A stretch of DNA of 64,000 bases, taken from positions 124,001 through 188,000 of the forward strand of contig PGYR01000001.1 in assembly GCA_002839765.1 (NCBI GenBank). Direction: 5' to 3'. Origin of the DNA: Ignavibacteriae bacterium HGW-Ignavibacteriae-4. GTDB taxonomy: Bacteria > Bacteroidota > Ignavibacteria > Kapaibacteriales > UBA2268. The position numbers were made by a program, and so were the translations under genes. The notes under the pieces are model-generated. The model did no database searches, was not told the DNA's origin, and saw nothing but the letters and a program-made list of their open reading frames with translations. How positions within the stretch are numbered: position 1 is the first letter of the stretch; the number at the start of each line of letters is the position of its first letter. Shown piece by piece: positions 1 through 64,000 of the stretch.

Positions 1-2
1 TT

Positions 3-146
3 GGAGAAACCATTTTAGATAAAAAAACTATCTTCAATTACACTGAAGATGAGTTCAAGGAAAGATACATAAAAAGCCCATTGAAAAGACCCAAACACAA
101 CGGTATCAAAAGGAACATCCTCGAATTAGAAAAGAACTCTAAATAG
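3..146 (+). CDS. queG: Epoxyqueuosine reductase QueG, C-terminal end (cut by window edge)
   Basis: The frame is open from the window edge to TAG at 144-146 and gives 47 residues. They include SPLKRPKHNGIKRN, which matches the conserved end of QueG (a stretch like SPIKRAKRKGLLRN shortly before the C-terminus). QueG is the cobalamin and iron-sulfur dependent enzyme that reduces epoxyqueuosine to queuosine in tRNA, the last step of the pathway. The iron-sulfur domains lie outside the window, so the call rests only on this tail. A tgt gene for an earlier step of the same pathway lies at 53340-54503. Confidence 0.7.
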   Translation, partial: GETILDKKTIFNYTEDEFKERYIKSPLKRPKHNGIKRNILELEKNSK

Positions 147-214
147 TATATTAATAAAAAGTATTTAAAATCGTCAATTAGAAAAATAAAATTTAAGAAA
201 AGGAGAAATAAGAT

Positions 215-1159
215 TTGTCAACACATCATCAAGTAATAATAATAGGTTCAGGACCAGCTGGATTAACAGCAGCTCTTTACGCATCGCGTGCTAACTTAGA
301 AGTAGTGGTTTTTGAAGGTATGCAGCCCGGTGGTCAATTAACAATCACAACTGAAGTAGAAAACTATCCCGGATTTGTAAATGGGATACAAGGTCCAGAA
401 ATGATGGATATACTTAGAAAACAGGCACAGCGATTTGAAGCTAAATCAATTTTTGAAACAGTCAAAAAAGTAGATTTTTCAGAAAGACCATTTAAAATGA
501 CAACGGAAAAGGGCGATTATACTGCTGATGCAGTTATTATCTCGACAGGAGCAACAGCGAAATTATTAAACATACCTAGTGAACAAACTTACTGGGGATC
601 TGGAATCTCTGCTTGTGCGACGTGCGACGGCTTCTTTTTCAATGGTGAAAAAAACCTTTTCATAATTGGTGGGGGAGATACAGCTATGGAAGAAGCACTT
701 TTCCTAACTAAATATGGGCAGAAAGTAACTGTAGTTAATAGAAGTGAGAATTACAGAGCTTCTAAGATAATGCTAGAAAGAGCTAAAAATCATCCAAAAA
801 TTGAATTCATAGAAAACGTAGTCGTTGATGAGTACATCGGTGAGACTACTAACGGTATTAAAAAGCTTACTGGGCTTAATCTGAAAGATGTAAACACTGG
901 CGAAGTTACATTTCACGAAGGTGGTGGGGCTTTCATCGCGATAGGACACACTCCGAATACCGATATATTTGAAAATATTATAGATATGAACGAAGTCGGA
1001 TATATAGAAACGAAAGGAAAATCAACTTACACTAATATCGAAGGTGTATTTGCTTGTGGCGATGCCCAAGATAATGTTTACCGCCAAGCCGTTACTGCTG
1101 CTGGTACTGGTTGTATGGCCGCTATCGATGCCGAAAGATGGCTTGCTGAGCAAGAATAG
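215..1159 (+). CDS. trxB: Thioredoxin-disulfide reductase
   Basis: This 314-residue flavoprotein passes electrons from NADPH through FAD to thioredoxin in the cytoplasm. The FAD-binding GSGPAG lies at residues 11-16, the redox-active CATC at 134-137, the NADPH-binding GGGDTAMEEA near 152, and the second FAD motif ACGDAQD near the C-terminus. The length is normal for the low-molecular-weight TrxB family. Translation starts at TTG; an AGGAG at 201-205 sits about nine bases upstream, and the protein then begins STHHQVIIIGSG as expected. It follows the queG tail and ends at a strong intrinsic terminator. Confidence 0.95.
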   Translation: MSTHHQVIIIGSGPAGLTAALYASRANLEVVVFEGMQPGGQLTITTEVENYPGFVNGIQGPEMMDILRKQAQRFEAKSIFETVKKVDFSERPFKMTTEKGDYTADAVIISTGATAKLLNIPSEQTYWGSGISACATCDGFFFNGEKNLFIIGGGDTAMEEALFLTKYGQKVTVVNRSENYRASKIMLERAKNHPKIEFIENVVVDEYIGETTNGIKKLTGLNLKDVNTGEVTFHEGGGAFIAIGHTPNTDIFENIIDMNEVGYIETKGKSTYTNIEGVFACGDAQDNVYRQAVTAAGTGCMAAIDAERWLAEQE

Positions 1160-1185
1160 TCTTTCAAATAGAATAAAAACAATAT

Positions 1186-1221
1186 AGCCAATCATTTTAC
1201 GAGTGATTGGCTTTTTTTTTT
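1186..1221 (+). terminator. Intrinsic terminator of trxB
   Basis: A perfect 9-bp inverted repeat (AGCCAATCA at 1186-1194, TGATTGGCT at 1204-1212) with a 9-base loop is followed by an unbroken T-run to 1221. It lies 26 bases after the trxB stop and just before the convergent gene's stop at 1225. Confidence 0.9.
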
Positions 1222-1224
1222 AAT

Positions 1225-2970
1225 TCAAATTGTCTCTAGCTCTAGTTTCTTATTATTGAAGTACCTTTCCTTAAAATCAGGTTTGATTTTATCCAAATCT
1301 AATAGTACCACACAGTCTATTGAGTTGTTAAATGATTCATCGATTCCAAAGCCCAGGAACTTGACTCCGCCGTACTCACATAAATCTGTGTATTTTCGTA
1401 GTAATACTGGAACTGAGTAACCCAATTCACTCAATGACTTTTTCAGATTGATGAAATCCTCTTTGTAGTCGGCTCCATTCAATGTTGATAATACGGTTCT
1501 ATATGATAACTTTGGTATTTCGTACGGGTATTTAGCTTTCAAGTAGCTATTGACACCCTCTGAATACCACTTTTGATAGTAAAATACTATCAAGTTTTTC
1601 GCTAGCTCTGAGTAGGAATCGCTCAGACTTACCGCGCCGAACATATACTTTATATGGGGTCTCTCTATCACATAAGCGCCTATTCCCTGCCATAGATAAT
1701 CCAAAGCATTCGTTCGCCAGTACTTCTGTTGTATAAAGCTTCTGCCCAGTTCCAATGTATTTTCTAAGACTTTCTCAAACTCGGGGCTGAATTCGTATAG
1801 CTGATGATTATAAACGCTCTCATAGCCATGATTTGCTATTATCTCGGAGAGGTCTCCCAACCTATAAGATCCGATTATCTCTATATTATCATTGTTCCAA
1901 AGTATCAAATGATCGCATATCTTATCATAGTTATCCTTATCCGACTTATTCCCAGTTCCTTCGCCCACTTTCCTATAAGTTAACTCCCTCAATCTAGAGA
2001 TTTCGTTTATAACGTTTTTACTTATCTGATACTTAGTAGTGTATAGCTTCGTCTTCTCATCAATATTCACTAACAAGCGAGACATATTCAGCTCCACCTT
2101 AATCGTTTTCTGAGACTGCGGATGAATCACGTTCTTCTCGGTCATGAATATCTCCTTCTTATCCTTAGCTATCCTATACACGTGCTTTTTCAGCAGCTTT
2201 ATAAGCAACTTATCCTTCATATAGTTACTGATTGCAACACTCGGGATAATGTCTCCTATCTTGATACTAATCCTTTCACCCGCCTTTTTAAAGATTTCCC
2301 TCGGTAACAAAGCCGTTGAAAGCCTCTTATTAAGCTTTGAAACCATATAAAAAAAGACCGAGTTCTGCGCTTTGATGAAAACCGGAAGTATAGGAGCACC
2401 ATACTTCTTCGCAATACTTATCGTACTCTTCGACCAATCCCCATCCATCACCTTCCCAGACCTTAACCTCGACACTTCACCCGCAGGGAAGATAATCAGA
2501 ACCTTTTCCTCAATCATCGCCTTATGTATCGCAACCATCGTACTCTTTTTCTGACTCTTGGAGAAAATATCCACAGGAATTATAAACTCATTCAGCTGCT
2601 CAATATTAGTCAACATCTCATTCGCAAGTATCTTTATGTCCTGACGAACCTCATAGATACCGCAAATAAGTGACAACGCATCCAAGCCACCCAAAGGATG
2701 ATTCGCCACAACAATTAACCGACCCTCGGAAGGAATTTTCTGCTTATCTTTATGAGTAGTCGTAAACGAAAAATCGATATAATCGAACAATTCCTCGATA
2801 AACTCAATCCCAGACCAATTCTCCGTCCTTCGCAAGAACTTATTCACATCCTTGAAACTAAGAAAGTTATCAACAATACGCTCTAACAACCTATATCTAA
2901 GCACAAATCGAGTCAATTTGTTATCAATCGAAACACTTTCAACCAAACTCTTTATCGTAACATCCTTCAT
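1225..2970 (-). CDS. OlsF-like bifunctional acyltransferase (ornithine lipid synthase family)
   Basis: The N-terminal half is a PlsC-type acyltransferase, with the motif ANHPLGGLD near residues 89-97 and IIFPAGEVSR near 160. The C-terminal half (from about residue 310) resembles the GNAT-like hemolysin/OlsB N-acyltransferase fold: LRELTYRKVGEGTGN, IIGSYRLG, ELGRSFIQQKYWRTNALDYLW. This order, O-acyltransferase then N-acyltransferase in one chain, is that of OlsF, which makes ornithine or other amino-acid lipids. I chose the ATG at 2970 (581 residues); an in-frame GTG at 3009 would add 13 residues. Neither start has a clear ribosome site. The exact amino-acid head group cannot be read from sequence. 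Confidence 0.75.
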   Translation of the reverse strand: MKDVTIKSLVESVSIDNKLTRFVLRYRLLERIVDNFLSFKDVNKFLRRTENWSGIEFIEELFDYIDFSFTTTHKDKQKIPSEGRLIVVANHPLGGLDALSLICGIYEVRQDIKILANEMLTNIEQLNEFIIPVDIFSKSQKKSTMVAIHKAMIEEKVLIIFPAGEVSRLRSGKVMDGDWSKSTISIAKKYGAPILPVFIKAQNSVFFYMVSKLNKRLSTALLPREIFKKAGERISIKIGDIIPSVAISNYMKDKLLIKLLKKHVYRIAKDKKEIFMTEKNVIHPQSQKTIKVELNMSRLLVNIDEKTKLYTTKYQISKNVINEISRLRELTYRKVGEGTGNKSDKDNYDKICDHLILWNNDNIEIIGSYRLGDLSEIIANHGYESVYNHQLYEFSPEFEKVLENTLELGRSFIQQKYWRTNALDYLWQGIGAYVIERPHIKYMFGAVSLSDSYSELAKNLIVFYYQKWYSEGVNSYLKAKYPYEIPKLSYRTVLSTLNGADYKEDFINLKKSLSELGYSVPVLLRKYTDLCEYGGVKFLGFGIDESFNNSIDCVVLLDLDKIKPDFKERYFNNKKLELETI

Positions 2971-3276
2971 TTTACACTTTTTGATATTTTCATATATACA
3001 AAATTTCACTTTCGATGTTAGCTTATTATAAGTTGTCGGTTAATATAGTGTGAAGTTCATAAATAAAACCTAAGAAAGTCCCTAGAATACCATTATCGGC
3101 AACTAGAACCTCAATAACGTCATATAGATAAGCCAAACCACCACATATATATCAATTTCCAACCTTAATTATCAAATATAATTTCATAATCTCAGAAAAA
3201 TCACTAATTTGCTATTAATAACTAATTTCAATGGAAGAGGAACAAATTACAAAACATCGACTAAAACTATTATCCC

Positions 3277-3420
3277 AAGGCTTTACGCCACTTTCCCAGT
3301 GCCTTACGCCATTCTTTTACCCCCTTACGCCATTTCAAATGGGTCTTACGCCATCTTCCCAGTTCTCTACGCCATCTTCCCACCCCTCCTCGCCACTTTC
3401 CCAGTCCTCCTCGCCATCTA
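3277..3420. repeat. Tandem repeat with exact 21-bp period, about seven degenerate copies
   Basis: The heptamer TACGCCA (CTCGCCA in the last two copies) starts at 3284, 3305, 3326, 3347, 3368, 3389 and 3410, that is every 21 bases without slip. The consensus is roughly CTTACGCCATCTTCCCAGTCC. On the minus strand four copies read as a heptad like WEDGVRx before an in-frame stop. No unique spacers lie between units, so it is not a CRISPR array. It is probably a decaying low-complexity repeat; function unknown. Confidence 0.8.
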
Positions 3421-3486
3421 GAATAGACTTTTCGGCGGAGGAAATATCATCGAGAGGAACGGAAATAGTCGGCTAGGGAGTTTTAT

Positions 3487-3571
3487 TGTCATTGCGAGGA
3501 ACGAAGTGACGTGGCAATCTCACGGAATGAAGCAGAGTGAAACAGATTACCGCGCTTCGCTCGTAATGACA
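3487..3571. repeat. Palindromic REP/MITE-like element
   Basis: Ends are imperfect inverted repeats: TGTCATTGCGAG at 3487-3498 against TGTCATTACGAG read on the other strand from 3571 (11 of 12 match). Inside are GTGGCAATCT and AGATTACCGCG, also roughly complementary. Total length is about 85 bp. This is the widespread GTCATTGCGAGG type of intergenic palindrome seen in many bacterial genomes. No coding capacity. Confidence 0.7.
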
Positions 3572-3624
3572 GGTGTTTGAGGCAGCGGAAATGCTCCACT
3601 AGGGAGCGAATAGGGAAGACCAGA

Positions 3625-3653
3625 AAACAAAAAACCACTCCTTATGGGAGTGG
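3625..3653 (-). terminator. Intrinsic terminator of sucC
   Basis: On the minus strand the stem is CCACTCC/GGAGTGG (3647-3653 with 3635-3641), with a 5-base loop, followed by a T-rich run (A-run at 3625-3634 on the plus strand). It lies about 30 bases past the sucC stop. Confidence 0.85.
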
Positions 3654-3683
3654 CTTCGTAAAATACTAACGGTATTATTAATT

Positions 3684-4928
3684 CTATACTTTTAAAGTCT
3701 TAACTACAGCAGCAACCTTCTCCGCAGCATCATTGAAAGTCTTAGCTACGATGAATTTTAGGTCAGATTTGTCAAGAATATCAGCAGCTAGCTCGGCATT
3801 AGTACCATCTAGTCTAACGATAAGCGGCAAGTTAACCTCAACAGTCTCCAAAGCTTGGATAATACCATTCGCTACTCTATCGCAACGAACAATACCACCG
3901 AAGATGTTGATAAGAACAGCTTCAACATTCTCATCACTCATCATGATACGGAATGCGTTTGCAATTCTTTCAACGTTTGCTCCACCACCCACATCAAGGA
4001 AGTTGGCAGGCTCGCCACCAGAAAGCTTGATCATGTCCATAGTTGCCATCGCAAGACCTGCACCGTTAACCATACAGCCAACGTTACCATCTAATTTGAT
4101 GTAATTAAGGTCATATTTAGAAGCTTCAACTTCTAACGGAGCTTCTTCAGACTCATCACGCAATGCAGCGATGCTAGGGTGTCTGTAAAGAGCGTTGTCA
4201 TCGAAATCTACCTTCGCATCCAATGCTATGATTAGCTCGTCAGTAGTAACCACTAATGGGTTAATCTCTAACATAGAGCAATCTAAAGCATCATAAGCTT
4301 TGATTAGATTAGATATAAACTTAACGAAGTTTTTGAATGCCGTACCACTTAGTCCAAGACCAAAAGCTAATCTACGAGCTTGGTATCCTTGGAATCCGAT
4401 AGTAGGATCAATAATTTCTTTTAATATTTTTTCAGGAGAGTGTTCAGCAACTTCTTCAATCTCAACGCCACCTTCAGTAGATGCCATTATGATGTTCTTG
4501 CTAGTAGCTCTATCTAACAGAATACTAATGTAGAATTCCTTGTCGATAGATGCGCCATCTTCTAGCATCATTCTATTTACTATAGAACCAGCTTCACCAG
4601 TTTGAATAGTTACTAGTTTATTACCAAGAGTAGCTTCAGCAAATGCTTTTGCTTTAGCTGGCAAATTATCACCAAATAGAACATTTACACCATGAACATC
4701 TTTACCTTCAATCTGCATGATTTCATCAGTATTTATGTTACGTACTTTTCCTTTTCCTCTTCCGCCTGCATGCACTTGCGATTTTAATACTACAACTTTG
4801 CTTCCCTTCTCAACAAATTCCTTTGCTGCTTGTTCAGCGTCTTCTGGCTTGAAGATAACTCTATTTTCCAATACAGGTACGCCGTATTGTTTTAGAAGCT
4901 CTTTTGCCTGATACTCATGTACATTCAT
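3684..4928 (-). CDS. sucC: Succinate-CoA ligase (ADP-forming) subunit beta
   Basis: This 414-residue ATP-grasp protein catalyses substrate-level phosphorylation in the TCA cycle, converting succinyl-CoA and ADP to succinate and ATP with the alpha subunit SucD. It starts MNVHEYQAKELLKQYGVPV, carries KSQVHAGGRGKGKV, the conserved EINPLVVT, LDVGGGANVERI, and the CoA-ligase end NIFGGIVRCDRVANGI. It is slightly longer than the usual 390 or so residues. sucD is not in the window. It stands alone, with its own promoter at 4981-5010 and a terminator at 3625-3653. Confidence 0.95.
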   Translation of the reverse strand: MNVHEYQAKELLKQYGVPVLENRVIFKPEDAEQAAKEFVEKGSKVVVLKSQVHAGGRGKGKVRNINTDEIMQIEGKDVHGVNVLFGDNLPAKAKAFAEATLGNKLVTIQTGEAGSIVNRMMLEDGASIDKEFYISILLDRATSKNIIMASTEGGVEIEEVAEHSPEKILKEIIDPTIGFQGYQARRLAFGLGLSGTAFKNFVKFISNLIKAYDALDCSMLEINPLVVTTDELIIALDAKVDFDDNALYRHPSIAALRDESEEAPLEVEASKYDLNYIKLDGNVGCMVNGAGLAMATMDMIKLSGGEPANFLDVGGGANVERIANAFRIMMSDENVEAVLINIFGGIVRCDRVANGIIQALETVEVNLPLIVRLDGTNAELAADILDKSDLKFIVAKTFNDAAEKVAAVVKTLKV

Positions 4929-4980
4929 ACAATTTACTCTGAATATTAGTTATTATTTTTAATTTCAATTTTTATATCCC

Positions 4981-5010
4981 CAAATTTACCAAATTCCATT
5001 GGGATAGCAA
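4981..5010 (-). promoter_or_regulatory. Bacteroidota-type promoter of sucC
   Basis: On the minus strand, TTG at 5010-5008, exactly 19 bases, then TAAATTTG at 4988-4981. This fits the Bacteroidota housekeeping consensus TTG-N19-TAnnTTTG. The sucC ATG lies 52 bases downstream, leaving room for a leader of about 45 bases. Confidence 0.7.
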
Positions 5011-5029
5011 AAGCAGAGTGCATACATTA

Positions 5030-5068
5030 ATAAAAAAAGTCCCAAAAAGTTTTCACTAGTTGGGACTT
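5030..5068 (-). terminator. Intrinsic terminator of the VWA/ASH surface protein gene
   Basis: On the minus strand, a 9-bp perfect stem (AAGTCCCAA with TTGGGACTT, 5068-5060 and 5045-5037) is followed by a T-rich run at 5036-5030. It lies 24 bases beyond the stop codon at 5092. Confidence 0.85.
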
Positions 5069-5091
5069 GAATTAATAATATTCTAATCATA

Positions 5092-8000
5092 CTATTTAAT
5101 AATCATCAATTTATTGACACTACTATATGCACCAGAATTAACTCTAACAAAGTATAATCCAGAAGAAATTGAGTTCGCATTTATTGCACTTTCATAATGG
5201 CCTTGATTCAAATTACTAGTTAATTGATTTGTAACTACATTACCATTCATATCAATAACCAGAATATTAACATCTAGATTATCATACATAACTGTAAAAT
5301 TAGTTTTTATAATATTCAGATTAGCATCAAAAAGCGAAATACTTTTTTCAGGAATTACACCAATTTCAATTAATCTCTTATCTAAAGCACAGACTCCACT
5401 TAGGTTTACTTTTTGAATCTGGCTAAATGATTGATTAAGACATTTAGGGAAATCAGCTACTGCAATATTGTCGCTTTCATCAGGACCTAAATACATTTTA
5501 TATTTTATATCAAATAGTTCGTGAGTAGCACCATTACTTAGAATATCAGCTGAAGTATTTGGTAAACCATTAAATTCGACAAACTGTTGAGCATTTTTAT
5601 TAGTATTATTAGACCATGTCCAGTTTATATTATTACTAACTGGAGTTAGTATAAATCCATTATTATTTGTATTGAATGCAGTTATATCAGGATTGTGTTG
5701 CAAAATAACATCAAGATCAGTAATATCATAACTCAATGTAGGAATATCAGCCATAACTTTAAGATTAACTTCACTTCCTGGAATAACATCTATATCACTT
5801 GAATTAGTAAAGTATCTAATTCGTTTACCAGTACCAGTCAGAAGATATTCTTTAGTAGTACCAGTTGCATAATAAACAGTTATCTTTGCTGTTTGTAATC
5901 CTTCTGTATCAGGTTGAAATGCAACTTGAAATGGATAATCAATTCCTGCATTAATAACGAAACTACCAGCTGGTAAATCTCTTAAAAAGAAATCTGTTCC
6001 ATTTGGAGTTAGTTCAACTTTATCAATTGTAACTGGACTATTCGGATCATTATTTGGAATAGTTAAATCTATTCTATGTTCATCACATACAAGAACACCA
6101 ACAAAATCGACAGGAGTTGCCCCACTGCTTTGAATTGCATTACATTCTAAAGTATCCGGTCTAGTAAACGGATCATTTACAACATCATCAACATTATTAC
6201 CTATTGCTGTGTTTGATACTATAGTATAAATTAACTTATTTATACCAGCAGTTAGTGGTGTAAACTCGAGAGGTATAGGTATATTACTATTAATAGCTAT
6301 ATCAGAAATTGTAGATAACGTTTTAGCACCACCAACAAAAGTATAGTTTGAAGTAGGGGAGATGGTAAGACTAACTACTTTAGTTATAGCTACTGTTGAT
6401 GTATTTGTTAGAATCAAATCCACAGGTGTAGTTATATTTTGAATATTACTACTTCCACAGTCAATAGAACCAATTGCTGTTGGGTTCTCTCCAATACCAA
6501 TTACATTATTAAGAGCAAGTGGACTATCACCTGGGTTAATTACAATATTAATAGGTTCGGAGTAATTACCATCTGTTTGAGGATTGAAAGTTATTTCGTA
6601 TTTTTTAGAACCATTTCTGGGAATAAGCAAATCACTTGTATCTTCAATTTTGAATGCATTGTTATTTGCTAAACTTAGACTAGTTAAGTTTACATCTAAA
6701 TCGCCACTATTAATTATCTCTAAATCCAACTTAGTAACTGTTTGTATTCTTTTTCTACCGAAATCAACAACTGCATAAGAAAGATTAGTATTTGCACCAG
6801 TACCTAATAAATTAGTTACTACGTCTGAACAACCATCAGTTTCTGAATTGAAAGATAATGTAGCTGTCTTATTACCTTCTATTATAGGTGTGAAACTTAA
6901 TTCAACTTTTATTGAATCTTTTGACTCTACGTTAATTGATGTTCCAACTAAGCCTGTATCGTCGTTAATTGATATTATTTTGAACTCATTGTCAATATCA
7001 TTTGTAATCTGAGGAGTTATTCTTACTGGTACATTGTTATTATTATAGAATACTTTTACATCAGATTTATTAATAGTTAGATTTAAGTTAGAAGCTCCAA
7101 AATTAATTTCATTAGTAGTTACTAAATCACAAATACCATTACCACGAAGTTCTATGCTAATAACATCTGCACAACTACCTTTTATGTTTAATGTTGCTGT
7201 TTTAGGACCAATAGATTGTGGATTGAAATTAACATACATATCTCTAGCTAGAGTAGTTCCAGATTCTACAAAACCATCAAAAGTCTTATCTATAATGAAT
7301 TCATCTTTATTTATTCCAGTTATATAAACGGAATCAATTTTAATAGGAAGAATACTTTGATTTACTACAAATTGTATTAGATGTTTAGCATCTACATCAT
7401 TTATTGGAGTATCGTTGTAAACAATTGGGCCTACTTCTGAATAAGCTAATTTTGGCTTTTCAATGGTAAATGAAGTTTCACTTATATCTTCACTTGGTTC
7501 ATTCTCTCCGAATCGAGTAATATAAACATCACTATTTCCACTATGTTTCAAATTAAACGGACCAAAAGATTTATCAGAACTCATAGTTCCAATTTTAAAT
7601 GTTGATTTAAGGTCTCCTGTAACAACAGTATTAGAAGAAAATGCACCTGCACTCCATCCAGTTTCAATACTAATTGGATTCAAATTCTTATCGAAATAAG
7701 CTGTATATCTAGTTGTATTAGCTTTAAAAGACCAAGGAGGGCTTAGATTTTCCATATCATTCTTTGTTCCAAATTGAGCTATGATTCTTTCAGTTGCTTG
7801 GTCATATCTTATTTTGGTTCCCCATGCTTCAAATGTAGTATATGGACTCCTAGCAGCTATAGTTCTTACAGTATAACTTCCACCATTCTGAGATGTTTTT
7901 GCAACAAAGAAAACACTTCCACCTACTGGAGCTGAAACACTTGATGCTCCAAATTTGGCTTTATCGGAAGTTGCTCCTGTAATATATACTTGCTCTTGAT

Positions 8001-9798
8001 CATCAACACAAACACCAGAGGCAGAATCTAATCCATCTCCACCTAAGGAGTTTAACCAGATTAACTTACCCGCTGAATTATGTTTTGCTAAGAAAATATC
8101 AGTATTACCTAGATTTTTTTCTTCTGTATTATCGAATTTAATTACATCATTATAATGACCTGTGCTATAGATGAATAACTCATCTCTTGATAAAGCAATT
8201 GAACTTCCATGACTTTTCCCATTGCTTAGTTCATTCAATGCAAAAATATATCTAGCTTCAGGATCAACTCTTAATTTCACTTTATAATTACCTGGAGCAG
8301 GAGTATTAGTCCAGTTATAAGAAGAATTAGTAGATGTTACTATAAAATTCGAATCTTTATCAAAGCTATCTTTTGAATATGAAATATGTACATCTGTACC
8401 TAATTCTACTCCATTCCAGTTTATGTTTATATTATCACAAACTGTAAATACATTACCACCATTAGGAGATTCTAAAATAATATCTGTAGTTCCACCAACT
8501 AATTGTGAAGCAGTAAGACAAGGAGTACCATTAGCAGCAAGAGTGGCCGTTCTAAGAGTTTTTGTTCCAAATTGTTCAAAAACAACTTCTATAAATAAAG
8601 TATCACCTTCTTTAACATTTGAATTATTATTTACAATTACACCAGCACTATTTTTTATACTATTTATCTTAAACCCTTGGTTGTCTGGGATTACTTCTAA
8701 ATTTTCTAATTTAAAATCAACTTTTCCAATAACAAGTTGAAGTGTTTTCAAAACTGAATTACTAGGACCAACTTCTGGATTGCCAAAAGAATATGTCTTT
8801 TTATCCCATTTACGGATTGGAATAAATCTTTCTGGAATAACATAACTTCTAGTACCCCTACCAAAAGGACTAATACCTTTGAAAGTAATATCTACTGTTC
8901 TATCTCTTTGCGAGTCATAACAAGGGAAATCAGTTAACCAGCTTAACCTACAAAAGTATGCTTTTTGTGCTTCAATAGCGATTTCAGTATAAATATGAAC
9001 TAAATCTTCTTTTTTCTCAACCATATATGCTCTCCCATTTGTTTGGGTAGCAATTTCATTTAAAGAAGGATCCATTTGAGTTAAAAATGAAATATTATAT
9101 GCTGATATATTATAATAATTTAAAGAATCTATTATTTTATTAGTACTAGGTGGACTAGTTGGAGCACCATCAGTTAAAAATACAACTATTCTTTTTATTT
9201 CTGCCGGTCTATCTTTAAGTAATGCTGTTGCACTTTCTTTTTTTAAATCCCCATTATATAAATATTCAGGCTTTATAAAAGGTGGGTCATATCTAGTAGC
9301 ACCACTCGGAATTATGTCTTTTAATGAGTCAAGAATTTGTTGTGGATTATTAGTAAAGGGGCATCCAAGAAATGAATCATTTGAAAAAGCAACTAATGAA
9401 GCTTCTGTTCTTCCTACAAACTTTATTGTATTCAAAAATGCCTCTACTCCTTCTCTAACTTTTAACCAAGGAGTTTCATTAGGTTTCTTTTTATCAAATG
9501 GCTCTTCCATTGAACCAGACCTATCAACTACAATAACTATTGAAAGTTCAGGCACATCTTGACTTTCAAAACATTCAATATCCATTTTTGAAAAAGGAAT
9601 AAATAGACCATCCTCTTCTATTGAAAATTGATTTACGGTTGCATTTTTTATAAACTCATTATCTTTATCTTTAGCTACAAATATAGTGCTAACCCAAGGG
9701 AAACTATCCGTTTCAATACTTGATATATTAAAAAATTGTGCGTTTGCAGAGCCAATAGTTATTAATAAAAATACTAATGATGTAAATAATTTAGACAT
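5092..9798 (-). CDS. Giant exported VWA / ASH-repeat protein with type IX sorting domain
   Basis: This 1568-residue protein has a signal peptide at residues 1-20 (MSKLFTSLVF..., cleavage after SANA). A von Willebrand A domain follows, with the metal-ion motif DRSGS at 92-96 and the later FLTDGAP. A middle part (about 530-740) resembles SBBP beta-propeller repeats (LGGDGLDSASGVCVDD, VYITGATSDKAKFG). About six ASH/choice-of-anchor D immunoglobulin-like repeats come next, each ending in phrases such as VNFNPQSIGPKTATLNIKG. The last 80 residues end SSGLYFVRVNSGAYSSVNKLMIIK-like, typical of a type IX secretion sorting domain. It is therefore predicted to be exported and attached at the cell surface; an adhesive role is plausible but not shown. 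It forms a single-gene unit with its own terminator. Confidence 0.85.
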   Translation of the reverse strand: MSKLFTSLVFLLITIGSANAQFFNISSIETDSFPWVSTIFVAKDKDNEFIKNATVNQFSIEEDGLFIPFSKMDIECFESQDVPELSIVIVVDRSGSMEEPFDKKKPNETPWLKVREGVEAFLNTIKFVGRTEASLVAFSNDSFLGCPFTNNPQQILDSLKDIIPSGATRYDPPFIKPEYLYNGDLKKESATALLKDRPAEIKRIVVFLTDGAPTSPPSTNKIIDSLNYYNISAYNISFLTQMDPSLNEIATQTNGRAYMVEKKEDLVHIYTEIAIEAQKAYFCRLSWLTDFPCYDSQRDRTVDITFKGISPFGRGTRSYVIPERFIPIRKWDKKTYSFGNPEVGPSNSVLKTLQLVIGKVDFKLENLEVIPDNQGFKINSIKNSAGVIVNNNSNVKEGDTLFIEVVFEQFGTKTLRTATLAANGTPCLTASQLVGGTTDIILESPNGGNVFTVCDNININWNGVELGTDVHISYSKDSFDKDSNFIVTSTNSSYNWTNTPAPGNYKVKLRVDPEARYIFALNELSNGKSHGSSIALSRDELFIYSTGHYNDVIKFDNTEEKNLGNTDIFLAKHNSAGKLIWLNSLGGDGLDSASGVCVDDQEQVYITGATSDKAKFGASSVSAPVGGSVFFVAKTSQNGGSYTVRTIAARSPYTTFEAWGTKIRYDQATERIIAQFGTKNDMENLSPPWSFKANTTRYTAYFDKNLNPISIETGWSAGAFSSNTVVTGDLKSTFKIGTMSSDKSFGPFNLKHSGNSDVYITRFGENEPSEDISETSFTIEKPKLAYSEVGPIVYNDTPINDVDAKHLIQFVVNQSILPIKIDSVYITGINKDEFIIDKTFDGFVESGTTLARDMYVNFNPQSIGPKTATLNIKGSCADVISIELRGNGICDLVTTNEINFGASNLNLTINKSDVKVFYNNNNVPVRITPQITNDIDNEFKIISINDDTGLVGTSINVESKDSIKVELSFTPIIEGNKTATLSFNSETDGCSDVVTNLLGTGANTNLSYAVVDFGRKRIQTVTKLDLEIINSGDLDVNLTSLSLANNNAFKIEDTSDLLIPRNGSKKYEITFNPQTDGNYSEPINIVINPGDSPLALNNVIGIGENPTAIGSIDCGSSNIQNITTPVDLILTNTSTVAITKVVSLTISPTSNYTFVGGAKTLSTISDIAINSNIPIPLEFTPLTAGINKLIYTIVSNTAIGNNVDDVVNDPFTRPDTLECNAIQSSGATPVDFVGVLVCDEHRIDLTIPNNDPNSPVTIDKVELTPNGTDFFLRDLPAGSFVINAGIDYPFQVAFQPDTEGLQTAKITVYYATGTTKEYLLTGTGKRIRYFTNSSDIDVIPGSEVNLKVMADIPTLSYDITDLDVILQHNPDITAFNTNNNGFILTPVSNNINWTWSNNTNKNAQQFVEFNGLPNTSADILSNGATHELFDIKYKMYLGPDESDNIAVADFPKCLNQSFSQIQKVNLSGVCALDKRLIEIGVIPEKSISLFDANLNIIKTNFTVMYDNLDVNILVIDMNGNVVTNQLTSNLNQGHYESAINANSISSGLYFVRVNSGAYSSVNKLMIIK

Positions 9799-9876
9799 AA
9801 TAATTCCTTTTAAGTTTCTATACTAATGTAAAAACAAATTAGATTGAAAATAGTTTCATAATTTAAGAAAATAAAT

Positions 9877-10941
9877 TTAAATAACAGAGCGTTCAAGTAT
9901 GGTTATAGAACGATTGTTAGTATTTATTTCGGTTAGAATGCCTAGAGGAAGTGTAAGTTTGTCTTTTACATGACCAAAAGGCATACCTAGCATAATTGGG
10001 ATATTCAATTTACTATATAGTTGCTCTATTACTTCTCTAATAGTGTAAGAATAACCAGGGTGAAATGCTTGTCTAGAGTTGAGATTATCGAATTGTCCAA
10101 AAATAATCCCTTTACAATTTTTGAGTTTACCCGAAATCAATAGTTGGCTTAACATTCTATCTACTTTATATGCTGGTTCTGATACATCTTCTAGAAATAA
10201 TATACTATTATCAAAGTTTGGTTCATAAGGAGTACCAAGTGTACTAACAATCATTCTTAAATTCCCACCTTTTAGTACACCTTTTGCATTACCTTCATTG
10301 ATAACTATTGCATTGGGTTCTTGAGTAATTATTGGTTCGAAATTATTATTAGAAAAAAGAACTTTCTTAAAATGTTCTTGAGTGAAGTTGTTAAAAGTAG
10401 AAACAGCAACTGGACCATGAAAAGTAACCAATCCTGTATGCTCAAAAATGGGGGTAAGAAGAGCCGTTACATCTGAAAAACCAATTATTATTTTAGGATT
10501 CTTTCTAATAGTGGCAAAGTCTAGCTTTTCAAGAATTCTGAGTACACCATAACCTCCTCTACCACATAATATACAATCCACAGTATCATCGACTATATAC
10601 TTCATGAATTCTGCCGCTCTATCGTCATCAGAAGCTGAAAGATATCTATAACTTGAATTATTATTCTTTACAGTATCTCCAATTTCATAAGTTATATTCT
10701 CTTGTTTCAAGAAATTAAGAGCATCTTTCATTTCATAAGCAGACATAGGGCTTGAAGTAGCTGTAATTGCAACTTTCGATTTACCAGGAATTAATCCTCT
10801 GGGAAGTATTTTAAGCTTATTTAGTTGAGTATCTTGGTCTGGTAATTCATTATAAAAAAACTCATCTAATTTATTATAAGATGAATTAAATAATAGGGGT
10901 GAGGCGGTTGCTAATATTTTAAGTAAGTTTCTTCTATTCAT
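9877..10941 (-). CDS. LD-carboxypeptidase (peptidase family S66), exported
   Basis: The family removes the terminal D-alanine from tetrapeptides in peptidoglycan recycling. GRGGYG lies at residues 127-132. The likely catalytic triad is Ser156 in GFSD, Glu251 in FLEDV, and His324 in PFGHVKDKLTLPLG. The N-terminus MNRRNLLKILATASPLL looks like a short Tat-type signal (twin arginine, then a hydrophobic stretch). This would place the enzyme outside the cytoplasm, unlike cytoplasmic LdcA. tatA and tatB genes lie 1.6 kb away. Length (354) fits the family plus a signal sequence. Confidence 0.85.
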   Translation of the reverse strand: MNRRNLLKILATASPLLFNSSYNKLDEFFYNELPDQDTQLNKLKILPRGLIPGKSKVAITATSSPMSAYEMKDALNFLKQENITYEIGDTVKNNNSSYRYLSASDDDRAAEFMKYIVDDTVDCILCGRGGYGVLRILEKLDFATIRKNPKIIIGFSDVTALLTPIFEHTGLVTFHGPVAVSTFNNFTQEHFKKVLFSNNNFEPIITQEPNAIVINEGNAKGVLKGGNLRMIVSTLGTPYEPNFDNSILFLEDVSEPAYKVDRMLSQLLISGKLKNCKGIIFGQFDNLNSRQAFHPGYSYTIREVIEQLYSKLNIPIMLGMPFGHVKDKLTLPLGILTEINTNNRSITILERSVI

Positions 10942-10981
10942 AGAATATCATTAAGCAATTCTTATGCCGTTGAATTTAAAA

Positions 10982-11012
10982 TTGTTTTATAATTTCATTA
11001 ATGTTAGTTTTG
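10982..11012 (+). promoter_or_regulatory. Promoter of tRNA-Ser
   Basis: TTG at 10982-10984, 20 bases, then TAGTTTTG at 11005-11012 fits TTG-N20-TAnnTTTG. The mature tRNA begins 15 bases further on at 11028, which is a sensible distance for transcription start and a very short leader. Confidence 0.7.
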
Positions 11013-11027
11013 TAACCTTGAAAGAAC

Positions 11028-11114
11028 GGAAAGGTGCAGGAGTGGTTTAACTGGCACGCCTGGAAAGCGTGTGTGCCCGCAAGGGTACCGAGGGTTCGAA
11101 TCCCTCCCTTTCCG
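11028..11114 (+). tRNA. tRNA-Ser, anticodon GGA
   Basis: The acceptor stem GGAAAGG (11028-11034) pairs with CCTTTCC (11107-11113). The anticodon stem CACGC/GCGTG encloses the loop CTGGAAA with anticodon GGA at 11062-11064. A long variable arm (GTGCCCGCAAGGGTAC) marks the class II serine type. The T-arm is GAGGG-TTCGAAT-CCCTC (11090-11106), and the discriminator base is G. CCA is not encoded. It reads UCC and UCU codons. It is transcribed opposite to its neighbours and ends three bases before the gatA stop. Confidence 0.95.
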
Positions 11115-11117
11115 CAA

Positions 11118-12539
11118 TTAACTATTGATTAGTTTAGAGATATAGTTTGCATATCCTATCATCTTCTCGTCATCAAAGTTATTACATTGTACTTGCATAC
11201 CAAAAGGCATTCCTTCTTCATCAAATCCAGATGGAATATTTATAGCAGGAACTCCCGCTAAATTAGCAGATGCAGTATAGTAATCAGCTTTGTACATCTT
11301 AATAGGGTTGTCATTTCTACTTCCAAATTTAAAAGCAGAACCAGGTGTAGTTGGCATATAGATAAAATCAACTTTAACAAATGTTGCTTTGTAACTATCT
11401 GCTATCTTTCTTCTTACCTGTTGAGCTTTTCTATAATATGCGTCATAGAACCCACTTGAAAGTACATAGGTGCCAAGCATAATCCTACGTTTTACCTCCA
11501 TTCCAAATCCTTCGGATCTAGTTTTGACATAGATATCTTCATTTTCTTTTAGTTCGGGTCTATAACCAAATCGAACTCCATCAAATCTAGCAAGATTAGA
11601 TGATGCCTCCGCAGTAGCGATAATATAATACGTTGGTATCCATGCTTCTGCATAATGAATTGGAATTTCAATTAATTCGTGTCCTTGTTCTTTCATTTTA
11701 TCCAAATCAGAGCGGTATTTCTTTATCACATATTCTGTGCAATTAGTTAATACTTCTTCAGATACATAGCCAATCTTTAATCCAGAATATACAGAATTAA
11801 AATGATTTTTACTATTAGTAGGATTCAAGTTAGCTGATGTAGAATCATTTTCATCTACTCCCGTTATAACATCACATACTGATGATAAATCTTCTAAATT
11901 CTGACTAAAAATACCGATTTGGTCTAATGAAGATGCAAAAGCTACTAAGCCAAATCTTGAAATTCTTCCATAAGAAGGTTTGTAGCCATAAATCCCGGTA
12001 AATGACGCTGGTTGTCTAACAGAACCACCTGTCTCAGATCCTAATGATACATGACAAAATCTAGCCGTCGCCGCCGCCGCGGAACCTCCAGATGAACCAC
12101 CGGGTACGTAATCATTATTCAATGGGTTTAGTACGTTACCAAAATAAGAATTTTCATTAGATGAACCCATAGCGAATTCATCCATATTTGTTTTACCAAT
12201 TATGACTACTCCAGCATCTAGTAATCGTTGTACAACTGTTGCATTATAAATAGGAATGTAATTCTCTAACATTTTAGATGCACAAGTTGTACGGATATCT
12301 TTTGTGGAAATATTATCTTTAATAGCTAATATCATTCCTTCTAGTTCTCTTGGCGTACCAGAATCGAATCTTTCCTGTGAAATTTTAGCTTGTTCAATTG
12401 CAGAATCACCTGTAACTGTGATAAATGCATTCAAATTCTTCTTGTTTTCAATATCAACTAACAAATCTTTAACAGTATCTATTACAGAACTCTGTTTATT
12501 TTCAAATTGTTTTCTCAACTCAAAATAAGGTATTAACAA
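11118..12539 (-). CDS. gatA: Aspartyl/glutamyl-tRNA amidotransferase subunit A
   Basis: This 473-residue amidase-signature protein is the glutaminase subunit of GatCAB, which converts Glu-tRNA(Gln) and Asp-tRNA(Asn) to their amidated forms. The Ser-cisSer-Lys triad is visible: Lys74 in AIKDN, Ser149 in the SSGGS loop (149-153) and Ser173 in GGSVRQPASF. Length is normal. The start is TTG at 12539 (LIPYFELRK follows); no better ATG lies in frame nearby. It is the last gene of the minus-strand run beginning with psd. gatB and gatC are not in the window. Confidence 0.93.
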   Translation of the reverse strand: MLIPYFELRKQFENKQSSVIDTVKDLLVDIENKKNLNAFITVTGDSAIEQAKISQERFDSGTPRELEGMILAIKDNISTKDIRTTCASKMLENYIPIYNATVVQRLLDAGVVIIGKTNMDEFAMGSSNENSYFGNVLNPLNNDYVPGGSSGGSAAAATARFCHVSLGSETGGSVRQPASFTGIYGYKPSYGRISRFGLVAFASSLDQIGIFSQNLEDLSSVCDVITGVDENDSTSANLNPTNSKNHFNSVYSGLKIGYVSEEVLTNCTEYVIKKYRSDLDKMKEQGHELIEIPIHYAEAWIPTYYIIATAEASSNLARFDGVRFGYRPELKENEDIYVKTRSEGFGMEVKRRIMLGTYVLSSGFYDAYYRKAQQVRRKIADSYKATFVKVDFIYMPTTPGSAFKFGSRNDNPIKMYKADYYTASANLAGVPAINIPSGFDEEGMPFGMQVQCNNFDDEKMIGYANYISKLINS

Positions 12540-12549
12540 GATTACTCTC

Positions 12550-12831
12550 TCAATTATTATTCAGGTTACGTAAATTCTTTTTTATATCATCAACATTTTT
12601 AATGACATTTTTTTTCATTTCTTTAATAGGATCATCTACTAAATCATCTTCTTGTACTTTCATTTCTTCTTTCACACTATTCAATTCATTCTGGAATTGC
12701 ATTTGTGCTTGTTTGACTTTTTGCATTCCTTTACCTAAGCTACGAGCAATCTCTGGTAACTTTTCGGGGCCGAACATAAGTAGAACGACTACTCCAATTA
12801 ATAAAAGCTCTGGTAAACCAATGTCAAACAT
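12550..12831 (-). CDS. Sec-independent translocase component TatA/TatB family (TatB-like)
   Basis: This 93-residue protein has one N-terminal membrane helix (MFDIGLPELLLIGVVVLLMF), the hinge GPEKLPEIARSLGKG, a charged amphipathic helix and an acidic/lysine-rich tail. The start MFDIG and the GPEKLP hinge are closer to TatB than to TatA, but families of this lineage are hard to separate by eye. Tat exports folded proteins carrying twin-arginine signals. It lies 3 bases downstream of the shorter TatA gene; tatC is not in the window. Confidence 0.8.
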   Translation of the reverse strand: MFDIGLPELLLIGVVVLLMFGPEKLPEIARSLGKGMQKVKQAQMQFQNELNSVKEEMKVQEDDLVDDPIKEMKKNVIKNVDDIKKNLRNLNNN

Positions 12832-12834
12832 TTT

Positions 12835-12993
12835 CTACTCTTTTTTATCTATATCAGAGGTATTAGATGCATCTTTAAATTCTTTTATACCTTTACCTAA
12901 TCCTTTCATTAGTTCTGGTATTTTTTTACCACCAAATAGTAGAGCAATACCAATGACTATTAAAAGTAATTCTGGTGTTCCTAAACCAAACAT
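12835..12993 (-). CDS. tatA: Sec-independent translocase component TatA (52 residues)
   Basis: This short gene is easily missed: ATG at 12993 to TAG at 12835. The product begins [20 protein letters not shown], then [15 protein letters not shown], then a short amphipathic helix and an acidic end. The FGGKK(I/L)PEL hinge is typical TatA. One of the few strong Shine-Dalgarno sequences in the window, GGAGGG, lies seven bases or so upstream of the ATG (CCCTCC on the plus strand near 12997-13002). It follows purQ by 15 bases and precedes the TatB-like gene by 3. At 52 residues it is shorter than most TatA proteins. Confidence 0.9.
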
Positions 12994-13008
12994 AATCCCT
13001 CCGGGGAA

Positions 13009-13704
13009 TTAATTTTTTATATTTTTTAAAATAGAATTGAAAATTCCAACCCCATCATTACAACCTAAAATCTCATCACTATATCTTTCAGGATGTGGCA
13101 TCATACCTAAAACATTACCATTTTTATTACAGATTCCGGCAATGTTATTAATTGCACCATTTGGATTGGCTTCTTTAGATATATTACCTTCACTGTCAGA
13201 ATATCTGAATATTATTTGATTATTAGTTTCTAAACTATTTATAGTTTCCTCATCAGCGTAATAATTACCTTCTCCATGAGCGACTGGTATTCTAAGTACA
13301 GTGCCAGCTTCTAACTCTTTAGTATAAATGCAATTTGAGCTTTCAACTTTCAAATGAACATCTTTACAAACAAAATTTAGACTTTCATTCTTTAATAATG
13401 TACCTGGTAATAATCCACTTTCCGTAAGTATTTGAAAGCCATTACATATACCAATTACATATCCACCATTATTTGCAAATTCTATTACTTCTTTCATAAT
13501 AGGAGAGAAACTAGCTATAGAACCACATCTCAAATAATCTCCAAAAGAAAAACCGCCAGGTAAAATAATACACGAAACATCAGAAGGTATTTGTGTATCT
13601 TTATGCCATATTTCTACTGACTCTGCATCTACATTATTTGCTGTTGCATATAGTGCATCATGATCACAATTAGAACCTGGAAATACTACAACGCCAAATT
13701 TCAT
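13009..13704 (-). CDS. purQ: Phosphoribosylformylglycinamidine synthase subunit PurQ (glutaminase)
   Basis: A class I glutamine amidotransferase of 231 residues that supplies ammonia to PurL in purine synthesis. It starts [17 protein letters not shown], has the nucleophile Cys87 in GICNGFQIL and the His-Glu pair in MPHPERY near the end. It lies one base downstream of purS, which together with PurL forms the three-part FGAM synthase. purL is elsewhere. Confidence 0.95.
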
Positions 13705-13705
13705 T

Positions 13706-13963
13706 TTATGCCTGCTCTAATATTTCAATTTCATAATCTTCTACAATAGGATTAGCAATGATTTTATCACAAGCTTCTCTAACGAATTCTTCAGCTTGAC
13801 CATCATTCTGAGCTGTTATATCTAACTCTACATACTTTCCAATTCTTACGTTTTCCATTATATCGTAATCCATAGAGTGTAGCGCTTGTTCAACAGCTTT
13901 TCCTTGCACATCCAAGATGCCTTTTCTAAGTGTAATTTTAATTTTTGCTTTATAGGTATTCAT
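13706..13963 (-). CDS. purS: Phosphoribosylformylglycinamidine synthase subunit PurS
   Basis: This 85-residue protein has the pattern [20 protein letters not shown]...LGxx-like core and GKYVELDI of PurS, the small bridging subunit that couples the PurQ glutaminase to PurL. Presence of separate purS and purQ means the cell uses the small-PurL type of enzyme rather than the single long chain. The gene ends one base before purQ. Confidence 0.93.
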
Positions 13964-13995
13964 TTATAATATGACCCACTTTTTAATAAATTAGT

Positions 13996-14778
13996 TTAAT
14001 CAATGTCGTATTGTTGTGAGAAAGAATCATCGCCTTCGTCACTTAAGTCTTCTTCCGGAATTCTTTTGCTCAGTACCCAATGTAAAAAATGTTTTATAGA
14101 ACTAAATATTATCCAGAAAAACATTACAGGAAATAGGTACTCACCTTCACTCAAAATTACTAATATTATAGATATTACGAATATTATGAGGAAAAATGGT
14201 TTCTCTTTTATGTATTTTTTTGTCGGTCTAGGCATATTATCAAATTTTATATTTGATACCATGACTAATGAAACGATTGCTGGTACTATATAATTCAAAT
14301 AAAGTACCGTAGTAGGGTCATACTTCCCAGACTGTTGAATAAATACTATATAAGAGACAATTACCAACGCTGAAGAAGGGATTGGTAATCCAATAAAATA
14401 TGCTTTGTCATCAAGACTAGTGAGAGTAACGTTGAATCTGGCTAATCTTACTGCTCCAGCCAATGCTGGAAAGGATGCAAAAAGAATTCCTAATTCACCA
14501 CTTGTAGAAAATGCAGCTTGATATAACATATAAGATGGAGCTAGTCCGAATGATACTGTATCACACAAAGAATCTAACTCAACCCCAAATTCACTTGCTG
14601 CATTTACCAATCTAGCTGTAATACCATCAAACATATCAAAAAATGCACCAAGTAGTATAAACATAGCCGCTTGAGTATATTCTCCATTCGAAGAATAGAT
14701 TATCGATACAAACCCACAAAATAAATTTGCTAATGTAAGTAGGTTTGGTACTATTGATCTAGTTAGTCTTATTGCCAT
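13996..14778 (-). CDS. pssA: CDP-diacylglycerol-serine O-phosphatidyltransferase
   Basis: A 260-residue membrane enzyme that makes phosphatidylserine from CDP-diacylglycerol and serine. The CDP-alcohol phosphotransferase signature DG-x2-AR-x8-G-x3-D-x3-D is complete at residues 51-73 (DGITARLVNAASEFGVELD, then SLCD). Several hydrophobic segments follow. Its ATG overlaps the psd stop by one base (TAATG), so the two steps to phosphatidylethanolamine are translationally coupled. The acidic C-terminal tail is soluble. Confidence 0.93.
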   Translation of the reverse strand: MAIRLTRSIVPNLLTLANLFCGFVSIIYSSNGEYTQAAMFILLGAFFDMFDGITARLVNAASEFGVELDSLCDTVSFGLAPSYMLYQAAFSTSGELGILFASFPALAGAVRLARFNVTLTSLDDKAYFIGLPIPSSALVIVSYIVFIQQSGKYDPTTVLYLNYIVPAIVSLVMVSNIKFDNMPRPTKKYIKEKPFFLIIFVISIILVILSEGEYLFPVMFFWIIFSSIKHFLHWVLSKRIPEEDLSDEGDDSFSQQYDID

Positions 14779-15446
14779 TAATTTGCTTTATTAAGTTTTG
14801 CTATTATTGTTTCACCAGCTACTACTCTATCACCAATTTTCACAAGTATTTCTGCATCAGTTTCCATTGCAATATCCATACGTGATCCGAATTTCATCAT
14901 CCCAATTTTATCACCTACTTGTATTTTGTCACCTACTTTTAACTCACACACTATTCTACGAGCAACTAATCCAACTATCTGCTTGTAAAAAACTTTTCCA
15001 TATTCAGTTTTAACACCAATTCGGCTGTGTTCATTTTTTTCAGAAGACTTAGGGTGATAAGCTACTAAGTAATCACCTGGTACGTATTCATAGAATTCGA
15101 CTACACCACTAACAGGAGTTCTATTAACATGAACATCTATGGGAGAAAGAAAAATACTAACTCTTTTCGATTCACCTTTTATATAGTGTCTTTCATTTTC
15201 GACTTCCATCTGTACTATTTTACCATCTGCTGGTGAAATTACTAAAGATGCATCCGCAATTGCTTCTGTAGGTATAGTTCTATCAGGGTCTCTAAAAAAC
15301 CATAGAGTGAACAAAGCGAAAAGTAATCCCAATCCTACGAATGAGAAAGTAAGAATTTTATTTTCCACAAAGTATCCTGATACTAGCAATACTGCCGCAA
15401 TACCAAGCATTATGAGGATGTTATCTGTACCGTATCTTGTTAGCAA
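14778..15446 (-). CDS. psd: Phosphatidylserine decarboxylase (short form)
   Basis: A 222-residue pro-enzyme that converts phosphatidylserine to phosphatidylethanolamine. Two N-terminal hydrophobic helices are followed by WFFRDPDR, SPADGKI, SPIDVHVNRTPVSG and the self-cleavage site FGSRMD, where the serine becomes the pyruvoyl group. This is the short archaeal/Bacteroidota type with a GS rather than LGST site. The start is TTG at 15446 giving LTRYGTDN; the next ATG (15410) would cut into the first helix. First gene of the minus-strand run, divergent from dnaN. Confidence 0.92.
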   Translation of the reverse strand: MLTRYGTDNILIMLGIAAVLLVSGYFVENKILTFSFVGLGLLFALFTLWFFRDPDRTIPTEAIADASLVISPADGKIVQMEVENERHYIKGESKRVSIFLSPIDVHVNRTPVSGVVEFYEYVPGDYLVAYHPKSSEKNEHSRIGVKTEYGKVFYKQIVGLVARRIVCELKVGDKIQVGDKIGMMKFGSRMDIAMETDAEILVKIGDRVVAGETIIAKLNKAN

Positions 15447-15475
15447 CTTATTTACTTTTTATTAATTTAAAATTA

Positions 15476-15483
15476 TATATTTG
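15476..15483 (+). promoter_or_regulatory. Possible -7 element upstream of dnaN
   Basis: TATATTTG matches TAnnTTTG and lies 78 bases before the dnaN ATG. No TTG is found 17-23 bases upstream, so only half of the promoter pattern is present. The same octamer occurs in the gyrB promoter. Confidence 0.4.
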
Positions 15484-15560
15484 TAAGTCTTTGATGTTTT
15501 GTAACTGTCAAAGTTCAAAAATAGAAAATAATTTAGACTTATTAATTGATTGGGCAAAAA

Positions 15561-16724
15561 ATGAATTTTACCGTGAACTTAAATGAATTCCAAGAAGCAG
15601 TAAATAAAACTCTTCCTGCGATTCCTCCAAAATCAACTTTACCTGTATTAGAGCATTTAAAGTTTGAACTTAATGATAATTTGTTAGAAATAATATCAAC
15701 AGACCAAGAAATAACAATAAAAACTCAACTTAATGTAGAAAATGCTACTCCTGGTAAAGTTTTAGTACCTGGAAGGAAGTTAAATGACATACTAAAAGCA
15801 TTAGGTAAAACTGAAAAAATTACTTTCAATTCGAATATTGAAAACTTCGAAATTGATTTAATTACAGATTTTGGTGCTTACAAAATGAAAGGTCTAAACA
15901 ATGATGAGTATATAGAATTACCCGAGTTATTTGAATCTAATATAGATACATCAGATAGTTCAGTAGTTGATAAAGCATTGTTACCAAAAGAAGATATAAT
16001 TAGATTAGCTGATAAAACTGCATTTGCTGTCTCCAATGATGATTTTAGACCTGCAATGACTGGAGTTTTATTCCAATTTAGAGGGCAATATCTAAATGCT
16101 GTATCTACTGATAGTTATAGATTAGTTAAATCAACATATAATACTGAAGCTGGACAATTACCTGATGATTTAGATATTATTATTCCATCTAGGACTATGG
16201 ATATACTAAAAAAAGCTGATGATGAAGTACATTTTTCATTTATTAAAAATAATGATAAAGTAACTCATATCAAGTTTAAAGTAGGCTCTACAATTTATAT
16301 ATCTAGAATTATAGATGAGAAATTTCCTCCTTATGAATCAGTTATACCTGCAGGAAATAATATATTTTTATCAGTCAATAAGAATCAACTACAATCTGCT
16401 ATCAAGAGAGTCGCAATCTTTGCAAATGATATTACTAAGCAGATTAGAGTAAAAATTGATGCTTCAGAGATGATATTAACAGCACAAGATATAGACTCAG
16501 GAACAAAAGCAGATGAAAAAATTGCTTGTTCACTAGAAGGAGAACCTGTTGAAATTGGCTTCAATTATAAATTTTTAGATGAAGCAATTAGTCATATAAA
16601 TAGTTCTTCAGATGGAGAGATAGTATTTTCTTTATCAGAATCAAATAAACCGGCTCTTTTGATGCCTGAGAAAGATTCTAAAGAGTTATTGATGCTAATA
16701 ATGCCTGTTAGACTAAATAATTAA
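15561..16724 (+). CDS. dnaN: DNA polymerase III sliding clamp (beta subunit)
   Basis: The product is 387 residues from ATG at 15561 (MNFTVNLNEFQEAVNKTLPA); an in-frame TTG at 15546 is less likely because the family begins with this MKF-like strand. Three clamp domains are recognisable by IPPKSTLPVLEHLKFEL, by RPAMTGVLFQFRG at the second domain, and by the C-terminal end ALLMPEKDSKELLMLIMPVR. The ring holds the replicative polymerase on DNA. It heads the group dnaN-recF-dciA-gyrB and is followed by its own terminator. dnaA, often next to dnaN, is replaced upstream by psd. Confidence 0.96.
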   Translation: MNFTVNLNEFQEAVNKTLPAIPPKSTLPVLEHLKFELNDNLLEIISTDQEITIKTQLNVENATPGKVLVPGRKLNDILKALGKTEKITFNSNIENFEIDLITDFGAYKMKGLNNDEYIELPELFESNIDTSDSSVVDKALLPKEDIIRLADKTAFAVSNDDFRPAMTGVLFQFRGQYLNAVSTDSYRLVKSTYNTEAGQLPDDLDIIIPSRTMDILKKADDEVHFSFIKNNDKVTHIKFKVGSTIYISRIIDEKFPPYESVIPAGNNIFLSVNKNQLQSAIKRVAIFANDITKQIRVKIDASEMILTAQDIDSGTKADEKIACSLEGEPVEIGFNYKFLDEAISHINSSSDGEIVFSLSESNKPALLMPEKDSKELLMLIMPVRLNN

Positions 16725-16742
16725 GAAACCCCAATTAATTCC

Positions 16743-16782
16743 AAAGGGTAGGCATAATTGATTTATAGCTTACCCTTTTTTT
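16743..16782 (+). terminator. Intrinsic terminator between dnaN and recF
   Basis: Stem AAGGGTAGGC with GCTTACCCTT (one G-T pair), loop of about 13 bases, then a run of seven T ending at 16782. recF starts only seven bases later, so readthrough or a promoter inside dnaN must supply recF. Confidence 0.75.
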
Positions 16783-16788
16783 ATATTT

Positions 16789-17940
16789 ATGCGATTAGAT
16801 TCAATATATTTTTTAAATATCCGAAATCACAAACAAACTGAACTTTTTTTCAGCAAGCATATCAATGTCTTTTTTGGATTAAATGGGGCTGGAAAAACAT
16901 CAATATTAGAAGCTATATCAATTGCAGCAATATCAAAGAGCTTTCAAAGTACTCCTGAGAATTCACTCATTAATTTTGATGATAATGTATTCTTATCAAG
17001 AGTTCATACAATGAGGGATAGAGGAACTGATTTCACAATAGAAGTTAAAAAAGAAACCGGATCAAGAAAGAAAATATCATCTTCATTTATGGAGAGTATG
17101 CGTCCTAAGGACTTGATTGGATCAATACCTATTATTATACTTTCTCCTGATTATAAAGAAATAACGGCTGGTTCACCAGAGAACAGAAGAAGATTTATAA
17201 ATACTACGATTTCTCAAATAAGTAATAATTATTTGAATGATTTATATTCATATAGAAGGGTTCTAAAACAACGGAATAACTTACTATCTAAAATGAAAAA
17301 AGATAGAAGCATTGATAAAAATGAGTTAAGTATTTGGACAGATAAATTAATAGAATTTGGGTCAAAAATAATACTTAGACGTGCAAAATTTCTTAGTGAA
17401 TTTGAACCTTATTATCTGAAGAATTATATGAAAGTATCAGATAGCAAAGAAGAAGTAGGTATAAAATATTCTCCGTATGGATTTGATAATATTAACTATA
17501 AGGATTTAGATGAAAGTAAGGTTGTTAATCGTCTTATAGAATTGAGAGATGAAAAGAAAATCGGAGAACTTACTAGGTACACTACTTTGTTCGGACCACA
17601 GAAAGATGAATTAGAATTATTCATAAATAATGCACCTGTAAAAGAAGCTGCATCCCAAGGACAACATAAGACTGTACTGATTAGCTTAAAACTTGCAGAA
17701 TTCGATTATATGAAAGAAATTTTAAATGAAACACCTATAGTTCTACTGGATGATATATTTTCAGAATTAGATGCTAAAAGAACTGAATTAGTTTTAAATA
17801 CAGTTTTGAAGAACCTTGCACAAGCATTTATAACAATAACTGAAGATGACAAAATTAAAAAAATAATGAAGCCTTCTGAAGAATGTTATTATTTCCATGT
17901 TAGTAATGGAAAAGTTGAGAGAATAGAAGAGGAATTTTAA
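16789..17940 (+). CDS. recF: DNA replication and repair protein RecF
   Basis: A 383-residue SMC-like ATPase that loads RecA at gaps together with RecO and RecR. Walker A GLNGAGKTS spans residues 30-38, the ABC signature is in AASQGQHKT, and Walker B is IVLLDDIFSELD. The start RLDSIYFLNIRNHK is typical of the family. It is followed after one base by dciA. Confidence 0.95.
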   Translation: MRLDSIYFLNIRNHKQTELFFSKHINVFFGLNGAGKTSILEAISIAAISKSFQSTPENSLINFDDNVFLSRVHTMRDRGTDFTIEVKKETGSRKKISSSFMESMRPKDLIGSIPIIILSPDYKEITAGSPENRRRFINTTISQISNNYLNDLYSYRRVLKQRNNLLSKMKKDRSIDKNELSIWTDKLIEFGSKIILRRAKFLSEFEPYYLKNYMKVSDSKEEVGIKYSPYGFDNINYKDLDESKVVNRLIELRDEKKIGELTRYTTLFGPQKDELELFINNAPVKEAASQGQHKTVLISLKLAEFDYMKEILNETPIVLLDDIFSELDAKRTELVLNTVLKNLAQAFITITEDDKIKKIMKPSEECYYFHVSNGKVERIEEEF

Positions 17941-17941
17941 A

Positions 17942-18235
17942 ATGGCATTAGATAGAGAACCACAAGATATTAACAGTTTATTCGATTCAATGCCTAATAA
18001 ATTCAATTTAGCAGAAAAGAGAATAATTGTAGATTTAAGAAACAATATCAAAGAAATTATTTCAGAAAGTTTCTCCAAGTCAGTAGTTATATATGACTTA
18101 AAGAATGGAAAATTGATATTAAAAGTGAGTAACCCTGTTTGGAAAACTGAAATTCAATTACGGAAAGAACAAATTGTTGAAAAATTCAATGCTTATTTAG
18201 GTGCTAATATCATTAAAAACATTGTCTTACATTGA
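17942..18235 (+). CDS. DUF721/DciA-family protein
   Basis: This 97-residue protein ends with the DUF721 pattern LILKVSNPVWKTEIQLRKEQIVEKFN. The family includes DciA, the ancestral bacterial protein that helps load the replicative helicase DnaB where DnaC/DnaI is absent. Its place between recF and gyrB is the classic position for this family. It starts one base after recF ends. The assignment to the family is firm; helicase-loading activity is inferred. Confidence 0.85.
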   Translation: MALDREPQDINSLFDSMPNKFNLAEKRIIVDLRNNIKEIISESFSKSVVIYDLKNGKLILKVSNPVWKTEIQLRKEQIVEKFNAYLGANIIKNIVLH

Positions 18236-18252
18236 ATAAATAGTTATATTTG
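18222..18252 (+). promoter_or_regulatory. Promoter of gyrB
   Basis: TTG at 18222-18224, 20 bases, TATATTTG at 18245-18252, then TAC. It fits TTG-N20-TAnnTTTG. The -33 element lies in the last codons of the DUF721 gene; gyrB ATG is 43 bases downstream. Confidence 0.7.
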
Positions 18253-18294
18253 TACCTAGCATAAAAAGAAATTTAAAACCAAAGAGACTTATAA

Positions 18295-21610
<3,316 letters not shown>

Positions 21611-21622
21611 TTCGGAGAATAA

Positions 21623-22354
21623 ATGGAAGAAAACATATTACCAGAAAAGTCACTATTCAGTAATAAAGTTCTGAAAACTATTGCAATAGTAGATGATGAA
21701 CCAGACATTGTGGAATTAGTGTCTATTCACCTGAAAAAAAGTGGTTATAAAACTGCTGAATTTGAGAGTGGAGAGGGATTCTTTAAACATATAAAGTCGA
21801 ATAATGTAGATCTAGTTATACTTGATCTTATGTTACCAGATTCAGATGGATTTGAAATTTGTAAATTTCTTAAAAATGAACCAGATTATTCGAATATTCC
21901 TGTTATAATGCTTACAGCTAGGGGAGATGAAACTGAAAAGATACTTGGATTAGAACTTGGAGCAGATGATTATGTAACAAAACCTTTTTCTCCACGAGAA
22001 TTAGTAGCTAGAGTTAAAGCTGTTCTAAGAAGGAATGAGAAAAAAACTCCAGATATAAACAAAATATATATTGGTGAGACTTTAGAAATTGATTTGAATA
22101 AGTATGAAGTTAAAATCAATAATAAAAAAATAGAATTAACTTCATCTGAGTATAAAATTTTAAATTTACTTTCTAACAAGAAGGGTTGGGTTTATTCAAG
22201 AGAGCAGATTCTAGATTATTTAGGTGTTAGTGATAAAGGGGTATTAGATAGAACAGTTGATGTTCATATAAAGAATCTCCGTGAAAAATTAGGTCAATAT
22301 GGTCTATTTATCAAAAATATCAGGGGTGTCGGTTATAAGTTAGAAGAGTTTTGA
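21623..22354 (+). CDS. Response regulator, OmpR/PhoB family
   Basis: 243 residues. The receiver domain has Asp25/Asp26 in IVDDEPD, the phosphoacceptor Asp68 in LVILDLMLPDSDG, Thr98 in MLTAR and Lys120 in VTKPFSPRELVARV. The C-terminal winged-helix DNA-binding domain ends with DVHIKNLREKLG and IRGVGYKLEEF. A GGAG lies about eight bases before the ATG. The histidine kinase gene starts four bases after its stop, so the two form a pair. PhoB-like is the closest subfamily by eye, but no phosphate genes are nearby. Confidence 0.92.
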   Translation: MEENILPEKSLFSNKVLKTIAIVDDEPDIVELVSIHLKKSGYKTAEFESGEGFFKHIKSNNVDLVILDLMLPDSDGFEICKFLKNEPDYSNIPVIMLTARGDETEKILGLELGADDYVTKPFSPRELVARVKAVLRRNEKKTPDINKIYIGETLEIDLNKYEVKINNKKIELTSSEYKILNLLSNKKGWVYSREQILDYLGVSDKGVLDRTVDVHIKNLREKLGQYGLFIKNIRGVGYKLEEF

Positions 22355-22358
22355 TAAA

Positions 22359-24098
22359 ATGAAAAAAATTGTTTCTAAGTTTTCATTTGGATATTTGATT
22401 GTTGTAACTCTACTTACTTCACTTATAGTCTATATCTCATATAGCACTATACGATCGCACTATATAGATGATTTAACAAAAGATTTAGAAGTCTATTCTA
22501 AATTAATAGAATCAGAATTAATCCAATATGATGTAATTCAAGATCGCTATGAAATAAATAGAATAATAAAGGATTTTTCGTTCAAATCAAATGTTAGAAT
22601 TACAATAATTGATCTAACTGGAGTTGTCCTATATGATTCTGATGAATTGCCTTCTGCTATGGAAAACCATAAAAACAGACCAGAAATATTAGAATTATCA
22701 AAATCTCAAATAGGTCATAGTATTAGATATTCTAAAACTGTACAAGAAGACATGTTATATGTGGCTAGAGTAATAAAAGTAGATGGAAAACAGTATTTCT
22801 TGAGAACTAGCTTTTTTGTTCATAAGATGAATAAGCTTCTACATGAAGTTAGAACAGAAATTATTGAAATCTCTATATTTGTATATCTTATCTCAATACT
22901 AGGACTTATATTATTTATAAAGAACATCTCAAACCCAATCAAACAACTTTCAGAGGCTTCTAAAAAAGTAGCTGAGGGTGACTTCGATGTTAAAGTAAAA
23001 ATCAAATCTAATGATGAATTAGGTGATTTATCTAAAAACTTTAATAACATGACCAAAAGGTTAAAAAAGTTATTCTACAAGGTAAATTCTCAAAAAGAAC
23101 AACTTGATACTTTAATTTCTGAAATTCAAGAAGGATTAGTAGTACTTGATTCTAAAGGTAGAATTAAACTATATAATGACTCTTTTTCAGAATTGTTAGG
23201 TAAAAACAACTTAATAGGAAAAAAACTTACTAGTTTGATAGATAGTACATACTTAAAAAATCTATTAGAAGAAGTAGTATCAAATGATAAAAGTATTACA
23301 AAAGAAATACAAGTTGGGGATAGACAGTTTTTATGTTCAACTAGTTGGATTAAAATGAAAGATGAAGTAATTATCTTGCTTCATGATATCTCTGAATTAA
23401 ACAAATTAGAGCTAATAAAGAAGGATTTTGTTATTAATGTATCTCATGAATTACGAACTCCATTGACTGCTATTAAAGGATTTTCTGAAACATTGATAGA
23501 TGAAATTGAAAACCCTGAACAAAAAAGATATGTTGAAATAATAAGTCGTCATACAAACAGACTTATTAGAATTGTTAATGACCTATTGCATCTGTCAGAG
23601 TTAGAACAAACTAAAGCAAACTTAGTATTGGAAAAAATTAAAGTCAGTGATATACTTGAGAATGTTTACAGTTTGTTCCTTCAGAAAAGCATTGAAAAAG
23701 GTATAGAACTAATAGTATCAATTGAGAATAATGAACGTATATTGGAAATTGATAATTTTAGAATTGAACAACTATTAGTTAATTTAATTGATAATGCTTT
23801 CAAATACACCGATAAAGGCAAAATCAAAATAATTTCGAAAGAAATAAATAATCAACAAGTATTTATAATAGAGGATACTGGATTAGGGATTCCGAAAGAT
23901 GACCTAAATCGAATATTCGAAAGATTCTATACCGTTGATAAATCAAGATCAAGAAGAGTTGGCGGTACAGGATTAGGGCTTTCTATTGTCAAACATATAG
24001 TCTTATTACACAAGGGAAAAATTGAAATTGAAAGCGAATTAAATAAGGGTACGAAGTTTATTATTTCAATTCCTTTTACACAGAGTGTAATTCAATAA
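22359..24098 (+). CDS. Sensor histidine kinase, PhoR-like
   Basis: 579 residues: membrane helix 1 at about 10-30, an extracytoplasmic sensor (30-165), helix 2 at 170-188, HAMP (189-241, NPIKQLSEASKKVAEGDFD), PAS (250-345), HisKA with phospho-acceptor His363 in VSHELRTPLTAIKG, and HATPase with LIDNAFKYTD, EDTGLGIPKDDL and GGTGLGLSIVKHIV. This is the PhoR/WalK layout and it partners the regulator directly upstream. The signal sensed is unknown. Confidence 0.93.
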   Translation: MKKIVSKFSFGYLIVVTLLTSLIVYISYSTIRSHYIDDLTKDLEVYSKLIESELIQYDVIQDRYEINRIIKDFSFKSNVRITIIDLTGVVLYDSDELPSAMENHKNRPEILELSKSQIGHSIRYSKTVQEDMLYVARVIKVDGKQYFLRTSFFVHKMNKLLHEVRTEIIEISIFVYLISILGLILFIKNISNPIKQLSEASKKVAEGDFDVKVKIKSNDELGDLSKNFNNMTKRLKKLFYKVNSQKEQLDTLISEIQEGLVVLDSKGRIKLYNDSFSELLGKNNLIGKKLTSLIDSTYLKNLLEEVVSNDKSITKEIQVGDRQFLCSTSWIKMKDEVIILLHDISELNKLELIKKDFVINVSHELRTPLTAIKGFSETLIDEIENPEQKRYVEIISRHTNRLIRIVNDLLHLSELEQTKANLVLEKIKVSDILENVYSLFLQKSIEKGIELIVSIENNERILEIDNFRIEQLLVNLIDNAFKYTDKGKIKIISKEINNQQVFIIEDTGLGIPKDDLNRIFERFYTVDKSRSRRVGGTGLGLSIVKHIVLLHKGKIEIESELNKGTKFIISIPFTQSVIQ

Positions 24099-24131
24099 GG
24101 AATTGTAAAGAAATCTTTTTAATTTCATACT

Positions 24132-24755
24132 ATGGGAAGTATGCAAAACAGAAAAAATAAATCAGATTCAAAGCAAGAAGATTTCGATGCTATAAGAAGA
24201 GTACTCGAAGGGGATAATACTGCTTACGAATTTCTGCAAAAAAAATACAAAAATTTAATCTATTCACTTGTCAAAAAGATGATAAAAAATGACAGTGATG
24301 TAGAAGATTTGGTACAAGAGACATTTATTAAGGCCTATAAAGCTTTGGATAAATTCAAATTCAATTATTCCTTTTCCGCTTGGATTTATAGGATTGCGTC
24401 CAATAATACAATTGACTTTTTGAGAAAAAGAAGATTTGATACTTTCTCAATTGATAAGCCAATCGGAAATGCAGAAGATGAAAACTATTTTGAGATTGAA
24501 GATAACTCTTATAGTCCTGATGCTGATCTAATCAGTGAACAAAAAGCAGATATAATAACTGCCGCAATAAATACACTTCCTGCGAATTACCGTGAAATAA
24601 TTCTACTTCGACATGAAGAAGAACTAGACTACAAAGCCATTGCCGAACAGCTTGACTTACCATTAGGAACCGTAAAGGCACATCTATTCCGAGCACGTAA
24701 ACTTTTATACGAAGAGCTAAAAGACAAATATAACTTGTTGAATAATATAAAGTAA
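24132..24755 (+). CDS. RNA polymerase sigma factor, ECF type
   Basis: 207 residues with sigma region 2 (YSLVKKMIKNDSDVEDLVQETFIKAYKAL, SAWIYRIASNNTIDFLRKRR) and region 4 (LPANYREIILLRHEEELDYKAIAEQLDLPLGTVKAHLFRARKLL, shown here only in part as conserved positions). Regions 1 and 3 are absent, as in ECF factors. It starts 33 bases after the histidine kinase. No obvious anti-sigma factor follows, so control may be by the two-component pair or by expression level. Confidence 0.9.
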   Translation: MGSMQNRKNKSDSKQEDFDAIRRVLEGDNTAYEFLQKKYKNLIYSLVKKMIKNDSDVEDLVQETFIKAYKALDKFKFNYSFSAWIYRIASNNTIDFLRKRRFDTFSIDKPIGNAEDENYFEIEDNSYSPDADLISEQKADIITAAINTLPANYREIILLRHEEELDYKAIAEQLDLPLGTVKAHLFRARKLLYEELKDKYNLLNNIK

Positions 24756-24821
24756 TAACAGGCATAAATCTTGCTAGTTATAATTATATTTATTTTATAA
24801 CTATCCAATATATAAACTCAA

Positions 24822-25256
24822 ATGAATAAGTTACTTTTAAAAACAAGTATTGTATTATGCAGTATTATTTCTTTATTTATGTTATTATCTTTCATTTTAA
24901 GGTTGAATTCATCTCCTATGGATACAAATCTTTCTGAGAAAACTGAAAATAGAGGATTTAATAAGAAGATTCAACTTAATGTATTGAATGCAAGTGGTGA
25001 ACCTGGGATTGCAGATAAAACTAGAAATCATCTACGTCAATTAGGTTTTGATGTCGTAGAAATAGGTAATTATGAAAAATTGATGGATTCTACAATTATA
25101 ATTGATCGATTAGGGGATAGATTATCATCTTACAAATTGAGCAAGGCTATCGGATTAGACGAGAAAAAAATAGAAACTGTTATAGATTCTTCACTATATT
25201 TACGTGCAACACTCGTTTTAGGAAAGGATTTCTCCAATCTTAGAGTTAATCTTTAA
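24822..25256 (+). CDS. LytR C-terminal domain (LytR_C) protein, membrane-anchored
   Basis: 144 residues: one N-terminal membrane helix (about 5-28), a short linker and a LytR_C-like domain (VLNASGEPGIADKTRNHLRQ, then DVVEIGNYE, ending YLRATLVLGKDFSNL). In other bacteria this domain is attached to LytR-CpsA-Psr enzymes that join glycopolymers to peptidoglycan; here the catalytic part is missing. It precedes rsfS, a position often occupied by LytR-family genes. The role is unclear. Confidence 0.75.
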   Translation: MNKLLLKTSIVLCSIISLFMLLSFILRLNSSPMDTNLSEKTENRGFNKKIQLNVLNASGEPGIADKTRNHLRQLGFDVVEIGNYEKLMDSTIIIDRLGDRLSSYKLSKAIGLDEKKIETVIDSSLYLRATLVLGKDFSNLRVNL

Positions 25257-25333
25257 ATTCTGTTTTGTAATAACTTTATTTGTCATTAACTTGTTACTCA
25301 AATATTGGTTTGTAAAATAAATAATAGATTATA

Positions 25334-25771
25334 TTGACTAAGAAGAAAAAATACTCCGACTCTCAAAAATTAGCAATTCTTTGTGCTCAAGCAGCTCAAG
25401 ACAAATTAGCAGAAAATACTGTTATATTAGATTTACATAAAATTGATATTGCCTCAAGCAATTTTATTGTAGTTTGTGATTGCAAATCTACTGTTCAAGT
25501 AAAATCTGTAGCAGATAATATATTAAATAACATAGTTGATCATGACCTACCCAAACCCAAATTAGAGGGTATGGAAACAGCTGAGTGGGTTATATTAGAT
25601 TTTTTCGATGTAGTTGTTCATATATTTATTAGTGAGCTTAGAAGTTACTATAAATTGGAAAAGCTATGGGCTGATTCGGAATTTTATGTTGTTAATGACG
25701 ATGCTGAATTAGAAGAAACAAGTTATTCAGATTTAAAAATTGAGATAGAGAACGCAATAGATGAAGAATAA
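25334..25771 (+). CDS. rsfS: Ribosomal silencing factor RsfS
   Basis: 145 residues. Family features include NTVILDLHKIDIASSNFIVVCD, the QVKSVADNI helix, GMETAEWVILDFFDVVVHIF and the YYKLEKLW end. RsfS binds protein uL14 of the large ribosomal subunit and blocks subunit joining in starvation. The C-terminal tail of about 25 acidic residues is an extension. The start is TTG at 25334. It overlaps argS by 11 bases. Confidence 0.92.
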   Translation: MTKKKKYSDSQKLAILCAQAAQDKLAENTVILDLHKIDIASSNFIVVCDCKSTVQVKSVADNILNNIVDHDLPKPKLEGMETAEWVILDFFDVVVHIFISELRSYYKLEKLWADSEFYVVNDDAELEETSYSDLKIEIENAIDEE

Positions 25772-27404
25772 TATACTAGAAAAAGCAATATCAAATGCTT
25801 TAACTACTATAGGTTTAGAACAAGAAGTAGAGATAGCATTTGAAAAACCAAATAACCCTGAGCATGGTGATGTTTCTACTAATATAGCTTTACAGCTAGC
25901 ATCTGCTCTTAAAAACTCTCCTAGAAAGATTGCCGAAAATATAGTTGATAACCTGCACTTTGATCAATCAATCATTGATAAAATAGAAATAGCAGGACCG
26001 GGATTTATTAACTTCAAATTCAACAATAATTATTTTACTAACCAACTTGACGAAATACTATTAGAAAATGATTCTTATGGTAAACAGACAATTGGTAAAG
26101 GAATAAAAGTAAACGTAGAATATGTAAGTGCAAACCCAACAGGATTATTGCATTTAGGTCATGGTAGAAATGCTGCTATAGGAGATACTATTGCAAATAT
26201 TTATACTTGGCTTGGTTATGATGTTACTCGTGAGTATTACTTCAATAATGCAGGGAACCAGATGAATAATCTGGTTAATTCAATTTATGTTAGGTACATG
26301 AATGAATTAGGTGATACAACTTTAGAGTTTCCAGAAGATGGTTATCATGGTGATTATGTTATAGATATTGCTAAGGAACTAATCAAAGATTACGGAGATG
26401 AGCTAAAAGAAGGAAATTTCCAAGATAGAATTGCAATAAAGAAATTCGGTGAGACTTGGTGTTTCGATAAAATTAAAAAAACCCTCTCAAAAATGAACAT
26501 TGAGCAGGATGTTTTTTATAATGAAGATTCACTATATAAAGATGGTAAAATAAACGACGTTATTAACGATTTAAAAGAAGTTAATCTTGTTTATGAAAAA
26601 GATGGTGCAACTTGGCTAAAGCTATCAGAAATGGGTTTAGATGATGACAGGGTAATAGTAAAGTCTTCAGGTGAACCAACTTATAGATTGCCCGATATTG
26701 CATATCATAAAGAGAAATTCAAGCGCGGATTCGATAAAATTATTGATGTATTCGGAGCAGATCACATAGCTACTATTCCAGATGTAATGGCAGCTGTTAA
26801 GCACTTAGGATATAATGTTGATAATATTAAAGTTGTTATTCATCAATTTGTTACACTTACAAAAGATGGTCAACAAGTTAAAATGTCTAAAAGAACAGGG
26901 AAGAGCTACACTTTAGATGATTTACTAGATGAAGTAGGTGATGAAGTAGTACGATTCTTTCTAATAATGAGAGGGAATACTACTCATTTGGAGTTTGACT
27001 TATCTCTAGCAACTGAGAATTCTGACAAAAATCCTGTATTCTATTTAAAATATGCACATGCAAGAATATGTTCTATACTAGAGAATATTGAAAATTCAGA
27101 AATAATTCTTAAAGAAAAACCCAATTTTGATTTATTAAATTCAGAAGACGAGATTAATCTGACTAAATCTATACTTGAATTTCCTAAATCTATTAGTTTA
27201 GCAGCAGAGAAATATGAGCCACAAATAATTGTGGAATTTTTACGTGAATTTGCATCTAACTTCAGTTCATTCTATCACAATTGTAGAATAAAAGGAGAAG
27301 AACCCGAATTATTGAAGACTAGACTTCACCTCGCTAATATAGCTAAAACCGTTTTAAAAAATGGATTAACAATAATTGGTATTTCAGCTCCTAACAAAAT
27401 GTAA
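25761..27404 (+). CDS. argS: Arginyl-tRNA synthetase
   Basis: 547 residues, class I synthetase. The N-terminal Arg-tRNA recognition domain has PEHGDVSTNIALQLA and GPGFINFKF; the HIGH-type motif is ANPTGLLHLGHGRNAAIGD; the KMSKS-type motif is KMSKRTGKSYTLDDLLDEV; and the DALR anticodon-binding domain ends with LKTRLHLANIAKTVLKNGLTIIGI (conserved positions). It is translationally linked to rsfS by an 11-base overlap. Confidence 0.96.
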   Translation: MKNNILEKAISNALTTIGLEQEVEIAFEKPNNPEHGDVSTNIALQLASALKNSPRKIAENIVDNLHFDQSIIDKIEIAGPGFINFKFNNNYFTNQLDEILLENDSYGKQTIGKGIKVNVEYVSANPTGLLHLGHGRNAAIGDTIANIYTWLGYDVTREYYFNNAGNQMNNLVNSIYVRYMNELGDTTLEFPEDGYHGDYVIDIAKELIKDYGDELKEGNFQDRIAIKKFGETWCFDKIKKTLSKMNIEQDVFYNEDSLYKDGKINDVINDLKEVNLVYEKDGATWLKLSEMGLDDDRVIVKSSGEPTYRLPDIAYHKEKFKRGFDKIIDVFGADHIATIPDVMAAVKHLGYNVDNIKVVIHQFVTLTKDGQQVKMSKRTGKSYTLDDLLDEVGDEVVRFFLIMRGNTTHLEFDLSLATENSDKNPVFYLKYAHARICSILENIENSEIILKEKPNFDLLNSEDEINLTKSILEFPKSISLAAEKYEPQIIVEFLREFASNFSSFYHNCRIKGEEPELLKTRLHLANIAKTVLKNGLTIIGISAPNKM

Positions 27405-27412
27405 TTATTGGC

Positions 27413-27967
27413 TTATTTCCACTTTATTCCACAACCTACACTAGGCTTTTGATCAGTTGAAGGTAATTTGTTATTTAGTAAAGCATCGACAGCAATGCTT
27501 AAGTCAATTCCTGTTACTGGAATACTATTACCTGGCCTAGAGTCATCAAATTGTCCTCTATACCTTAACTTCAAATCTCCGTCGTATAAAAAAAAGTCAG
27601 GAGTGCACATAGCACCATATTCTCTTGCTATTTCTTGTGTTTCATCAAATAGATAAGGAAAGTGGAAATCAAATTCTTTTGATTGTTTTATCATGTTTTC
27701 AGGAGAGTCATCAGGATAATTTACTATATCATTAGAGTTAATAGCAATTACGCTCAATCCCTTAGGTATATATTTTTTAGCAAATGTAGAGAGTGCACTA
27801 TTCAAATGCTTTACAAATGGACAGTGGTTACTTATAAATATTATAAGTGTAGCTTTTTCCGACTTCATATTTGTTAATGAAATTTCTTTGTTCTCAGAAG
27901 GAGAAAAAAGTTTAAAATCATGAGCTTTTGATCCTAATTCCATCATTTTTGATTCTATTCTTGCCAT
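27413..27967 (-). CDS. Thioredoxin-family (AhpC/TSA-like) redox protein
   Basis: 184 residues of the redoxin fold without a signal peptide. The motif SNHCPFVKH puts Cys49 where the first thioredoxin cysteine would be, with no CxxC; a second conserved cysteine is in GAMCTPDFFLYD. This pair of motifs (NHCPxV and CTPxFFLxD) defines a common family of uncharacterised peroxiredoxin-like proteins. Substrate unknown. Divergent from the lipoprotein gene at 27995. Confidence 0.85.
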   Translation of the reverse strand: MARIESKMMELGSKAHDFKLFSPSENKEISLTNMKSEKATLIIFISNHCPFVKHLNSALSTFAKKYIPKGLSVIAINSNDIVNYPDDSPENMIKQSKEFDFHFPYLFDETQEIAREYGAMCTPDFFLYDGDLKLRYRGQFDDSRPGNSIPVTGIDLSIAVDALLNNKLPSTDQKPSVGCGIKWK

Positions 27968-27994
27968 TATTAGTTCCTTTGGTTAATTTACAAT

Positions 27995-28765
27995 ATGAGA
28001 ATTATTTTATATATAATAACATTAACGGTTTCACTTGGATTTTATTCATGTGAAAGTACAACTAGTTCAGCGCAGAATCCACTTACTTATAGTATAGAGC
28101 AACCTTTCTTTAGAATTGACCCTTATATAAGCTATAATAATATAGTTAATAGAATTGATTATGGTATTCTCAAACAACAAGACCAAGTCAATGATTCTTC
28201 TTATATTAGAGCTACATTTTATGATAAAAGAAGGTTCCGTGATGCGGGGGTATTTTATTTTGATAATATCAAAATTAATAAGTCTAAAGCAGATGATATT
28301 TTTAATATTGTCCAATTAATTGAAAATTTCATTGACTTTGGTTATGCTTATATTCATGATTTAGATAATCATCATTTCAAAGATAGTATATTGGTTCAGA
28401 CAACAGGTCAGGAATTCCCTGCATACAGCCAATTTATACAATTACTAGATACAGCTTTAGTAATTGAAAATGTTAATTCACTAATCGATATTTCTAAGAT
28501 TCAAGGATTTAAACTCAAGACAAATGACATTGGATTTGATGATGCTAGAATAAGAATATATAATGAGAAAAAAGAGTATATTTTTTATTCAAATTTTGAA
28601 ACAGAATTGAACTTAAGTTCAGATGTTTTGGTTAATATTCCTACTGGTAAATACAAGATAGAATGTTTGAAAGGGCATTATTTGCTAGATACAGCATCCA
28701 ATAATGAACAAGTGATTATTAATATATACTCTTCATATACATTTGATACATTAATTAAAGAATAA
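27995..28765 (+). CDS. Hypothetical lipoprotein
   Basis: 256 residues with a lipoprotein signal: a hydrophobic start then LGFYSC, with Cys19 as the likely lipidated residue. The rest has no family I recognise; it is rich in aromatic and Asn/Asp residues and looks like a beta-rich periplasmic or outer-membrane-anchored protein (NIPTGKYKIECLKGHYLLD near the end recalls a carboxypeptidase-regulatory-like or PEGA beta fold). It precedes the metallophosphoesterase gene by 44 bases on the same strand. Confidence 0.7.
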   Translation: MRIILYIITLTVSLGFYSCESTTSSAQNPLTYSIEQPFFRIDPYISYNNIVNRIDYGILKQQDQVNDSSYIRATFYDKRRFRDAGVFYFDNIKINKSKADDIFNIVQLIENFIDFGYAYIHDLDNHHFKDSILVQTTGQEFPAYSQFIQLLDTALVIENVNSLIDISKIQGFKLKTNDIGFDDARIRIYNEKKEYIFYSNFETELNLSSDVLVNIPTGKYKIECLKGHYLLDTASNNEQVIINIYSSYTFDTLIKE

Positions 28766-28809
28766 ATCTACTACAACAATCATATCACATTATCCGTATA
28801 TAGTACTAT

Positions 28810-30015
28810 ATGGATACTACAAGATTTATTATTTTCTTTTCGATTCTTACTGCAATTTTTATTGCTTTGGAAGTTTATACACTTTTTAACTGGCATAAAT
28901 TTGTAAATAAACAAAATTTACAAAAAAAATGGTATAAAGTCCCCAAGTACATTTCTATACTTTTATTAGCCGCCTCAACATTTTCAATGTTTAGTAGCTT
29001 ATTTATGGGAGTAAATAATAAGCTACGTTATATTACAATGTTTTTAATAGCTTTATGGATACTGCCCAAAATAGCAATTGTACCGATACTTTTAATAAAA
29101 GATATATCACGTACTTTCTTGGCATTAGTCAGAAAACTTTCTTCAAAGAGAATTGATGTTGTAGATGATAAGAGAAGGAAGATAATTGAAACTTCAGCTT
29201 GGACTCTTGCTTCAATTCCTTTTTTTATAGTTTCAAAGGGACTATTTTCAACTACGAATGACTTTACAGTTAGAAATGCAGAAATATATTTACCTGACCT
29301 CCCCAAAAATTTAGATGGATTAAAAATAGTTCAACTTTCTGATTTACATTTAGGCTCTTTTTATGATTATACTTCCTTCCAAGAAGTTAAAAGGTTAACA
29401 AATAATCTAAAACCAGATATTCTAGTTATAACAGGTGATTTTGTTAATAGTAAACCTTCTGAACTAAAAGCAAACTATTCAGATTTACAGAGTTTAAGGG
29501 CTGATATCGGTATTTTTTCGTGTTTAGGCAATCATGATCACTATATGAAAGATTATGAGCATAAGACGCTTCTAAAGGCAATAAATGATGCAGGTTCTAA
29601 CTTATTAATCAATAGAAGTGAAAGGCTTATTATAAATAATAGCCCATTAAATATAGTTGGAATTGATAACTTGGGTATGAGACAAGGATTTGGAGACTTA
29701 AATAAAGCATTTGAAAATGTGAATGAAGAGGAAATTTCGGTTTTACTTTGTCATGATCCAACAAATTGGGATTTGAATATTAGAAATAAATATCCTGCTG
29801 ATTTGACTCTTTCTGGTCATACACATGGGGGACAAGTAGCTTGGGAATTCAATGGATACGAATTTAAGCCAGCAAAATTTATTTATAGACAATCCGAAGG
29901 ATTATACAAGAATGGTAATAACCAGCTTTACGTCAACCGTGGAATAGGTACAGTAGGACCACCACTGAGAATTGGTGTAAAGCCAGAAATTACAGAAATT
30001 ATTTTAAAAGCCTAA
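28810..30015 (+). CDS. Membrane metallophosphoesterase (YaeI/calcineurin-like family)
   Basis: 401 residues. About four hydrophobic segments occupy the first 145 residues. The calcineurin-like domain then shows Asp178 and His180 in QLSDLHLGS, Asp210 in ITGDF, Asn241-His242 in LGNHDHY, a later CHDP and SGHTHGGQV. This is the bacterial membrane-anchored family that includes YaeI and LpxG-type UDP-diacylglucosamine hydrolases; the substrate cannot be assigned. Its stop overlaps the convergent gene's stop by four bases (30012-30015). Confidence 0.88.
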   Translation: MDTTRFIIFFSILTAIFIALEVYTLFNWHKFVNKQNLQKKWYKVPKYISILLLAASTFSMFSSLFMGVNNKLRYITMFLIALWILPKIAIVPILLIKDISRTFLALVRKLSSKRIDVVDDKRRKIIETSAWTLASIPFFIVSKGLFSTTNDFTVRNAEIYLPDLPKNLDGLKIVQLSDLHLGSFYDYTSFQEVKRLTNNLKPDILVITGDFVNSKPSELKANYSDLQSLRADIGIFSCLGNHDHYMKDYEHKTLLKAINDAGSNLLINRSERLIINNSPLNIVGIDNLGMRQGFGDLNKAFENVNEEEISVLLCHDPTNWDLNIRNKYPADLTLSGHTHGGQVAWEFNGYEFKPAKFIYRQSEGLYKNGNNQLYVNRGIGTVGPPLRIGVKPEITEIILKA

Positions 30016-33000
30016 TTAATTATTATTTTAATAGTTTTAGTTGTTCCACCAATATTGAAATTAATAAAATATAATCCCGAAGAGAGTATCCCTTTATTAA
30101 ATGTTATTTGATGTTCTTGATTTTCTGAATAATATTTATTAGCGATGTTCTTTATGAATTTACCATTCATATCAGAAATATAAATATTAACATCTTCTGA
30201 TTTTATTAATTTCAAATCAATAGTCGCATTTTCAGTAACAGGGTTTGGTGTGATTTTAATTGTTCCAATCTTATCAAAACTTGTTACATAAGACATTGTT
30301 TTTGAAGTAGTGAAACTCCATATTTCCGACCAATTACTTAATGCTATATCACTCTCTGAATTGACCCTCCAAAAATAAGTTTTATCTTCATCAATACCAG
30401 AAAGGTCTAATGAATTTGTATTTACAGTTTTGCTTGATTGTATTATTTTATTGATAAACTGATTATCTGTTGCTAATTCTACATTATACTTATTAGCCTC
30501 ATTAATTGACTCCCAAACTAGTTGACTAATGGGGTTAATATCATTAGATGAGTTAAGAGGTAACTCAAGTATAGGTGTAGGTAGTATAGTAGAGAAGACC
30601 CAAGTTTCAGACCATTCACTCTCATTCCCACCTGTTCTAAGTCCTTTTACGTGCCAATAATATAATTTGTTATGTTCAAGCTGTGAAAAATCAAAATTGT
30701 TTATATTTACATCTGATTTATCAATTATAGGATTGTCAAAATTATTGGTCAACGCAATCTGGATTCGATAGTTAGTTACATTGCTCAATGCAATCCATTT
30801 TAGATTGAGTGAAGCTATTTCCAAATTCTTCATATTATTAGAAGGATAGTTTAACTGTGGTCTATCAATAGTAGAAGGAGTATTGAAATCAAATGTATTT
30901 GACCAATCACTTTCGTATTGTCCTCTCTCTGATTTTACACGCCAATAATACTTTTTATCATTCTGTAAATTAGAGTAAGAATAAGTTTCATTATTAACTA
31001 ATTCATCTTTAATCGGGTTAGCAAAATCAGATGATAAACTAATCTGAACTCTACTTTGTGAGTTTGTAGTAAGTTTATTCCATTTTAATTGACCATTTGT
31101 AGGTATATCTATACTAGATAAACTAGGACTAATTAAACTAGGTTTTTCAAGCTTAGTTCTAAAGCTAAAAATATCTGACCAATCACTTTCATCATTCAAC
31201 AAATGAACTTTGGTTCTCCAATAATAAGTTGTATCATGTAATAATTCTATCCCATTATATATATTATTATTAACTGATGAAGTAACTAGTTGAGAACTTG
31301 TAAAAGAATTATCTAATGATACTTGAATTGTATATTTATCTGCATAAACTTTTTTATTCCATGTAAATGCTAAGCTAGTATCATGATTTATTGATTTGTC
31401 CAATGGGCTAATCAAACTAGTATTACCAAGCTTAGTTTTGAAAGTATTAGTTGCGGACCAATCACTTTGATATTGTCCTCTGATTGCTCTACTTCGCCAA
31501 TAGTAAACTTTATAATCTTCCAAACCAGTGAAATCATATTCATTGTCGTTTACTGTTTCATCAACTACAAAAGAGTTGAAATTGGAAGATAATGATATTT
31601 GAATTTTATAAGATGAAGTTGGTGCAGAATCTGACCACTCTAATTTATCCGCAAAGTTTATATTAGTTGAGTTATTTATTGGTATTTGCAGAGTTGGTTC
31701 TTTCAACTTCGTCCTCAAATTCCATATATCACTCCAAGCGCCCGTTTCAGTTCCAGCTTTAATATTTACTTTCCAATAATAAATTGTATCGAATAATAGA
31801 TTTTTGACATCCCTTGAGTTTTTAGTTGGATTTGAAATGATTAGATTTGGGGTATCAAAAGTGTTCTTAGTATCAATTCTAATTTCATAATTATCCGCGT
31901 AAGTAGCATTATTCCATCGTAGTACTTGAAATGTATCTAAGTTTATAGAATTACTGGATGGAGAAACAAGAGTAGCTACATCTACTTGTGTTGTAAATGA
32001 AAATACATCTGACCAATTGCCTTTTTTGGTACTATTCTCCGCTACAGCTCTCCAATAATATTTAGTATAAGGTAATAGACTACTTATTGTTTCTTGAGTA
32101 ACCGTAATTGATTTGTTTAATATTAGATTACTGAAATCAGATTTATCTGAAAGTTGAATTGTGTATTTGTCTGCTCCTATTACTTCTGACCAATCTAGAA
32201 TTTGTGAAAAGGCTAATTTGTTACTTAAATTAGCAGGAGTTATCAAAGTTGGTTTATTTACTTTTGTTTGGAATTTTCTTACAAATGACCAATCTCCATA
32301 ACTACCACTAGGATCTTTTGCTCTTACTTTCCACCAATATTCAGTAAAATACGATAATGAATTATAATTCAATTGCTCGGGATTTATATTTTGATCTAAT
32401 TTAATAGTACTGAAATTTTCATCATTAGCTATCTGAACTTGATAATCTGTTTTACCTTGAACGATAGTCCAACTAAGATTATCGGCAGTATCTTTTGCAA
32501 TTGAATTATTTGTTGGACTAACTAATGATACCTTACCTACTATAGTACTAAATTTATGTGTTGGAGTCCAACTACTTTGGGAATAATTACTTAATGCTTT
32601 TACACGAGTGAAATACTCCTTAAAATTACTTAAACTATTTAAAAAATATCGAGATACAACAACCGTGTCTTTTACTAAAAAAGTAGAAAAGCTATTATCA
32701 GTTGATACCTGGATTTCATACTTACTTGCTCCTGTTACATCAGACCAATCTACTAATAAATTAGTTGTTGCATTTCCAAATGAGTTAGCCTGTGGCTCTA
32801 TAAAAGTTGGGACAGATAGGGAAGAAGGAATATCTGCTTTCCAAATTCCTCGACCATAAGTAGCAGCATAAATCTGATTATCTTTATAATTTATTTCTAG
32901 TTCGGTGACAATTACATTTGGTAAATCTACATTGTAAGTTTTCCAATCTGTCTGATTATCGTCAATGTAGTAAACTCCAATATCATTCCCTAACCACAAT

Positions 33001-35111
33001 CTATCTTCTGAGTCTTTTTGTTTAACTATAGTTAAAGCTGGTACATTAGGAAGATTTTTACTCAAATTAGACCAAGACGAACCACCATCTGTTGACTCGA
33101 ACACCTTATTATTATCAGAATATCCACTATTTGTTGCCCATAACTTATTGCTATTTTTATCATCTACATATAAATAGCTTATATTCGAACTACCTGGTCG
33201 AGTCATTTCTGTCCAACTAGCTCCATAATTTGTAGTTCTATATAATTTAGAATTAAATGATACATAAATATAGTTGGAATCAGAACTAGACATAGCCAAG
33301 GATACTATTTTATTATTACCATAATTGAAATTAGAAATTTTAGTAAAATGATCTCCTTTATCCTTTGAAATCCAAACATTATTCATACCTAACAATATAG
33401 TTTTACTATTGCTTGGATTTTGGATAAATGGTGTGCTCCATGCACCGCTTTCTGCTATTTGATCATATTCATCATTGTTATCTAAATCGTTTATTTTTTT
33501 GAAGTTATTTCCACCATTAGTTGATTTGAAAAATTCACCATAATAAATACAACCATACATAGTATTCTTATCTTCATTATCAACTACACTTTCAAATCCA
33601 TCGCCACCTATTGCATCTCTCCAACTACCATCTGTTTTGTGAATTTTAGTTCCATTATCCTGTGCACCACCAATGTAAACAGAAGAATCCAATTGTGAAA
33701 TACCGAATCTATAGAATTGTGTTCCTACAATACCGCTTCCTATCCAATCCCAATTATCTCCAAAATCACTTGATTTATAAACTCCACCATCGTTTCCGAC
33801 ATACATTATATTGTTAGTATTATCGTACCACAAATCATGTTGGTCAGCATGTACAGTAGATACATCATTATGATTTCCGCTCCACATTGAAGAAATCTCC
33901 CAATTGGCTCCTTTATCAGTAGTTCTCCATAGATTTACTCCACCAATTATTACTCGTTCCCAATTATCTTGGTCAGCTTCTATACATAAATCGTACCATA
34001 CTTGACCTTTTGTGTCATCACCAGCTTTTGCATACCCCATCATATTAGGACTATTATCTGCGATTTCAGTAAAAGAATCACCATTATTTGTAGATAAGTA
34101 AACTCCTTTCAAATTACTACCACTAGAATTACCTACTAAAGCATAAAGTGCATTAGCATTATTAACACTTACAGCTAATGCTATTCTTGAAACACCACTA
34201 GTGGGTATTCCGTTTGTAAGTTTAGTCCAATTTGCACCTGCATCAGTACTTCTCCAAAGTTCACTTCCAGAAGCATAAATTGTATTCGGTGTTCCAGGTT
34301 TGAACTCCATATCTTTGAAAGTTCCGTTATTTACCTGATTCCAAGTATCACCTGCATCTGTAGATTTGTATATTCCATTAGAACCAGCCGTATAAAGTAT
34401 GTTAGGATTATTAGGGTTAATTAGCAACTTACTAATAGTTCTATTCTGAGTAACATTCCAACTTAGTCCTGTTGTTTTCCAATTGCTCCCACCATCAGTT
34501 GATTTAAGTACACCAAGACTATAAGTATTGGAACCATCACCATCACCAGATGCAGCATAAACAATATTTGAATTAGAAGGATGAAATGCGATAGAAGTAA
34601 TTCCCAAGGCAGTTATTACATCTTCATTGTCTGTTATAGTACTCCAAGTACTTCCTTCATTAGAACTTATCCAAATGCCACCAGCCGGTAAACCCGCCCA
34701 AATATTACCATTATGTGGATTCTTCCGAACACAATTAACTCTTGCTAATCCTCCATAACCTCCATTAGAAGTGAAAGGTCCTAATACTCTCCAAGAGTCA
34801 CTTGCTTGAACTTTACTATTTTTTGAATTTGCAGAAAGATCAAATTTTATTTTTTCTTTAAGCAATAAACCTGTATTTGGGAAAGTTCCATCAGGCATTA
34901 ATCTGTCTTTCCAAAACTGTTCGAATCTTTTATATTGTTTGAATCCACTTCCTTTTTGTGAAATATCAATTGTATCAAAATGTGATTCTGCAACTGCTTG
35001 TATTTCCGATAGCTTAACGTCATCTCTACCTAGTAAAGGCTCTAACCATACTTGAGATGAAGCAGTTGAAACACTTATAATTATTATTAATAGATACTTA
35101 AATAATTTCAT
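30012..35111 (-). CDS. Giant exported BNR/sortilin-like propeller with nine Fn3-like repeats and type IX sorting domain
   Basis: 1699 residues. A signal peptide (KLFKYLLIIIISVSTASSQ) leads to a large beta-propeller region (about 100-750) with at least ten Asp-box motifs, e.g. STDGGSNW, STDAGDTW, TTDKGANW, STNGGNNF, SKDKGDHF, TTNYGASW. From about residue 765 to 1610 there are nine Fn3-like repeats of about 95 residues, each closing with a phrase like SDWSDIFSFRTK. The final 80 residues (KITPNPVTENATIDL ... GLYFINFNIGG) are a type IX secretion sorting domain. The predicted location is the cell surface or outside. The propeller resembles the VPS10/glycosidase-like family, but no enzyme residues are recognised. 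Single-gene unit. Confidence 0.87.
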   Translation of the reverse strand: MKLFKYLLIIIISVSTASSQVWLEPLLGRDDVKLSEIQAVAESHFDTIDISQKGSGFKQYKRFEQFWKDRLMPDGTFPNTGLLLKEKIKFDLSANSKNSKVQASDSWRVLGPFTSNGGYGGLARVNCVRKNPHNGNIWAGLPAGGIWISSNEGSTWSTITDNEDVITALGITSIAFHPSNSNIVYAASGDGDGSNTYSLGVLKSTDGGSNWKTTGLSWNVTQNRTISKLLINPNNPNILYTAGSNGIYKSTDAGDTWNQVNNGTFKDMEFKPGTPNTIYASGSELWRSTDAGANWTKLTNGIPTSGVSRIALAVSVNNANALYALVGNSSGSNLKGVYLSTNNGDSFTEIADNSPNMMGYAKAGDDTKGQVWYDLCIEADQDNWERVIIGGVNLWRTTDKGANWEISSMWSGNHNDVSTVHADQHDLWYDNTNNIMYVGNDGGVYKSSDFGDNWDWIGSGIVGTQFYRFGISQLDSSVYIGGAQDNGTKIHKTDGSWRDAIGGDGFESVVDNEDKNTMYGCIYYGEFFKSTNGGNNFKKINDLDNNDEYDQIAESGAWSTPFIQNPSNSKTILLGMNNVWISKDKGDHFTKISNFNYGNNKIVSLAMSSSDSNYIYVSFNSKLYRTTNYGASWTEMTRPGSSNISYLYVDDKNSNKLWATNSGYSDNNKVFESTDGGSSWSNLSKNLPNVPALTIVKQKDSEDRLWLGNDIGVYYIDDNQTDWKTYNVDLPNVIVTELEINYKDNQIYAATYGRGIWKADIPSSLSVPTFIEPQANSFGNATTNLLVDWSDVTGASKYEIQVSTDNSFSTFLVKDTVVVSRYFLNSLSNFKEYFTRVKALSNYSQSSWTPTHKFSTIVGKVSLVSPTNNSIAKDTADNLSWTIVQGKTDYQVQIANDENFSTIKLDQNINPEQLNYNSLSYFTEYWWKVRAKDPSGSYGDWSFVRKFQTKVNKPTLITPANLSNKLAFSQILDWSEVIGADKYTIQLSDKSDFSNLILNKSITVTQETISSLLPYTKYYWRAVAENSTKKGNWSDVFSFTTQVDVATLVSPSSNSINLDTFQVLRWNNATYADNYEIRIDTKNTFDTPNLIISNPTKNSRDVKNLLFDTIYYWKVNIKAGTETGAWSDIWNLRTKLKEPTLQIPINNSTNINFADKLEWSDSAPTSSYKIQISLSSNFNSFVVDETVNDNEYDFTGLEDYKVYYWRSRAIRGQYQSDWSATNTFKTKLGNTSLISPLDKSINHDTSLAFTWNKKVYADKYTIQVSLDNSFTSSQLVTSSVNNNIYNGIELLHDTTYYWRTKVHLLNDESDWSDIFSFRTKLEKPSLISPSLSSIDIPTNGQLKWNKLTTNSQSRVQISLSSDFANPIKDELVNNETYSYSNLQNDKKYYWRVKSERGQYESDWSNTFDFNTPSTIDRPQLNYPSNNMKNLEIASLNLKWIALSNVTNYRIQIALTNNFDNPIIDKSDVNINNFDFSQLEHNKLYYWHVKGLRTGGNESEWSETWVFSTILPTPILELPLNSSNDINPISQLVWESINEANKYNVELATDNQFINKIIQSSKTVNTNSLDLSGIDEDKTYFWRVNSESDIALSNWSEIWSFTTSKTMSYVTSFDKIGTIKITPNPVTENATIDLKLIKSEDVNIYISDMNGKFIKNIANKYYSENQEHQITFNKGILSSGLYFINFNIGGTTKTIKIIIN

Positions 35112-35238
35112 TTTTTAACCAAATTTTTATTTTTTTCTTTTTTATTGTTATAATATATAACTTACATTCTACTTAGACAAATTAACAGATTAGTTAGTTA
35201 CAATTATTTATAAACAGTTAAAAGCCACAATAATTACA

Positions 35239-36678
35239 ATGAAAACTTTAAATATTAAAATCAAGCATGTAAGTTCTACTAACCAATTTCAAGAAGTTGT
35301 ATCACCATACAGTGGGGAAGTAATTGCAAAGATGGAACTTGCTGATGATAAAGCAATAGAACAAGCACTAGCAAACAGTGTAAATTATTATAATAGTATT
35401 ATGAAAAATATGCCTGCACATAAAAGAGCAGATATTCTAAATAATGTCGCAAAACAAATACAAGAAAATCACGAAGATTTGTCAATGACTATTGCAAAGG
35501 AAGGTGGAAAGCCACTAACTGACGCTAGAGCGGAAGTTACTAGAGCTATCAATACTATCGAAACTTGTGCTATGGTTGCTTTAACTATACACGGTGAAGA
35601 AATCCGAATGGATAGAACTGCAAAAGGTGAGAATCATACTGCATTTACTATTAAGCAATCTATAGGGCCTGTTCTAGCTATTTCTGCATTCAATCACCCC
35701 GTGAATTTGATTGCTCACCAATTAGCAACTGCTTTCGCAGCTGGAAATACTGTAATACTAAAGCCATCATCAAGCACTCCAATTTCTGCATATAAGGTTG
35801 TCGAGTTTTTCGAGAATGCTGGATTGGACTCAGGTGTTATTTCTTTTCTAGGAATATCTAATGAACAAGCGGATAAATTAGTCTCAGATAAACGCCTTAA
35901 GTTCATTACATTTATTGGAAGTAGTAGAGTGGGGTGGGGGATAAGAAGAAAAGCTCACAATGGTGTTCGGATGGCTTTCGAACATGGTGGAACTGCAGTT
36001 TGTACCGTAGATAAATCAGCAAATCTAGATAAGGCAGTACCTAAAATTGCTAAACATGCATTCTATCATGCAGGTCAAGTATGCGTATCTACTCAGAATG
36101 TTTTCGTTCATGCTGACATCTATGACACTTTCTTGGAAGAATTGATAGTTGAAACTAAGAAAATGAAGACTGGTGATCCTACTGATAGTGCAACAGAAGT
36201 AGGCCCACTTATTCGTAAAAGCGAAGTTGATAGAGTAATAAGTTGGGTGAATGAGGCTGTTTCTGAAGGTGCGAAGGTAGAATATGGGTTTGAGAATATT
36301 GGTAACCAATGCTTAACTCCTACTATTATCACAAATGTAAGTACAAAGATGAAGATATTCAAAGATGAAGTATTCGGCCCAACAGTTAATATATTGAAAT
36401 ACAATGACCTACAAGAACCAATTGATGCAATTAACAATAACGAATATTGCTTCCAAGACTCTATATTCGCACAAGATATAGACGTTGCTATGCACTATGC
36501 TAGAAACATATCAACCAAAGCTGTTATGATAAACGAAGGAACTGCTTTTAGAGTAGATTGGATGCCGTTTGGTGGTACAGCTGATTCAGGTCTTGGCTTC
36601 GGTGGAGTAAAGCACTCAATAGAAGATATGATGGACGAAAAAATGATTATGATAAATAGTAGTTATAGTGGGGAGTAA
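35239..36678 (+). CDS. Aldehyde dehydrogenase family protein
   Basis: 479 residues, NAD(P)-dependent. The catalytic Cys282 is in GQVCVSTQ, the general base is probably Glu248 in FEHGGTA (usually ELGGK), Asn152 lies in AFNHPVNL, and the cofactor-binding Lys175 is in ILKPSSSTP. The family oxidises aldehydes to acids; this branch resembles lactaldehyde/non-phosphorylating glyceraldehyde-3-phosphate-type enzymes, but the substrate cannot be stated. It stands alone after a 127-base divergent gap. Confidence 0.88.
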   Translation: MKTLNIKIKHVSSTNQFQEVVSPYSGEVIAKMELADDKAIEQALANSVNYYNSIMKNMPAHKRADILNNVAKQIQENHEDLSMTIAKEGGKPLTDARAEVTRAINTIETCAMVALTIHGEEIRMDRTAKGENHTAFTIKQSIGPVLAISAFNHPVNLIAHQLATAFAAGNTVILKPSSSTPISAYKVVEFFENAGLDSGVISFLGISNEQADKLVSDKRLKFITFIGSSRVGWGIRRKAHNGVRMAFEHGGTAVCTVDKSANLDKAVPKIAKHAFYHAGQVCVSTQNVFVHADIYDTFLEELIVETKKMKTGDPTDSATEVGPLIRKSEVDRVISWVNEAVSEGAKVEYGFENIGNQCLTPTIITNVSTKMKIFKDEVFGPTVNILKYNDLQEPIDAINNNEYCFQDSIFAQDIDVAMHYARNISTKAVMINEGTAFRVDWMPFGGTADSGLGFGGVKHSIEDMMDEKMIMINSSYSGE

Positions 36679-36715
36679 ACTTAACTTATCAAAGTAGAAA
36701 ATATGTTGAGATGTA

Positions 36716-36795
36716 TTGCCCGAGCTATGCGAAGTCGAGGTTCATACGTCTCAGTTTTCCCACGTCACTCTGTGCGTAGCGAAGAGTCTATAAAC
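36716..36795. repeat. Degenerate intergenic palindrome/REP-like fragment
   Basis: The stretch is GC-richer than its surroundings and contains CGAGCTATGCGAAGTCGAGG and CGTCACTCTGTGCGTAGCGA. The second phrase resembles the widespread GTCATTCTGAGCGAAGCGAAGAATC intergenic repeat with several substitutions. It lies between two genes and has no coding capacity. It is a different family from the element at 3487-3571. Confidence 0.5.
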
Positions 36796-36807
36796 TAAAA
36801 TTAATTC

Positions 36808-37305
36808 TTATTTAAAAAAATGCTTTATCGGTTCTTCATTTTTAATGTATTTAGTCTTTACCCAAACATTATCTTTGAAATCTAAGTTTAATAAATAATA
36901 GTAATCAATAGATTTTTTTCTTTGAAGTAATACAATTGATGCGGCAATTAAATTTTCGTCATCAACATAAATATTTAAATCACTAATCATAATACTATTC
37001 TCATAATCATCCTTCATTTGATCAATTGGAACAAGTCGATTAATAGTCACAAATTTAGAATCAATTTGTTCATCTAAAATATAAGTATAATAAGGATATA
37101 CATATAATTTAGTATAATCAGAGCAATCTATATCACCATTTTCTTCTAAAATACTTAATATTTCATTTAAAATTTCAATTTTTATCTTATTTACTTCTTT
37201 TACAGATTCAATTCTATTTGGTAATCTGTAACAAGAAGTTATAATAAATAATAGAAACAGAGATATTATTATTCGATATGCTATATTAATAGAGTTCTTA
37301 ATCAT
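36808..37305 (-). CDS. Hypothetical lipoprotein (165 residues)
   Basis: Hydrophobic N-terminus (YRIIISLFLLFIITSC) with a lipobox ending at Cys25. The mature part is helical at first (EVNKIKIEILNEILSILEE), then beta-rich (NLIAASIVLLQRKKSIDYYYLLNLDF), a pattern that would fit a small NTF2- or cystatin-like fold, although that is a guess. It begins nine bases after the IgGFc-domain gene ends and is on the same strand, so the two are likely co-transcribed. No family recognised. Confidence 0.7.
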   Translation of the reverse strand: MIKNSINIAYRIIISLFLLFIITSCYRLPNRIESVKEVNKIKIEILNEILSILEENGDIDCSDYTKLYVYPYYTYILDEQIDSKFVTINRLVPIDQMKDDYENSIMISDLNIYVDDENLIAASIVLLQRKKSIDYYYLLNLDFKDNVWVKTKYIKNEEPIKHFFK

Positions 37306-37314
37306 AATTATCTT

Positions 37315-40161
37315 CTACCTCACCACACTAATCTTCTTTGATAACAGCTGTGTGGTACTTTTCAGGGTTACTATATAAGTTCCAGTTATTAATTTGGTAA
37401 GTGAGATTGTATTTTGCTCGTCAGTTGCAATGCTGATTAACTTTGTACCTTCTAGTGTGTAGATAGATAGGTCATAGAAGCCGTCCTTTAGTACTTTTGG
37501 TAGTAATTCAATACTTGATCCCGTTACATACATATATTGTGCTAATACTTTATCAGAGGCTACTGATGATTCTGGGTCTTTGGCTTTGATTGTTGTTTTG
37601 TGTTCAGTTTTATATGTGAATGAGACTTCTTCTAACTCATTGTTTTTGTCATATTCTTGTATGCCAATACCTAATGAATCAACTAATATTTGTTCATCTT
37701 TTATTTGAGGATACAACTTCGGATTAAATACAATATCTACTATAACTTCACTCTCTGGTTTAATTGGTTTGTTTATATTCCAATCAAATGGACTGATAGA
37801 ACCTATACTGAATCCTTTGTCTTTTTCTTTCAGTTCTATTCTTGATAAATACAAATCTGTTTTGGTTGATAGGTTACGTATTGTGTCTTGCAACTTGATT
37901 GACTTAGAATTATCATCAAAAGTACCGAAGTCATGCTTTTGAGTAGCAAATAACTGAGGGTATAGAGTGCTAACAGATACCTCAGAGAATGGTTTGAATT
38001 CACACTCAGTGATTTGATTACCTTTGTTTACTCCCAATCCTATATAAACAGAGTCTTTGTATGTTTGGTTGTCTTCTATATTATCATCTTTGAAAGTATA
38101 GTTTATATATCTTACTTGGTTAGGTGGAATTGGTGTTCCAGGAGTCCAGCCAATTGGTTCATACGAATCAATTTTAAATTTAGAATTAGTATTCGCTACT
38201 TCTAATCTAGTTATATAAAGTGATTGGTATGAAGACAAGTTTCTAATAGTGTCTTGGAATGCTATAGTTTTGAAATTTGGATTTCTTATTTCATTATAAG
38301 TGGTTTTAATTACCAATTCTGCTTTTGGTTCAGATTCGATGAAAATAGTAGTATCATTACCTGCCTTATCTACAAAGTAAAGTAATGCAGAAGCTGGTAG
38401 ATTCTTTTTTATCTTCTCTAATGACCATTTTAGTGTTTGATTTCTTCCAGGAATGAACTCGCCTGATTCTGTTTCCCATTTGAACTCATAGTTTTCGCCT
38501 GCCATCATATAAGCATCAGCTATATTGGAGCGGGTTTCTTCATTCATAGGCATATCTGTTACTGTTGCTGTATTCAGATTGATATTTCCATCACAATCTT
38601 GTTCGTAATATACAACAGGAGGTAAAGAATCTCCCAAAGTTCTATCATAGACAGAAAATGCAGTTGGTAATCCATAGCCTGCATTCATATCTGTTCCGTA
38701 AGAATAAGCTACAAACTTACTATATTTAGACTTTATATGATAAACTCTATTTCGTTTTATTTCATAAGTAATACTTCCATATTCTTTACCATTATAATCT
38801 TCATCAAATAAATTAAGCTCAATTTCTTGATCTTCATAAGGTTTTACGATTTCTATTAATGAACCCAATGAATCAAACTTAAATAATTCTAAATCCTTTG
38901 GTATAGAACCATTTTCAAGTGGGAAAGTCAAAGCTATATTATTAACATAAAAAGTCGGTGAACCTTCTGTATGCTTGTAAGGAGCGGAGTATATTGCAGA
39001 AGTTACTCCTTGTTCAATACAAGGAACTTGAAATATTAAAGGTTCATTATCATAAATTCCAATTACTTTGTGACCTTCATAAGTATTATAATATGTAACT
39101 GAAATGGGTTTGTCAGAAGATATAACAGAAGGTTTAATGGAATTATTCTTTCCTGAAGGAATTTCAATATATGCTTCTCCAAAATCAGCACCTCCACCTT
39201 TTTTAATATTTCCAACAAATTCACCTTCTAGAAATACATTAGTATTATCTTCAGATGCAGAAATTCTAAAGTAAGAACCTTTATTTCTTCTAATTAAAGG
39301 AGTAAAAAAGAATTTCTTCCCCCATATTTTTGTAGGAAACTCCATTTGAGTTATATAATCAAATGATCCAGTATCCAACGGCATATAAGTTTCATTTACA
39401 CCAGATACAATCGAAATTGGTTTGTCTGATTCTATAAGACTTCCTGATAAATCTTGCAGATTGCCACTAGATCCTAATAGTAAGACATCCCCACTATTCA
39501 TTACTTTAGTAGTTGATTCCCCTGTTTTAATAGATTTTCCATCCTTAAATTTTACTTCATCGTTTGCCAATCTACCACCCCCTAAAACTAAATTAATGTT
39601 TGTGTTATCATAATGTGATACAATAGCCGTATAAGAGGGGATTAGTCCATTAGAAAACTTGCTTGAAAAGTAGGTCATATTTATATACTTTTCAGATGAC
39701 CCAATAGTTGGGATTGCATAATACCCATCTGAGTTTTCATGATGTTTAAGAAAAACATATACTACAATAGGGAACTCAGATTTGATATGAAGTGCCATAT
39801 CCTTATAAAGATCAGAGGGTTTGGGGTTTTCAAAATCATCTGAAGTTGGTTCAATATAAATATTATCTATTTCTAAAAGTGTAACTATATTAGGCAAAAC
39901 CTCTATTGTATTCTTATAATTACTACCCTTTATATTAATATCAACTTTTGTCCGCACTGAACTAAATAAATATATTTTTCTTTTAGGTATATCAAACTTA
40001 AAAATACTCCTAGGAGTAACAGTCAGCCAAAACTCCCTCCCTGCGTTACCAGAGTTCTGCATAACCTCAAAATCAGATTTCACTTTCTCTACATCTATTT
40101 TTGAGTATGCAAAAATAGGGGTAAAGAGTAGTATTAGGCAAATTGTATTTAGTGTTTTCAA
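37315..40161 (-). CDS. Exported IgGFc-binding-domain protein with type IX sorting domain
   Basis: 948 residues. A signal peptide (MKTLNTICLILLFTPIFAYS) is followed by an IgGFc-binding-like N-terminal domain (about 35-500: NAGREFWLTVTP, PIVVYVFLKHHENSDGYYAIP, GSSEKYINM, ISGVNETYMP, WGKKFFFTPL, ISVTYYNT). Two ASH-like beta repeats come next (about 640-860) and a C-terminal type IX sorting-like domain (GTYIVTLKSTTQLLSKKISVVR). Predicted to be surface-exposed. The start is TTG at 40161, which overlaps the upstream lipoprotein stop by four bases (TTGA). The first 45 codons recur, nearly identical, at 41789-41923. Confidence 0.82.
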   Translation of the reverse strand: MKTLNTICLILLFTPIFAYSKIDVEKVKSDFEVMQNSGNAGREFWLTVTPRSIFKFDIPKRKIYLFSSVRTKVDINIKGSNYKNTIEVLPNIVTLLEIDNIYIEPTSDDFENPKPSDLYKDMALHIKSEFPIVVYVFLKHHENSDGYYAIPTIGSSEKYINMTYFSSKFSNGLIPSYTAIVSHYDNTNINLVLGGGRLANDEVKFKDGKSIKTGESTTKVMNSGDVLLLGSSGNLQDLSGSLIESDKPISIVSGVNETYMPLDTGSFDYITQMEFPTKIWGKKFFFTPLIRRNKGSYFRISASEDNTNVFLEGEFVGNIKKGGGADFGEAYIEIPSGKNNSIKPSVISSDKPISVTYYNTYEGHKVIGIYDNEPLIFQVPCIEQGVTSAIYSAPYKHTEGSPTFYVNNIALTFPLENGSIPKDLELFKFDSLGSLIEIVKPYEDQEIELNLFDEDYNGKEYGSITYEIKRNRVYHIKSKYSKFVAYSYGTDMNAGYGLPTAFSVYDRTLGDSLPPVVYYEQDCDGNINLNTATVTDMPMNEETRSNIADAYMMAGENYEFKWETESGEFIPGRNQTLKWSLEKIKKNLPASALLYFVDKAGNDTTIFIESEPKAELVIKTTYNEIRNPNFKTIAFQDTIRNLSSYQSLYITRLEVANTNSKFKIDSYEPIGWTPGTPIPPNQVRYINYTFKDDNIEDNQTYKDSVYIGLGVNKGNQITECEFKPFSEVSVSTLYPQLFATQKHDFGTFDDNSKSIKLQDTIRNLSTKTDLYLSRIELKEKDKGFSIGSISPFDWNINKPIKPESEVIVDIVFNPKLYPQIKDEQILVDSLGIGIQEYDKNNELEEVSFTYKTEHKTTIKAKDPESSVASDKVLAQYMYVTGSSIELLPKVLKDGFYDLSIYTLEGTKLISIATDEQNTISLTKLITGTYIVTLKSTTQLLSKKISVVR

Positions 40162-40784
40162 ATTGATTCAAGTATTAATGGGTTTTCAGATTCTTTCATT
40201 TCTATTAGTAAATTATTAATAAGCTCGATAAATATTTCTTTCATTTCTAAATCAAAACAGTATTCAAAACTATATTGCCCCAATCCTTTAAAGGTATTGT
40301 AAGGGAATTTCGAATAATCTGTACAACAAAATTCATAATTAATTCCATATTCTGTGAAATGCAAATCGAGTCTTTTATAACTCTTAGCTTTGAAGTAAAT
40401 ATACAAAAAAATTTCTATTACTTCCTTATTTCCTCTATGAATAACAGACTCATCAATTTGTTTGATTTTATATTCTCTATTCCATATTAATTTTTCCTGA
40501 AGCTCCTCATTATTTGTATATGTTTTATCATTTAACTTTAATAAAAACTCAACTAATAAATCTTTTTTAATTAATTTAATATTATGAGAATTAATATTTT
40601 TCTTAAATATTGTCTCGTGTCCGAGAATATTTGTAGAGTCATATTTGATACTTTTATAGACTGTTAAATTAATAGAGTCGAGGTCATTAACAGATATTGT
40701 TCTTAAAAGTTCTTTTGAATTTTCCTCAAAACCTGGTCTGCATGAAGAAAGTAAAAAAATACATAAAATTAATGTGGATTTCAT
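40158..40784 (-). CDS. Hypothetical lipoprotein (208 residues), possible immunity partner
   Basis: A short signal MKSTLILCIFLLSSC with lipobox Cys15. The rest is charged, with alternating helices and strands, an internal Cys-Cys (YEFCCTD), and no family that I recognise. Its ATG directly follows the Rhs-tip stop (TAAATG), and its stop overlaps the next gene's start. This tight linkage just downstream of a toxin-like tip is the usual place for an immunity gene. That role is inference only; a lipoprotein immunity protein would act in the periplasm. Confidence 0.7.
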   Translation of the reverse strand: MKSTLILCIFLLSSCRPGFEENSKELLRTISVNDLDSINLTVYKSIKYDSTNILGHETIFKKNINSHNIKLIKKDLLVEFLLKLNDKTYTNNEELQEKLIWNREYKIKQIDESVIHRGNKEVIEIFLYIYFKAKSYKRLDLHFTEYGINYEFCCTDYSKFPYNTFKGLGQYSFEYCFDLEMKEIFIELINNLLIEMKESENPLILESI

Positions 40785-41792
40785 TTATTTCCTCAAGTTC
40801 TCTTCTGTAGCCTTAACACCTAGTCTAAAAGCTTCTTCTGATAAATTATTTGTCTTATCTTTTGCATAGAAAGACCCTTCAGTTTGAAAAGTTTCTTTAT
40901 CGTAATTTTTACCATTTTGTTTGTCATGACTAACATTATCTCCACTTTCACTTGGGTGGTTAGTAGTTCTAATCTTGCTTAGAACGTGCTCATAATCAGA
41001 TGAACCTGGTTTTAAGCTTTCGAAAATTGGTACTTCACCTACTTTATAATCTAAATCATACATCATAATTTCAATATAGTTAGAATGATAATAAAAATCT
41101 TGATCTTGATGGTTATCCCAATTTTTATACTCACCATTTCTAAGCATTGGTGCCAATTCTTCATTTGACAAGTTATCTAAATGAGCCATATTATCATAAA
41201 AAGGTCCGGCTCCTAAAACAGTTTCAATAAACAATTGACTTATTAAACTAAATAAATCAGGTTCTCCGTGTACATTAAAATGAGCAATTTGATCCATCAG
41301 TATATGATCTGTAATAAAAGCTTTCCCATTAACATCAACATTATTTATTGGGTTATTAGCACTATACTGATACGGAGTCCAGCCATAATAACTTGTCCAC
41401 AGCGGGTCTATACTTATAAACCTACCCGTCTCGTATTCGTATTTTCTCACTCCGTGGTCTCCTAGCTTCGATTCGTTATCTTTTTCTTTACCTACCCAGT
41501 TTTGTAGGGTGCTTTCTGTTTCAGTTAGGTTACTATTCGTCCATCTCTCCCCACCGTAAGGGTTGTGAGTTTGCATAGATGTTGGTGTTATCCCAAATAT
41601 ACCTACTTTTTTATATGTCTGTACTAATGTTCCCAAATGGTCATATATGTTAAAGTGCTTTTTCCACGAAGAAGAAGCCCTATCATACTTGTAACTAACC
41701 TGCGGTGATAGTCCACTACCAAATACGTTTAGTTGAGCAGGGTAAATCATAATCTGTTCACTTTTTGATGGATAGGGATAGTAGAAGCCCAA
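40785..41792 (-). CDS. Orphan Rhs core tip with Het-C/phospholipase-C-like C-terminus (5' truncated)
   Basis: 335 residues. Residues 45-156 are the end of an Rhs/YD-repeat core: YDHLGTLVQTY, GVRKYEYETGRFISIDPLW, YGWTPYQYSANNPINNVDVNG. Residues 157-335 form a variable tip with MAHLDNL (202-208), NHQDQDFYYHSNYIE (227-241), SHDKQN (288-293) and an alpha-helical end with Ala and Thr spacing. This resembles the Het-C/zinc-phospholipase-C-like fold, where QDFYxHSNWVE and HDxLNKD hold metal ligands. The bulk of an Rhs protein is missing. There is no natural start: TTG at 41792 lies at a junction with a duplicated leader, and ATG at 41750 overlaps that leader's stop (ATGA). See the leader entry. Confidence 0.7.
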   Translation of the reverse strand: MGFYYPYPSKSEQIMIYPAQLNVFGSGLSPQVSYKYDRASSSWKKHFNIYDHLGTLVQTYKKVGIFGITPTSMQTHNPYGGERWTNSNLTETESTLQNWVGKEKDNESKLGDHGVRKYEYETGRFISIDPLWTSYYGWTPYQYSANNPINNVDVNGKAFITDHILMDQIAHFNVHGEPDLFSLISQLFIETVLGAGPFYDNMAHLDNLSNEELAPMLRNGEYKNWDNHQDQDFYYHSNYIEIMMYDLDYKVGEVPIFESLKPGSSDYEHVLSKIRTTNHPSESGDNVSHDKQNGKNYDKETFQTEGSFYAKDKTNNLSEEAFRLGVKATEENLRK

Positions 41793-41923
41793 AACTCCCT
41801 CCCAGCGTTACCAGAGTTCTGCATAACCTCAAAATCGGATTTTACTTTCTCTACATCAATTTTTGAGTATGTAAGAATAGGGGTGAGAAGTAGAATTAAA
41901 AAAAATGTTTGTAGTGTTTTCAT
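41747..41923 (-). pseudogene. Duplicated leader of the IgGFc-domain gene, joined to the Rhs tip
   Basis: ATG at 41923 to TGA at 41747 gives 58 residues. The first 45 repeat the start of the gene at 40161 (39 of 45 identical, the last 27 all identical, ending SGNAGREFW). After Trp45 the similarity stops and the sequence becomes Rhs sequence read in the wrong frame (ASTIPIHQKVNRL, stop). One extra G in the run at the junction (TTTTGGG) would join leader and Rhs tip into a single frame of about 379 codons. So this is either a broken fusion, a sequencing error, or a short leader gene coupled through ATGA to the Rhs frame. Confidence 0.75.
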
Positions 41924-41935
41924 AGTATAATTGAT

Positions 41936-42415
41936 TTATTTGCATTCTTTAAAATAAAGAGGTTCATAAAGTTCATTCTTTTGAATCGATACAAGAATAA
42001 TTTGATCTTCAATTATTCTAATATAAATCTCTACTAAAAAAAAAAGATCCTGTTCTTTCAATTCTATATCAACAGAGGTGAACAAAGTAGGAGATTCTTC
42101 AATTCTAATTGATCTTAATACAAATGCATTTTTACTAAACCCTAAAGATAATAAGTTGGGGTAACTATTTACAATGACTAAATTGTTCCTTTCTAAGTAA
42201 TCAATATTTCTATTAACAAAGAGTGGGACTGAATAGAAAGTATACTTTATATTCGTATCTATTAGACTATGACTTATTAAACTATTTACAGAATAATTTA
42301 GAATTCTTTCTTCAAGTTTTTTATAAAGATTTACTGACTCAATAGTTTTACTACTACTACATGAAATAATAGCAAATAAAAGTAAACCTAGTAATATTTT
42401 ACTCCTTATTTTCAA
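41936..42415 (-). CDS. Hypothetical lipoprotein (159 residues)
   Basis: Signal KIRSKILLGLLLFAIISC with lipobox Cys19, then SSSK. The mature part is a mix of helix (LYKKLEERILNYSVNSLIS) and strands (FFLVEIYIRIIEDQIILVSIQ). No family recognised. The start is TTG at 42415, inside the last codons of the biotin-carrier gene (17-base overlap), which suggests readthrough expression from the carboxylase operon. It is followed after 12 bases by the duplicated leader. Confidence 0.65.
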   Translation of the reverse strand: MKIRSKILLGLLLFAIISCSSSKTIESVNLYKKLEERILNYSVNSLISHSLIDTNIKYTFYSVPLFVNRNIDYLERNNLVIVNSYPNLLSLGFSKNAFVLRSIRIEESPTLFTSVDIELKEQDLFFLVEIYIRIIEDQIILVSIQKNELYEPLYFKECK

Positions 42416-42908
42416 CTTCTTCCTTCTCTATCACAACTAATACAGTGTCTGAGTCAACTCTATCACCTTCTTTTGCGTTCACTTTGGTTACTTTTCCAGT
42501 TATTCGAGTGTAGAGGTTAGTCTCCATTTTCATTGCTTCGACTACTATTACGGCATCGCCCTCATTTACTTTGTCACCCACTGCTACGTTAACTTTTATA
42601 ATTGTCCCCGGCATCGGTGGCACTATGTTTTCTATATCTTCGGATTCGCCTACACCTGCTATCACATCTTCTTCATCTTCTACTTTTCCGAATATATATT
42701 GCTTACCATCTATTTGCACATAATATTTATCTCTGTCTTCTATATATACAGCTTCCTTTATCTCATTATTGTATAATAGTTTTACAATGTTTTCTTCAGA
42801 AGATAGAATAGTGACTTTTAACTCATCATCATTAACCCGACCTATTAGATTGCCGTTCATTTGCTTAGCATCAACTTCTATTATTTCGTTGTTTCTTTTC
42901 AGTTTCAT
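42399..42908 (-). CDS. Biotin carboxyl carrier subunit of acyl-CoA carboxylase
   Basis: 169 residues from ATG at 42908, which overlaps the biotin carboxylase stop as ATGA; a longer start at 42929 would lie inside that gene. The C-terminal biotinyl domain contains VVEAMKMETNLY with the biotinylated lysine, preceded by the hinge PPMPGTIIKVNVAVGDKVNEGD. The N-terminal 80 residues are the linker/BT-like part. With the biotin carboxylase and the carboxyltransferase at 46828 it most likely forms methylcrotonyl-CoA carboxylase of leucine breakdown. Confidence 0.9.
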   Translation of the reverse strand: MKLKRNNEIIEVDAKQMNGNLIGRVNDDELKVTILSSEENIVKLLYNNEIKEAVYIEDRDKYYVQIDGKQYIFGKVEDEEDVIAGVGESEDIENIVPPMPGTIIKVNVAVGDKVNEGDAVIVVEAMKMETNLYTRITGKVTKVNAKEGDRVDSDTVLVVIEKEEVENKE

Positions 42909-44383
42909 TTTGTTGCTCCTATTTCCCATTCACCTATTATCTGCCAAGGTAGGGGAGTGTCTTCGTTTTCAGTTTCTTGTTTGTGATTTATCATTGTAGT
43001 AATTAATGCCGCTAATTCAGAATTATCACATTTATCTTCAAATACTTCGGGGTTCTTATCTAAGAAGTTAGTATGAGTATTTCCAGCTATGAAATTCTCA
43101 TTGCAAAGCACTCTATACATAAAGTCCATTGAAGTTTTCACTCCCAATATCACGGTTTCTTTCAGTGCCAGTTTCATTCTTTCTATTGCTTCTTCTCGCG
43201 TGCTACCATAGCTGATTATCTTGCTCATTATCGGGTCATAGTAAGGCGAAATTTCAGAGCCGGTAGTAATACCAGTATCATATCGTATTCCCAAGCCAGT
43301 AGGGGGGCGGTGATACAGGACTTTTCCACCAGTGGGTATAAAGTCTTTTTCTGCATCTTCAGCGTAAACTCTGCACTCTATAGAATGTCCTCGCTGAGTT
43401 ATATCAGATTGTTTGTATGGCATTTCTTTTCCATTTGCAATGTCAATTTGTAATTTGAGTAGATCAATTCCTGTAGTCATTTCAGTGATTGGGTGTTCTA
43501 CTTGGATTCTTGTATTTACTTCTAGAAAATAGAACTTACCGTCATCATCTAAGAGAAATTCTACTGTACCAACACTATCATAATTCACAGCTCTGATTGC
43601 TTCCACGGCTGCTGCACCCATTGTTTTTCTTAGCTCTTCAGTCAGTGCAGTCGAAGGAGTTTCTTCTATTACTTTTTGATGTCTTCTTTGGATTGAGCAC
43701 TCACGTTCGTATAGATGGATATAATTGTTATGACTATCGCCAGCAACTTGGAATTCTATATGACGAGGGTTTTCCACATACTTCTCCACAAAGACTGTGG
43801 CATCACCAAAAGCACTCTTTGCCTCACGTGATGAGGCGTTGAAAGCATCTTCGAACTCATCGGCAGAGCGAACTATACGCATACCTTTTCCACCACCACC
43901 GGCTGAAGCTTTTACTAATACGGGGAAGCCAATTTCAATTGCTTTAGATTTGAATTCATCTATACTTGCAGTATCACTTTGGAAGCCGTTTATAACGGGA
44001 ACACCAGCGTCAATCATCGTTTGTCGTGATGAAGTCTTGGAACCCAACAGCTTCATTGCTTCTACATTCGGAGCTATGTAAGTCAGTCCAGCGTCTCGCA
44101 CTTTCTGGTTGAATTCATAGTTTTCCGAAAGAAAGCCATATCCAGGGTGGATAGCATCAGCTCCCATTTTTAAGGCCGTCTCTATTAGGATCTCTTGATT
44201 CAGATAAGACTGATTAGCTGGAGCTGGGCCGATTAAGTCCGATTCATCAGCAAGTTTTACATGTAATGCTTCTTTATCTATTTCCGAATAAACCGCTACG
44301 GTTTTTATTCCCATTTCTTTCGCTGCTCTAATTATTCGGCAAGCAATCTCTGAACGATTTGCTATAAGTATCTTTTTTATCAT
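42905..44383 (-). CDS. Biotin carboxylase subunit of acyl-CoA (probably methylcrotonyl-CoA) carboxylase
   Basis: 492 residues from ATG at 44383 (MIKKILIANRSEIACRII); an upstream in-frame TTG at 44404 lies inside the hydratase gene and is less likely. ATP-grasp features: VKASAGGGGKGMRIV, EKYVENPRHIEFQV, ERECSIQRRHQKVIEE and FLEVNTRIQVEHPITEM. It carboxylates biotin on the carrier subunit using ATP and bicarbonate. The fatty-acid enzyme AccC is the main alternative, but the LiuC-like hydratase eight bases upstream and the MccB-type transferase 2.4 kb away favour leucine catabolism. Confidence 0.9.
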   Translation of the reverse strand: MIKKILIANRSEIACRIIRAAKEMGIKTVAVYSEIDKEALHVKLADESDLIGPAPANQSYLNQEILIETALKMGADAIHPGYGFLSENYEFNQKVRDAGLTYIAPNVEAMKLLGSKTSSRQTMIDAGVPVINGFQSDTASIDEFKSKAIEIGFPVLVKASAGGGGKGMRIVRSADEFEDAFNASSREAKSAFGDATVFVEKYVENPRHIEFQVAGDSHNNYIHLYERECSIQRRHQKVIEETPSTALTEELRKTMGAAAVEAIRAVNYDSVGTVEFLLDDDGKFYFLEVNTRIQVEHPITEMTTGIDLLKLQIDIANGKEMPYKQSDITQRGHSIECRVYAEDAEKDFIPTGGKVLYHRPPTGLGIRYDTGITTGSEISPYYDPIMSKIISYGSTREEAIERMKLALKETVILGVKTSMDFMYRVLCNENFIAGNTHTNFLDKNPEVFEDKCDNSELAALITTMINHKQETENEDTPLPWQIIGEWEIGATK

Positions 44384-44391
44384 AATATTAT

Positions 44392-45174
44392 CTACTCTAC
44401 CCAATTTGGTTTTCTTTTTTCTAAAAATGCACTAATACCTTCTTGACCTTCTTCCGAAGTTCTTAATTTGGCTATTATATTAGCAATATATTCCATATTG
44501 TCATCATCTAGTTTAGTAGCACTAAATGTATTCACCATTTCCTTCACTTTAGAGACTGCTATCATTCCATTGTTTTTTATACGTTTAACGATTTGATCTG
44601 TAAATTCATCTATCTCATTATTTTTCACGTAATAGTTTATTAGATTCAGTCTTTCTGCTTCTTTAGCATCTAGTCTATGTCCTGTTATCAGGTACTCTCT
44701 CGCCTTTGATTCACTCATTCTAGACATAAGGAATGGAATAATTGCAGCTGGGATAATACCAATTGCAACTTCAGATAGCCCAAAAAAGGAATCCTCTGAG
44801 GCAATTACTATATCACTAGCTAGCATTAACCCGACTCCACCACCTACTGCAGGCCCATTGACTTTACAAATTACAGGTTTGTAATGTTCATGTACTAACT
44901 TCAGTAACTTCACTAGTTTCAATGATTCATTGTAATTTTGCTTATAACTGAAATCCTTGACTTCACTGAGCCAATTCAAATCAGCACCAGAGCAAAATGT
45001 GTCACCTTCACCAGTAATTGTTATAACTCTTATGTCATCATTTAATTCAAGTTGCTCGAATACATCAATCAACTCATTAATCATAACATCATTCATCGCA
45101 TTCTTTTTCTTAGGACGATTGAGCGTAATTGTAGCTATATTAGCAACTTCCGAATATAGGATTGTTTTATACAT
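44392..45174 (-). CDS. Enoyl-CoA hydratase family, probably methylglutaconyl-CoA hydratase (LiuC-like)
   Basis: 260 residues, crotonase fold. The oxyanion-hole region reads CSGADLNWL and NGPAVGGGVGLMLASD; the later Glu is in LSEVAIGIIPA. The first catalytic position, usually Glu in GGGxEL, is Gly here (GGGVGL), a feature shared with LiuC/AtuE-type hydratases rather than fatty-acid hydratases. The phrase SEVAIGIIPAAIIPFL is also LiuC-like. Position in front of carboxylase subunits fits the leucine pathway: 3-methylglutaconyl-CoA to HMG-CoA. Confidence 0.82.
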   Translation of the reverse strand: MYKTILYSEVANIATITLNRPKKKNAMNDVMINELIDVFEQLELNDDIRVITITGEGDTFCSGADLNWLSEVKDFSYKQNYNESLKLVKLLKLVHEHYKPVICKVNGPAVGGGVGLMLASDIVIASEDSFFGLSEVAIGIIPAAIIPFLMSRMSESKAREYLITGHRLDAKEAERLNLINYYVKNNEIDEFTDQIVKRIKNNGMIAVSKVKEMVNTFSATKLDDDNMEYIANIIAKLRTSEEGQEGISAFLEKRKPNWVE

Positions 45175-45305
45175 TTATTTTTTTGTTTTTTAAAGCTGGT
45201 AAAACTAAATATAATGAAAATCATTGAAAGTTCGTTTATCCAATTGTCTAACATTTTTGGTAATTTTGAATTGAATGTTAAATCAAAACTCGAAAAGGTT
45301 ATAAG

Positions 45306-46682
45306 ATGAAAGAAGTATTAGGATATATAGATGATAATAATGATAAATTTTTAGGTGAATTGGTTGAATTTTTGAAATTCCCTTCAGTCTCAACTAGGGA
45401 GAGAAACAAAAAAGACGTTTTGGATTGTGCTAATTGGCTGAAAGATAATATTATAAGTTCTGGATTCGAGACAGTAGAAGTTATAGAAACTTCAGGCCAT
45501 CCAATTGTTTATGCGGAATGGTTAGGAGCTGGAGCAGATGCACCTACAGTTCTAATATATGGACATTATGATGTTCAGCCAGAAGACCCAATTAACTTAT
45601 GGAAATCTCCACCATTTGAGCCAACAGTAAGAGATGGAAAACTTTATGGACGTGGTACTGCTGATGACAAGGGGCAGGTATTTGCTCACGTTAAAGGTGC
45701 AGAATCACACTTTAAGAAAAATGGTAAGTTACCAGTAAATGTGAAGCTATTAATTGAAGGGGAAGAGGAGTCTGGTAGTACTGCTTTGATGGAGTTCTTG
45801 CCAAAGAACGCAGATAAGTTAAAATGTGATACTATTCTAATTTCTGATACTTCTTGGTTCGCTGATGAAATTCCTTCTATAGTTTATAGTTTGAGAGGGA
45901 TTGCAGTAATTGAAATGACATTAACTGGTCCTAATAGAGATTTGCACTCAGGTCAATATGGTGGTGCTGTTCCTAATCCAGCTAATGAGTTATGTAAATT
46001 AATAGCTAAGTTACATGATGAAGATGGAAAAGTAACTATCAAGGATTTCTACACAAATGTTGTTGAACTTGGAGCCGAAGAAACAAAAGCATTAGAATCA
46101 CTACCTTTTAACGAAAAAGATTATACTGAAGAACTAGGATTGAATGGATTGACAGGAGAAAAAGGTTATTCAACTGTTCTAAGAGCTTCGTCAAGACCGA
46201 CACTTGACATAAATGGTATGTTCAGTGGATATACTGATGAAGGACATAAGTCAATCATACCTTCTTCCGCTACAGCAAAAATATCAATGAGATTAGTGCC
46301 GGATCAGACTTGGCAGGAAATCACTGATAAAGCAATTAGTCATATCAAATCATTAGTTCCAGATTTTATGCATGTTGAAATACATGGTCACCATGGTGGA
46401 AATCCAGTAATCGCTGCAATTGATAGCCCAGGTGTAAAAGCTGCATCAATTGCATTAGAGACAGCTTTCGGATTCAAATCAGTTAATATGAGAGAAGGTG
46501 GATCTATTCCAATTGTAGAGATGTTCCAAGCTGAACTAAAAGCTCCGGCTGTGTTAATGGGACTTGGGTTAGATGGAGATAATATCCACTCACCAAATGA
46601 GAAATTTAATCTCAGCCATTATTTTGGTGGTATTAAAGCTTCGGCACTCTTCTTGGAAGAATTTGCTAAAGTATCTAAATAA
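45306..46682 (+). CDS. M20-family dipeptidase
   Basis: 458 residues of the M20 metallopeptidase family. Zinc-binding motif YGHYDVQPEDPINLW, the bridging Asp in GRGTADDKGQ, Glu pair in EGEEESGS, a dimerisation domain insertion, and a late His in NIHSPNEKF. The closest relatives are CNDP-type dipeptidases/beta-Ala-Xaa peptidases. It is cytoplasmic as no signal is seen. It is divergent from the hydratase gene and ends at its own terminator, so its position between carboxylase genes may be accidental, or it may supply amino acids to them. Confidence 0.9.
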   Translation: MKEVLGYIDDNNDKFLGELVEFLKFPSVSTRERNKKDVLDCANWLKDNIISSGFETVEVIETSGHPIVYAEWLGAGADAPTVLIYGHYDVQPEDPINLWKSPPFEPTVRDGKLYGRGTADDKGQVFAHVKGAESHFKKNGKLPVNVKLLIEGEEESGSTALMEFLPKNADKLKCDTILISDTSWFADEIPSIVYSLRGIAVIEMTLTGPNRDLHSGQYGGAVPNPANELCKLIAKLHDEDGKVTIKDFYTNVVELGAEETKALESLPFNEKDYTEELGLNGLTGEKGYSTVLRASSRPTLDINGMFSGYTDEGHKSIIPSSATAKISMRLVPDQTWQEITDKAISHIKSLVPDFMHVEIHGHHGGNPVIAAIDSPGVKAASIALETAFGFKSVNMREGGSIPIVEMFQAELKAPAVLMGLGLDGDNIHSPNEKFNLSHYFGGIKASALFLEEFAKVSK

Positions 46683-46710
46683 CTAGAAATATATATTCAA
46701 TTTATTTTTT

Positions 46711-46741
46711 AAATGCCCCTATTTTGAGGGCATTTTTTTTT
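46711..46741 (+). terminator. Intrinsic terminator of the M20 dipeptidase gene
   Basis: Stem AAATGCCC (46711-46718) with GGGCATTT (46728-46735), loop of nine bases, then T-run through 46740. It lies 29 bases after the stop codon. Confidence 0.85.
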
Positions 46742-46827
46742 GTCTAATAAAAAATAGAATTACAAATTATTCAATATTATTCTTATATTTATAATCTTAC
46801 TAGAAACCCAATTAAATAGAATGTAAT

Positions 46828-48435
46828 ATGAAAAGAATCAAATCTAAAATCTCAACAAGCTCACCAGATTACAAAGAGAATTACGAGTACAATACGCAGT
46901 TATTAGACCAACTAAAAACTCGTTTTGCAGAAATCAAATTAGGTGGACCTGAGCGTAGTAGAATAAAGCATACCGATAGAGGTAAGTTATTAGTTAGAGA
47001 TAGAATAAAGAAATTATGTGATAAGAACACTCCTTTTCTTGAGATAGGTGGATTTGCAGCTTATGATTTGTACGATAATATGGCTCCTTCTGCTGGTATG
47101 GTAGCTGGTATTGGTATTATCAAAGGTGTAGAGTGTATGATAGTTGCTAATGATGCTACAGTTAAGGGTGGTACATATTTCCCGATGACTATCAAAAAGC
47201 ATATCCGTGCACAACAAATTGCAATGAAAAATCATCTTCCTTGTATTTACCTTGTAGATTCAGGTGGAATATTTTTACCATTCCAATCCGAGACCTTTGC
47301 TGATAAAGAGCATTTCGGAAATATATTCTATAATCAAGCTCAAATGTCGAAAATGAGAATACCACAGATTGCAGTAGTTATGGGATCTTGCACAGCTGGC
47401 GGTGCTTATGTTCCGGCAATGAGCGATGAGACTATAATGGTACGTAACCAAGCTACAATATTCATTGGTGGACCGCCATTAGTAAAAGCAGCAACTGGCG
47501 AAGAAGTTACAGCTGAGGAATTAGGTGGGGCAGAGGTTCACACTAAAATATCTGGTGTTGCTGACCATCTTGCTGAGAATGATGACCATGCACTTCAAAT
47601 AGCACGAAATATAGTCGAAAACTTTGATGAACGTACGAAATTCCATATCAAACGAGATAAAATTGAAGAGCCATATTATGATATGAATGAACTATATGGA
47701 ATTATTCCAAAAAATATCAGAACTCCGTTTGACATTAGAGAAGTAATAGCAAGAGTAGTTGATGGTAGTCGATTCCAAGAATTTAAAGAAAACTATGGTA
47801 AATCATTGGTTACTGGATTTGCTAGGATAATGGGTTATCCTGTTGGTATTATAGCGAATAATGGTGTTCTATTTTCCGAATCTAGCTTGAAAGGTGCACA
47901 CTTTATTGAGTTATGCTGTGTAAGAAAGATACCATTATTATTCATGCAGAATATCACTGGTTTTATGGTAGGGAAGAAATATGAACATGGTGGAATAGCA
48001 AGGGATGGTGCTAAGTTAGTTCATGCCGTCGCAAATGCCAACGTACCTAAAATGACTATGATTGTAGCAGGGAGTTATGGAGCTGGTAATTATGCTATGT
48101 GTGGTCGTGGATATGACCCAAATTTCCTTTGGATGTGGCCTACAGGTAAAATATCGGTTATGGGTGGCGAGCAAGCCGCAGGTGTACTTACAGATGTTAA
48201 AATTAAACAACTAGAAAAATCAGGAAAGAAATTATCTGAAGAAGAGATAAATGCCATAAAGCAACCAATTATTGATTTATATGAAGCCCAAGCAACTCCA
48301 TATTATTCTTCTGCTCGACTATGGGATGATGGAATAATTGATCCAATTGATACTCGTAATATTATAGCAATGAATATTTCTATCTCTTTGAATAAAGATA
48401 TTGAAGACCATCAATTTGGTGTATTTAGGATGTAA
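46828..48435 (+). CDS. Acyl-CoA carboxylase carboxyltransferase (methylcrotonyl-CoA carboxylase beta type)
   Basis: 535 residues with N- and C-terminal crotonase-like carboxyltransferase domains. The phrases [33 protein letters not shown] and [16 protein letters not shown] are diagnostic of MccB/geranyl-CoA carboxylase rather than propionyl-CoA carboxylase. The C-terminal half has [22 protein letters not shown]. It transfers CO2 from biotin to 3-methylcrotonyl-CoA. Its partner subunits are divergently encoded at 42399-44383. Confidence 0.93.
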
Positions 48436-48437
48436 GT

Positions 48438-50168
48438 ATGAGAAAAATATTTCTATTATTAGTTCTATTGGTAGGTAGTTTATTTGCTCAGGATATTCCT
48501 AAAGAAAGACTTGCAGATTGGTCAAATGTTGGTGCTCATTCTGACATTGCAAATATCTATGCAGTTGTTGACTTTCTAACATTGAAAAATGAAATGAATC
48601 TTACTGATGATGAAGCCATTGCATATTTATTAGAAAATAAAGTCGCTGGATTCAACAGAATATATTTCAGAAATGGGACTTATAATTTTACTAAGCCTTT
48701 TGTACTTTCCGATAGTACATCCATAGTAGGTGAATCATCTGAATATACAATTCTTGAATTTGATTTAGTTGGTAATTACCATCTTATATCTTCAATTGGA
48801 AAAAATAATAAAGATACAACATTTCTTTCACTTTCTTTAATTACTGGAACCAACTCATTTAGTATTAAAAATCATAATCTTAAAAGTGGCGATATAATCT
48901 ATTTATTCGATGAAGATGGAGAAAAGATAACTTCAGATTGGGCTAAGTATTCTACTGGTCAAATTATTGAAATTGAATCTGTTACTAATGATTTAGTATT
49001 ATTAAACTCGCAGATAAGACGAGATTTTAAATCAGAAGATAATCCAAGAATTGTAACTCTCGATTTGAAAAGAAACATTAATATTTCTAAAATCACAATT
49101 ATTAGGAAGGATCAAACTGAATCACAGACTAGCAATATATATCTGGAATATGTCAAAGACGCTTCTGTATCTTGTGTTAGAAGTTATAACTCTAATTTTG
49201 CTCATATAACAATCGCAAATTCATTGAACTGTCAAGTTACTGGTTCTTACTTCCAAGACGGATTCAACTATGGAGGTGGTGGAAAAGCCTATGGTGTGAT
49301 GCTACAATTTGCTACAAGTGAGTGTTTGGTTTATAATAATCAGTTTAATCATTTACGTCACTCTATGATACTCCAAGCTGGAGCTAATGGTAATGTGTTT
49401 AGTTATAATTATTCAATCGATCCATATTGGACTGATGTATCTTTACCAGCTAATTCCTCAGGTGATTTAGTACTTCATGGAAATTACCCTTATGCAAATC
49501 TCTTTGAAGGCAACACTGTCCAAAATATAATAATTGATGATTCGCATGGTCAGAATGGTCAATATAACACATTCATCAGAAATAGGGCAGAGCTATATGG
49601 TATTTTCATGAACTCAGGAACACCTTCTCCTAATCAGAATTTTATTGGTAATGAAGTCACTAACAGTGGATTTCTTATGGGTAATTATATATTAAGTGGA
49701 GGAGATCATTTCGAATTTGGAAATAATATAAAAGGAAAAACAACTCCTAATAATACTGATGATGTTACACTTAAAAGTCTTTATTTAACTGATAAATTAG
49801 AATATTATAACGTTAGTAATTGGCCTCCAATTGGGTTGCCCAACATAATTAGTAAAAATAAGATCCAAGCTGAACAATCAAATTCTAGCAAATTGTTAAC
49901 GTCATGTGAAAACAGTCTTTCGATTATAGATAACGATTATTCAATATCAAATTACTTAGTTTATCCAAACCCAGTTAATAATATAAAAAAGTTAATAATT
50001 GAATCTGAGTATATTTTCAATGAAGTAAAATTATTTGATTTAAAAGGTAATATATTATTAGATTTAGATTTCAATACTAATAAATTCGAACTAGATGTAT
50101 CTAATTATATGACGGGTATGTACATACTGATGATTAATGATAAGCCGGAAAAAATTATTATCGAATAA
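48438..50168 (+). CDS. Exported right-handed beta-helix protein with type IX sorting domain
   Basis: 576 residues. A signal peptide (RKIFLLLVLLVGSLFAQ) is followed by a pectate-lyase-superfamily type start (DWSNVGAHSDIA) and a parallel beta-helix region rich in Asn and Gly (HITIANSLNCQVTGSYFQDG, NNQFNHLRHSMILQAGANGN). The end LVYPNPVNNIKKLIIE ... MTGMYILMINDKPEKIIIE is a type IX sorting-like domain. Possible polysaccharide-binding or lyase function; no catalytic residues are assigned. It begins two bases after the carboxyltransferase stop and may be co-transcribed with it. The convergent xerD stop follows immediately. Confidence 0.82.
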   Translation: MRKIFLLLVLLVGSLFAQDIPKERLADWSNVGAHSDIANIYAVVDFLTLKNEMNLTDDEAIAYLLENKVAGFNRIYFRNGTYNFTKPFVLSDSTSIVGESSEYTILEFDLVGNYHLISSIGKNNKDTTFLSLSLITGTNSFSIKNHNLKSGDIIYLFDEDGEKITSDWAKYSTGQIIEIESVTNDLVLLNSQIRRDFKSEDNPRIVTLDLKRNINISKITIIRKDQTESQTSNIYLEYVKDASVSCVRSYNSNFAHITIANSLNCQVTGSYFQDGFNYGGGGKAYGVMLQFATSECLVYNNQFNHLRHSMILQAGANGNVFSYNYSIDPYWTDVSLPANSSGDLVLHGNYPYANLFEGNTVQNIIIDDSHGQNGQYNTFIRNRAELYGIFMNSGTPSPNQNFIGNEVTNSGFLMGNYILSGGDHFEFGNNIKGKTTPNNTDDVTLKSLYLTDKLEYYNVSNWPPIGLPNIISKNKIQAEQSNSSKLLTSCENSLSIIDNDYSISNYLVYPNPVNNIKKLIIESEYIFNEVKLFDLKGNILLDLDFNTNKFELDVSNYMTGMYILMINDKPEKIIIE

Positions 50169-51092
50169 TTACGCTCTTGGATGGAAACTGTTGTGAATTT
50201 CTTTTAGATATTGATTATCTATATGTGTGTATATTTGTGTAGTCGAAATATCTGAATGCCCCAACATTTCTTGAACCGATCTAAGGTCTGCACCGCCTTC
50301 AAGTAGATGCGTTGCGAAAGAATGTCTAAATGTATGTGGATGTACATTCTTCTCAATGTTCGTCATTTTTACATACTTGTCAATTATCTTCCATATTCCC
50401 ATTCGGCTTAATTTCCCTCCTCTAGAATTCAAAAATAATTCCTCAGCATGTTTATTGGAATTCTTAATATGGAATCGAACTTCTGATAAGTATTGTTTTA
50501 TAAATTGCAAGGCACTCGAACCAATAGGAACAATCCTCTCTTTCGAACCTTTACCAAACACTCTAATTATACCCTCATCAAACAGTATATCACGCTCCTT
50601 AACTCCAGTTAACTCCGAGACACGTAGTCCAGAGGCGTAAAGTGTTTCTAGCATAGCTCTATCTCTTATACCTAGATGAGTATGGATATCAATGGAATCT
50701 AATATCAATGATATTTCGTGGAATGATAGTACTTCTGGAATTTTTCTGCTTGATTTTGGTAAATCAAGTTTCTCTGTTTTATTGTCGGGTATAATTTTTT
50801 TATAATTAAGATATTTGAATAATTCTCTAATTGCAGATAGATATCTAGCTCTCGAAGAGTTATTTAACCCTAATTCATATAACTGATTAAAGAAATTTTC
50901 TAATAATTCAAGAGATATTTCTTGATAATAAGACACACCATTATCATAAGTGAATTCTATTAATCTTGTTAAGTCATTATTATAGGATAATATTGTATTT
51001 TCGGCCAACCCCTTTTCTAATTCTATATAGTACAAGAAAGCTTTAAGATGCTTTGTTAGACTTATTGGCAATTCTTGTTTATTAGACTTCAT
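50169..51092 (-). CDS. xerD: Tyrosine recombinase XerD/XerC
   Basis: 307 residues from ATG at 51092; an upstream TTG at 51152 would add 20 residues inside the HD gene. The N-terminal SAM-like domain (HLKAFLYYIELEKGLAENTI) is followed by the catalytic set: Arg in LYASGLRVSELTGV, Lys in VFGKGSKERIVP, His-x2-Arg in HPHTFRHSFATHLLEGG, His in GHSDISTTQ, and the nucleophile Tyr in IYTH. It resolves chromosome dimers at dif, although this cannot be separated from other integrases by sequence alone. It overlaps the upstream HD gene by 11 bases. Confidence 0.92.
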   Translation of the reverse strand: MKSNKQELPISLTKHLKAFLYYIELEKGLAENTILSYNNDLTRLIEFTYDNGVSYYQEISLELLENFFNQLYELGLNNSSRARYLSAIRELFKYLNYKKIIPDNKTEKLDLPKSSRKIPEVLSFHEISLILDSIDIHTHLGIRDRAMLETLYASGLRVSELTGVKERDILFDEGIIRVFGKGSKERIVPIGSSALQFIKQYLSEVRFHIKNSNKHAEELFLNSRGGKLSRMGIWKIIDKYVKMTNIEKNVHPHTFRHSFATHLLEGGADLRSVQEMLGHSDISTTQIYTHIDNQYLKEIHNSFHPRA

Positions 51093-53271
51093 AATCCGTC
51101 TTGATAGATTTTGGTGCTTCTTTATATTGAATTCTTTTGTGCCCCATACCAATTAGGTTTTTAACAATTGTAAATTTAACAGTTTGTAAATCTTTCACTG
51201 ATATACCAGAATCATCAAATTGTCCATCTGAGATTCTATCCAATATCACTTTCTGTAAAATTGCATCTAGTTCATCACTTGTATAATTTCTAACGTGTGA
51301 TATAGCTTCTGCAGTATCACAAAGCATTATTAAGGCGGCTTCTCTAGTCTTTGGTTTTGGTCCTGGATATCTATAGTCCTCTTCCAATATTTTAGTAGTG
51401 TCTTCTGCTTGATCTATAGCTTTATTATAAAAATACTGAACTAATGTTGTTCCATGATGCATTAATATAACATCAATCATCCTATTTGGCAGTTTGTATT
51501 GCTTAGCTAACTCAACTCCGTAATTAACATGGTCAATTATGATTTTAGCACTCTTTTTGGGTGGCATTTGATCATGCTTATTTCCAATATCAATTTGATT
51601 TTCTACGAAATATTCTGGTTTTTTCATTTTGCCGATATCGTGAAATAAACTACTAACCTTACAATATACTGGATTAGCTCCTATTGCAATAGCAGACCTT
51701 TCAGCTAACATTGCCACATTCAAACTATGTTGATAAGTACCAGGTGCTATATCACTCATTTTTTTCAATAAGGGATGATCTGGATTATCATATTCTTTTA
51801 ATTGTAAATCGGTTGAGAAGTTCGAGAATCTCTCCAATATAAATATCAACCCGAAGGTAATAAGAGGGGAGAGGATTGAGTTAGCAGAAATAATTATAGA
51901 ATTATTCAGAAGTTCAGTCAGGTTTGAAGATCTTTCAAAATAAAATACAACCAACGGAAATGCATATCCTAAAAATATAAAAAATATAGATTTAAACATC
52001 TGAGTTCTATTTTGTATATCTCTAACCGTATATGATGCAACTGCACCTGCAAACAAATGTAGCAATGCTGTAGTGTAATCGTTACCTCTAACACCCGCGA
52101 CCAAAAGTGCAAGTGTAACCGTGAAGTAAAACGCTGTACGGGAATCGAAAATAATTGCAGCCATCATTGAAAAAGCAGGTATAAATATCAAGTATTCTAT
52201 ACTAAAGGTAGTATTAATTTCTAATGAAAGCCATGATAATAAAGCAGTTGAAATAAATATCAGACAAAGAATTATTAATTGGAAATTATCTGTGAAAATT
52301 CTGTTTCTGATATTCTTCAAATAAAAGACTAATAAAAGTAAGATAAGTAATGCGTGGCCTAAGCTACCTAATAATAGAAAAATTGAATTTCCTTTTTCTT
52401 CAGATGCATCAATTGAACTAAAATAAGATTTAAGAACTCTTACTTGTTTCTCTGAAAGTCTATCATTCTTCCTAACTAAAACTTGCCCTTTACTTATTAT
52501 TTCTTCGTTCTTCGGTACATTATTAACAGCTAGTTTAACCCTCTCATTAGTTAGATTAGAAGAGAATATCAAATTAGGTTGAACGAATTTTATAACTTGT
52601 GAACTCAAATCACTATTAATCTGTTCATTTACATTAGATTTAAGTATATTTTTAATCTTTAGTTCAATATCTTCGATTTGATAAACATTATCAAAGTTCA
52701 ATATAGTTTGTTCATTTTTATCATTTACTACATGCAGAGATGTATTATTAAAATCTGATTTGTTTTTATCTAAAATCCCTTTTGAATAGTAATTAGTTAA
52801 ATCATCTTTTATCTTTCTTTTTAGTCTAGTTTGATTTTCACTAAATTCCTTCTTAATTTTTTCATCATAATTATAGTTCTTAAATACGTAACTAGTATCT
52901 ATGATTAACAATATTTCTTGAATTACCCTCTCATCTGTCCCTTTGATTACTTTAAAGTTTGGTAGAACTTCTGATTTAATATTCTCTATTTCTAGGTTAT
53001 ATTTCTTTCTACTTTTTAAAAGTGGAAATGTATTTTCGGCAACTAAGGCTTTACTATTCCAAAGTTGACCTTCAGTTATATTCTGACCAGCACCATTGAA
53101 TAAATCAGTACCCAAATGATATGAAAAAAAGAATGTGGTAATAATAAGTGTTAACGATAATATTATGTATCTAATAAGTTTAGATTTACGTAGATAATTA
53201 TCATTCTCAACAGAACGAAATGCATCTTGTATATTTAGTTTATCAAATAATGTTTGATTTTGATTTGACAT
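51082..53271 (-). CDS. PgpH-like 7TM-HD phosphodiesterase
   Basis: 729 residues. A membrane helix near 33-50, an extracytoplasmic 7TMR-HDED domain (about 70-295), a block of seven or so membrane helices (about 300-470), and a cytoplasmic HD domain (GTYQHSLNVAMLAERSA, SSLFHDIGKMKKPEYFVENQ, DHVNYGVELAKQYKLP, MHHGTTLVQYFY). This is the layout of PgpH, which hydrolyses the second messenger c-di-AMP. No c-di-AMP cyclase is in the window. It overlaps xerD by 11 bases. Confidence 0.9.
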   Translation of the reverse strand: MSNQNQTLFDKLNIQDAFRSVENDNYLRKSKLIRYIILSLTLIITTFFFSYHLGTDLFNGAGQNITEGQLWNSKALVAENTFPLLKSRKKYNLEIENIKSEVLPNFKVIKGTDERVIQEILLIIDTSYVFKNYNYDEKIKKEFSENQTRLKRKIKDDLTNYYSKGILDKNKSDFNNTSLHVVNDKNEQTILNFDNVYQIEDIELKIKNILKSNVNEQINSDLSSQVIKFVQPNLIFSSNLTNERVKLAVNNVPKNEEIISKGQVLVRKNDRLSEKQVRVLKSYFSSIDASEEKGNSIFLLLGSLGHALLILLLLVFYLKNIRNRIFTDNFQLIILCLIFISTALLSWLSLEINTTFSIEYLIFIPAFSMMAAIIFDSRTAFYFTVTLALLVAGVRGNDYTTALLHLFAGAVASYTVRDIQNRTQMFKSIFFIFLGYAFPLVVFYFERSSNLTELLNNSIIISANSILSPLITFGLIFILERFSNFSTDLQLKEYDNPDHPLLKKMSDIAPGTYQHSLNVAMLAERSAIAIGANPVYCKVSSLFHDIGKMKKPEYFVENQIDIGNKHDQMPPKKSAKIIIDHVNYGVELAKQYKLPNRMIDVILMHHGTTLVQYFYNKAIDQAEDTTKILEEDYRYPGPKPKTREAALIMLCDTAEAISHVRNYTSDELDAILQKVILDRISDGQFDDSGISVKDLQTVKFTIVKNLIGMGHKRIQYKEAPKSIKTDYEV

Positions 53272-53339
53272 ATAATTATTTGTACAATTTGTTGAATAAC
53301 AATAATAATAAAACTGTATTTAAAAAATAAATTATTAGT

Positions 53340-54503
53340 TTGATTTTTTTACAAAACAATAATGAAAAATTGTTCGAATTAATAAAAGAAGATACGAAAT
53401 CTAAAGCAAGAATTGGAAAATTAATTACAGATAATTCAGTAATTGACACTCCTGTTTTTATGCCAGTTGGTACTGTTGGCACTGTGAAGGCAGTTGATCA
53501 ACGAATAATCAAAGAGGAATTTGATTATAGAATAATATTAGGCAATACTTATCATTTGTATTTACGACCGGGTATGGAAGTAATTTCCCATTATGGAGGA
53601 TTGCATAAATTCATGAATTGGGATAGGTCTATATTAACCGATAGTGGAGGATTCCAAGTCTTTTCACTTCAAGATATAAGACATATTTCAGATGAAGGAG
53701 TAGAATTCAAATCTCATATTGATGGTTCTAAACATTACTTTACTCCAGCAAAAGTTGTTGAAATCCAAAAAACTCTAGGTTCAGATATATGTATGGTATT
53801 AGACGAATGTGTCGAATACCCCGCAGAAAGAAGCTATGTCGAAAAATCAATGAAATTATCTTTGAAATGGGCACAAGATTCAAAAAATGAATTTGAATTA
53901 CAGAAACAAAGATATAATCATAAACAATTCTTATTTGGCATAGGTCAAGGTGGGATGGAAAAAGATCTCCGAATTGAATATTGTAAGAGAATGACAGATA
54001 TGGATTTCGATGGAAATGCAATTGGTGGTTTATCTGTAGGTGAGGATGCTGATGTTATGTATGAAATGACTGATATTTGTACAGATAATCTACCAAAGAA
54101 TAAACCTAGGTACCTTATGGGAGTTGGGAAACCTGAGAATATACTTGAATGTATTGAGCGAGGAGTAGATATGTTCGATTGTGTATTGCCTACTAGAAAT
54201 GCTAGAAATGGACAGTTATTTACAACTACAGGAGTTGTGAATATTAGAAATTCAAAGTATATAATGGATGATAATCCAATAGATTCTGGTTTGAATTGTT
54301 ATTCAAGTAATAATTATTCTAAAGGATATTTAAGGCATCTAATAAAGACAAATGAAATATTAGGGAATGTAATTGCTTCACAACAAAATCTTGTATTTTA
54401 CAAATGGTTAGTTGACCAAGCAAGAGAACATATTCAAAAAGGTGACTTTATTGAATGGAAAAATTATTACTTAAGCAATTATTATAGTAAATTTGAAAAA
54501 TAA
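53340..54503 (+). CDS. tgt: tRNA-guanine transglycosylase (zinc-ligand-poor)
   Basis: 387 residues. It exchanges guanine 34 for a queuine precursor in GUN-anticodon tRNAs. Seen: DTPVFMPVGTVGTVKAV, LGNTYHLYLRPG, the catalytic Asp in LTDSGGFQVFSL, GIGQGGM, IGGLSVGE, RYLMGVGKPENILE and the second Asp in DMFDCVLPTRNARNG. The usual zinc site CxCxxC...H reads LNCYSSNNYSKGYLRHL (Cys320 kept, the first and third cysteines replaced by Leu and Ser). The start is TTG at 53340 or TTG at 53370; the latter gives a canonical FELIKED start. Confidence 0.93.
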   Translation: MIFLQNNNEKLFELIKEDTKSKARIGKLITDNSVIDTPVFMPVGTVGTVKAVDQRIIKEEFDYRIILGNTYHLYLRPGMEVISHYGGLHKFMNWDRSILTDSGGFQVFSLQDIRHISDEGVEFKSHIDGSKHYFTPAKVVEIQKTLGSDICMVLDECVEYPAERSYVEKSMKLSLKWAQDSKNEFELQKQRYNHKQFLFGIGQGGMEKDLRIEYCKRMTDMDFDGNAIGGLSVGEDADVMYEMTDICTDNLPKNKPRYLMGVGKPENILECIERGVDMFDCVLPTRNARNGQLFTTTGVVNIRNSKYIMDDNPIDSGLNCYSSNNYSKGYLRHLIKTNEILGNVIASQQNLVFYKWLVDQAREHIQKGDFIEWKNYYLSNYYSKFEK

Positions 54504-54536
54504 AAATTAAATAATTAGAAAAAAAGGTTCAGAAAA

Positions 54537-54842
54537 ATGATTAAAACTTTATTTGCAATGGCTCCAGGTGCTGGACAAGGTGGTGGAGATTCAATGTGGT
54601 CTATGTTAATTTTCTTTGGTGCTATGTTCGCTATAATGTATTTCTTGATGATACGTCCTCAGAAAAAGAAACAGCAAGAACACAAAAAAATGATAGATGG
54701 TATCAAAAAAGGTGATAAAGTAATAACATCAACTGGAATACATGGTACAGTAACAGATGTTAATGAAGATACATTCTTAGTTCAAATTGCTGACAACGTA
54801 CAAGTAAGATTTGAAAAAGCTGCAGTTTCTGCAATAAAATAG
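54537..54842 (+). CDS. yajC: Preprotein translocase accessory subunit YajC
   Basis: 101 residues with one membrane helix (MWSMLIFFGAMFAIMYFLM), then RPQKKKQQEHKKMIDGIKKGDKVITSTGIHG and a small beta domain (VQIADNVQVRFEKAAVSAI). This is the typical YajC, a partner of SecDF, placed after tgt as in many bacteria. A long perfect terminator follows. Confidence 0.95.
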   Translation: MIKTLFAMAPGAGQGGGDSMWSMLIFFGAMFAIMYFLMIRPQKKKQQEHKKMIDGIKKGDKVITSTGIHGTVTDVNEDTFLVQIADNVQVRFEKAAVSAIK

Positions 54843-54867
54843 TTAGTTTAATAGAATAATTAAGATT

Positions 54868-54904
54868 AATCTTTCATCTTTTTAAAAAGATGAAAGATTT
54901 TTTA
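54868..54904 (+). terminator. Intrinsic terminator of yajC
   Basis: A 16-bp perfect inverted repeat with no unpaired centre (AATCTTTCATCTTTTT at 54868-54883 and its complement at 54884-54899), followed by T to 54903. It is close to the ribBA start (54915) and may double as an attenuator-like spacer, although no riboswitch is seen. Confidence 0.85.
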
Positions 54905-54914
54905 TAGGTGGTAT

Positions 54915-56111
54915 ATGGATTCGATAGAAAGTGCATTAGCCGATTTAGTATCGGGAAAAATGATAATTGTTATGGACGATGAAGATCGTGAAAATGAAGG
55001 CGATTTGATATGTTCGGCAGAACTATGTACACCAGAAATGGTGAACTTTATGTCAACTCAAGGTAAGGGACTAATTTGTGTTTCTATAACACCAGAGAGG
55101 GCATTGGAACTTGAACTTGATGTAATGGTAAAAAATAATTCTGCATTACATGAAACGAAGTTTACAGTATCAGTAGATTATGTCCATAATACGACAACGG
55201 GAATATCTGCTGTTGATAGGGCTCATACAATAAGAGCGTTAGCTAATAAGGATACTAAACCAAATGATTTAGGTCGTCCAGGACATATTTTTCCTTTGAT
55301 AGCACAGTCAGGTGGTGTATTACGAAGAGCAGGACATACAGAAGCAACAGTTGATCTGATGCGTTTAGCTGGATTAAAGCCAGTTGGAGTACTATGTGAG
55401 GTTATAAATGAAGATGGGACAATGGCTAGAAAAGCAGACTTAATCGAGTTTGCTAATAAATTTAGTTTGAAAATAATTACTGTAAAAGACTTAATCGCTT
55501 ATAGATTCCAAAAAGATACTCTTATTAAAGAAGTTGCTTCAGCACATATTCCATCAGAATTTGGTGATTTTAAATTACATGTATTTGAAAATGTTGTTGA
55601 TGGTAAAGAGCATCTAGCTCTTGTCAAAGGAGAATGGAAAGAGGATGAACCAATATTAGTGAGAGTTCACTCAGAATGTTTAACAGGTGATGTATTTGGA
55701 TCATTCAGGTGTGATTGTGGACCACAATTAGAACAAGCACTCGTTAATATAGAAGAGAACGGTAAAGGCGTACTCTTATATATGAGACAAGAGGGTAGAG
55801 GAATTGGTTTAATTAATAAAATAAAGGCCTATGCACTACAAGAAGAGGGAATGGATACAGTAGAAGCAAACGAACATTTAGGTTTCAAAGCTGATGCTAG
55901 GGATTATGGAATTGGTGCACAAATATTACATACACTTGGTGTTAGAAAAATGATATTGATGACAAATAATCCTAAGAAAAGAGTTGGAATAAATAGTTAC
56001 GGATTAGAAGTAGTAGATACAAAATCTATAGAGATAAAAGCAAACAAACATAACGAGTCTTATTTGAAGACTAAAAAAGATAAAATGGGTCATTTACTAA
56101 AAAATATGTAA
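54915..56111 (+). CDS. ribBA: Bifunctional 3,4-dihydroxy-2-butanone-4-phosphate synthase / GTP cyclohydrolase II
   Basis: 398 residues catalysing the two entry steps of riboflavin synthesis. The N-terminal RibB domain has [29 protein letters not shown] and [18 protein letters not shown]. The C-terminal RibA domain has [24 protein letters not shown] with three zinc-binding cysteines, and [16 protein letters not shown] lies a few bases before the ATG. No FMN riboswitch is visible in the 70 bases upstream. greA follows after 18 bases. Confidence 0.96.
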
Positions 56112-56129
56112 TATAAAGGGAGAACCAAT

Positions 56130-56606
56130 ATGTCTGAAAAAAATTATATGACCAAAGAAAAATACCGTGAATTAGAAGAAAATCTAAAGAAAATGCAAAC
56201 TAAAGGTAGAAGAGAAATAGCTCAAAAAATTGGTGATGCTAGATCTCACGGTGATCTTTCGGAAAATGCTGATTATGATGCAGCTAAAGAAGAGCAAGGT
56301 CTTTTCGAAATGAAAATAGCAAAATTGAGTCAATTACTATCAAATGCGGAAATAATTGATCCCTCAGATTTTCCAGATGACAAAGTATATATATTGTCTT
56401 ATGTTAAAGTACTGAACAAAAAAGTAAATAAGGAAATGACTTTTCAACTTGTAAGCGCTGCTGAAGCAGACTTTGAAAAAAATAAAATATCTGTAAACTC
56501 ACCACTTGGAAGAGCACTGATGGGTAAAGCAATCGGTGATGAAGCAGAAATGGTAGCTCCTGCTGGTACAATCAAATATGAAATCTTAGATATTACCAAG
56601 CCTTAA
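56130..56606 (+). CDS. greA: Transcription elongation factor GreA
   Basis: 158 residues: an N-terminal coiled coil (YRELEENLKKMQTKGRREIAQKI, with the acidic tip GDLSENADYDAAKEEQG) and the C-terminal FKBP-like domain ending SPLGRALMGKAIGDEAEMVAPAG. It stimulates RNA polymerase to cut back-tracked transcripts. AGGGAG precedes the ATG by about seven bases. Confidence 0.96.
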   Translation: MSEKNYMTKEKYRELEENLKKMQTKGRREIAQKIGDARSHGDLSENADYDAAKEEQGLFEMKIAKLSQLLSNAEIIDPSDFPDDKVYILSYVKVLNKKVNKEMTFQLVSAAEADFEKNKISVNSPLGRALMGKAIGDEAEMVAPAGTIKYEILDITKP

Positions 56607-56684
56607 TTAATTACGAGTATGATTAAACCATATTTGTATTCAATTGTCTTATTGGTATATTAACAAATTATCTTGATGTAAATT

Positions 56685-57257
56685 ATGGGATATATTTCAT
56701 TGTTATATGATACTGACCAAGAAATAGTCAATGAATATTGCGAAACTAAAAGCGATAGAGCTGCAAACGCTTTAATAAGAAAGTACAGCTCTCTTGTTTA
56801 TTTTACTGCATTTAGATATGTAGAAAATCAACATGATGCACAAGATATATCTCAAGATGTATTCGTAAAAGTCCTTTCAAAACTTCATACATTTAAAAAT
56901 CAAAGCAGTCTTCAAACTTGGATTTATTCAATTACTGCAAACCAAAGTAAAAACTTCCTTAGAAAAAAATCATTAAGAAAGTTTTTACGAATTGATAAAG
57001 AAATTTCATTTGATATTGAAGATAAATATCAAAATACAGCACAAGATAATTTGGAAAATTTGGAGCAGAACGAGTTACTTTTAAAAGAATTAGCGAATTT
57101 ACCTGAGAAACAAAGAGAGGTATTTTCACTTCGTTATTTTGAAGATTTAACTTATAATGAAATTTCAAAGTTGCTTGGTACTTCCGTAGGTGGATTAAAA
57201 GCAAATTACTTTCATGCTGTAAAAAAACTCTCATCAAAATTAGGAGAATTAAAATAA
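56685..57257 (+). CDS. RNA polymerase sigma factor, ECF (RpoE/CnrH-like)
   Basis: 190 residues with region 2 (FRYVENQHDAQDISQDVFVKVLSKLHTF, LQTWIYSITANQSKNFLRKK in conserved positions) and region 4 (LPEKQREVFSLRYFEDLTYNEISKLLGTSVGGLK). The stop TAA shares its last A with the ATG of the next gene, so sigma and putative anti-sigma are translated in coupling. Confidence 0.92.
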   Translation: MGYISLLYDTDQEIVNEYCETKSDRAANALIRKYSSLVYFTAFRYVENQHDAQDISQDVFVKVLSKLHTFKNQSSLQTWIYSITANQSKNFLRKKSLRKFLRIDKEISFDIEDKYQNTAQDNLENLEQNELLLKELANLPEKQREVFSLRYFEDLTYNEISKLLGTSVGGLKANYFHAVKKLSSKLGELK

Positions 57258-57862
57258 TGAAAGAATTAAAAAAAGATGAGATGTTGGATTTAATTACTGA
57301 CTTTGCATTTGGAAGATTAAGTAAAAACGAAGCTATAATATTTGAAAGCAATTTGAATAAATACCCTGAACTTAAACAGGAAATTATTGAAATTCGAAAT
57401 GCATTTAGTAAAGTAAATAAAGAAAAGCTTCTTCAAGAATTAGAGAATAAAACTGCAAATATGCCTTATTTAGTCAAACAGAAACAGTATGTTATTAAGG
57501 GTAATATTAATTTGCGTAAGAATATTCTTAAACTTTCCCTTCCCATTTTTGTCATCATAGGGTTTTTCTTAGTAATGAGACAAGTAGAATTAAAAGATAT
57601 TGAGAAAGAGAATAAATTACCAGAATCAGTACTCTCTGCAGAAGAGGCAAATATAATATTTGAAAATGTAGATGTGTCTTATTATGACCCATATCAGAAT
57701 GATTTTTATCTTGAAAGTGGGGAAGAGGAGATTGAAAATAACAGAAGTGATATTATTAATAACTCTTCTAACACTACAATTTACAATTACATGAATGAAA
57801 TATCAGAATCAGAATTTAATGAACTTTTGGATGAATTGGACAATGAAGAATTTAACTTATAG
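57257..57862 (+). CDS. Putative single-pass anti-sigma factor
   Basis: 201 residues. A cytoplasmic N-terminal part (DLITDFAFGRLSKNEAIIFESNLNKYPELKQEIIEIRNAF) looks like an anti-sigma domain without the zinc-binding His/Cys pattern. One membrane helix at about 93-108 (LKLSLPIFVIIGFFLVM) leads to an acidic, Asn-rich extracytoplasmic tail. The position directly after the sigma gene, with a one-base overlap, supports an inhibitor of that sigma factor. The function is inferred from context. Confidence 0.75.
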   Translation: MKELKKDEMLDLITDFAFGRLSKNEAIIFESNLNKYPELKQEIIEIRNAFSKVNKEKLLQELENKTANMPYLVKQKQYVIKGNINLRKNILKLSLPIFVIIGFFLVMRQVELKDIEKENKLPESVLSAEEANIIFENVDVSYYDPYQNDFYLESGEEEIENNRSDIINNSSNTTIYNYMNEISESEFNELLDELDNEEFNL

Positions 57863-58295
57863 CATTATAATATTTTTATTAGCAGCATCATTTGCTTTTT
57901 CACAACCTTTGAAAATGCATGAAAGAATGTTAACAATTAAAAAGGTTAAACTACTTGAATATATGGGTTTGAATGAATCAAAATCTGATAAGATTTTAAT
58001 TATAGTTACTAAATACGAAAATGAAATACGTGATCTAAATGAAAAAATTAAATCACTAAGTAAGAAATTAAGTGATGATCTAGAAAATTTATCAGAAAAT
58101 GATTTGAAGAAACGTAATGATGAACTATATAATAATCTAGAGAAAATTGCGAATATTCAAAAAAATAAACTTAATGAAGCTAGAAGTATCTTATCTGAAA
58201 AAGAGTTCGCAAAATTTCAAATATTTGAATTAAAATTTGCACATGAGCTTAGAAAACATTTATTTGAGAACAGAAAAAATAGAAAAAATGAGTAA
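57843..58295 (+). CDS. Periplasmic Spy/CpxP/CnrX-like protein
   Basis: 150 residues from ATG at 57843, which gives a clean signal peptide (MKNLTYSIIIFLLAASFAFSQ); a longer frame from 57795 would place the signal inside. The mature part is nearly all alpha-helix with long charged coiled segments (YENEIRDLNEKIKSLSKKLSDD) and the end ILSEKEFAKFQIFELKFAHEL, matching the LTxxQ-type repeat of Spy/CpxP/CnrX family proteins. It overlaps the anti-sigma gene by 20 bases. As in the CnrHYX metal system it may sense envelope stress or metals and release the sigma factor. Confidence 0.75.
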   Translation: MKNLTYSIIIFLLAASFAFSQPLKMHERMLTIKKVKLLEYMGLNESKSDKILIIVTKYENEIRDLNEKIKSLSKKLSDDLENLSENDLKKRNDELYNNLEKIANIQKNKLNEARSILSEKEFAKFQIFELKFAHELRKHLFENRKNRKNE

Positions 58296-58298
58296 CAA

Positions 58299-60167
58299 TT
58301 GAATTCTAGATATCCTTTATTAAAGCTGCTAATCTATCTTTTTGCCGGCTATATAGTTGGATATTTATTTATTACAAATATTTATATCGTAATTACTTCT
58401 TCTATTCTAGCTATATTAATAGCTTTTTTCTCACCAATCCCTAAAGATATCAAATATGCAATCTTAACTCTTTTAATAGGTCTAAATCTAAACAGTAATG
58501 TTGAACTATATAGTATAAAAAGTTTAGATCAAAATATTGTAAATAGTTTCGAAGGGATATATAAAGCAGAAGTTACTGAAGTTTTATCAATTAATAAGAC
58601 ATTTAAACGATTCGTAGCAGAAGGTATAGTTCACTCCTCAATTTTTAAAGACCCACACAGATGTAGATCAATCATTACCTTATTCGACAAAGAAAATAAA
58701 GTATTTCTTAAACCTGGAACATCGTTTATCTCTAATTCACTTTTCAAAGTGGGTTCTCCTAAAATCTTAAAAGAAGATTTTAATGAAAAAGCTTATCTGA
58801 TATCAAATGAATCTCTATTTTATGGAACGACAAGATCTAATAAATTTGCAATTACAAGTCAAAATTATTTTAAAAGTACTTTCTTATATGATATAAGAGC
58901 TAATATAAAAAGCCATGTGAATAGTGTTATTCCAGACTCAAATATTGCTGGTATAATAATAGCACTAACAACAGGGGATAAAACAGCTATTGAAAAAGAT
59001 ACACAAGAGGCATTTTCATTAACAGGAACGGCGCATGTACTTGCAATTAGTGGATTACATGTAGGTATTTTTTCTTTACCAGTATTTACATTAATTGGTT
59101 TCGTGAAAAGAAGGGTAATTAAACTTATTATATTTAGTTTATTGATCTGGATTTTTGTTTTACTAACAGGAGGTCATCCATCAGCTATCAGAGCAGTAAT
59201 AATGGCTACATTTGCAGCATTTCTTATTTATTATGGTAAAGTTCCAAATCCAGTAAATGTATTATTATTTACTATTCTATTATATTTAATTATAGAACCA
59301 ACTATTGTTTATTCAATTAGTTTTCAATTATCGGTGTTTGCTATAACAGGTATTATTCTATTATATAAACTAATATATGAGACTATAAAACGATTGCTGA
59401 TCTATGAAAACTCCTTAACTAGACTTATTTCATCTTCATTTGCTATTTCTTTTGCGGCAACAATTCCAACGGCCATTCTTACAGCATATTATTTCAACAC
59501 ATTCTCTATTATTTATCCTATTGCAAATCTATTAGTACTTCCTTTGATGACTTTTGCCTCTTTTCAAAGTATTTTCTTTGTAATGCTTTCCTCGTTAGGA
59601 TTTCCTTTTGCAGACTTATTTGCAAAATCTGCATTCCTCGCAATTAATCTTAGTTTAGATATTAATACATATCTTGCTGATATTAGTCGAGGTATTCAAT
59701 TTAATAATACGAACTTGATTTATTTATCTATAATCAGTTCAATTATGTTATGTTACATTCTCACGGCTGTTAACATCCGTAGATTTGTTTATAGAATGAC
59801 TGTTTCTATACTTGTGATACTTATAGTTCTAAATTATAAGGTTAATTATTCTAAATCCATTATACTTATACCTAGAGAACAAAATACTAGTTTATTAATT
59901 GAAAATGATAGTAATATTTATGTAATAATGGCAGATAGAAAGAAATATGATTATTTACAATATGATCAAGCACTCACAAAACATTTAATAAATAGTAATA
60001 AAAAAATTAAATTATTTAAGTCTGGTAATGTCTCCATTAATTTTGAAGATAATTATTTAAAGTATGCTGAGATTGATTCTAAATTCATAAGTATCAATCA
60101 AATTAATGAGATATCTAAATTAGTTAATAACAATCTATTATATAGGATTGATAAAAATAATGATTGA
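58299..60167 (+). CDS. ComEC/Rec2-family competence channel, without C-terminal MBL domain
   Basis: 622 residues. Three N-terminal helices with a DUF4131-like domain are followed by the ComEC competence domain: ALTTGDKTAIEKDTQEAFSLTGTAHVLAISGLHVGI (conserved positions), TGGHPSAIRAVIMATFAAF, and about ten membrane helices. The family's metallo-beta-lactamase-like C-terminal domain is lacking; only about 100 mixed residues follow the last helix. ComEC carries single-stranded DNA across the inner membrane in transformation. The start is TTG at 58299. It overlaps pgeF by eight bases. Confidence 0.88.
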   Translation: MNSRYPLLKLLIYLFAGYIVGYLFITNIYIVITSSILAILIAFFSPIPKDIKYAILTLLIGLNLNSNVELYSIKSLDQNIVNSFEGIYKAEVTEVLSINKTFKRFVAEGIVHSSIFKDPHRCRSIITLFDKENKVFLKPGTSFISNSLFKVGSPKILKEDFNEKAYLISNESLFYGTTRSNKFAITSQNYFKSTFLYDIRANIKSHVNSVIPDSNIAGIIIALTTGDKTAIEKDTQEAFSLTGTAHVLAISGLHVGIFSLPVFTLIGFVKRRVIKLIIFSLLIWIFVLLTGGHPSAIRAVIMATFAAFLIYYGKVPNPVNVLLFTILLYLIIEPTIVYSISFQLSVFAITGIILLYKLIYETIKRLLIYENSLTRLISSSFAISFAATIPTAILTAYYFNTFSIIYPIANLLVLPLMTFASFQSIFFVMLSSLGFPFADLFAKSAFLAINLSLDINTYLADISRGIQFNNTNLIYLSIISSIMLCYILTAVNIRRFVYRMTVSILVILIVLNYKVNYSKSIILIPREQNTSLLIENDSNIYVIMADRKKYDYLQYDQALTKHLINSNKKIKLFKSGNVSINFEDNYLKYAEIDSKFISINQINEISKLVNNNLLYRIDKNND

Positions 60168-60888
60168 TATATTAAAACCAACAATATTCCCTAATAATGT
60201 TATTGCAGGAGTAGCAACTGGATATGTCTCCGAATTAGAAAAACAATCTTATTTTGAGACCCCGATTTATGACTTAAAAACAGTTGATTTTAGTAGGAAA
60301 TCATTAGAATCAGCTTATAATAATGAAATAAGTCGCTTTTATTATCAAAAACAGATTCATTCTGACTTAATAAAAATTGATAATATGGCTTTAACAAGTA
60401 ACACAGTTGAGTCAGATGCCATCATAAGCAATATTAAAGGCATAATATACAATGTATCAATTGCTGACTGTCAAGCAATATTAATGTATGATTCAGTTAA
60501 TCATGCTATTGCTGCTGTACATTCGGGATGGAAAGGCACTAGCTTGAATATTGTTGATAAGACAATAGCTAAAATGAGTGAAACTTACGGAACTGATCCA
60601 TTAGATTTATTAGTTTATTTGGCTCCGTCAGCCTGTGTAGATAATTACGAAGTTGGGAAGGAGTTCACACATATATTTCCTGATTCGACAATTCGAAAAG
60701 AAAATAAATACTATTTTGACAATCGTAAAGAAATCCTAAAACAATTATATAAATCAAATGTTCTTCCAGAGAATATAGAACTTAACAGGGAATGCACTAT
60801 AACTAATAAACGATTTCATTCATACAGAAGAGATAAAAGTGAATCAGGTCGAATGTCAGCATTAATAGGCATTAGAGAGCCGATATAA
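60160..60888 (+). CDS. pgeF: Peptidoglycan editing factor PgeF (YfiH/DUF152 family)
   Basis: 242 residues from ATG at 60160, which lies inside the end of comEC; an earlier in-frame TTG is less likely. The purine/polyphenol-oxidase-like fold shows the metal-binding residues in QIHSD, ADCQAILMYD and AVHSGWKGT. PgeF removes wrongly incorporated L-Ser from peptidoglycan precursors in E. coli, and relatives act on purine nucleosides. Ends with SGRMSALIGI. Confidence 0.9.
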   Translation: MIDILKPTIFPNNVIAGVATGYVSELEKQSYFETPIYDLKTVDFSRKSLESAYNNEISRFYYQKQIHSDLIKIDNMALTSNTVESDAIISNIKGIIYNVSIADCQAILMYDSVNHAIAAVHSGWKGTSLNIVDKTIAKMSETYGTDPLDLLVYLAPSACVDNYEVGKEFTHIFPDSTIRKENKYYFDNRKEILKQLYKSNVLPENIELNRECTITNKRFHSYRRDKSESGRMSALIGIREPI

Positions 60889-60969
60889 CCACCTATTATT
60901 AGCACATAATCTATATTATGTAAACTAACTTATTTCAAATCCCTCTTTATACTTTTTTTGCTTCTAATA

Positions 60970-61368
60970 TTAATTCAGTAATAGCCCTACTCTATTCTTT
61001 ATCCAAAGCACTAAATTTTTTAAAAATAAAGATGTAAATATTCCTAATGTATCCGCAACCCAATCAAATATATCAGAAGATCTACCTTCAATAAAATATT
61101 GATGTATCTCATCTGAGATTCCAAATGATGAACCAATGATAATAACGATTAAATAATATTTCCTTTTATTATAATTTGTTGAATTTATAAGTGCAAATTG
61201 TATAGTCAATCCATAGAAGAAATAAGCAACAAAGTGGAGTAATTTATCACTTAAATAAAAGGCATTATCAAGGAATTCTATTTTCTCTTGGTGTGATAAA
61301 TATATAATTGATAAAGAAAATAAAAGCCACGGGATAAAATATATCATTCTATACATTACTTTATACAT
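60970..61368 (-). CDS. VanZ-family membrane protein
   Basis: 132 residues with about four membrane helices. LSDKLLHFVAYFFYGLTIQFAL, SDEIHQYFIEGRSSDIFDWVADTLG (conserved positions) is the VanZ-like signature, containing His and Asp residues facing a common site. VanZ proteins relate to glycopeptide resistance or phospholipid handling, but no van genes are here. Its ATG overlaps the nnr gene end by 13 bases. Confidence 0.85.
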   Translation of the reverse strand: MYKVMYRMIYFIPWLLFSLSIIYLSHQEKIEFLDNAFYLSDKLLHFVAYFFYGLTIQFALINSTNYNKRKYYLIVIIIGSSFGISDEIHQYFIEGRSSDIFDWVADTLGIFTSLFLKNLVLWIKNRVGLLLN

Positions 61369-62813
61369 TTTAAACCTGTTATAATATCAGAAGCTATTAT
61401 TGAATTTTTATTATTTAGAGCCGCTTTTGCTGCATTAATATGAGTTAGAGCTGCATTGGCTAGTATTTGCAAATAATTAGAACTTAAATTTTGATTGGCT
61501 TGTGCACCCAAGATTCCAGATAACACATCACCAGAACCAGCAGTTGCCATCTCTGGGATACCATCGCTTACAAGCAGAACTTCTTCCCCATCAGTAATAA
61601 TGGTTGTAGTACCTTTGAGTAATATATTGATATTCATTTTCTTTGCAGTTTCTTTAACTAAAGCAACTAAATTATCGAGAATAACATTTCTATTTTTACC
61701 TATTAGATTTGCAAACTCACCTATATGAGGAGTAATAGTTATATTTTGGTTATATACATTTTTATTGTCAAGTGCTGAAATCCCATCTGCATCAATTATA
61801 AATCTCTTATCAGGATATCTTTCTAATATTGAGTTTATCATATTGGTAATATCATCAGATTTGTCTAATCCTGGCCCAATAACTATCGAATCCGATTTAT
61901 CAAGTAATTGTTGTATCTTACTATTATTTAAGGTAGATGTATTATAGGTACTTATTTCAAACGATATAATTTCAGGATATAAATTGAGGGGTTTATTTGT
62001 TGTTACTAAGTATACTAAACCAGATCCTGCTGAAATAGCTGAATTGCAAGTCAAGGCAGATGCACCAGACATATTAACAGAACCGGCAATGACAACACAT
62101 TTTCCATAATCAAATTTAGAAGTATTATTCAGTCTTTTCATTAATCTGATTGAATCATACTTTTGTACAATTGAATAACTACTAATTAGACTTCCGGGTA
62201 CTCCTAAATCAAGAGTTATAATAGTACCACAGTAATCTTTGCCATCATTAAGTAATAATCCTGTCTTTTCAGCATACATTGTAAAAGTAAAATCTGCATT
62301 AAATGTAGGTGATGAAGCAATACCAGTTTCACTGTCTAATCCAGTAGGTGTATCGATTGCAATTCGAATACAATCACTACTATTTGCTTTTAATACAATG
62401 TTTGTTAGTTCTTTATTCAAAGGCGGTTTACCACCAATACCTAATAATGAATCAATTATGCAATCATAATTATTGAAATCAATTTCATCGGTTTCAATTT
62501 TTTCTAACTTTAACTTCTGTAAAGTTTCATAATAATACTTATTTTCAATTGTTTGTTTAGAGCTATCCCCTATTAGTGCAAAGCTTACATTGTAATCATT
62601 AATCAAATGCCTTACTAGAGCTAATCCATCACCTCCATTATTACCAACACCACAAAGAATCAGAATATTTGAATAATGAGGTAGAATCTCTCTTATTTTA
62701 AAAGAGGAATATACTGCTGAATTTTCCATTAATAACTTCGATTCGATTCCAACGTTATTAATTAAGTAGTTATCTAAGGAATACATTTCTTTCGGATTTA
62801 ATATTGGTATCAT
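61356..62813 (-). CDS. nnr: Bifunctional NAD(P)H-hydrate repair enzyme (epimerase/dehydratase)
   Basis: 485 residues. The N-terminal YjeF domain (epimerase) has CGVGNNGGDGLALVRHL, IDSLLGIGGKPPLN and AIDTPTGLDSETG. The C-terminal ribokinase-like domain (ADP-dependent dehydratase) has IGPGLDKSDDI, IDADGISAL, TPHIGEFANLIGKN, and the catalytic Asp in ATAGSGDVLSGIL. It repairs hydrated NADH and NADPH. Fused order and length are standard. Confidence 0.93.
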   Translation of the reverse strand: MIPILNPKEMYSLDNYLINNVGIESKLLMENSAVYSSFKIREILPHYSNILILCGVGNNGGDGLALVRHLINDYNVSFALIGDSSKQTIENKYYYETLQKLKLEKIETDEIDFNNYDCIIDSLLGIGGKPPLNKELTNIVLKANSSDCIRIAIDTPTGLDSETGIASSPTFNADFTFTMYAEKTGLLLNDGKDYCGTIITLDLGVPGSLISSYSIVQKYDSIRLMKRLNNTSKFDYGKCVVIAGSVNMSGASALTCNSAISAGSGLVYLVTTNKPLNLYPEIISFEISTYNTSTLNNSKIQQLLDKSDSIVIGPGLDKSDDITNMINSILERYPDKRFIIDADGISALDNKNVYNQNITITPHIGEFANLIGKNRNVILDNLVALVKETAKKMNINILLKGTTTIITDGEEVLLVSDGIPEMATAGSGDVLSGILGAQANQNLSSNYLQILANAALTHINAAKAALNNKNSIIASDIITGLKCIK

Positions 62814-62931
62814 TTTGGATATTGTTTTTACATTGATAATCTAATATATAACTTGTTTCGAATATATAATAATGAAACTTATATGAATATAATAACGTTT
62901 ATAATTATGATTAAAGGTAAAGGATAAGATA

Positions 62932-63279
62932 ATGAATGACAATTTGAAGATAAACTCAGTAAATAAACAAGATATTACTTGTTTTTATTTAGCTGGTCAA
63001 TTAGATGCACATAGTGCTCCCCTACTTGAGCAAGAAATTGAGAAAGCTATCCCAACTAATAACAAATTTATATTCAATTTATCCAACCTTGATTATATAA
63101 GTAGTGCTGGCTTAGGTGTTTTCATGTCTTTTATACAAGATATAAGAGAAAACAATGGAGATATAAAGTTTGCAGAATTAAATGAAAGAGTAAAAAATGT
63201 TATGGATTTATTAGGATTCAACTATATATATGATATTACTGACACAGAACAAGAAGCAATTGAGAAATATTCCAAATAA
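62932..63279 (+). CDS. STAS-domain anti-sigma factor antagonist
   Basis: 115 residues with a single STAS domain: FYLAGQLDAHSAPLLEQEI and the conserved NLDYISSAGLGVFMSF, where the serine before AG is the usual phosphorylation site. Such proteins bind or release a partner kinase/anti-sigma factor depending on phosphorylation. The gene for an RsbW-like ATPase starts five bases after its stop, which makes a partner-switching pair. Confidence 0.9.
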   Translation: MNDNLKINSVNKQDITCFYLAGQLDAHSAPLLEQEIEKAIPTNNKFIFNLSNLDYISSAGLGVFMSFIQDIRENNGDIKFAELNERVKNVMDLLGFNYIYDITDTEQEAIEKYSK

Positions 63280-63283
63280 TTTG

Positions 63284-63721
63284 ATGACTACGAAATTAAA
63301 CCATATTGCTAAATTTAAGACTTTCTCAAAAACTGAGAACTTAGAAAGCATCAGAAGCTTCGTGTTTGTGAATTCTACTAATTTTGGTTTTAATGATTAC
63401 AAAGCTGAAGAATTGGTACTAGCCGTTGATGAAGCTTGTACTAATCTTATAAAACATGCCTACAAATACAATCCCGAAGATTTGATAATAGTCGAAATCA
63501 ATAGTAGTGATAATAGGTTTATAGTGAATATTATAGATCAATCACCATCTTTTGACCCTAGATTTGTTCAAGACCCAGATATGATAGAGTACCGAAATAA
63601 ATACAAAAAAGGTGGTTTAGGTATATTTATTATGAAGTCTTTAGTTGATAGTATAGATTATCAGATTATTAATAATGGTTCGATTAAGAACATCCTTACT
63701 TTAACCAAACAATTATCATAA
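63284..63721 (+). CDS. RsbW-like ATP-binding regulator (GHKL, anti-sigma kinase type)
   Basis: 145 residues from ATG at 63284, just after the STAS stop (a longer frame from 63230 overlaps it). The GHKL ATPase motifs are complete: N-box ELVLAVDEACTNLIKHAY, IIDQSPSFDPR, and the G-box GGLGIFIMKSLVD. This is the anti-sigma/serine kinase type of RsbW and SpoIIAB. Its sigma factor or output partner is not next to it; the PP2C phosphatase usually present is not in the window. Confidence 0.9.
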   Translation: MTTKLNHIAKFKTFSKTENLESIRSFVFVNSTNFGFNDYKAEELVLAVDEACTNLIKHAYKYNPEDLIIVEINSSDNRFIVNIIDQSPSFDPRFVQDPDMIEYRNKYKKGGLGIFIMKSLVDSIDYQIINNGSIKNILTLTKQLS

Positions 63722-63758
63722 TAATTAGCTTAATTCGCTTAAATCCATATTGATTTCA

Positions 63759-63766
63759 TATATTTG
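63759..63766 (+). promoter_or_regulatory. Possible -7 element upstream of the last gene
   Basis: TATATTTG followed by TAC, the same octamer plus TAC as in the gyrB promoter, lies 33 bases before the ATG at 63800. A TTG at the right distance is not present, so this is half a promoter match. Confidence 0.4.
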
Positions 63767-63799
63767 TACATGTAAATAATCAAGAAATCGAATTTTATT

Positions 63800-64000
63800 A
63801 TGGTTGCAATTCGTTACGTATTAATGCTTTTATGCATAGTTCTTCCAATAGTTTTGGCATTCAAACATGGAATTACACTACCTCGTAAAAAGTACTGGAT
63901 TATAACTACATTTATATTAGTAACTTCTGTATTAATTTTCACCATACTCCCTCCCATTTCAGGGAATTTTAGTGATGCTAGAAGATTAAGTAAAACCGAA
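63800..64000 (+). CDS. Hypothetical membrane protein, N-terminal part (cut by window edge)
   Basis: The ATG at 63800 opens a frame that runs off the window end with 67 codons. It encodes two hydrophobic helices (about 5-20 and 33-50) joined by a short basic loop, TLPRKKYW, so the N-terminal part is membrane-embedded. No family can be assigned from this fragment. Confidence 0.65.
   Translation, partial: MVAIRYVLMLLCIVLPIVLAFKHGITLPRKKYWIITTFILVTSVLIFTILPPISGNFSDARRLSKTE

Follow-up and report, generated by a model that had tools for sequence, protein, structure and literature searches.

Toxin domains of the Het-C type have been listed among the polymorphic toxins since 2012, when Zhang et al. 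described Tox-HET-C (PMC3482391; PF07217 Het-C, PF25107 VWA7_N) with its ordered signature of H, [DE], HxD, HxxxDxxxH, Nxx[DE] and [ST]G, and linked it by prediction to phospholipase C and S1-P1. A phospholipase-like relative, YdjM, also of the PLC/Het-C superfamily, was proposed in 2021 as an Rhs C-terminal toxin (PMC8557891). As to the genes, Poole et al. (2011, PMC3150448) described orphan cdiA-CT/cdiI and rhs-CT/rhsI modules, in which a core-end fragment carries a variable toxin and is followed by an immunity gene, the whole being exchanged as a unit and often arrayed behind a full-length gene. Rhs tips are released from the core by an aspartyl autoprotease with the motif PxxxxDPxG (PMC8765631). 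Neither toxin domains of the Het-C type nor orphan Rhs modules are new, then. A sequence-only reading of the locus that we describe here had suggested a new effector class, or a relic of one; the new class is not supported, because Tox-HET-C had been predicted in polymorphic toxins in 2012 and YdjM was already placed on Rhs tips in 2021. What appears to be new, as far as our searches of the open-access papers show, is that the two occur together, in a compact form and in this phylum, with a candidate immunity gene.

The window (that is, the whole stretch of 64,000 nucleotides that was analysed) contains the following features.

37315-40161, minus strand: 948-aa IgGFc-binding-domain protein with a type IX sorting tail (sub-threshold match); the conserved right flank
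40158-40784, minus strand: candidate immunity lipoprotein, 208 aa, lipobox LSSC; exchanged with the tip, weakly like the lipoprotein that goes with the tip in genome G059
40161-41342, minus strand: exchangeable cassette (tip and immunity), 1,182 bases; genome G002 has 1,686 unrelated bases instead
40785-41327, minus strand: toxin tip (P0002), 180 aa, with a Het-C-like motif
40785-41750, minus strand: orphan Rhs-end/tip gene, 321 aa; G002 orthologue with the same ATG, frame readable from TTG 41792
41343-41750, minus strand: conserved end of the Rhs core; its DNA is 89% identical to that of G002, with a dN/dS of about 0.06
41747-41923, minus strand: 58-aa ORF, made from a second copy (134 bp, 88% identity) of the 5' end of the IgGFc gene, signal peptide included
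41936-42415, minus strand: 159-aa lipoprotein, an insertion that separates the biotin carrier gene from the Rhs end and is missing at the same site in G002

The 335-aa reading frame at 40785-41792 from which the earlier reading started does exist; its strand, which had been left unstated, is the minus strand, and the plus strand is full of stops there. The TTG at 41792 is the mere opening of the frame, with a stop codon immediately before it. The true start is probably the ATG at 41750, since the orthologue in G002, a genome of the same genus, begins exactly at the matching ATG, and since in both genomes this codon overlaps the upstream stop as ATGA (the TGA of the biotin-carrier gene in G002, that of the 58-aa ORF in the window). 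A short Rhs-end gene whose start is conserved is thus present in both species. The 58-aa ORF is probably the scar of a tandem duplication or recombination; an in-frame fusion of its duplicated signal peptide with the Rhs end was considered and rejected, the ORF stopping at the ATGA overlap. Another small lipoprotein gene lies beside the module at 36808-37305 (minus strand), and this gene and the one at 41936-42415 are possibly the leftover immunity genes of earlier cassettes.

The encoded protein has two parts, about 136 residues from the end of the Rhs core and then the 180-aa tip. TIGR03696 (Rhs_assc_core) matches residues 77-156 of the 335-aa frame with an E-value of 8.1e-14 and a variable C-terminal domain comes next, which bears out the earlier description of an orphan Rhs tip. 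The same description had the Rhs body missing, and correctly so: the YD-repeat body is absent from the 321-aa gene, as expected for an orphan module, and we therefore file the module as orphan only. The protein is too short for an Rhs cocoon, and the search of the source assembly yielded no full-length Rhs body, just one weak RHS_repeat match genome-wide. Both autoprotease aspartates are present (SIDP...DVNG), the DPxG position reading DVNG with Lys as the next residue.

G002 (locus L041) offers a natural comparison. The same Rhs-end gene stands there at the same place; the similarity ends near 41343, within the NNPIN-encoding sequence just before the core end, and restarts at 40160, where the IgGFc gene begins. 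The swap thus maps to 40161-41342 in the window versus 9133-10818 in L041, with conserved flanks on both sides, and the pair found in G002 instead is a JAB-like tip followed by a 350-aa leucine-rich-repeat protein. The G+C content also changes in steps: it is 40% for the Rhs end, 31% for the tip and 24% for the immunity gene. An Rhs-CT/immunity module is recognised by a conserved core end with a variable C-terminal domain, and by the joint exchange of the tip and the next gene between conserved flanks; both are found here. Over the 136 codons of the Rhs end, the window and G002 differ by 30 synonymous and 7 amino-acid changes (dN 0.036, dS 0.57, the tip codons lying outside this measure), which indicates strong purifying selection on the Rhs end, itself therefore no decayed relic; the suggestion that the tip might be the relic of an effector is accordingly unlikely. 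Judged from these alignments, and because a conserved Rhs end bears an unrelated tip/partner pair in G002 between conserved flanks, the locus is a maintained, exchangeable toxin/immunity module rather than a decayed relic.

The tip of G002 (L041:10213-11226, minus strand) shows, when read by eye from the sequence, a JAB/MPN-like HDHP...PSDPSD pattern, and has no match in Pfam. The leucine-rich-repeat protein behind it is an unusual type of candidate immunity protein.

In this lineage orphan Rhs ends are a regular feature. The source genome has six Rhs core-end matches, in open frames of at most 527 aa, and each of the four core-end ORFs that were read has a small lipoprotein, signal-peptide or membrane protein closely behind it. 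Order-wide, core ends occur in 57 of 123 genomes, in frames of more than 2,000 aa as well as in short ones. In G045 (L073/L074, C1:2494000-2518500) a full-length Rhs gene heads a series of short Rhs-end genes, every one of them paired with a small partner, and in G089 (L075, C71) several tandem Rhs-end genes have a common first part and differ in their tips, an arrangement also shown by orphan cdiA-CT/cdiI and Rhs modules (PMC3150448).

These arrays are of the kind that would be expected if the module were a silent cassette, its tip stored and untranslated until recombined, and only the immunity lipoprotein being used, against relatives. Orphan cdiA-CT/cdiI and Rhs modules are classically understood in this way (PMC3150448), and the view agrees with a tip gene that has neither an in-frame signal peptide nor a body. 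It sits less well with an ATG and an ATGA overlap common to both species (many orphans have no start codon at all), or with the dN/dS of 0.06 in the Rhs end, and we hold it to be a serious possibility, somewhat short of an even chance. A bolder idea, which seems to us quite improbable, is that bodyless Rhs-end toxins are working weapons, exported with the help of adjacent type IX sorting-tail proteins (such proteins are encoded beside Rhs-end/tip genes in the window, in L028 and in L008); immunity would then be provided by surface or periplasmic lipoproteins, and some of the toxins, such as that at L030 4433-5452, would have a signal peptide of their own.

Two other loci deserve mention in their own right. 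At L028:4845-6419 (minus strand) another orphan Rhs end of the source genome carries a metzincin-like metallopeptidase tip (HELGHNFGLNH); it comes directly after the gene of a 1,497-aa protein with a type IX sorting tail, and a lipoprotein gene comes next. At L030:4433-5452 (minus strand) a 339-aa protein has an apparent signal peptide at its N-terminus, then what remains of an Rhs core end, and a tip at its C-terminus, with a lipoprotein gene behind it; here a bodyless Rhs toxin may be exported alone.

We now turn to the tip itself. Among about 970 genomes of the phylum, together with a scan of genome contigs, it has one recognisable relative, in G059 (L008, the MAG SZAS-90). That tip is 37% identical to the window tip and terminates a 678-aa Rhs ORF, longer than the window gene, which is followed, with an overlap of 4 bases, by the gene of a 210-aa lipoprotein. 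The phages, plasmids and viral contigs searched hold no relative of the tip, and no motif DNA patterns were found in the viral contigs; a sequence search of solved structures gave no relative, and PADLOC no match. Invariant in both tips are H8, D12, H49-L-D51-N, H73-Q-x-Q-D77-F-Y-x-H81-S-N83-Y-x-E86 and H134-D135, which fall in the window as follows.

41292-41306, minus strand: first conserved His and Asp, H8...D12 of the tip, 6 residues past the predicted Rhs cleavage point
41172-41183, minus strand: HxD element of the tip, H49-L-D51-N52
41070-41111, minus strand: core motif of the tip, H73-x3-D77-x3-H81-S-N83-x2-E86
40923-40928, minus strand: conserved H134-D135 of the tip

The motifs quoted in the sequence-only reading (NHQDQDFYYHSNYIE, MAHLDNL and SHDKQN) are all present in the window protein. 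The pattern HDxLNKD, which it had also invoked, is unmatched as such, just His134-Asp135 of the tip being conserved there. Of the Tox-HET-C signature, the first five elements are present in order in both tips, while the [ST]G element reads SG in the window tip and NG in that of G059. When the tip and its relative were each shuffled 200,000 times, chance produced H-x3-D-x3-H-x-N-x2-[DE] in 95 and 68 of the shuffles, and the complete ordered signature in 445 and 285, respectively. As a certified Het-C reference we used L011, a Bacteroidota protein above the Pfam Het-C cut-off (69 bits), whose motif HILEDYFAHSNFCE has a spacing identical to that of the tip motif, and which reads EHIDN upstream where the two tips read AHLDN and QHLDN. 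Searched against Pfam, the motif peptide of the relative returns only VWA7_N (E 2e-4) and Het-C (E 0.04; 12.8 bits for a cut-off of 21, a match seen for the relative only) and that of the window only VWA7_N (E 0.03), all of these matches lying below the curated cut-offs; the certified L011 protein also matches VWA7_N at the same place. This supports the earlier proposal of a Het-C-type motif. The whole 180-aa tip matches no family above its curated cut-off in profile searches, and its whole-length hhalign comparison with the L011 protein is not significant. AlphaFold, run with the two tip sequences in both orders, gave mostly helical and unreliable models (pLDDT 48 and 39.5), and Foldseek and VIA-align found no match for the better, still low-confidence, one. 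With motif matches below the cut-offs, a non-significant hhalign and such models, we call the Het-C type of the tip likely rather than shown. The spacer between HxD and HxxxD has 24 residues in the tip versus about 95 in L011, and the tip would therefore be a compact Het-C version.

The same spacer could be turned round in favour of a convergent motif on an unrelated toxin domain, and so could the sub-threshold level of all the Pfam matches, or the fact that the best Pfam match of the window tip alone is SNaCT14 (E 0.01, under the cut-off), a candidate for which no support was found. Convergence would have to account for the exact spacing, for the invariance in both tips of every residue of these signature elements, and for a motif in the relative that returns Het-C and VWA7_N only, and we think it rather unlikely.

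The tip shares with Tox-HET-C the ordered signature as far as Nxx[DE] and the C-terminal toxin position. It differs in having only 180 aa and short spacers, in being placed on an Rhs end, in remaining below the Pfam cut-offs, in its [ST]G element, which is not conserved, in coming from Bacteroidota, a lineage missing from the published list (PMC3482391), and in having a candidate immunity gene, where none is listed there. Unlike YdjM, it gives no match to the YdjM model (a comparison at the level of the model, not residue by residue). With regard to the modules of Poole et al., ours differs in lying between unrelated metabolic and surface-protein genes, in having its own ATG coupled to the preceding gene, and in belonging to an assembly in which no full-length body was found.

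The 208-aa lipoprotein is likely to be the immunity protein of the tip, because the tip and the next gene move together. It resembles the 210-aa lipoprotein of L008 weakly, just behind the lipobox; the likeness is reached by 8 of 1000 shuffles over the whole length, by 16 of 1000 for the mature part and by 63 of 1000 with a looser gap cost, so that kinship of the two is suggestive only. A common ancestry of all the neighbouring lipoproteins was rejected, the L008 partner alone exceeding the shuffles. Such a partner points to a tip that acts in the periplasm or on membranes, and for this reason we prefer a phospholipase to a nuclease. The argument is only moderate, because in the source genome lipoproteins also follow other Rhs ends whatever their tip, and so tell little about the activity of this one tip. 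A nuclease of the S1-P1 kind, with the same Het-C-type metallohydrolase fold and acting in the cytoplasm, would be natural for a group related to both phospholipase C and S1-P1 (PMC3482391), but the lipoprotein would not meet a cytoplasmic toxin, and we regard this version as unlikely. The same objection, that an exported antidote could not neutralise a toxin in the cytoplasm, weighs on an internally expressed toxin-antitoxin module like the orphan rhs of Salmonella Typhimurium; in spite of that precedent (PMC7043789) and of the start codon that the gene has of its own, we find this very improbable.

We think it reasonably probable, therefore, that the locus is an orphan Rhs-CT/immunity module and that its tip belongs to the Het-C type as a compact, all-helical metallohydrolase acting on membrane phospholipid. 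The make-up of the module, the exchange of the cassette, the purifying selection on the Rhs end and the conserved signature are observations; the fold, the zinc, the phospholipase activity, the site of action and the delivery are inferred. Recombination within the conserved Rhs-end DNA would join the tip to an Rhs delivery body, which would carry it to a neighbouring cell; once severed where the Rhs core ends, the tip would bind two or three zinc ions through its His and Asp residues and attack the phospholipid of the membrane from the periplasm, the 208-aa lipoprotein protecting the producer and its kin. Cleavage is predicted to leave a new N-terminus six residues ahead of the first conserved His. 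S1-P1 and phospholipase C use their own N-terminal residue as a zinc ligand, and cleavage from Rhs might thus complete the metal site of the tip; this is speculation by analogy.

The Het-C group also occurs in fungal incompatibility and in a vertebrate surface protein. If our assignment is right, a predicted and little-tested toxin domain extends to Rhs tips in Bacteroidota, and the 208-aa lipoprotein would be the first candidate immunity protein for the group. The tip is small (180 aa) and its antidote would be at hand, so that the enzymatic activity of Het-C domains, unproven in the literature that we examined, would then become directly testable.

What the first reader, a model, noticed from the sequence alone, without database searches (positions are those of the whole stretch)
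41747..41923. Leader of the IgGFc gene duplicated in front of the Rhs tip, one base out of frame
Codons 1-45 at 40161-40027 and 41923-41789 are near copies (27 identical residues at the end), and the similarity stops sharply at TTTTGG. A single extra G at the junction would give one frame of about 379 codons: signal peptide plus Rhs tip. As written, the leader stop and an Rhs-frame ATG overlap as ATGA, which would allow coupled translation. Either way a recombination event moved an export leader onto a toxin tip.
Basis: seen in the sequence. Interest (0 to 1): 0.68.

Follow-up and report, generated by a model that had tools for sequence, protein, structure and literature searches.

The report
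Stranded signal leader beside toxin gene
A short copy of a surface-protein gene's start lies in front of a bacterial toxin-tip gene; comparison with sister species suggests that it is a leftover of gene shuffling at a variable site rather than an export signal fused to the toxin, and that the toxin gene has its own start.

Summary
In detail: a 135-base leader copy (118/135 identical) sits in front of an Rhs tip, one base out of register, with an ATGA stop/start overlap. The export-fusion reading is not supported. In a same-genus genome (G041) the same locus carries the same truncated Rhs core, starting at the same ATG, with no leader: there the ATGA overlap is with the biotin-carrier gene. The core is under purifying selection between the two (146 codons; dN/dS 0.06-0.12; dS like neighbouring genes), so the ATG frame looks like the real gene. 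Its toxin end and immunity gene have been swapped. A second relative (G043) has no tip but also keeps a stranded leader stump before its IgGFc gene. The IgGFc genes are mosaics that switch similarity at the leader/body edge (codon 47), two codons from where the window's leader copy stops. Most likely this is an orphan Rhs tip/immunity pair in a variable site between a carboxylase operon and a T9SS-type IgGFc gene; the leader is a remnant of an IgGFc 5' end, left by recombination at a repeatedly used breakpoint. The tip resembles Tox-HET-C by motif. Orphan Rhs tips are known; the stop-start-coupled housekeeping-operon setting is a variant.

The parts
41789..41923 (-). leader copy 1 (stranded): signal-peptide-like start plus 25 codons of an IgGFc 5' end
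   Evidence: 118/135 identical to copy 2; only two copies in the genome
41747..41923 (-). 58-codon ORF holding leader copy 1, running on through 13 codons of Rhs-derived DNA in another frame to TGA
41747..41750 (-). ATGA: stop of the leader ORF overlapping the start of the tip ORF
   Evidence: sequence; same ATG and same overlap with a different upstream gene in G041
40785..41750 (-). orphan Rhs tip gene (321 codons from ATG; open from TTG 41792), core plus toxin end
   Evidence: TIGR03696 8e-14; purifying selection on the core
40785..41315 (-). C-terminal toxin end, Tox-HET-C-like by motif (HxD, HxxxDxxxH, NxxE)
   Evidence: 37-38% identical homologue in a longer Rhs ORF of G154; motif list from PMC3482391
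40158..40784 (-). 208-aa lipoprotein-like gene, probable immunity partner, abutting the tip stop
   Evidence: 0-base gap; G154 has a 210-aa lipoprotein-like gene in the same place; weak similarity
40027..40161 (-). leader copy 2, start of the intact IgGFc gene (TTG)
37315..40161 (-). IgGFc-binding-type surface protein, 948 aa, with weak T9SS sorting domain
   Evidence: PF17517 1.3e-31; TIGR04183 21.4 bits, below cut-off; mosaic with G041/G043
41936..42415 (-). 159-aa lipoprotein-like gene overlapping the BCCP end; interrupted remnant of a look-alike at the same place in G043
42399..42929 (-). biotin carboxyl carrier gene, conserved left border of the variable site
36808..37305 (-). 165-aa lipoprotein-like gene after IgGFc

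Best explanation
The locus between the biotin-carrier gene and the IgGFc gene is a variable cargo site. In the window it holds an orphan Rhs tip with its immunity gene. The tip is a gene of its own, translated from the ATG at 41750, probably by re-initiation after the upstream stop in the tightly packed operon. The leader copy in front of it is the stranded 5' end of an IgGFc gene. It was left when recombination broke an IgGFc gene (a tandem paralogue or the resident one) at the leader/body edge and tip-immunity DNA came to lie behind it. It does not export the tip. Shown: the repeat, synteny, same start in a sister species, selection on the core, swapped tips, a stump in G043, mosaic IgGFc genes. 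Inferred: translation by coupling, which paralogue left the stump, the order of events, toxin activity.
For: Same-genus G041 has BCCP - Rhs core (90-92% aa) from the same ATG with ATGA on the BCCP stop - new toxin end - new partner gene - IgGFc - aldehyde dehydrogenase, no leader before the tip. Core NG86 dN 0.073, dS 0.610 (YN00 dN/dS 0.059) against dS 0.72-0.83 for three neighbours; two others are higher, 1.5 and 2.0. G043 has a 54-codon stranded leader before an intact IgGFc and no tip. IgGFc mosaic: window matches G041 at 30 of 34 informative sites in codons 1-45 and G043 at 303 of 433 in codons 46-500, P = 2e-11, best break at nt 141. The tip has a homologue followed by a lipoprotein-like gene in G154.
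Against: Only two relatives carry the locus, both draft bins, and no reads were seen. The window's genome holds, in frame, a signal-peptide-like start fused to another Rhs end (G000 C74), so leader-plus-tip proteins are real in this organism. The last 25 codons of the stranded leader differ from copy 2 by four changes, all synonymous, as if it were a live coding sequence until recently or still is. The mosaic pattern can also be explained by changes in G041 and G043 rather than in the window. The core could have come in twice from similar donors.
Confidence: 0.64

Rival explanations
1. A leader-to-tip fusion that gave an exported mini-Rhs toxin and has since gone out of frame, or is read across by frameshifting or only looks broken through an assembly error.
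For: Leader placed directly before the tip with good similarity; an in-frame signal-peptide-like start plus Rhs end, 339 aa with an overlapping lipoprotein-like gene, exists at C74 of the same genome.
Against: G041 keeps the same core under selection without a leader; the leader ORF ends in the same ATGA as BCCP in G041; no canonical slippery heptamer seen by eye at the junction; G043's stump has no toxin behind it.
Confidence: 0.16
2. The tip is a decaying pseudogene and the leader a dead fragment: a displaced, silent tip.
For: Orphan tips usually lack initiation signals and can degenerate (passages of PMC2935791, PMC3150448, PMC3967940).
Against: 335 open codons, dN/dS 0.06-0.12 in the core, a start codon kept in two species, intact partner gene abutting the tip.
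Confidence: 0.12
3. The stranded leader is itself a functional short secreted peptide conserved in the genus.
For: Open short ORFs of 58 and 54 codons in two species; four of four changes synonymous in its last 25 codons against copy 2.
Against: Absent from G041 (one match only, its IgGFc gene); window copy 1 and G043 copy 1 differ at 9 of 45 residues; different C-terminal ends.
Confidence: 0.06

Closest known systems
Orphan (dissociated) rhs-CT/rhsI modules of enterobacteria (PMC2935791, PMC3150448, PMC3967940; passages read)
   Same: Truncated Rhs core plus variable toxin end plus immunity gene; core conserved while ends are swapped at the core boundary.
   Different: Those lie downstream of a full rhs gene and mostly lack a start codon; here the module lies alone in a housekeeping operon with an ATG overlapping an upstream stop, and 5 of 5 Rhs-core frames found in this draft genome are 527 codons or shorter.
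Tox-HET-C toxin domain (PMC3482391; passages read)
   Same: HxD, HxxxDxxxH and Nxx[DE] motifs in the toxin end and in its G154 homologue.
   Different: No HET-C match in Pfam and no PDB profile match; fold prediction failed (pLDDT 29).
IgGFc_binding (PF17517) proteins with T9SS sorting domain
   Same: Domain above cut-off, C-terminal sorting domain, also present in tandem pairs and triples in the genus.
   Different: Sorting domain scores just below cut-off in the window protein.

Membership tests
Rhs tip / polymorphic toxin module | Rhs-associated core domain | tested here: met
   TIGR03696 51.9 bits, cut-off 32.5
Rhs tip / polymorphic toxin module | C-terminal end exchanged while the core is kept | tested here: met
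   G041 shares the core, unrelated end and unrelated partner gene
Rhs tip / polymorphic toxin module | Immunity gene directly downstream | tested here: inconclusive
   Abutting lipoprotein-like gene in window and G154; weak similarity, 4 of 500 shuffles reach the score; activity not tested
Rhs tip / polymorphic toxin module | Toxic, and neutralised by the partner | not testable with these tools
   needs a bench test
Orphan rhs-CT module | Lacks the Rhs shell | tested here: met
   ORF of 321-335 codons. RHS_repeat PF05593 gave no match in 4 of 4 genus genomes, but that search also missed a 1365-codon Rhs frame in G043, so it is a weak test
Orphan rhs-CT module | Adjacent to a full-length rhs gene | tested here: not met
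   BCCP and IgGFc genes flank it; longest Rhs-core frame in the draft genome is 527 codons
Tox-HET-C | Motif set HxD, HxxxDxxxH, Nxx[DE] | tested here: met
   read in alignment A2, 2 of 2 sequences
Tox-HET-C | Profile or fold match | tested here: not met
   No HET-C hit in Pfam, no PDB hit; model too poor to compare
T9SS cargo (IgGFc protein) | C-terminal sorting domain | tested here: inconclusive
   21.4 bits against 23 (NCBIfam) and 21.7 against 27 (Pfam)
Exported leader-tip fusion | One continuous reading frame from leader to tip | tested here: not met
   frames differ by one base

The most novel reading that the evidence does not exclude
The conserved 45-codon IgGFc leader works as a standing homology arm: recombination at its 3' edge both swaps adhesin bodies and lets toxin-immunity cassettes land behind it, in an operon where any cassette that starts with a stop-overlapping ATG is expressed at once by re-initiation, without a shell or export signal of its own.
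Probability: 0.2. Interest if true: 0.58.

Novelty: new variant of a known kind. Interest (0 to 1): 0.36.

Why it matters
Orphan Rhs tips are usually seen as silent spares beside a full rhs gene. Here a shell-less tip sits in a carboxylase operon, keeps its start and core under selection in two species, and still exchanges its toxin end. If it is translated, it asks what a cytoplasmic, shell-less toxin with an immunity partner is for: addiction, reservoir or immunity keeping. The leader breakpoint also gives a concrete place to test how adhesin and toxin genes are shuffled in Ignavibacteria-like bacteria.

Tried and rejected
Programmed frameshifting: no canonical slippery heptamer at the junction by eye; not modelled further.

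Fold of the tip: the single-sequence AlphaFold2 model has pLDDT 29 and is useless, so no fold search was run. A profile of the two tip homologues found nothing in the PDB.

Pfam hits SNaCT14 (E 0.005-0.017) and VWA7_N (0.011 in the G154 protein) are below their cut-offs and were not used.

Window-side mosaic as the only reading: G041 and G043 are closest to each other in BCCP (95.8% nt against 83% to the window), so the same pattern arises if G041 changed its body and G043 its leader. I therefore do not claim that the window itself is the recombinant.

Literature: searches listed no paper on IgGFc leaders as breakpoints or on stop-start-coupled orphan Rhs tips. That covers only these five searches of one open-access library, judged by their listings.

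Full report
What is there. On the minus strand the window carries a tight run of genes: enoyl-CoA hydratase, biotin carboxylase, biotin carrier (BCCP), a 159-aa lipoprotein-like gene, the leader copy, the Rhs tip, a 208-aa lipoprotein-like gene, the IgGFc gene and a 165-aa lipoprotein-like gene. Gaps between neighbours, in bases, are 8, -25, -17, 12, -4, 0, -4 and 9. The two leader copies agree at 118 of 135 positions and are the only two in the genome. The window lies in a 3.36-Mb draft genome of 110 contigs. Two same-genus contigs have public names: an Ignavibacteriae bin (JAGQWJ010000029.1, same length as G041 C58) and an unnamed bacterial bin (JAUHXN010000205.1, same length as G043 C113). 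Names of the carboxylase-operon genes, and lipoprotein and signal-peptide calls, are by eye; no predictor was run on them.

Relatives. Searching 54 family genomes with the tip, 30 match, mainly through the core. The best is G041 at 92% over residues 15-160; the next by E-value is 47%. G041 is syntenic over the whole stretch. There the tip begins at the same ATG, overlaps the BCCP stop as ATGA, has a different toxin end and a different partner (an LRR protein), and has no leader before it. G043 has BCCP, an interrupted look-alike of the 159-aa gene, a 223-aa gene, a 54-codon stranded leader ending in a few foreign codons, and then an intact IgGFc gene with its own leader; it has no tip here. 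G042 has no close BCCP match (best 38%), so nothing is said about it. The junctions in the window and in G041 are therefore different, while the tip start is the same.

Selection. Between the window and G041 the 146 shared core codons differ at 13, 9 and 40 first, second and third positions: NG86 dN 0.073, dS 0.610; YN00 ratio 0.059. Five neighbour genes give NG86 dS 0.826 (BCCP), 0.730 (biotin carboxylase), 0.723 (aldehyde dehydrogenase), 2.020 (enoyl hydratase) and 1.509 (a phosphoesterase). So the core is about as old at this place as its neighbours, or a little younger, and is read in the ATG frame. Two separate entries from similar donors are not excluded.

Mosaic. Window and G041 IgGFc are 93% identical (nt) in the first 45 codons but 58-77% over codons 46-500. 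Window and G043 show 73% in the leader and 70-85% over the body. The last 450 codons are similar in all pairs. Informative sites: 30 for G041 against 4 for G043 in codons 1-45, and 130 against 303 in codons 46-500; Fisher P = 2e-11; best break nt 141, chosen from many tried. The window's stranded copy ends at nt 135, and G043's stump runs only a few codons further. Three breaks thus fall within about 20 bases. Because G041 and G043 are sisters by BCCP, which genome recombined is open.

The stranded leader. Copy 1 is 87.4% identical to copy 2, 82.2% to G041, 83.0% to G043 copy 1 and 74.1% to G043 copy 2. In its last 25 codons it differs from copy 2 by four changes, all synonymous; the rough chance of that is 0.001 if changes fell at random. 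This fits a piece that was part of a living IgGFc gene until fairly recently, or gene conversion. Tandem IgGFc genes occur elsewhere in the genus (G042 C15 three, G043 C154 two), which makes a paralogue stump plausible.

The tip. Its end (176 aa) has one homologue in 296 phylum genomes besides itself: G154, 37% over residues 3-172 (2 of 296 counting itself). That is the end of a 678-codon Rhs ORF followed, with a 4-base overlap, by a 210-aa lipoprotein-like gene. The two partner genes are only weakly alike (4 of 500 shuffles reach the global score; for an unrelated control pair 105 of 500). Conserved HLD, HxxxDxxxH and SNYxE match the motif list for Tox-HET-C in PMC3482391 (passages read); profile searches did not confirm this.

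Other Rhs ends in this genome. The Rhs core model finds five places, all in frames of 333-527 codons (three over the cut-off). Three of the five overlap the upstream ORF at their start: the window's (4 bases), C5 (1 base, after the stop of a gene with a T9SS-like end) and C74 (11 bases). C66 and C75 follow gaps of about 565 and 240 bases.

Conclusion. The best reading is a stranded IgGFc leader at a recurrent breakpoint next to an independently started, selected orphan Rhs tip with its partner. Enterobacterial orphan tips (PMC2935791, PMC3150448 and PMC3967940, passages read) are the nearest known kind; the operon setting and the start overlap are the differences.

Noticed in passing
L065, L066, L067, L068 (G041 contigs C124, C120, C115, C99): Strings of orphan Rhs tip plus partner cassettes; in 8 of 8 tip ORFs read the shared Rhs sequence starts sharply near a TATCC...GGGATGATGATG or similar YPFGMMM-coding boundary (one has a short insert there), with unrelated sequence before it, and tyrosine-recombinase-like ORFs lie directly upstream of a tip in L067 and L068. 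This may be a fixed-boundary cassette system.
   Followed up: partly
L112:2433-3452 (G000 C74): In-frame 339-aa ORF: signal-peptide-like start, short linker, end of an Rhs core and a toxin-like end, with an overlapping lipoprotein-like gene downstream.
   Followed up: partly
L046:2345-7965 (G000 C5) and L117 (G043 C254): Rhs tip starting in a TAATG overlap with the stop of a 1348-aa gene with a T9SS-like end; in G043 the same gene end is followed by other cargo.
   Followed up: partly
L101 and L102 (G042 C15, G043 C154): Tandem IgGFc genes with related leaders beside NADH dehydrogenase-like genes.
   Followed up: no
window 41770-41784: The first bases of the Rhs part, CTACTATCCCTATCC, resemble the TATCC.TATGG boundary of the G041 cassettes; too short to judge.
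   Followed up: no
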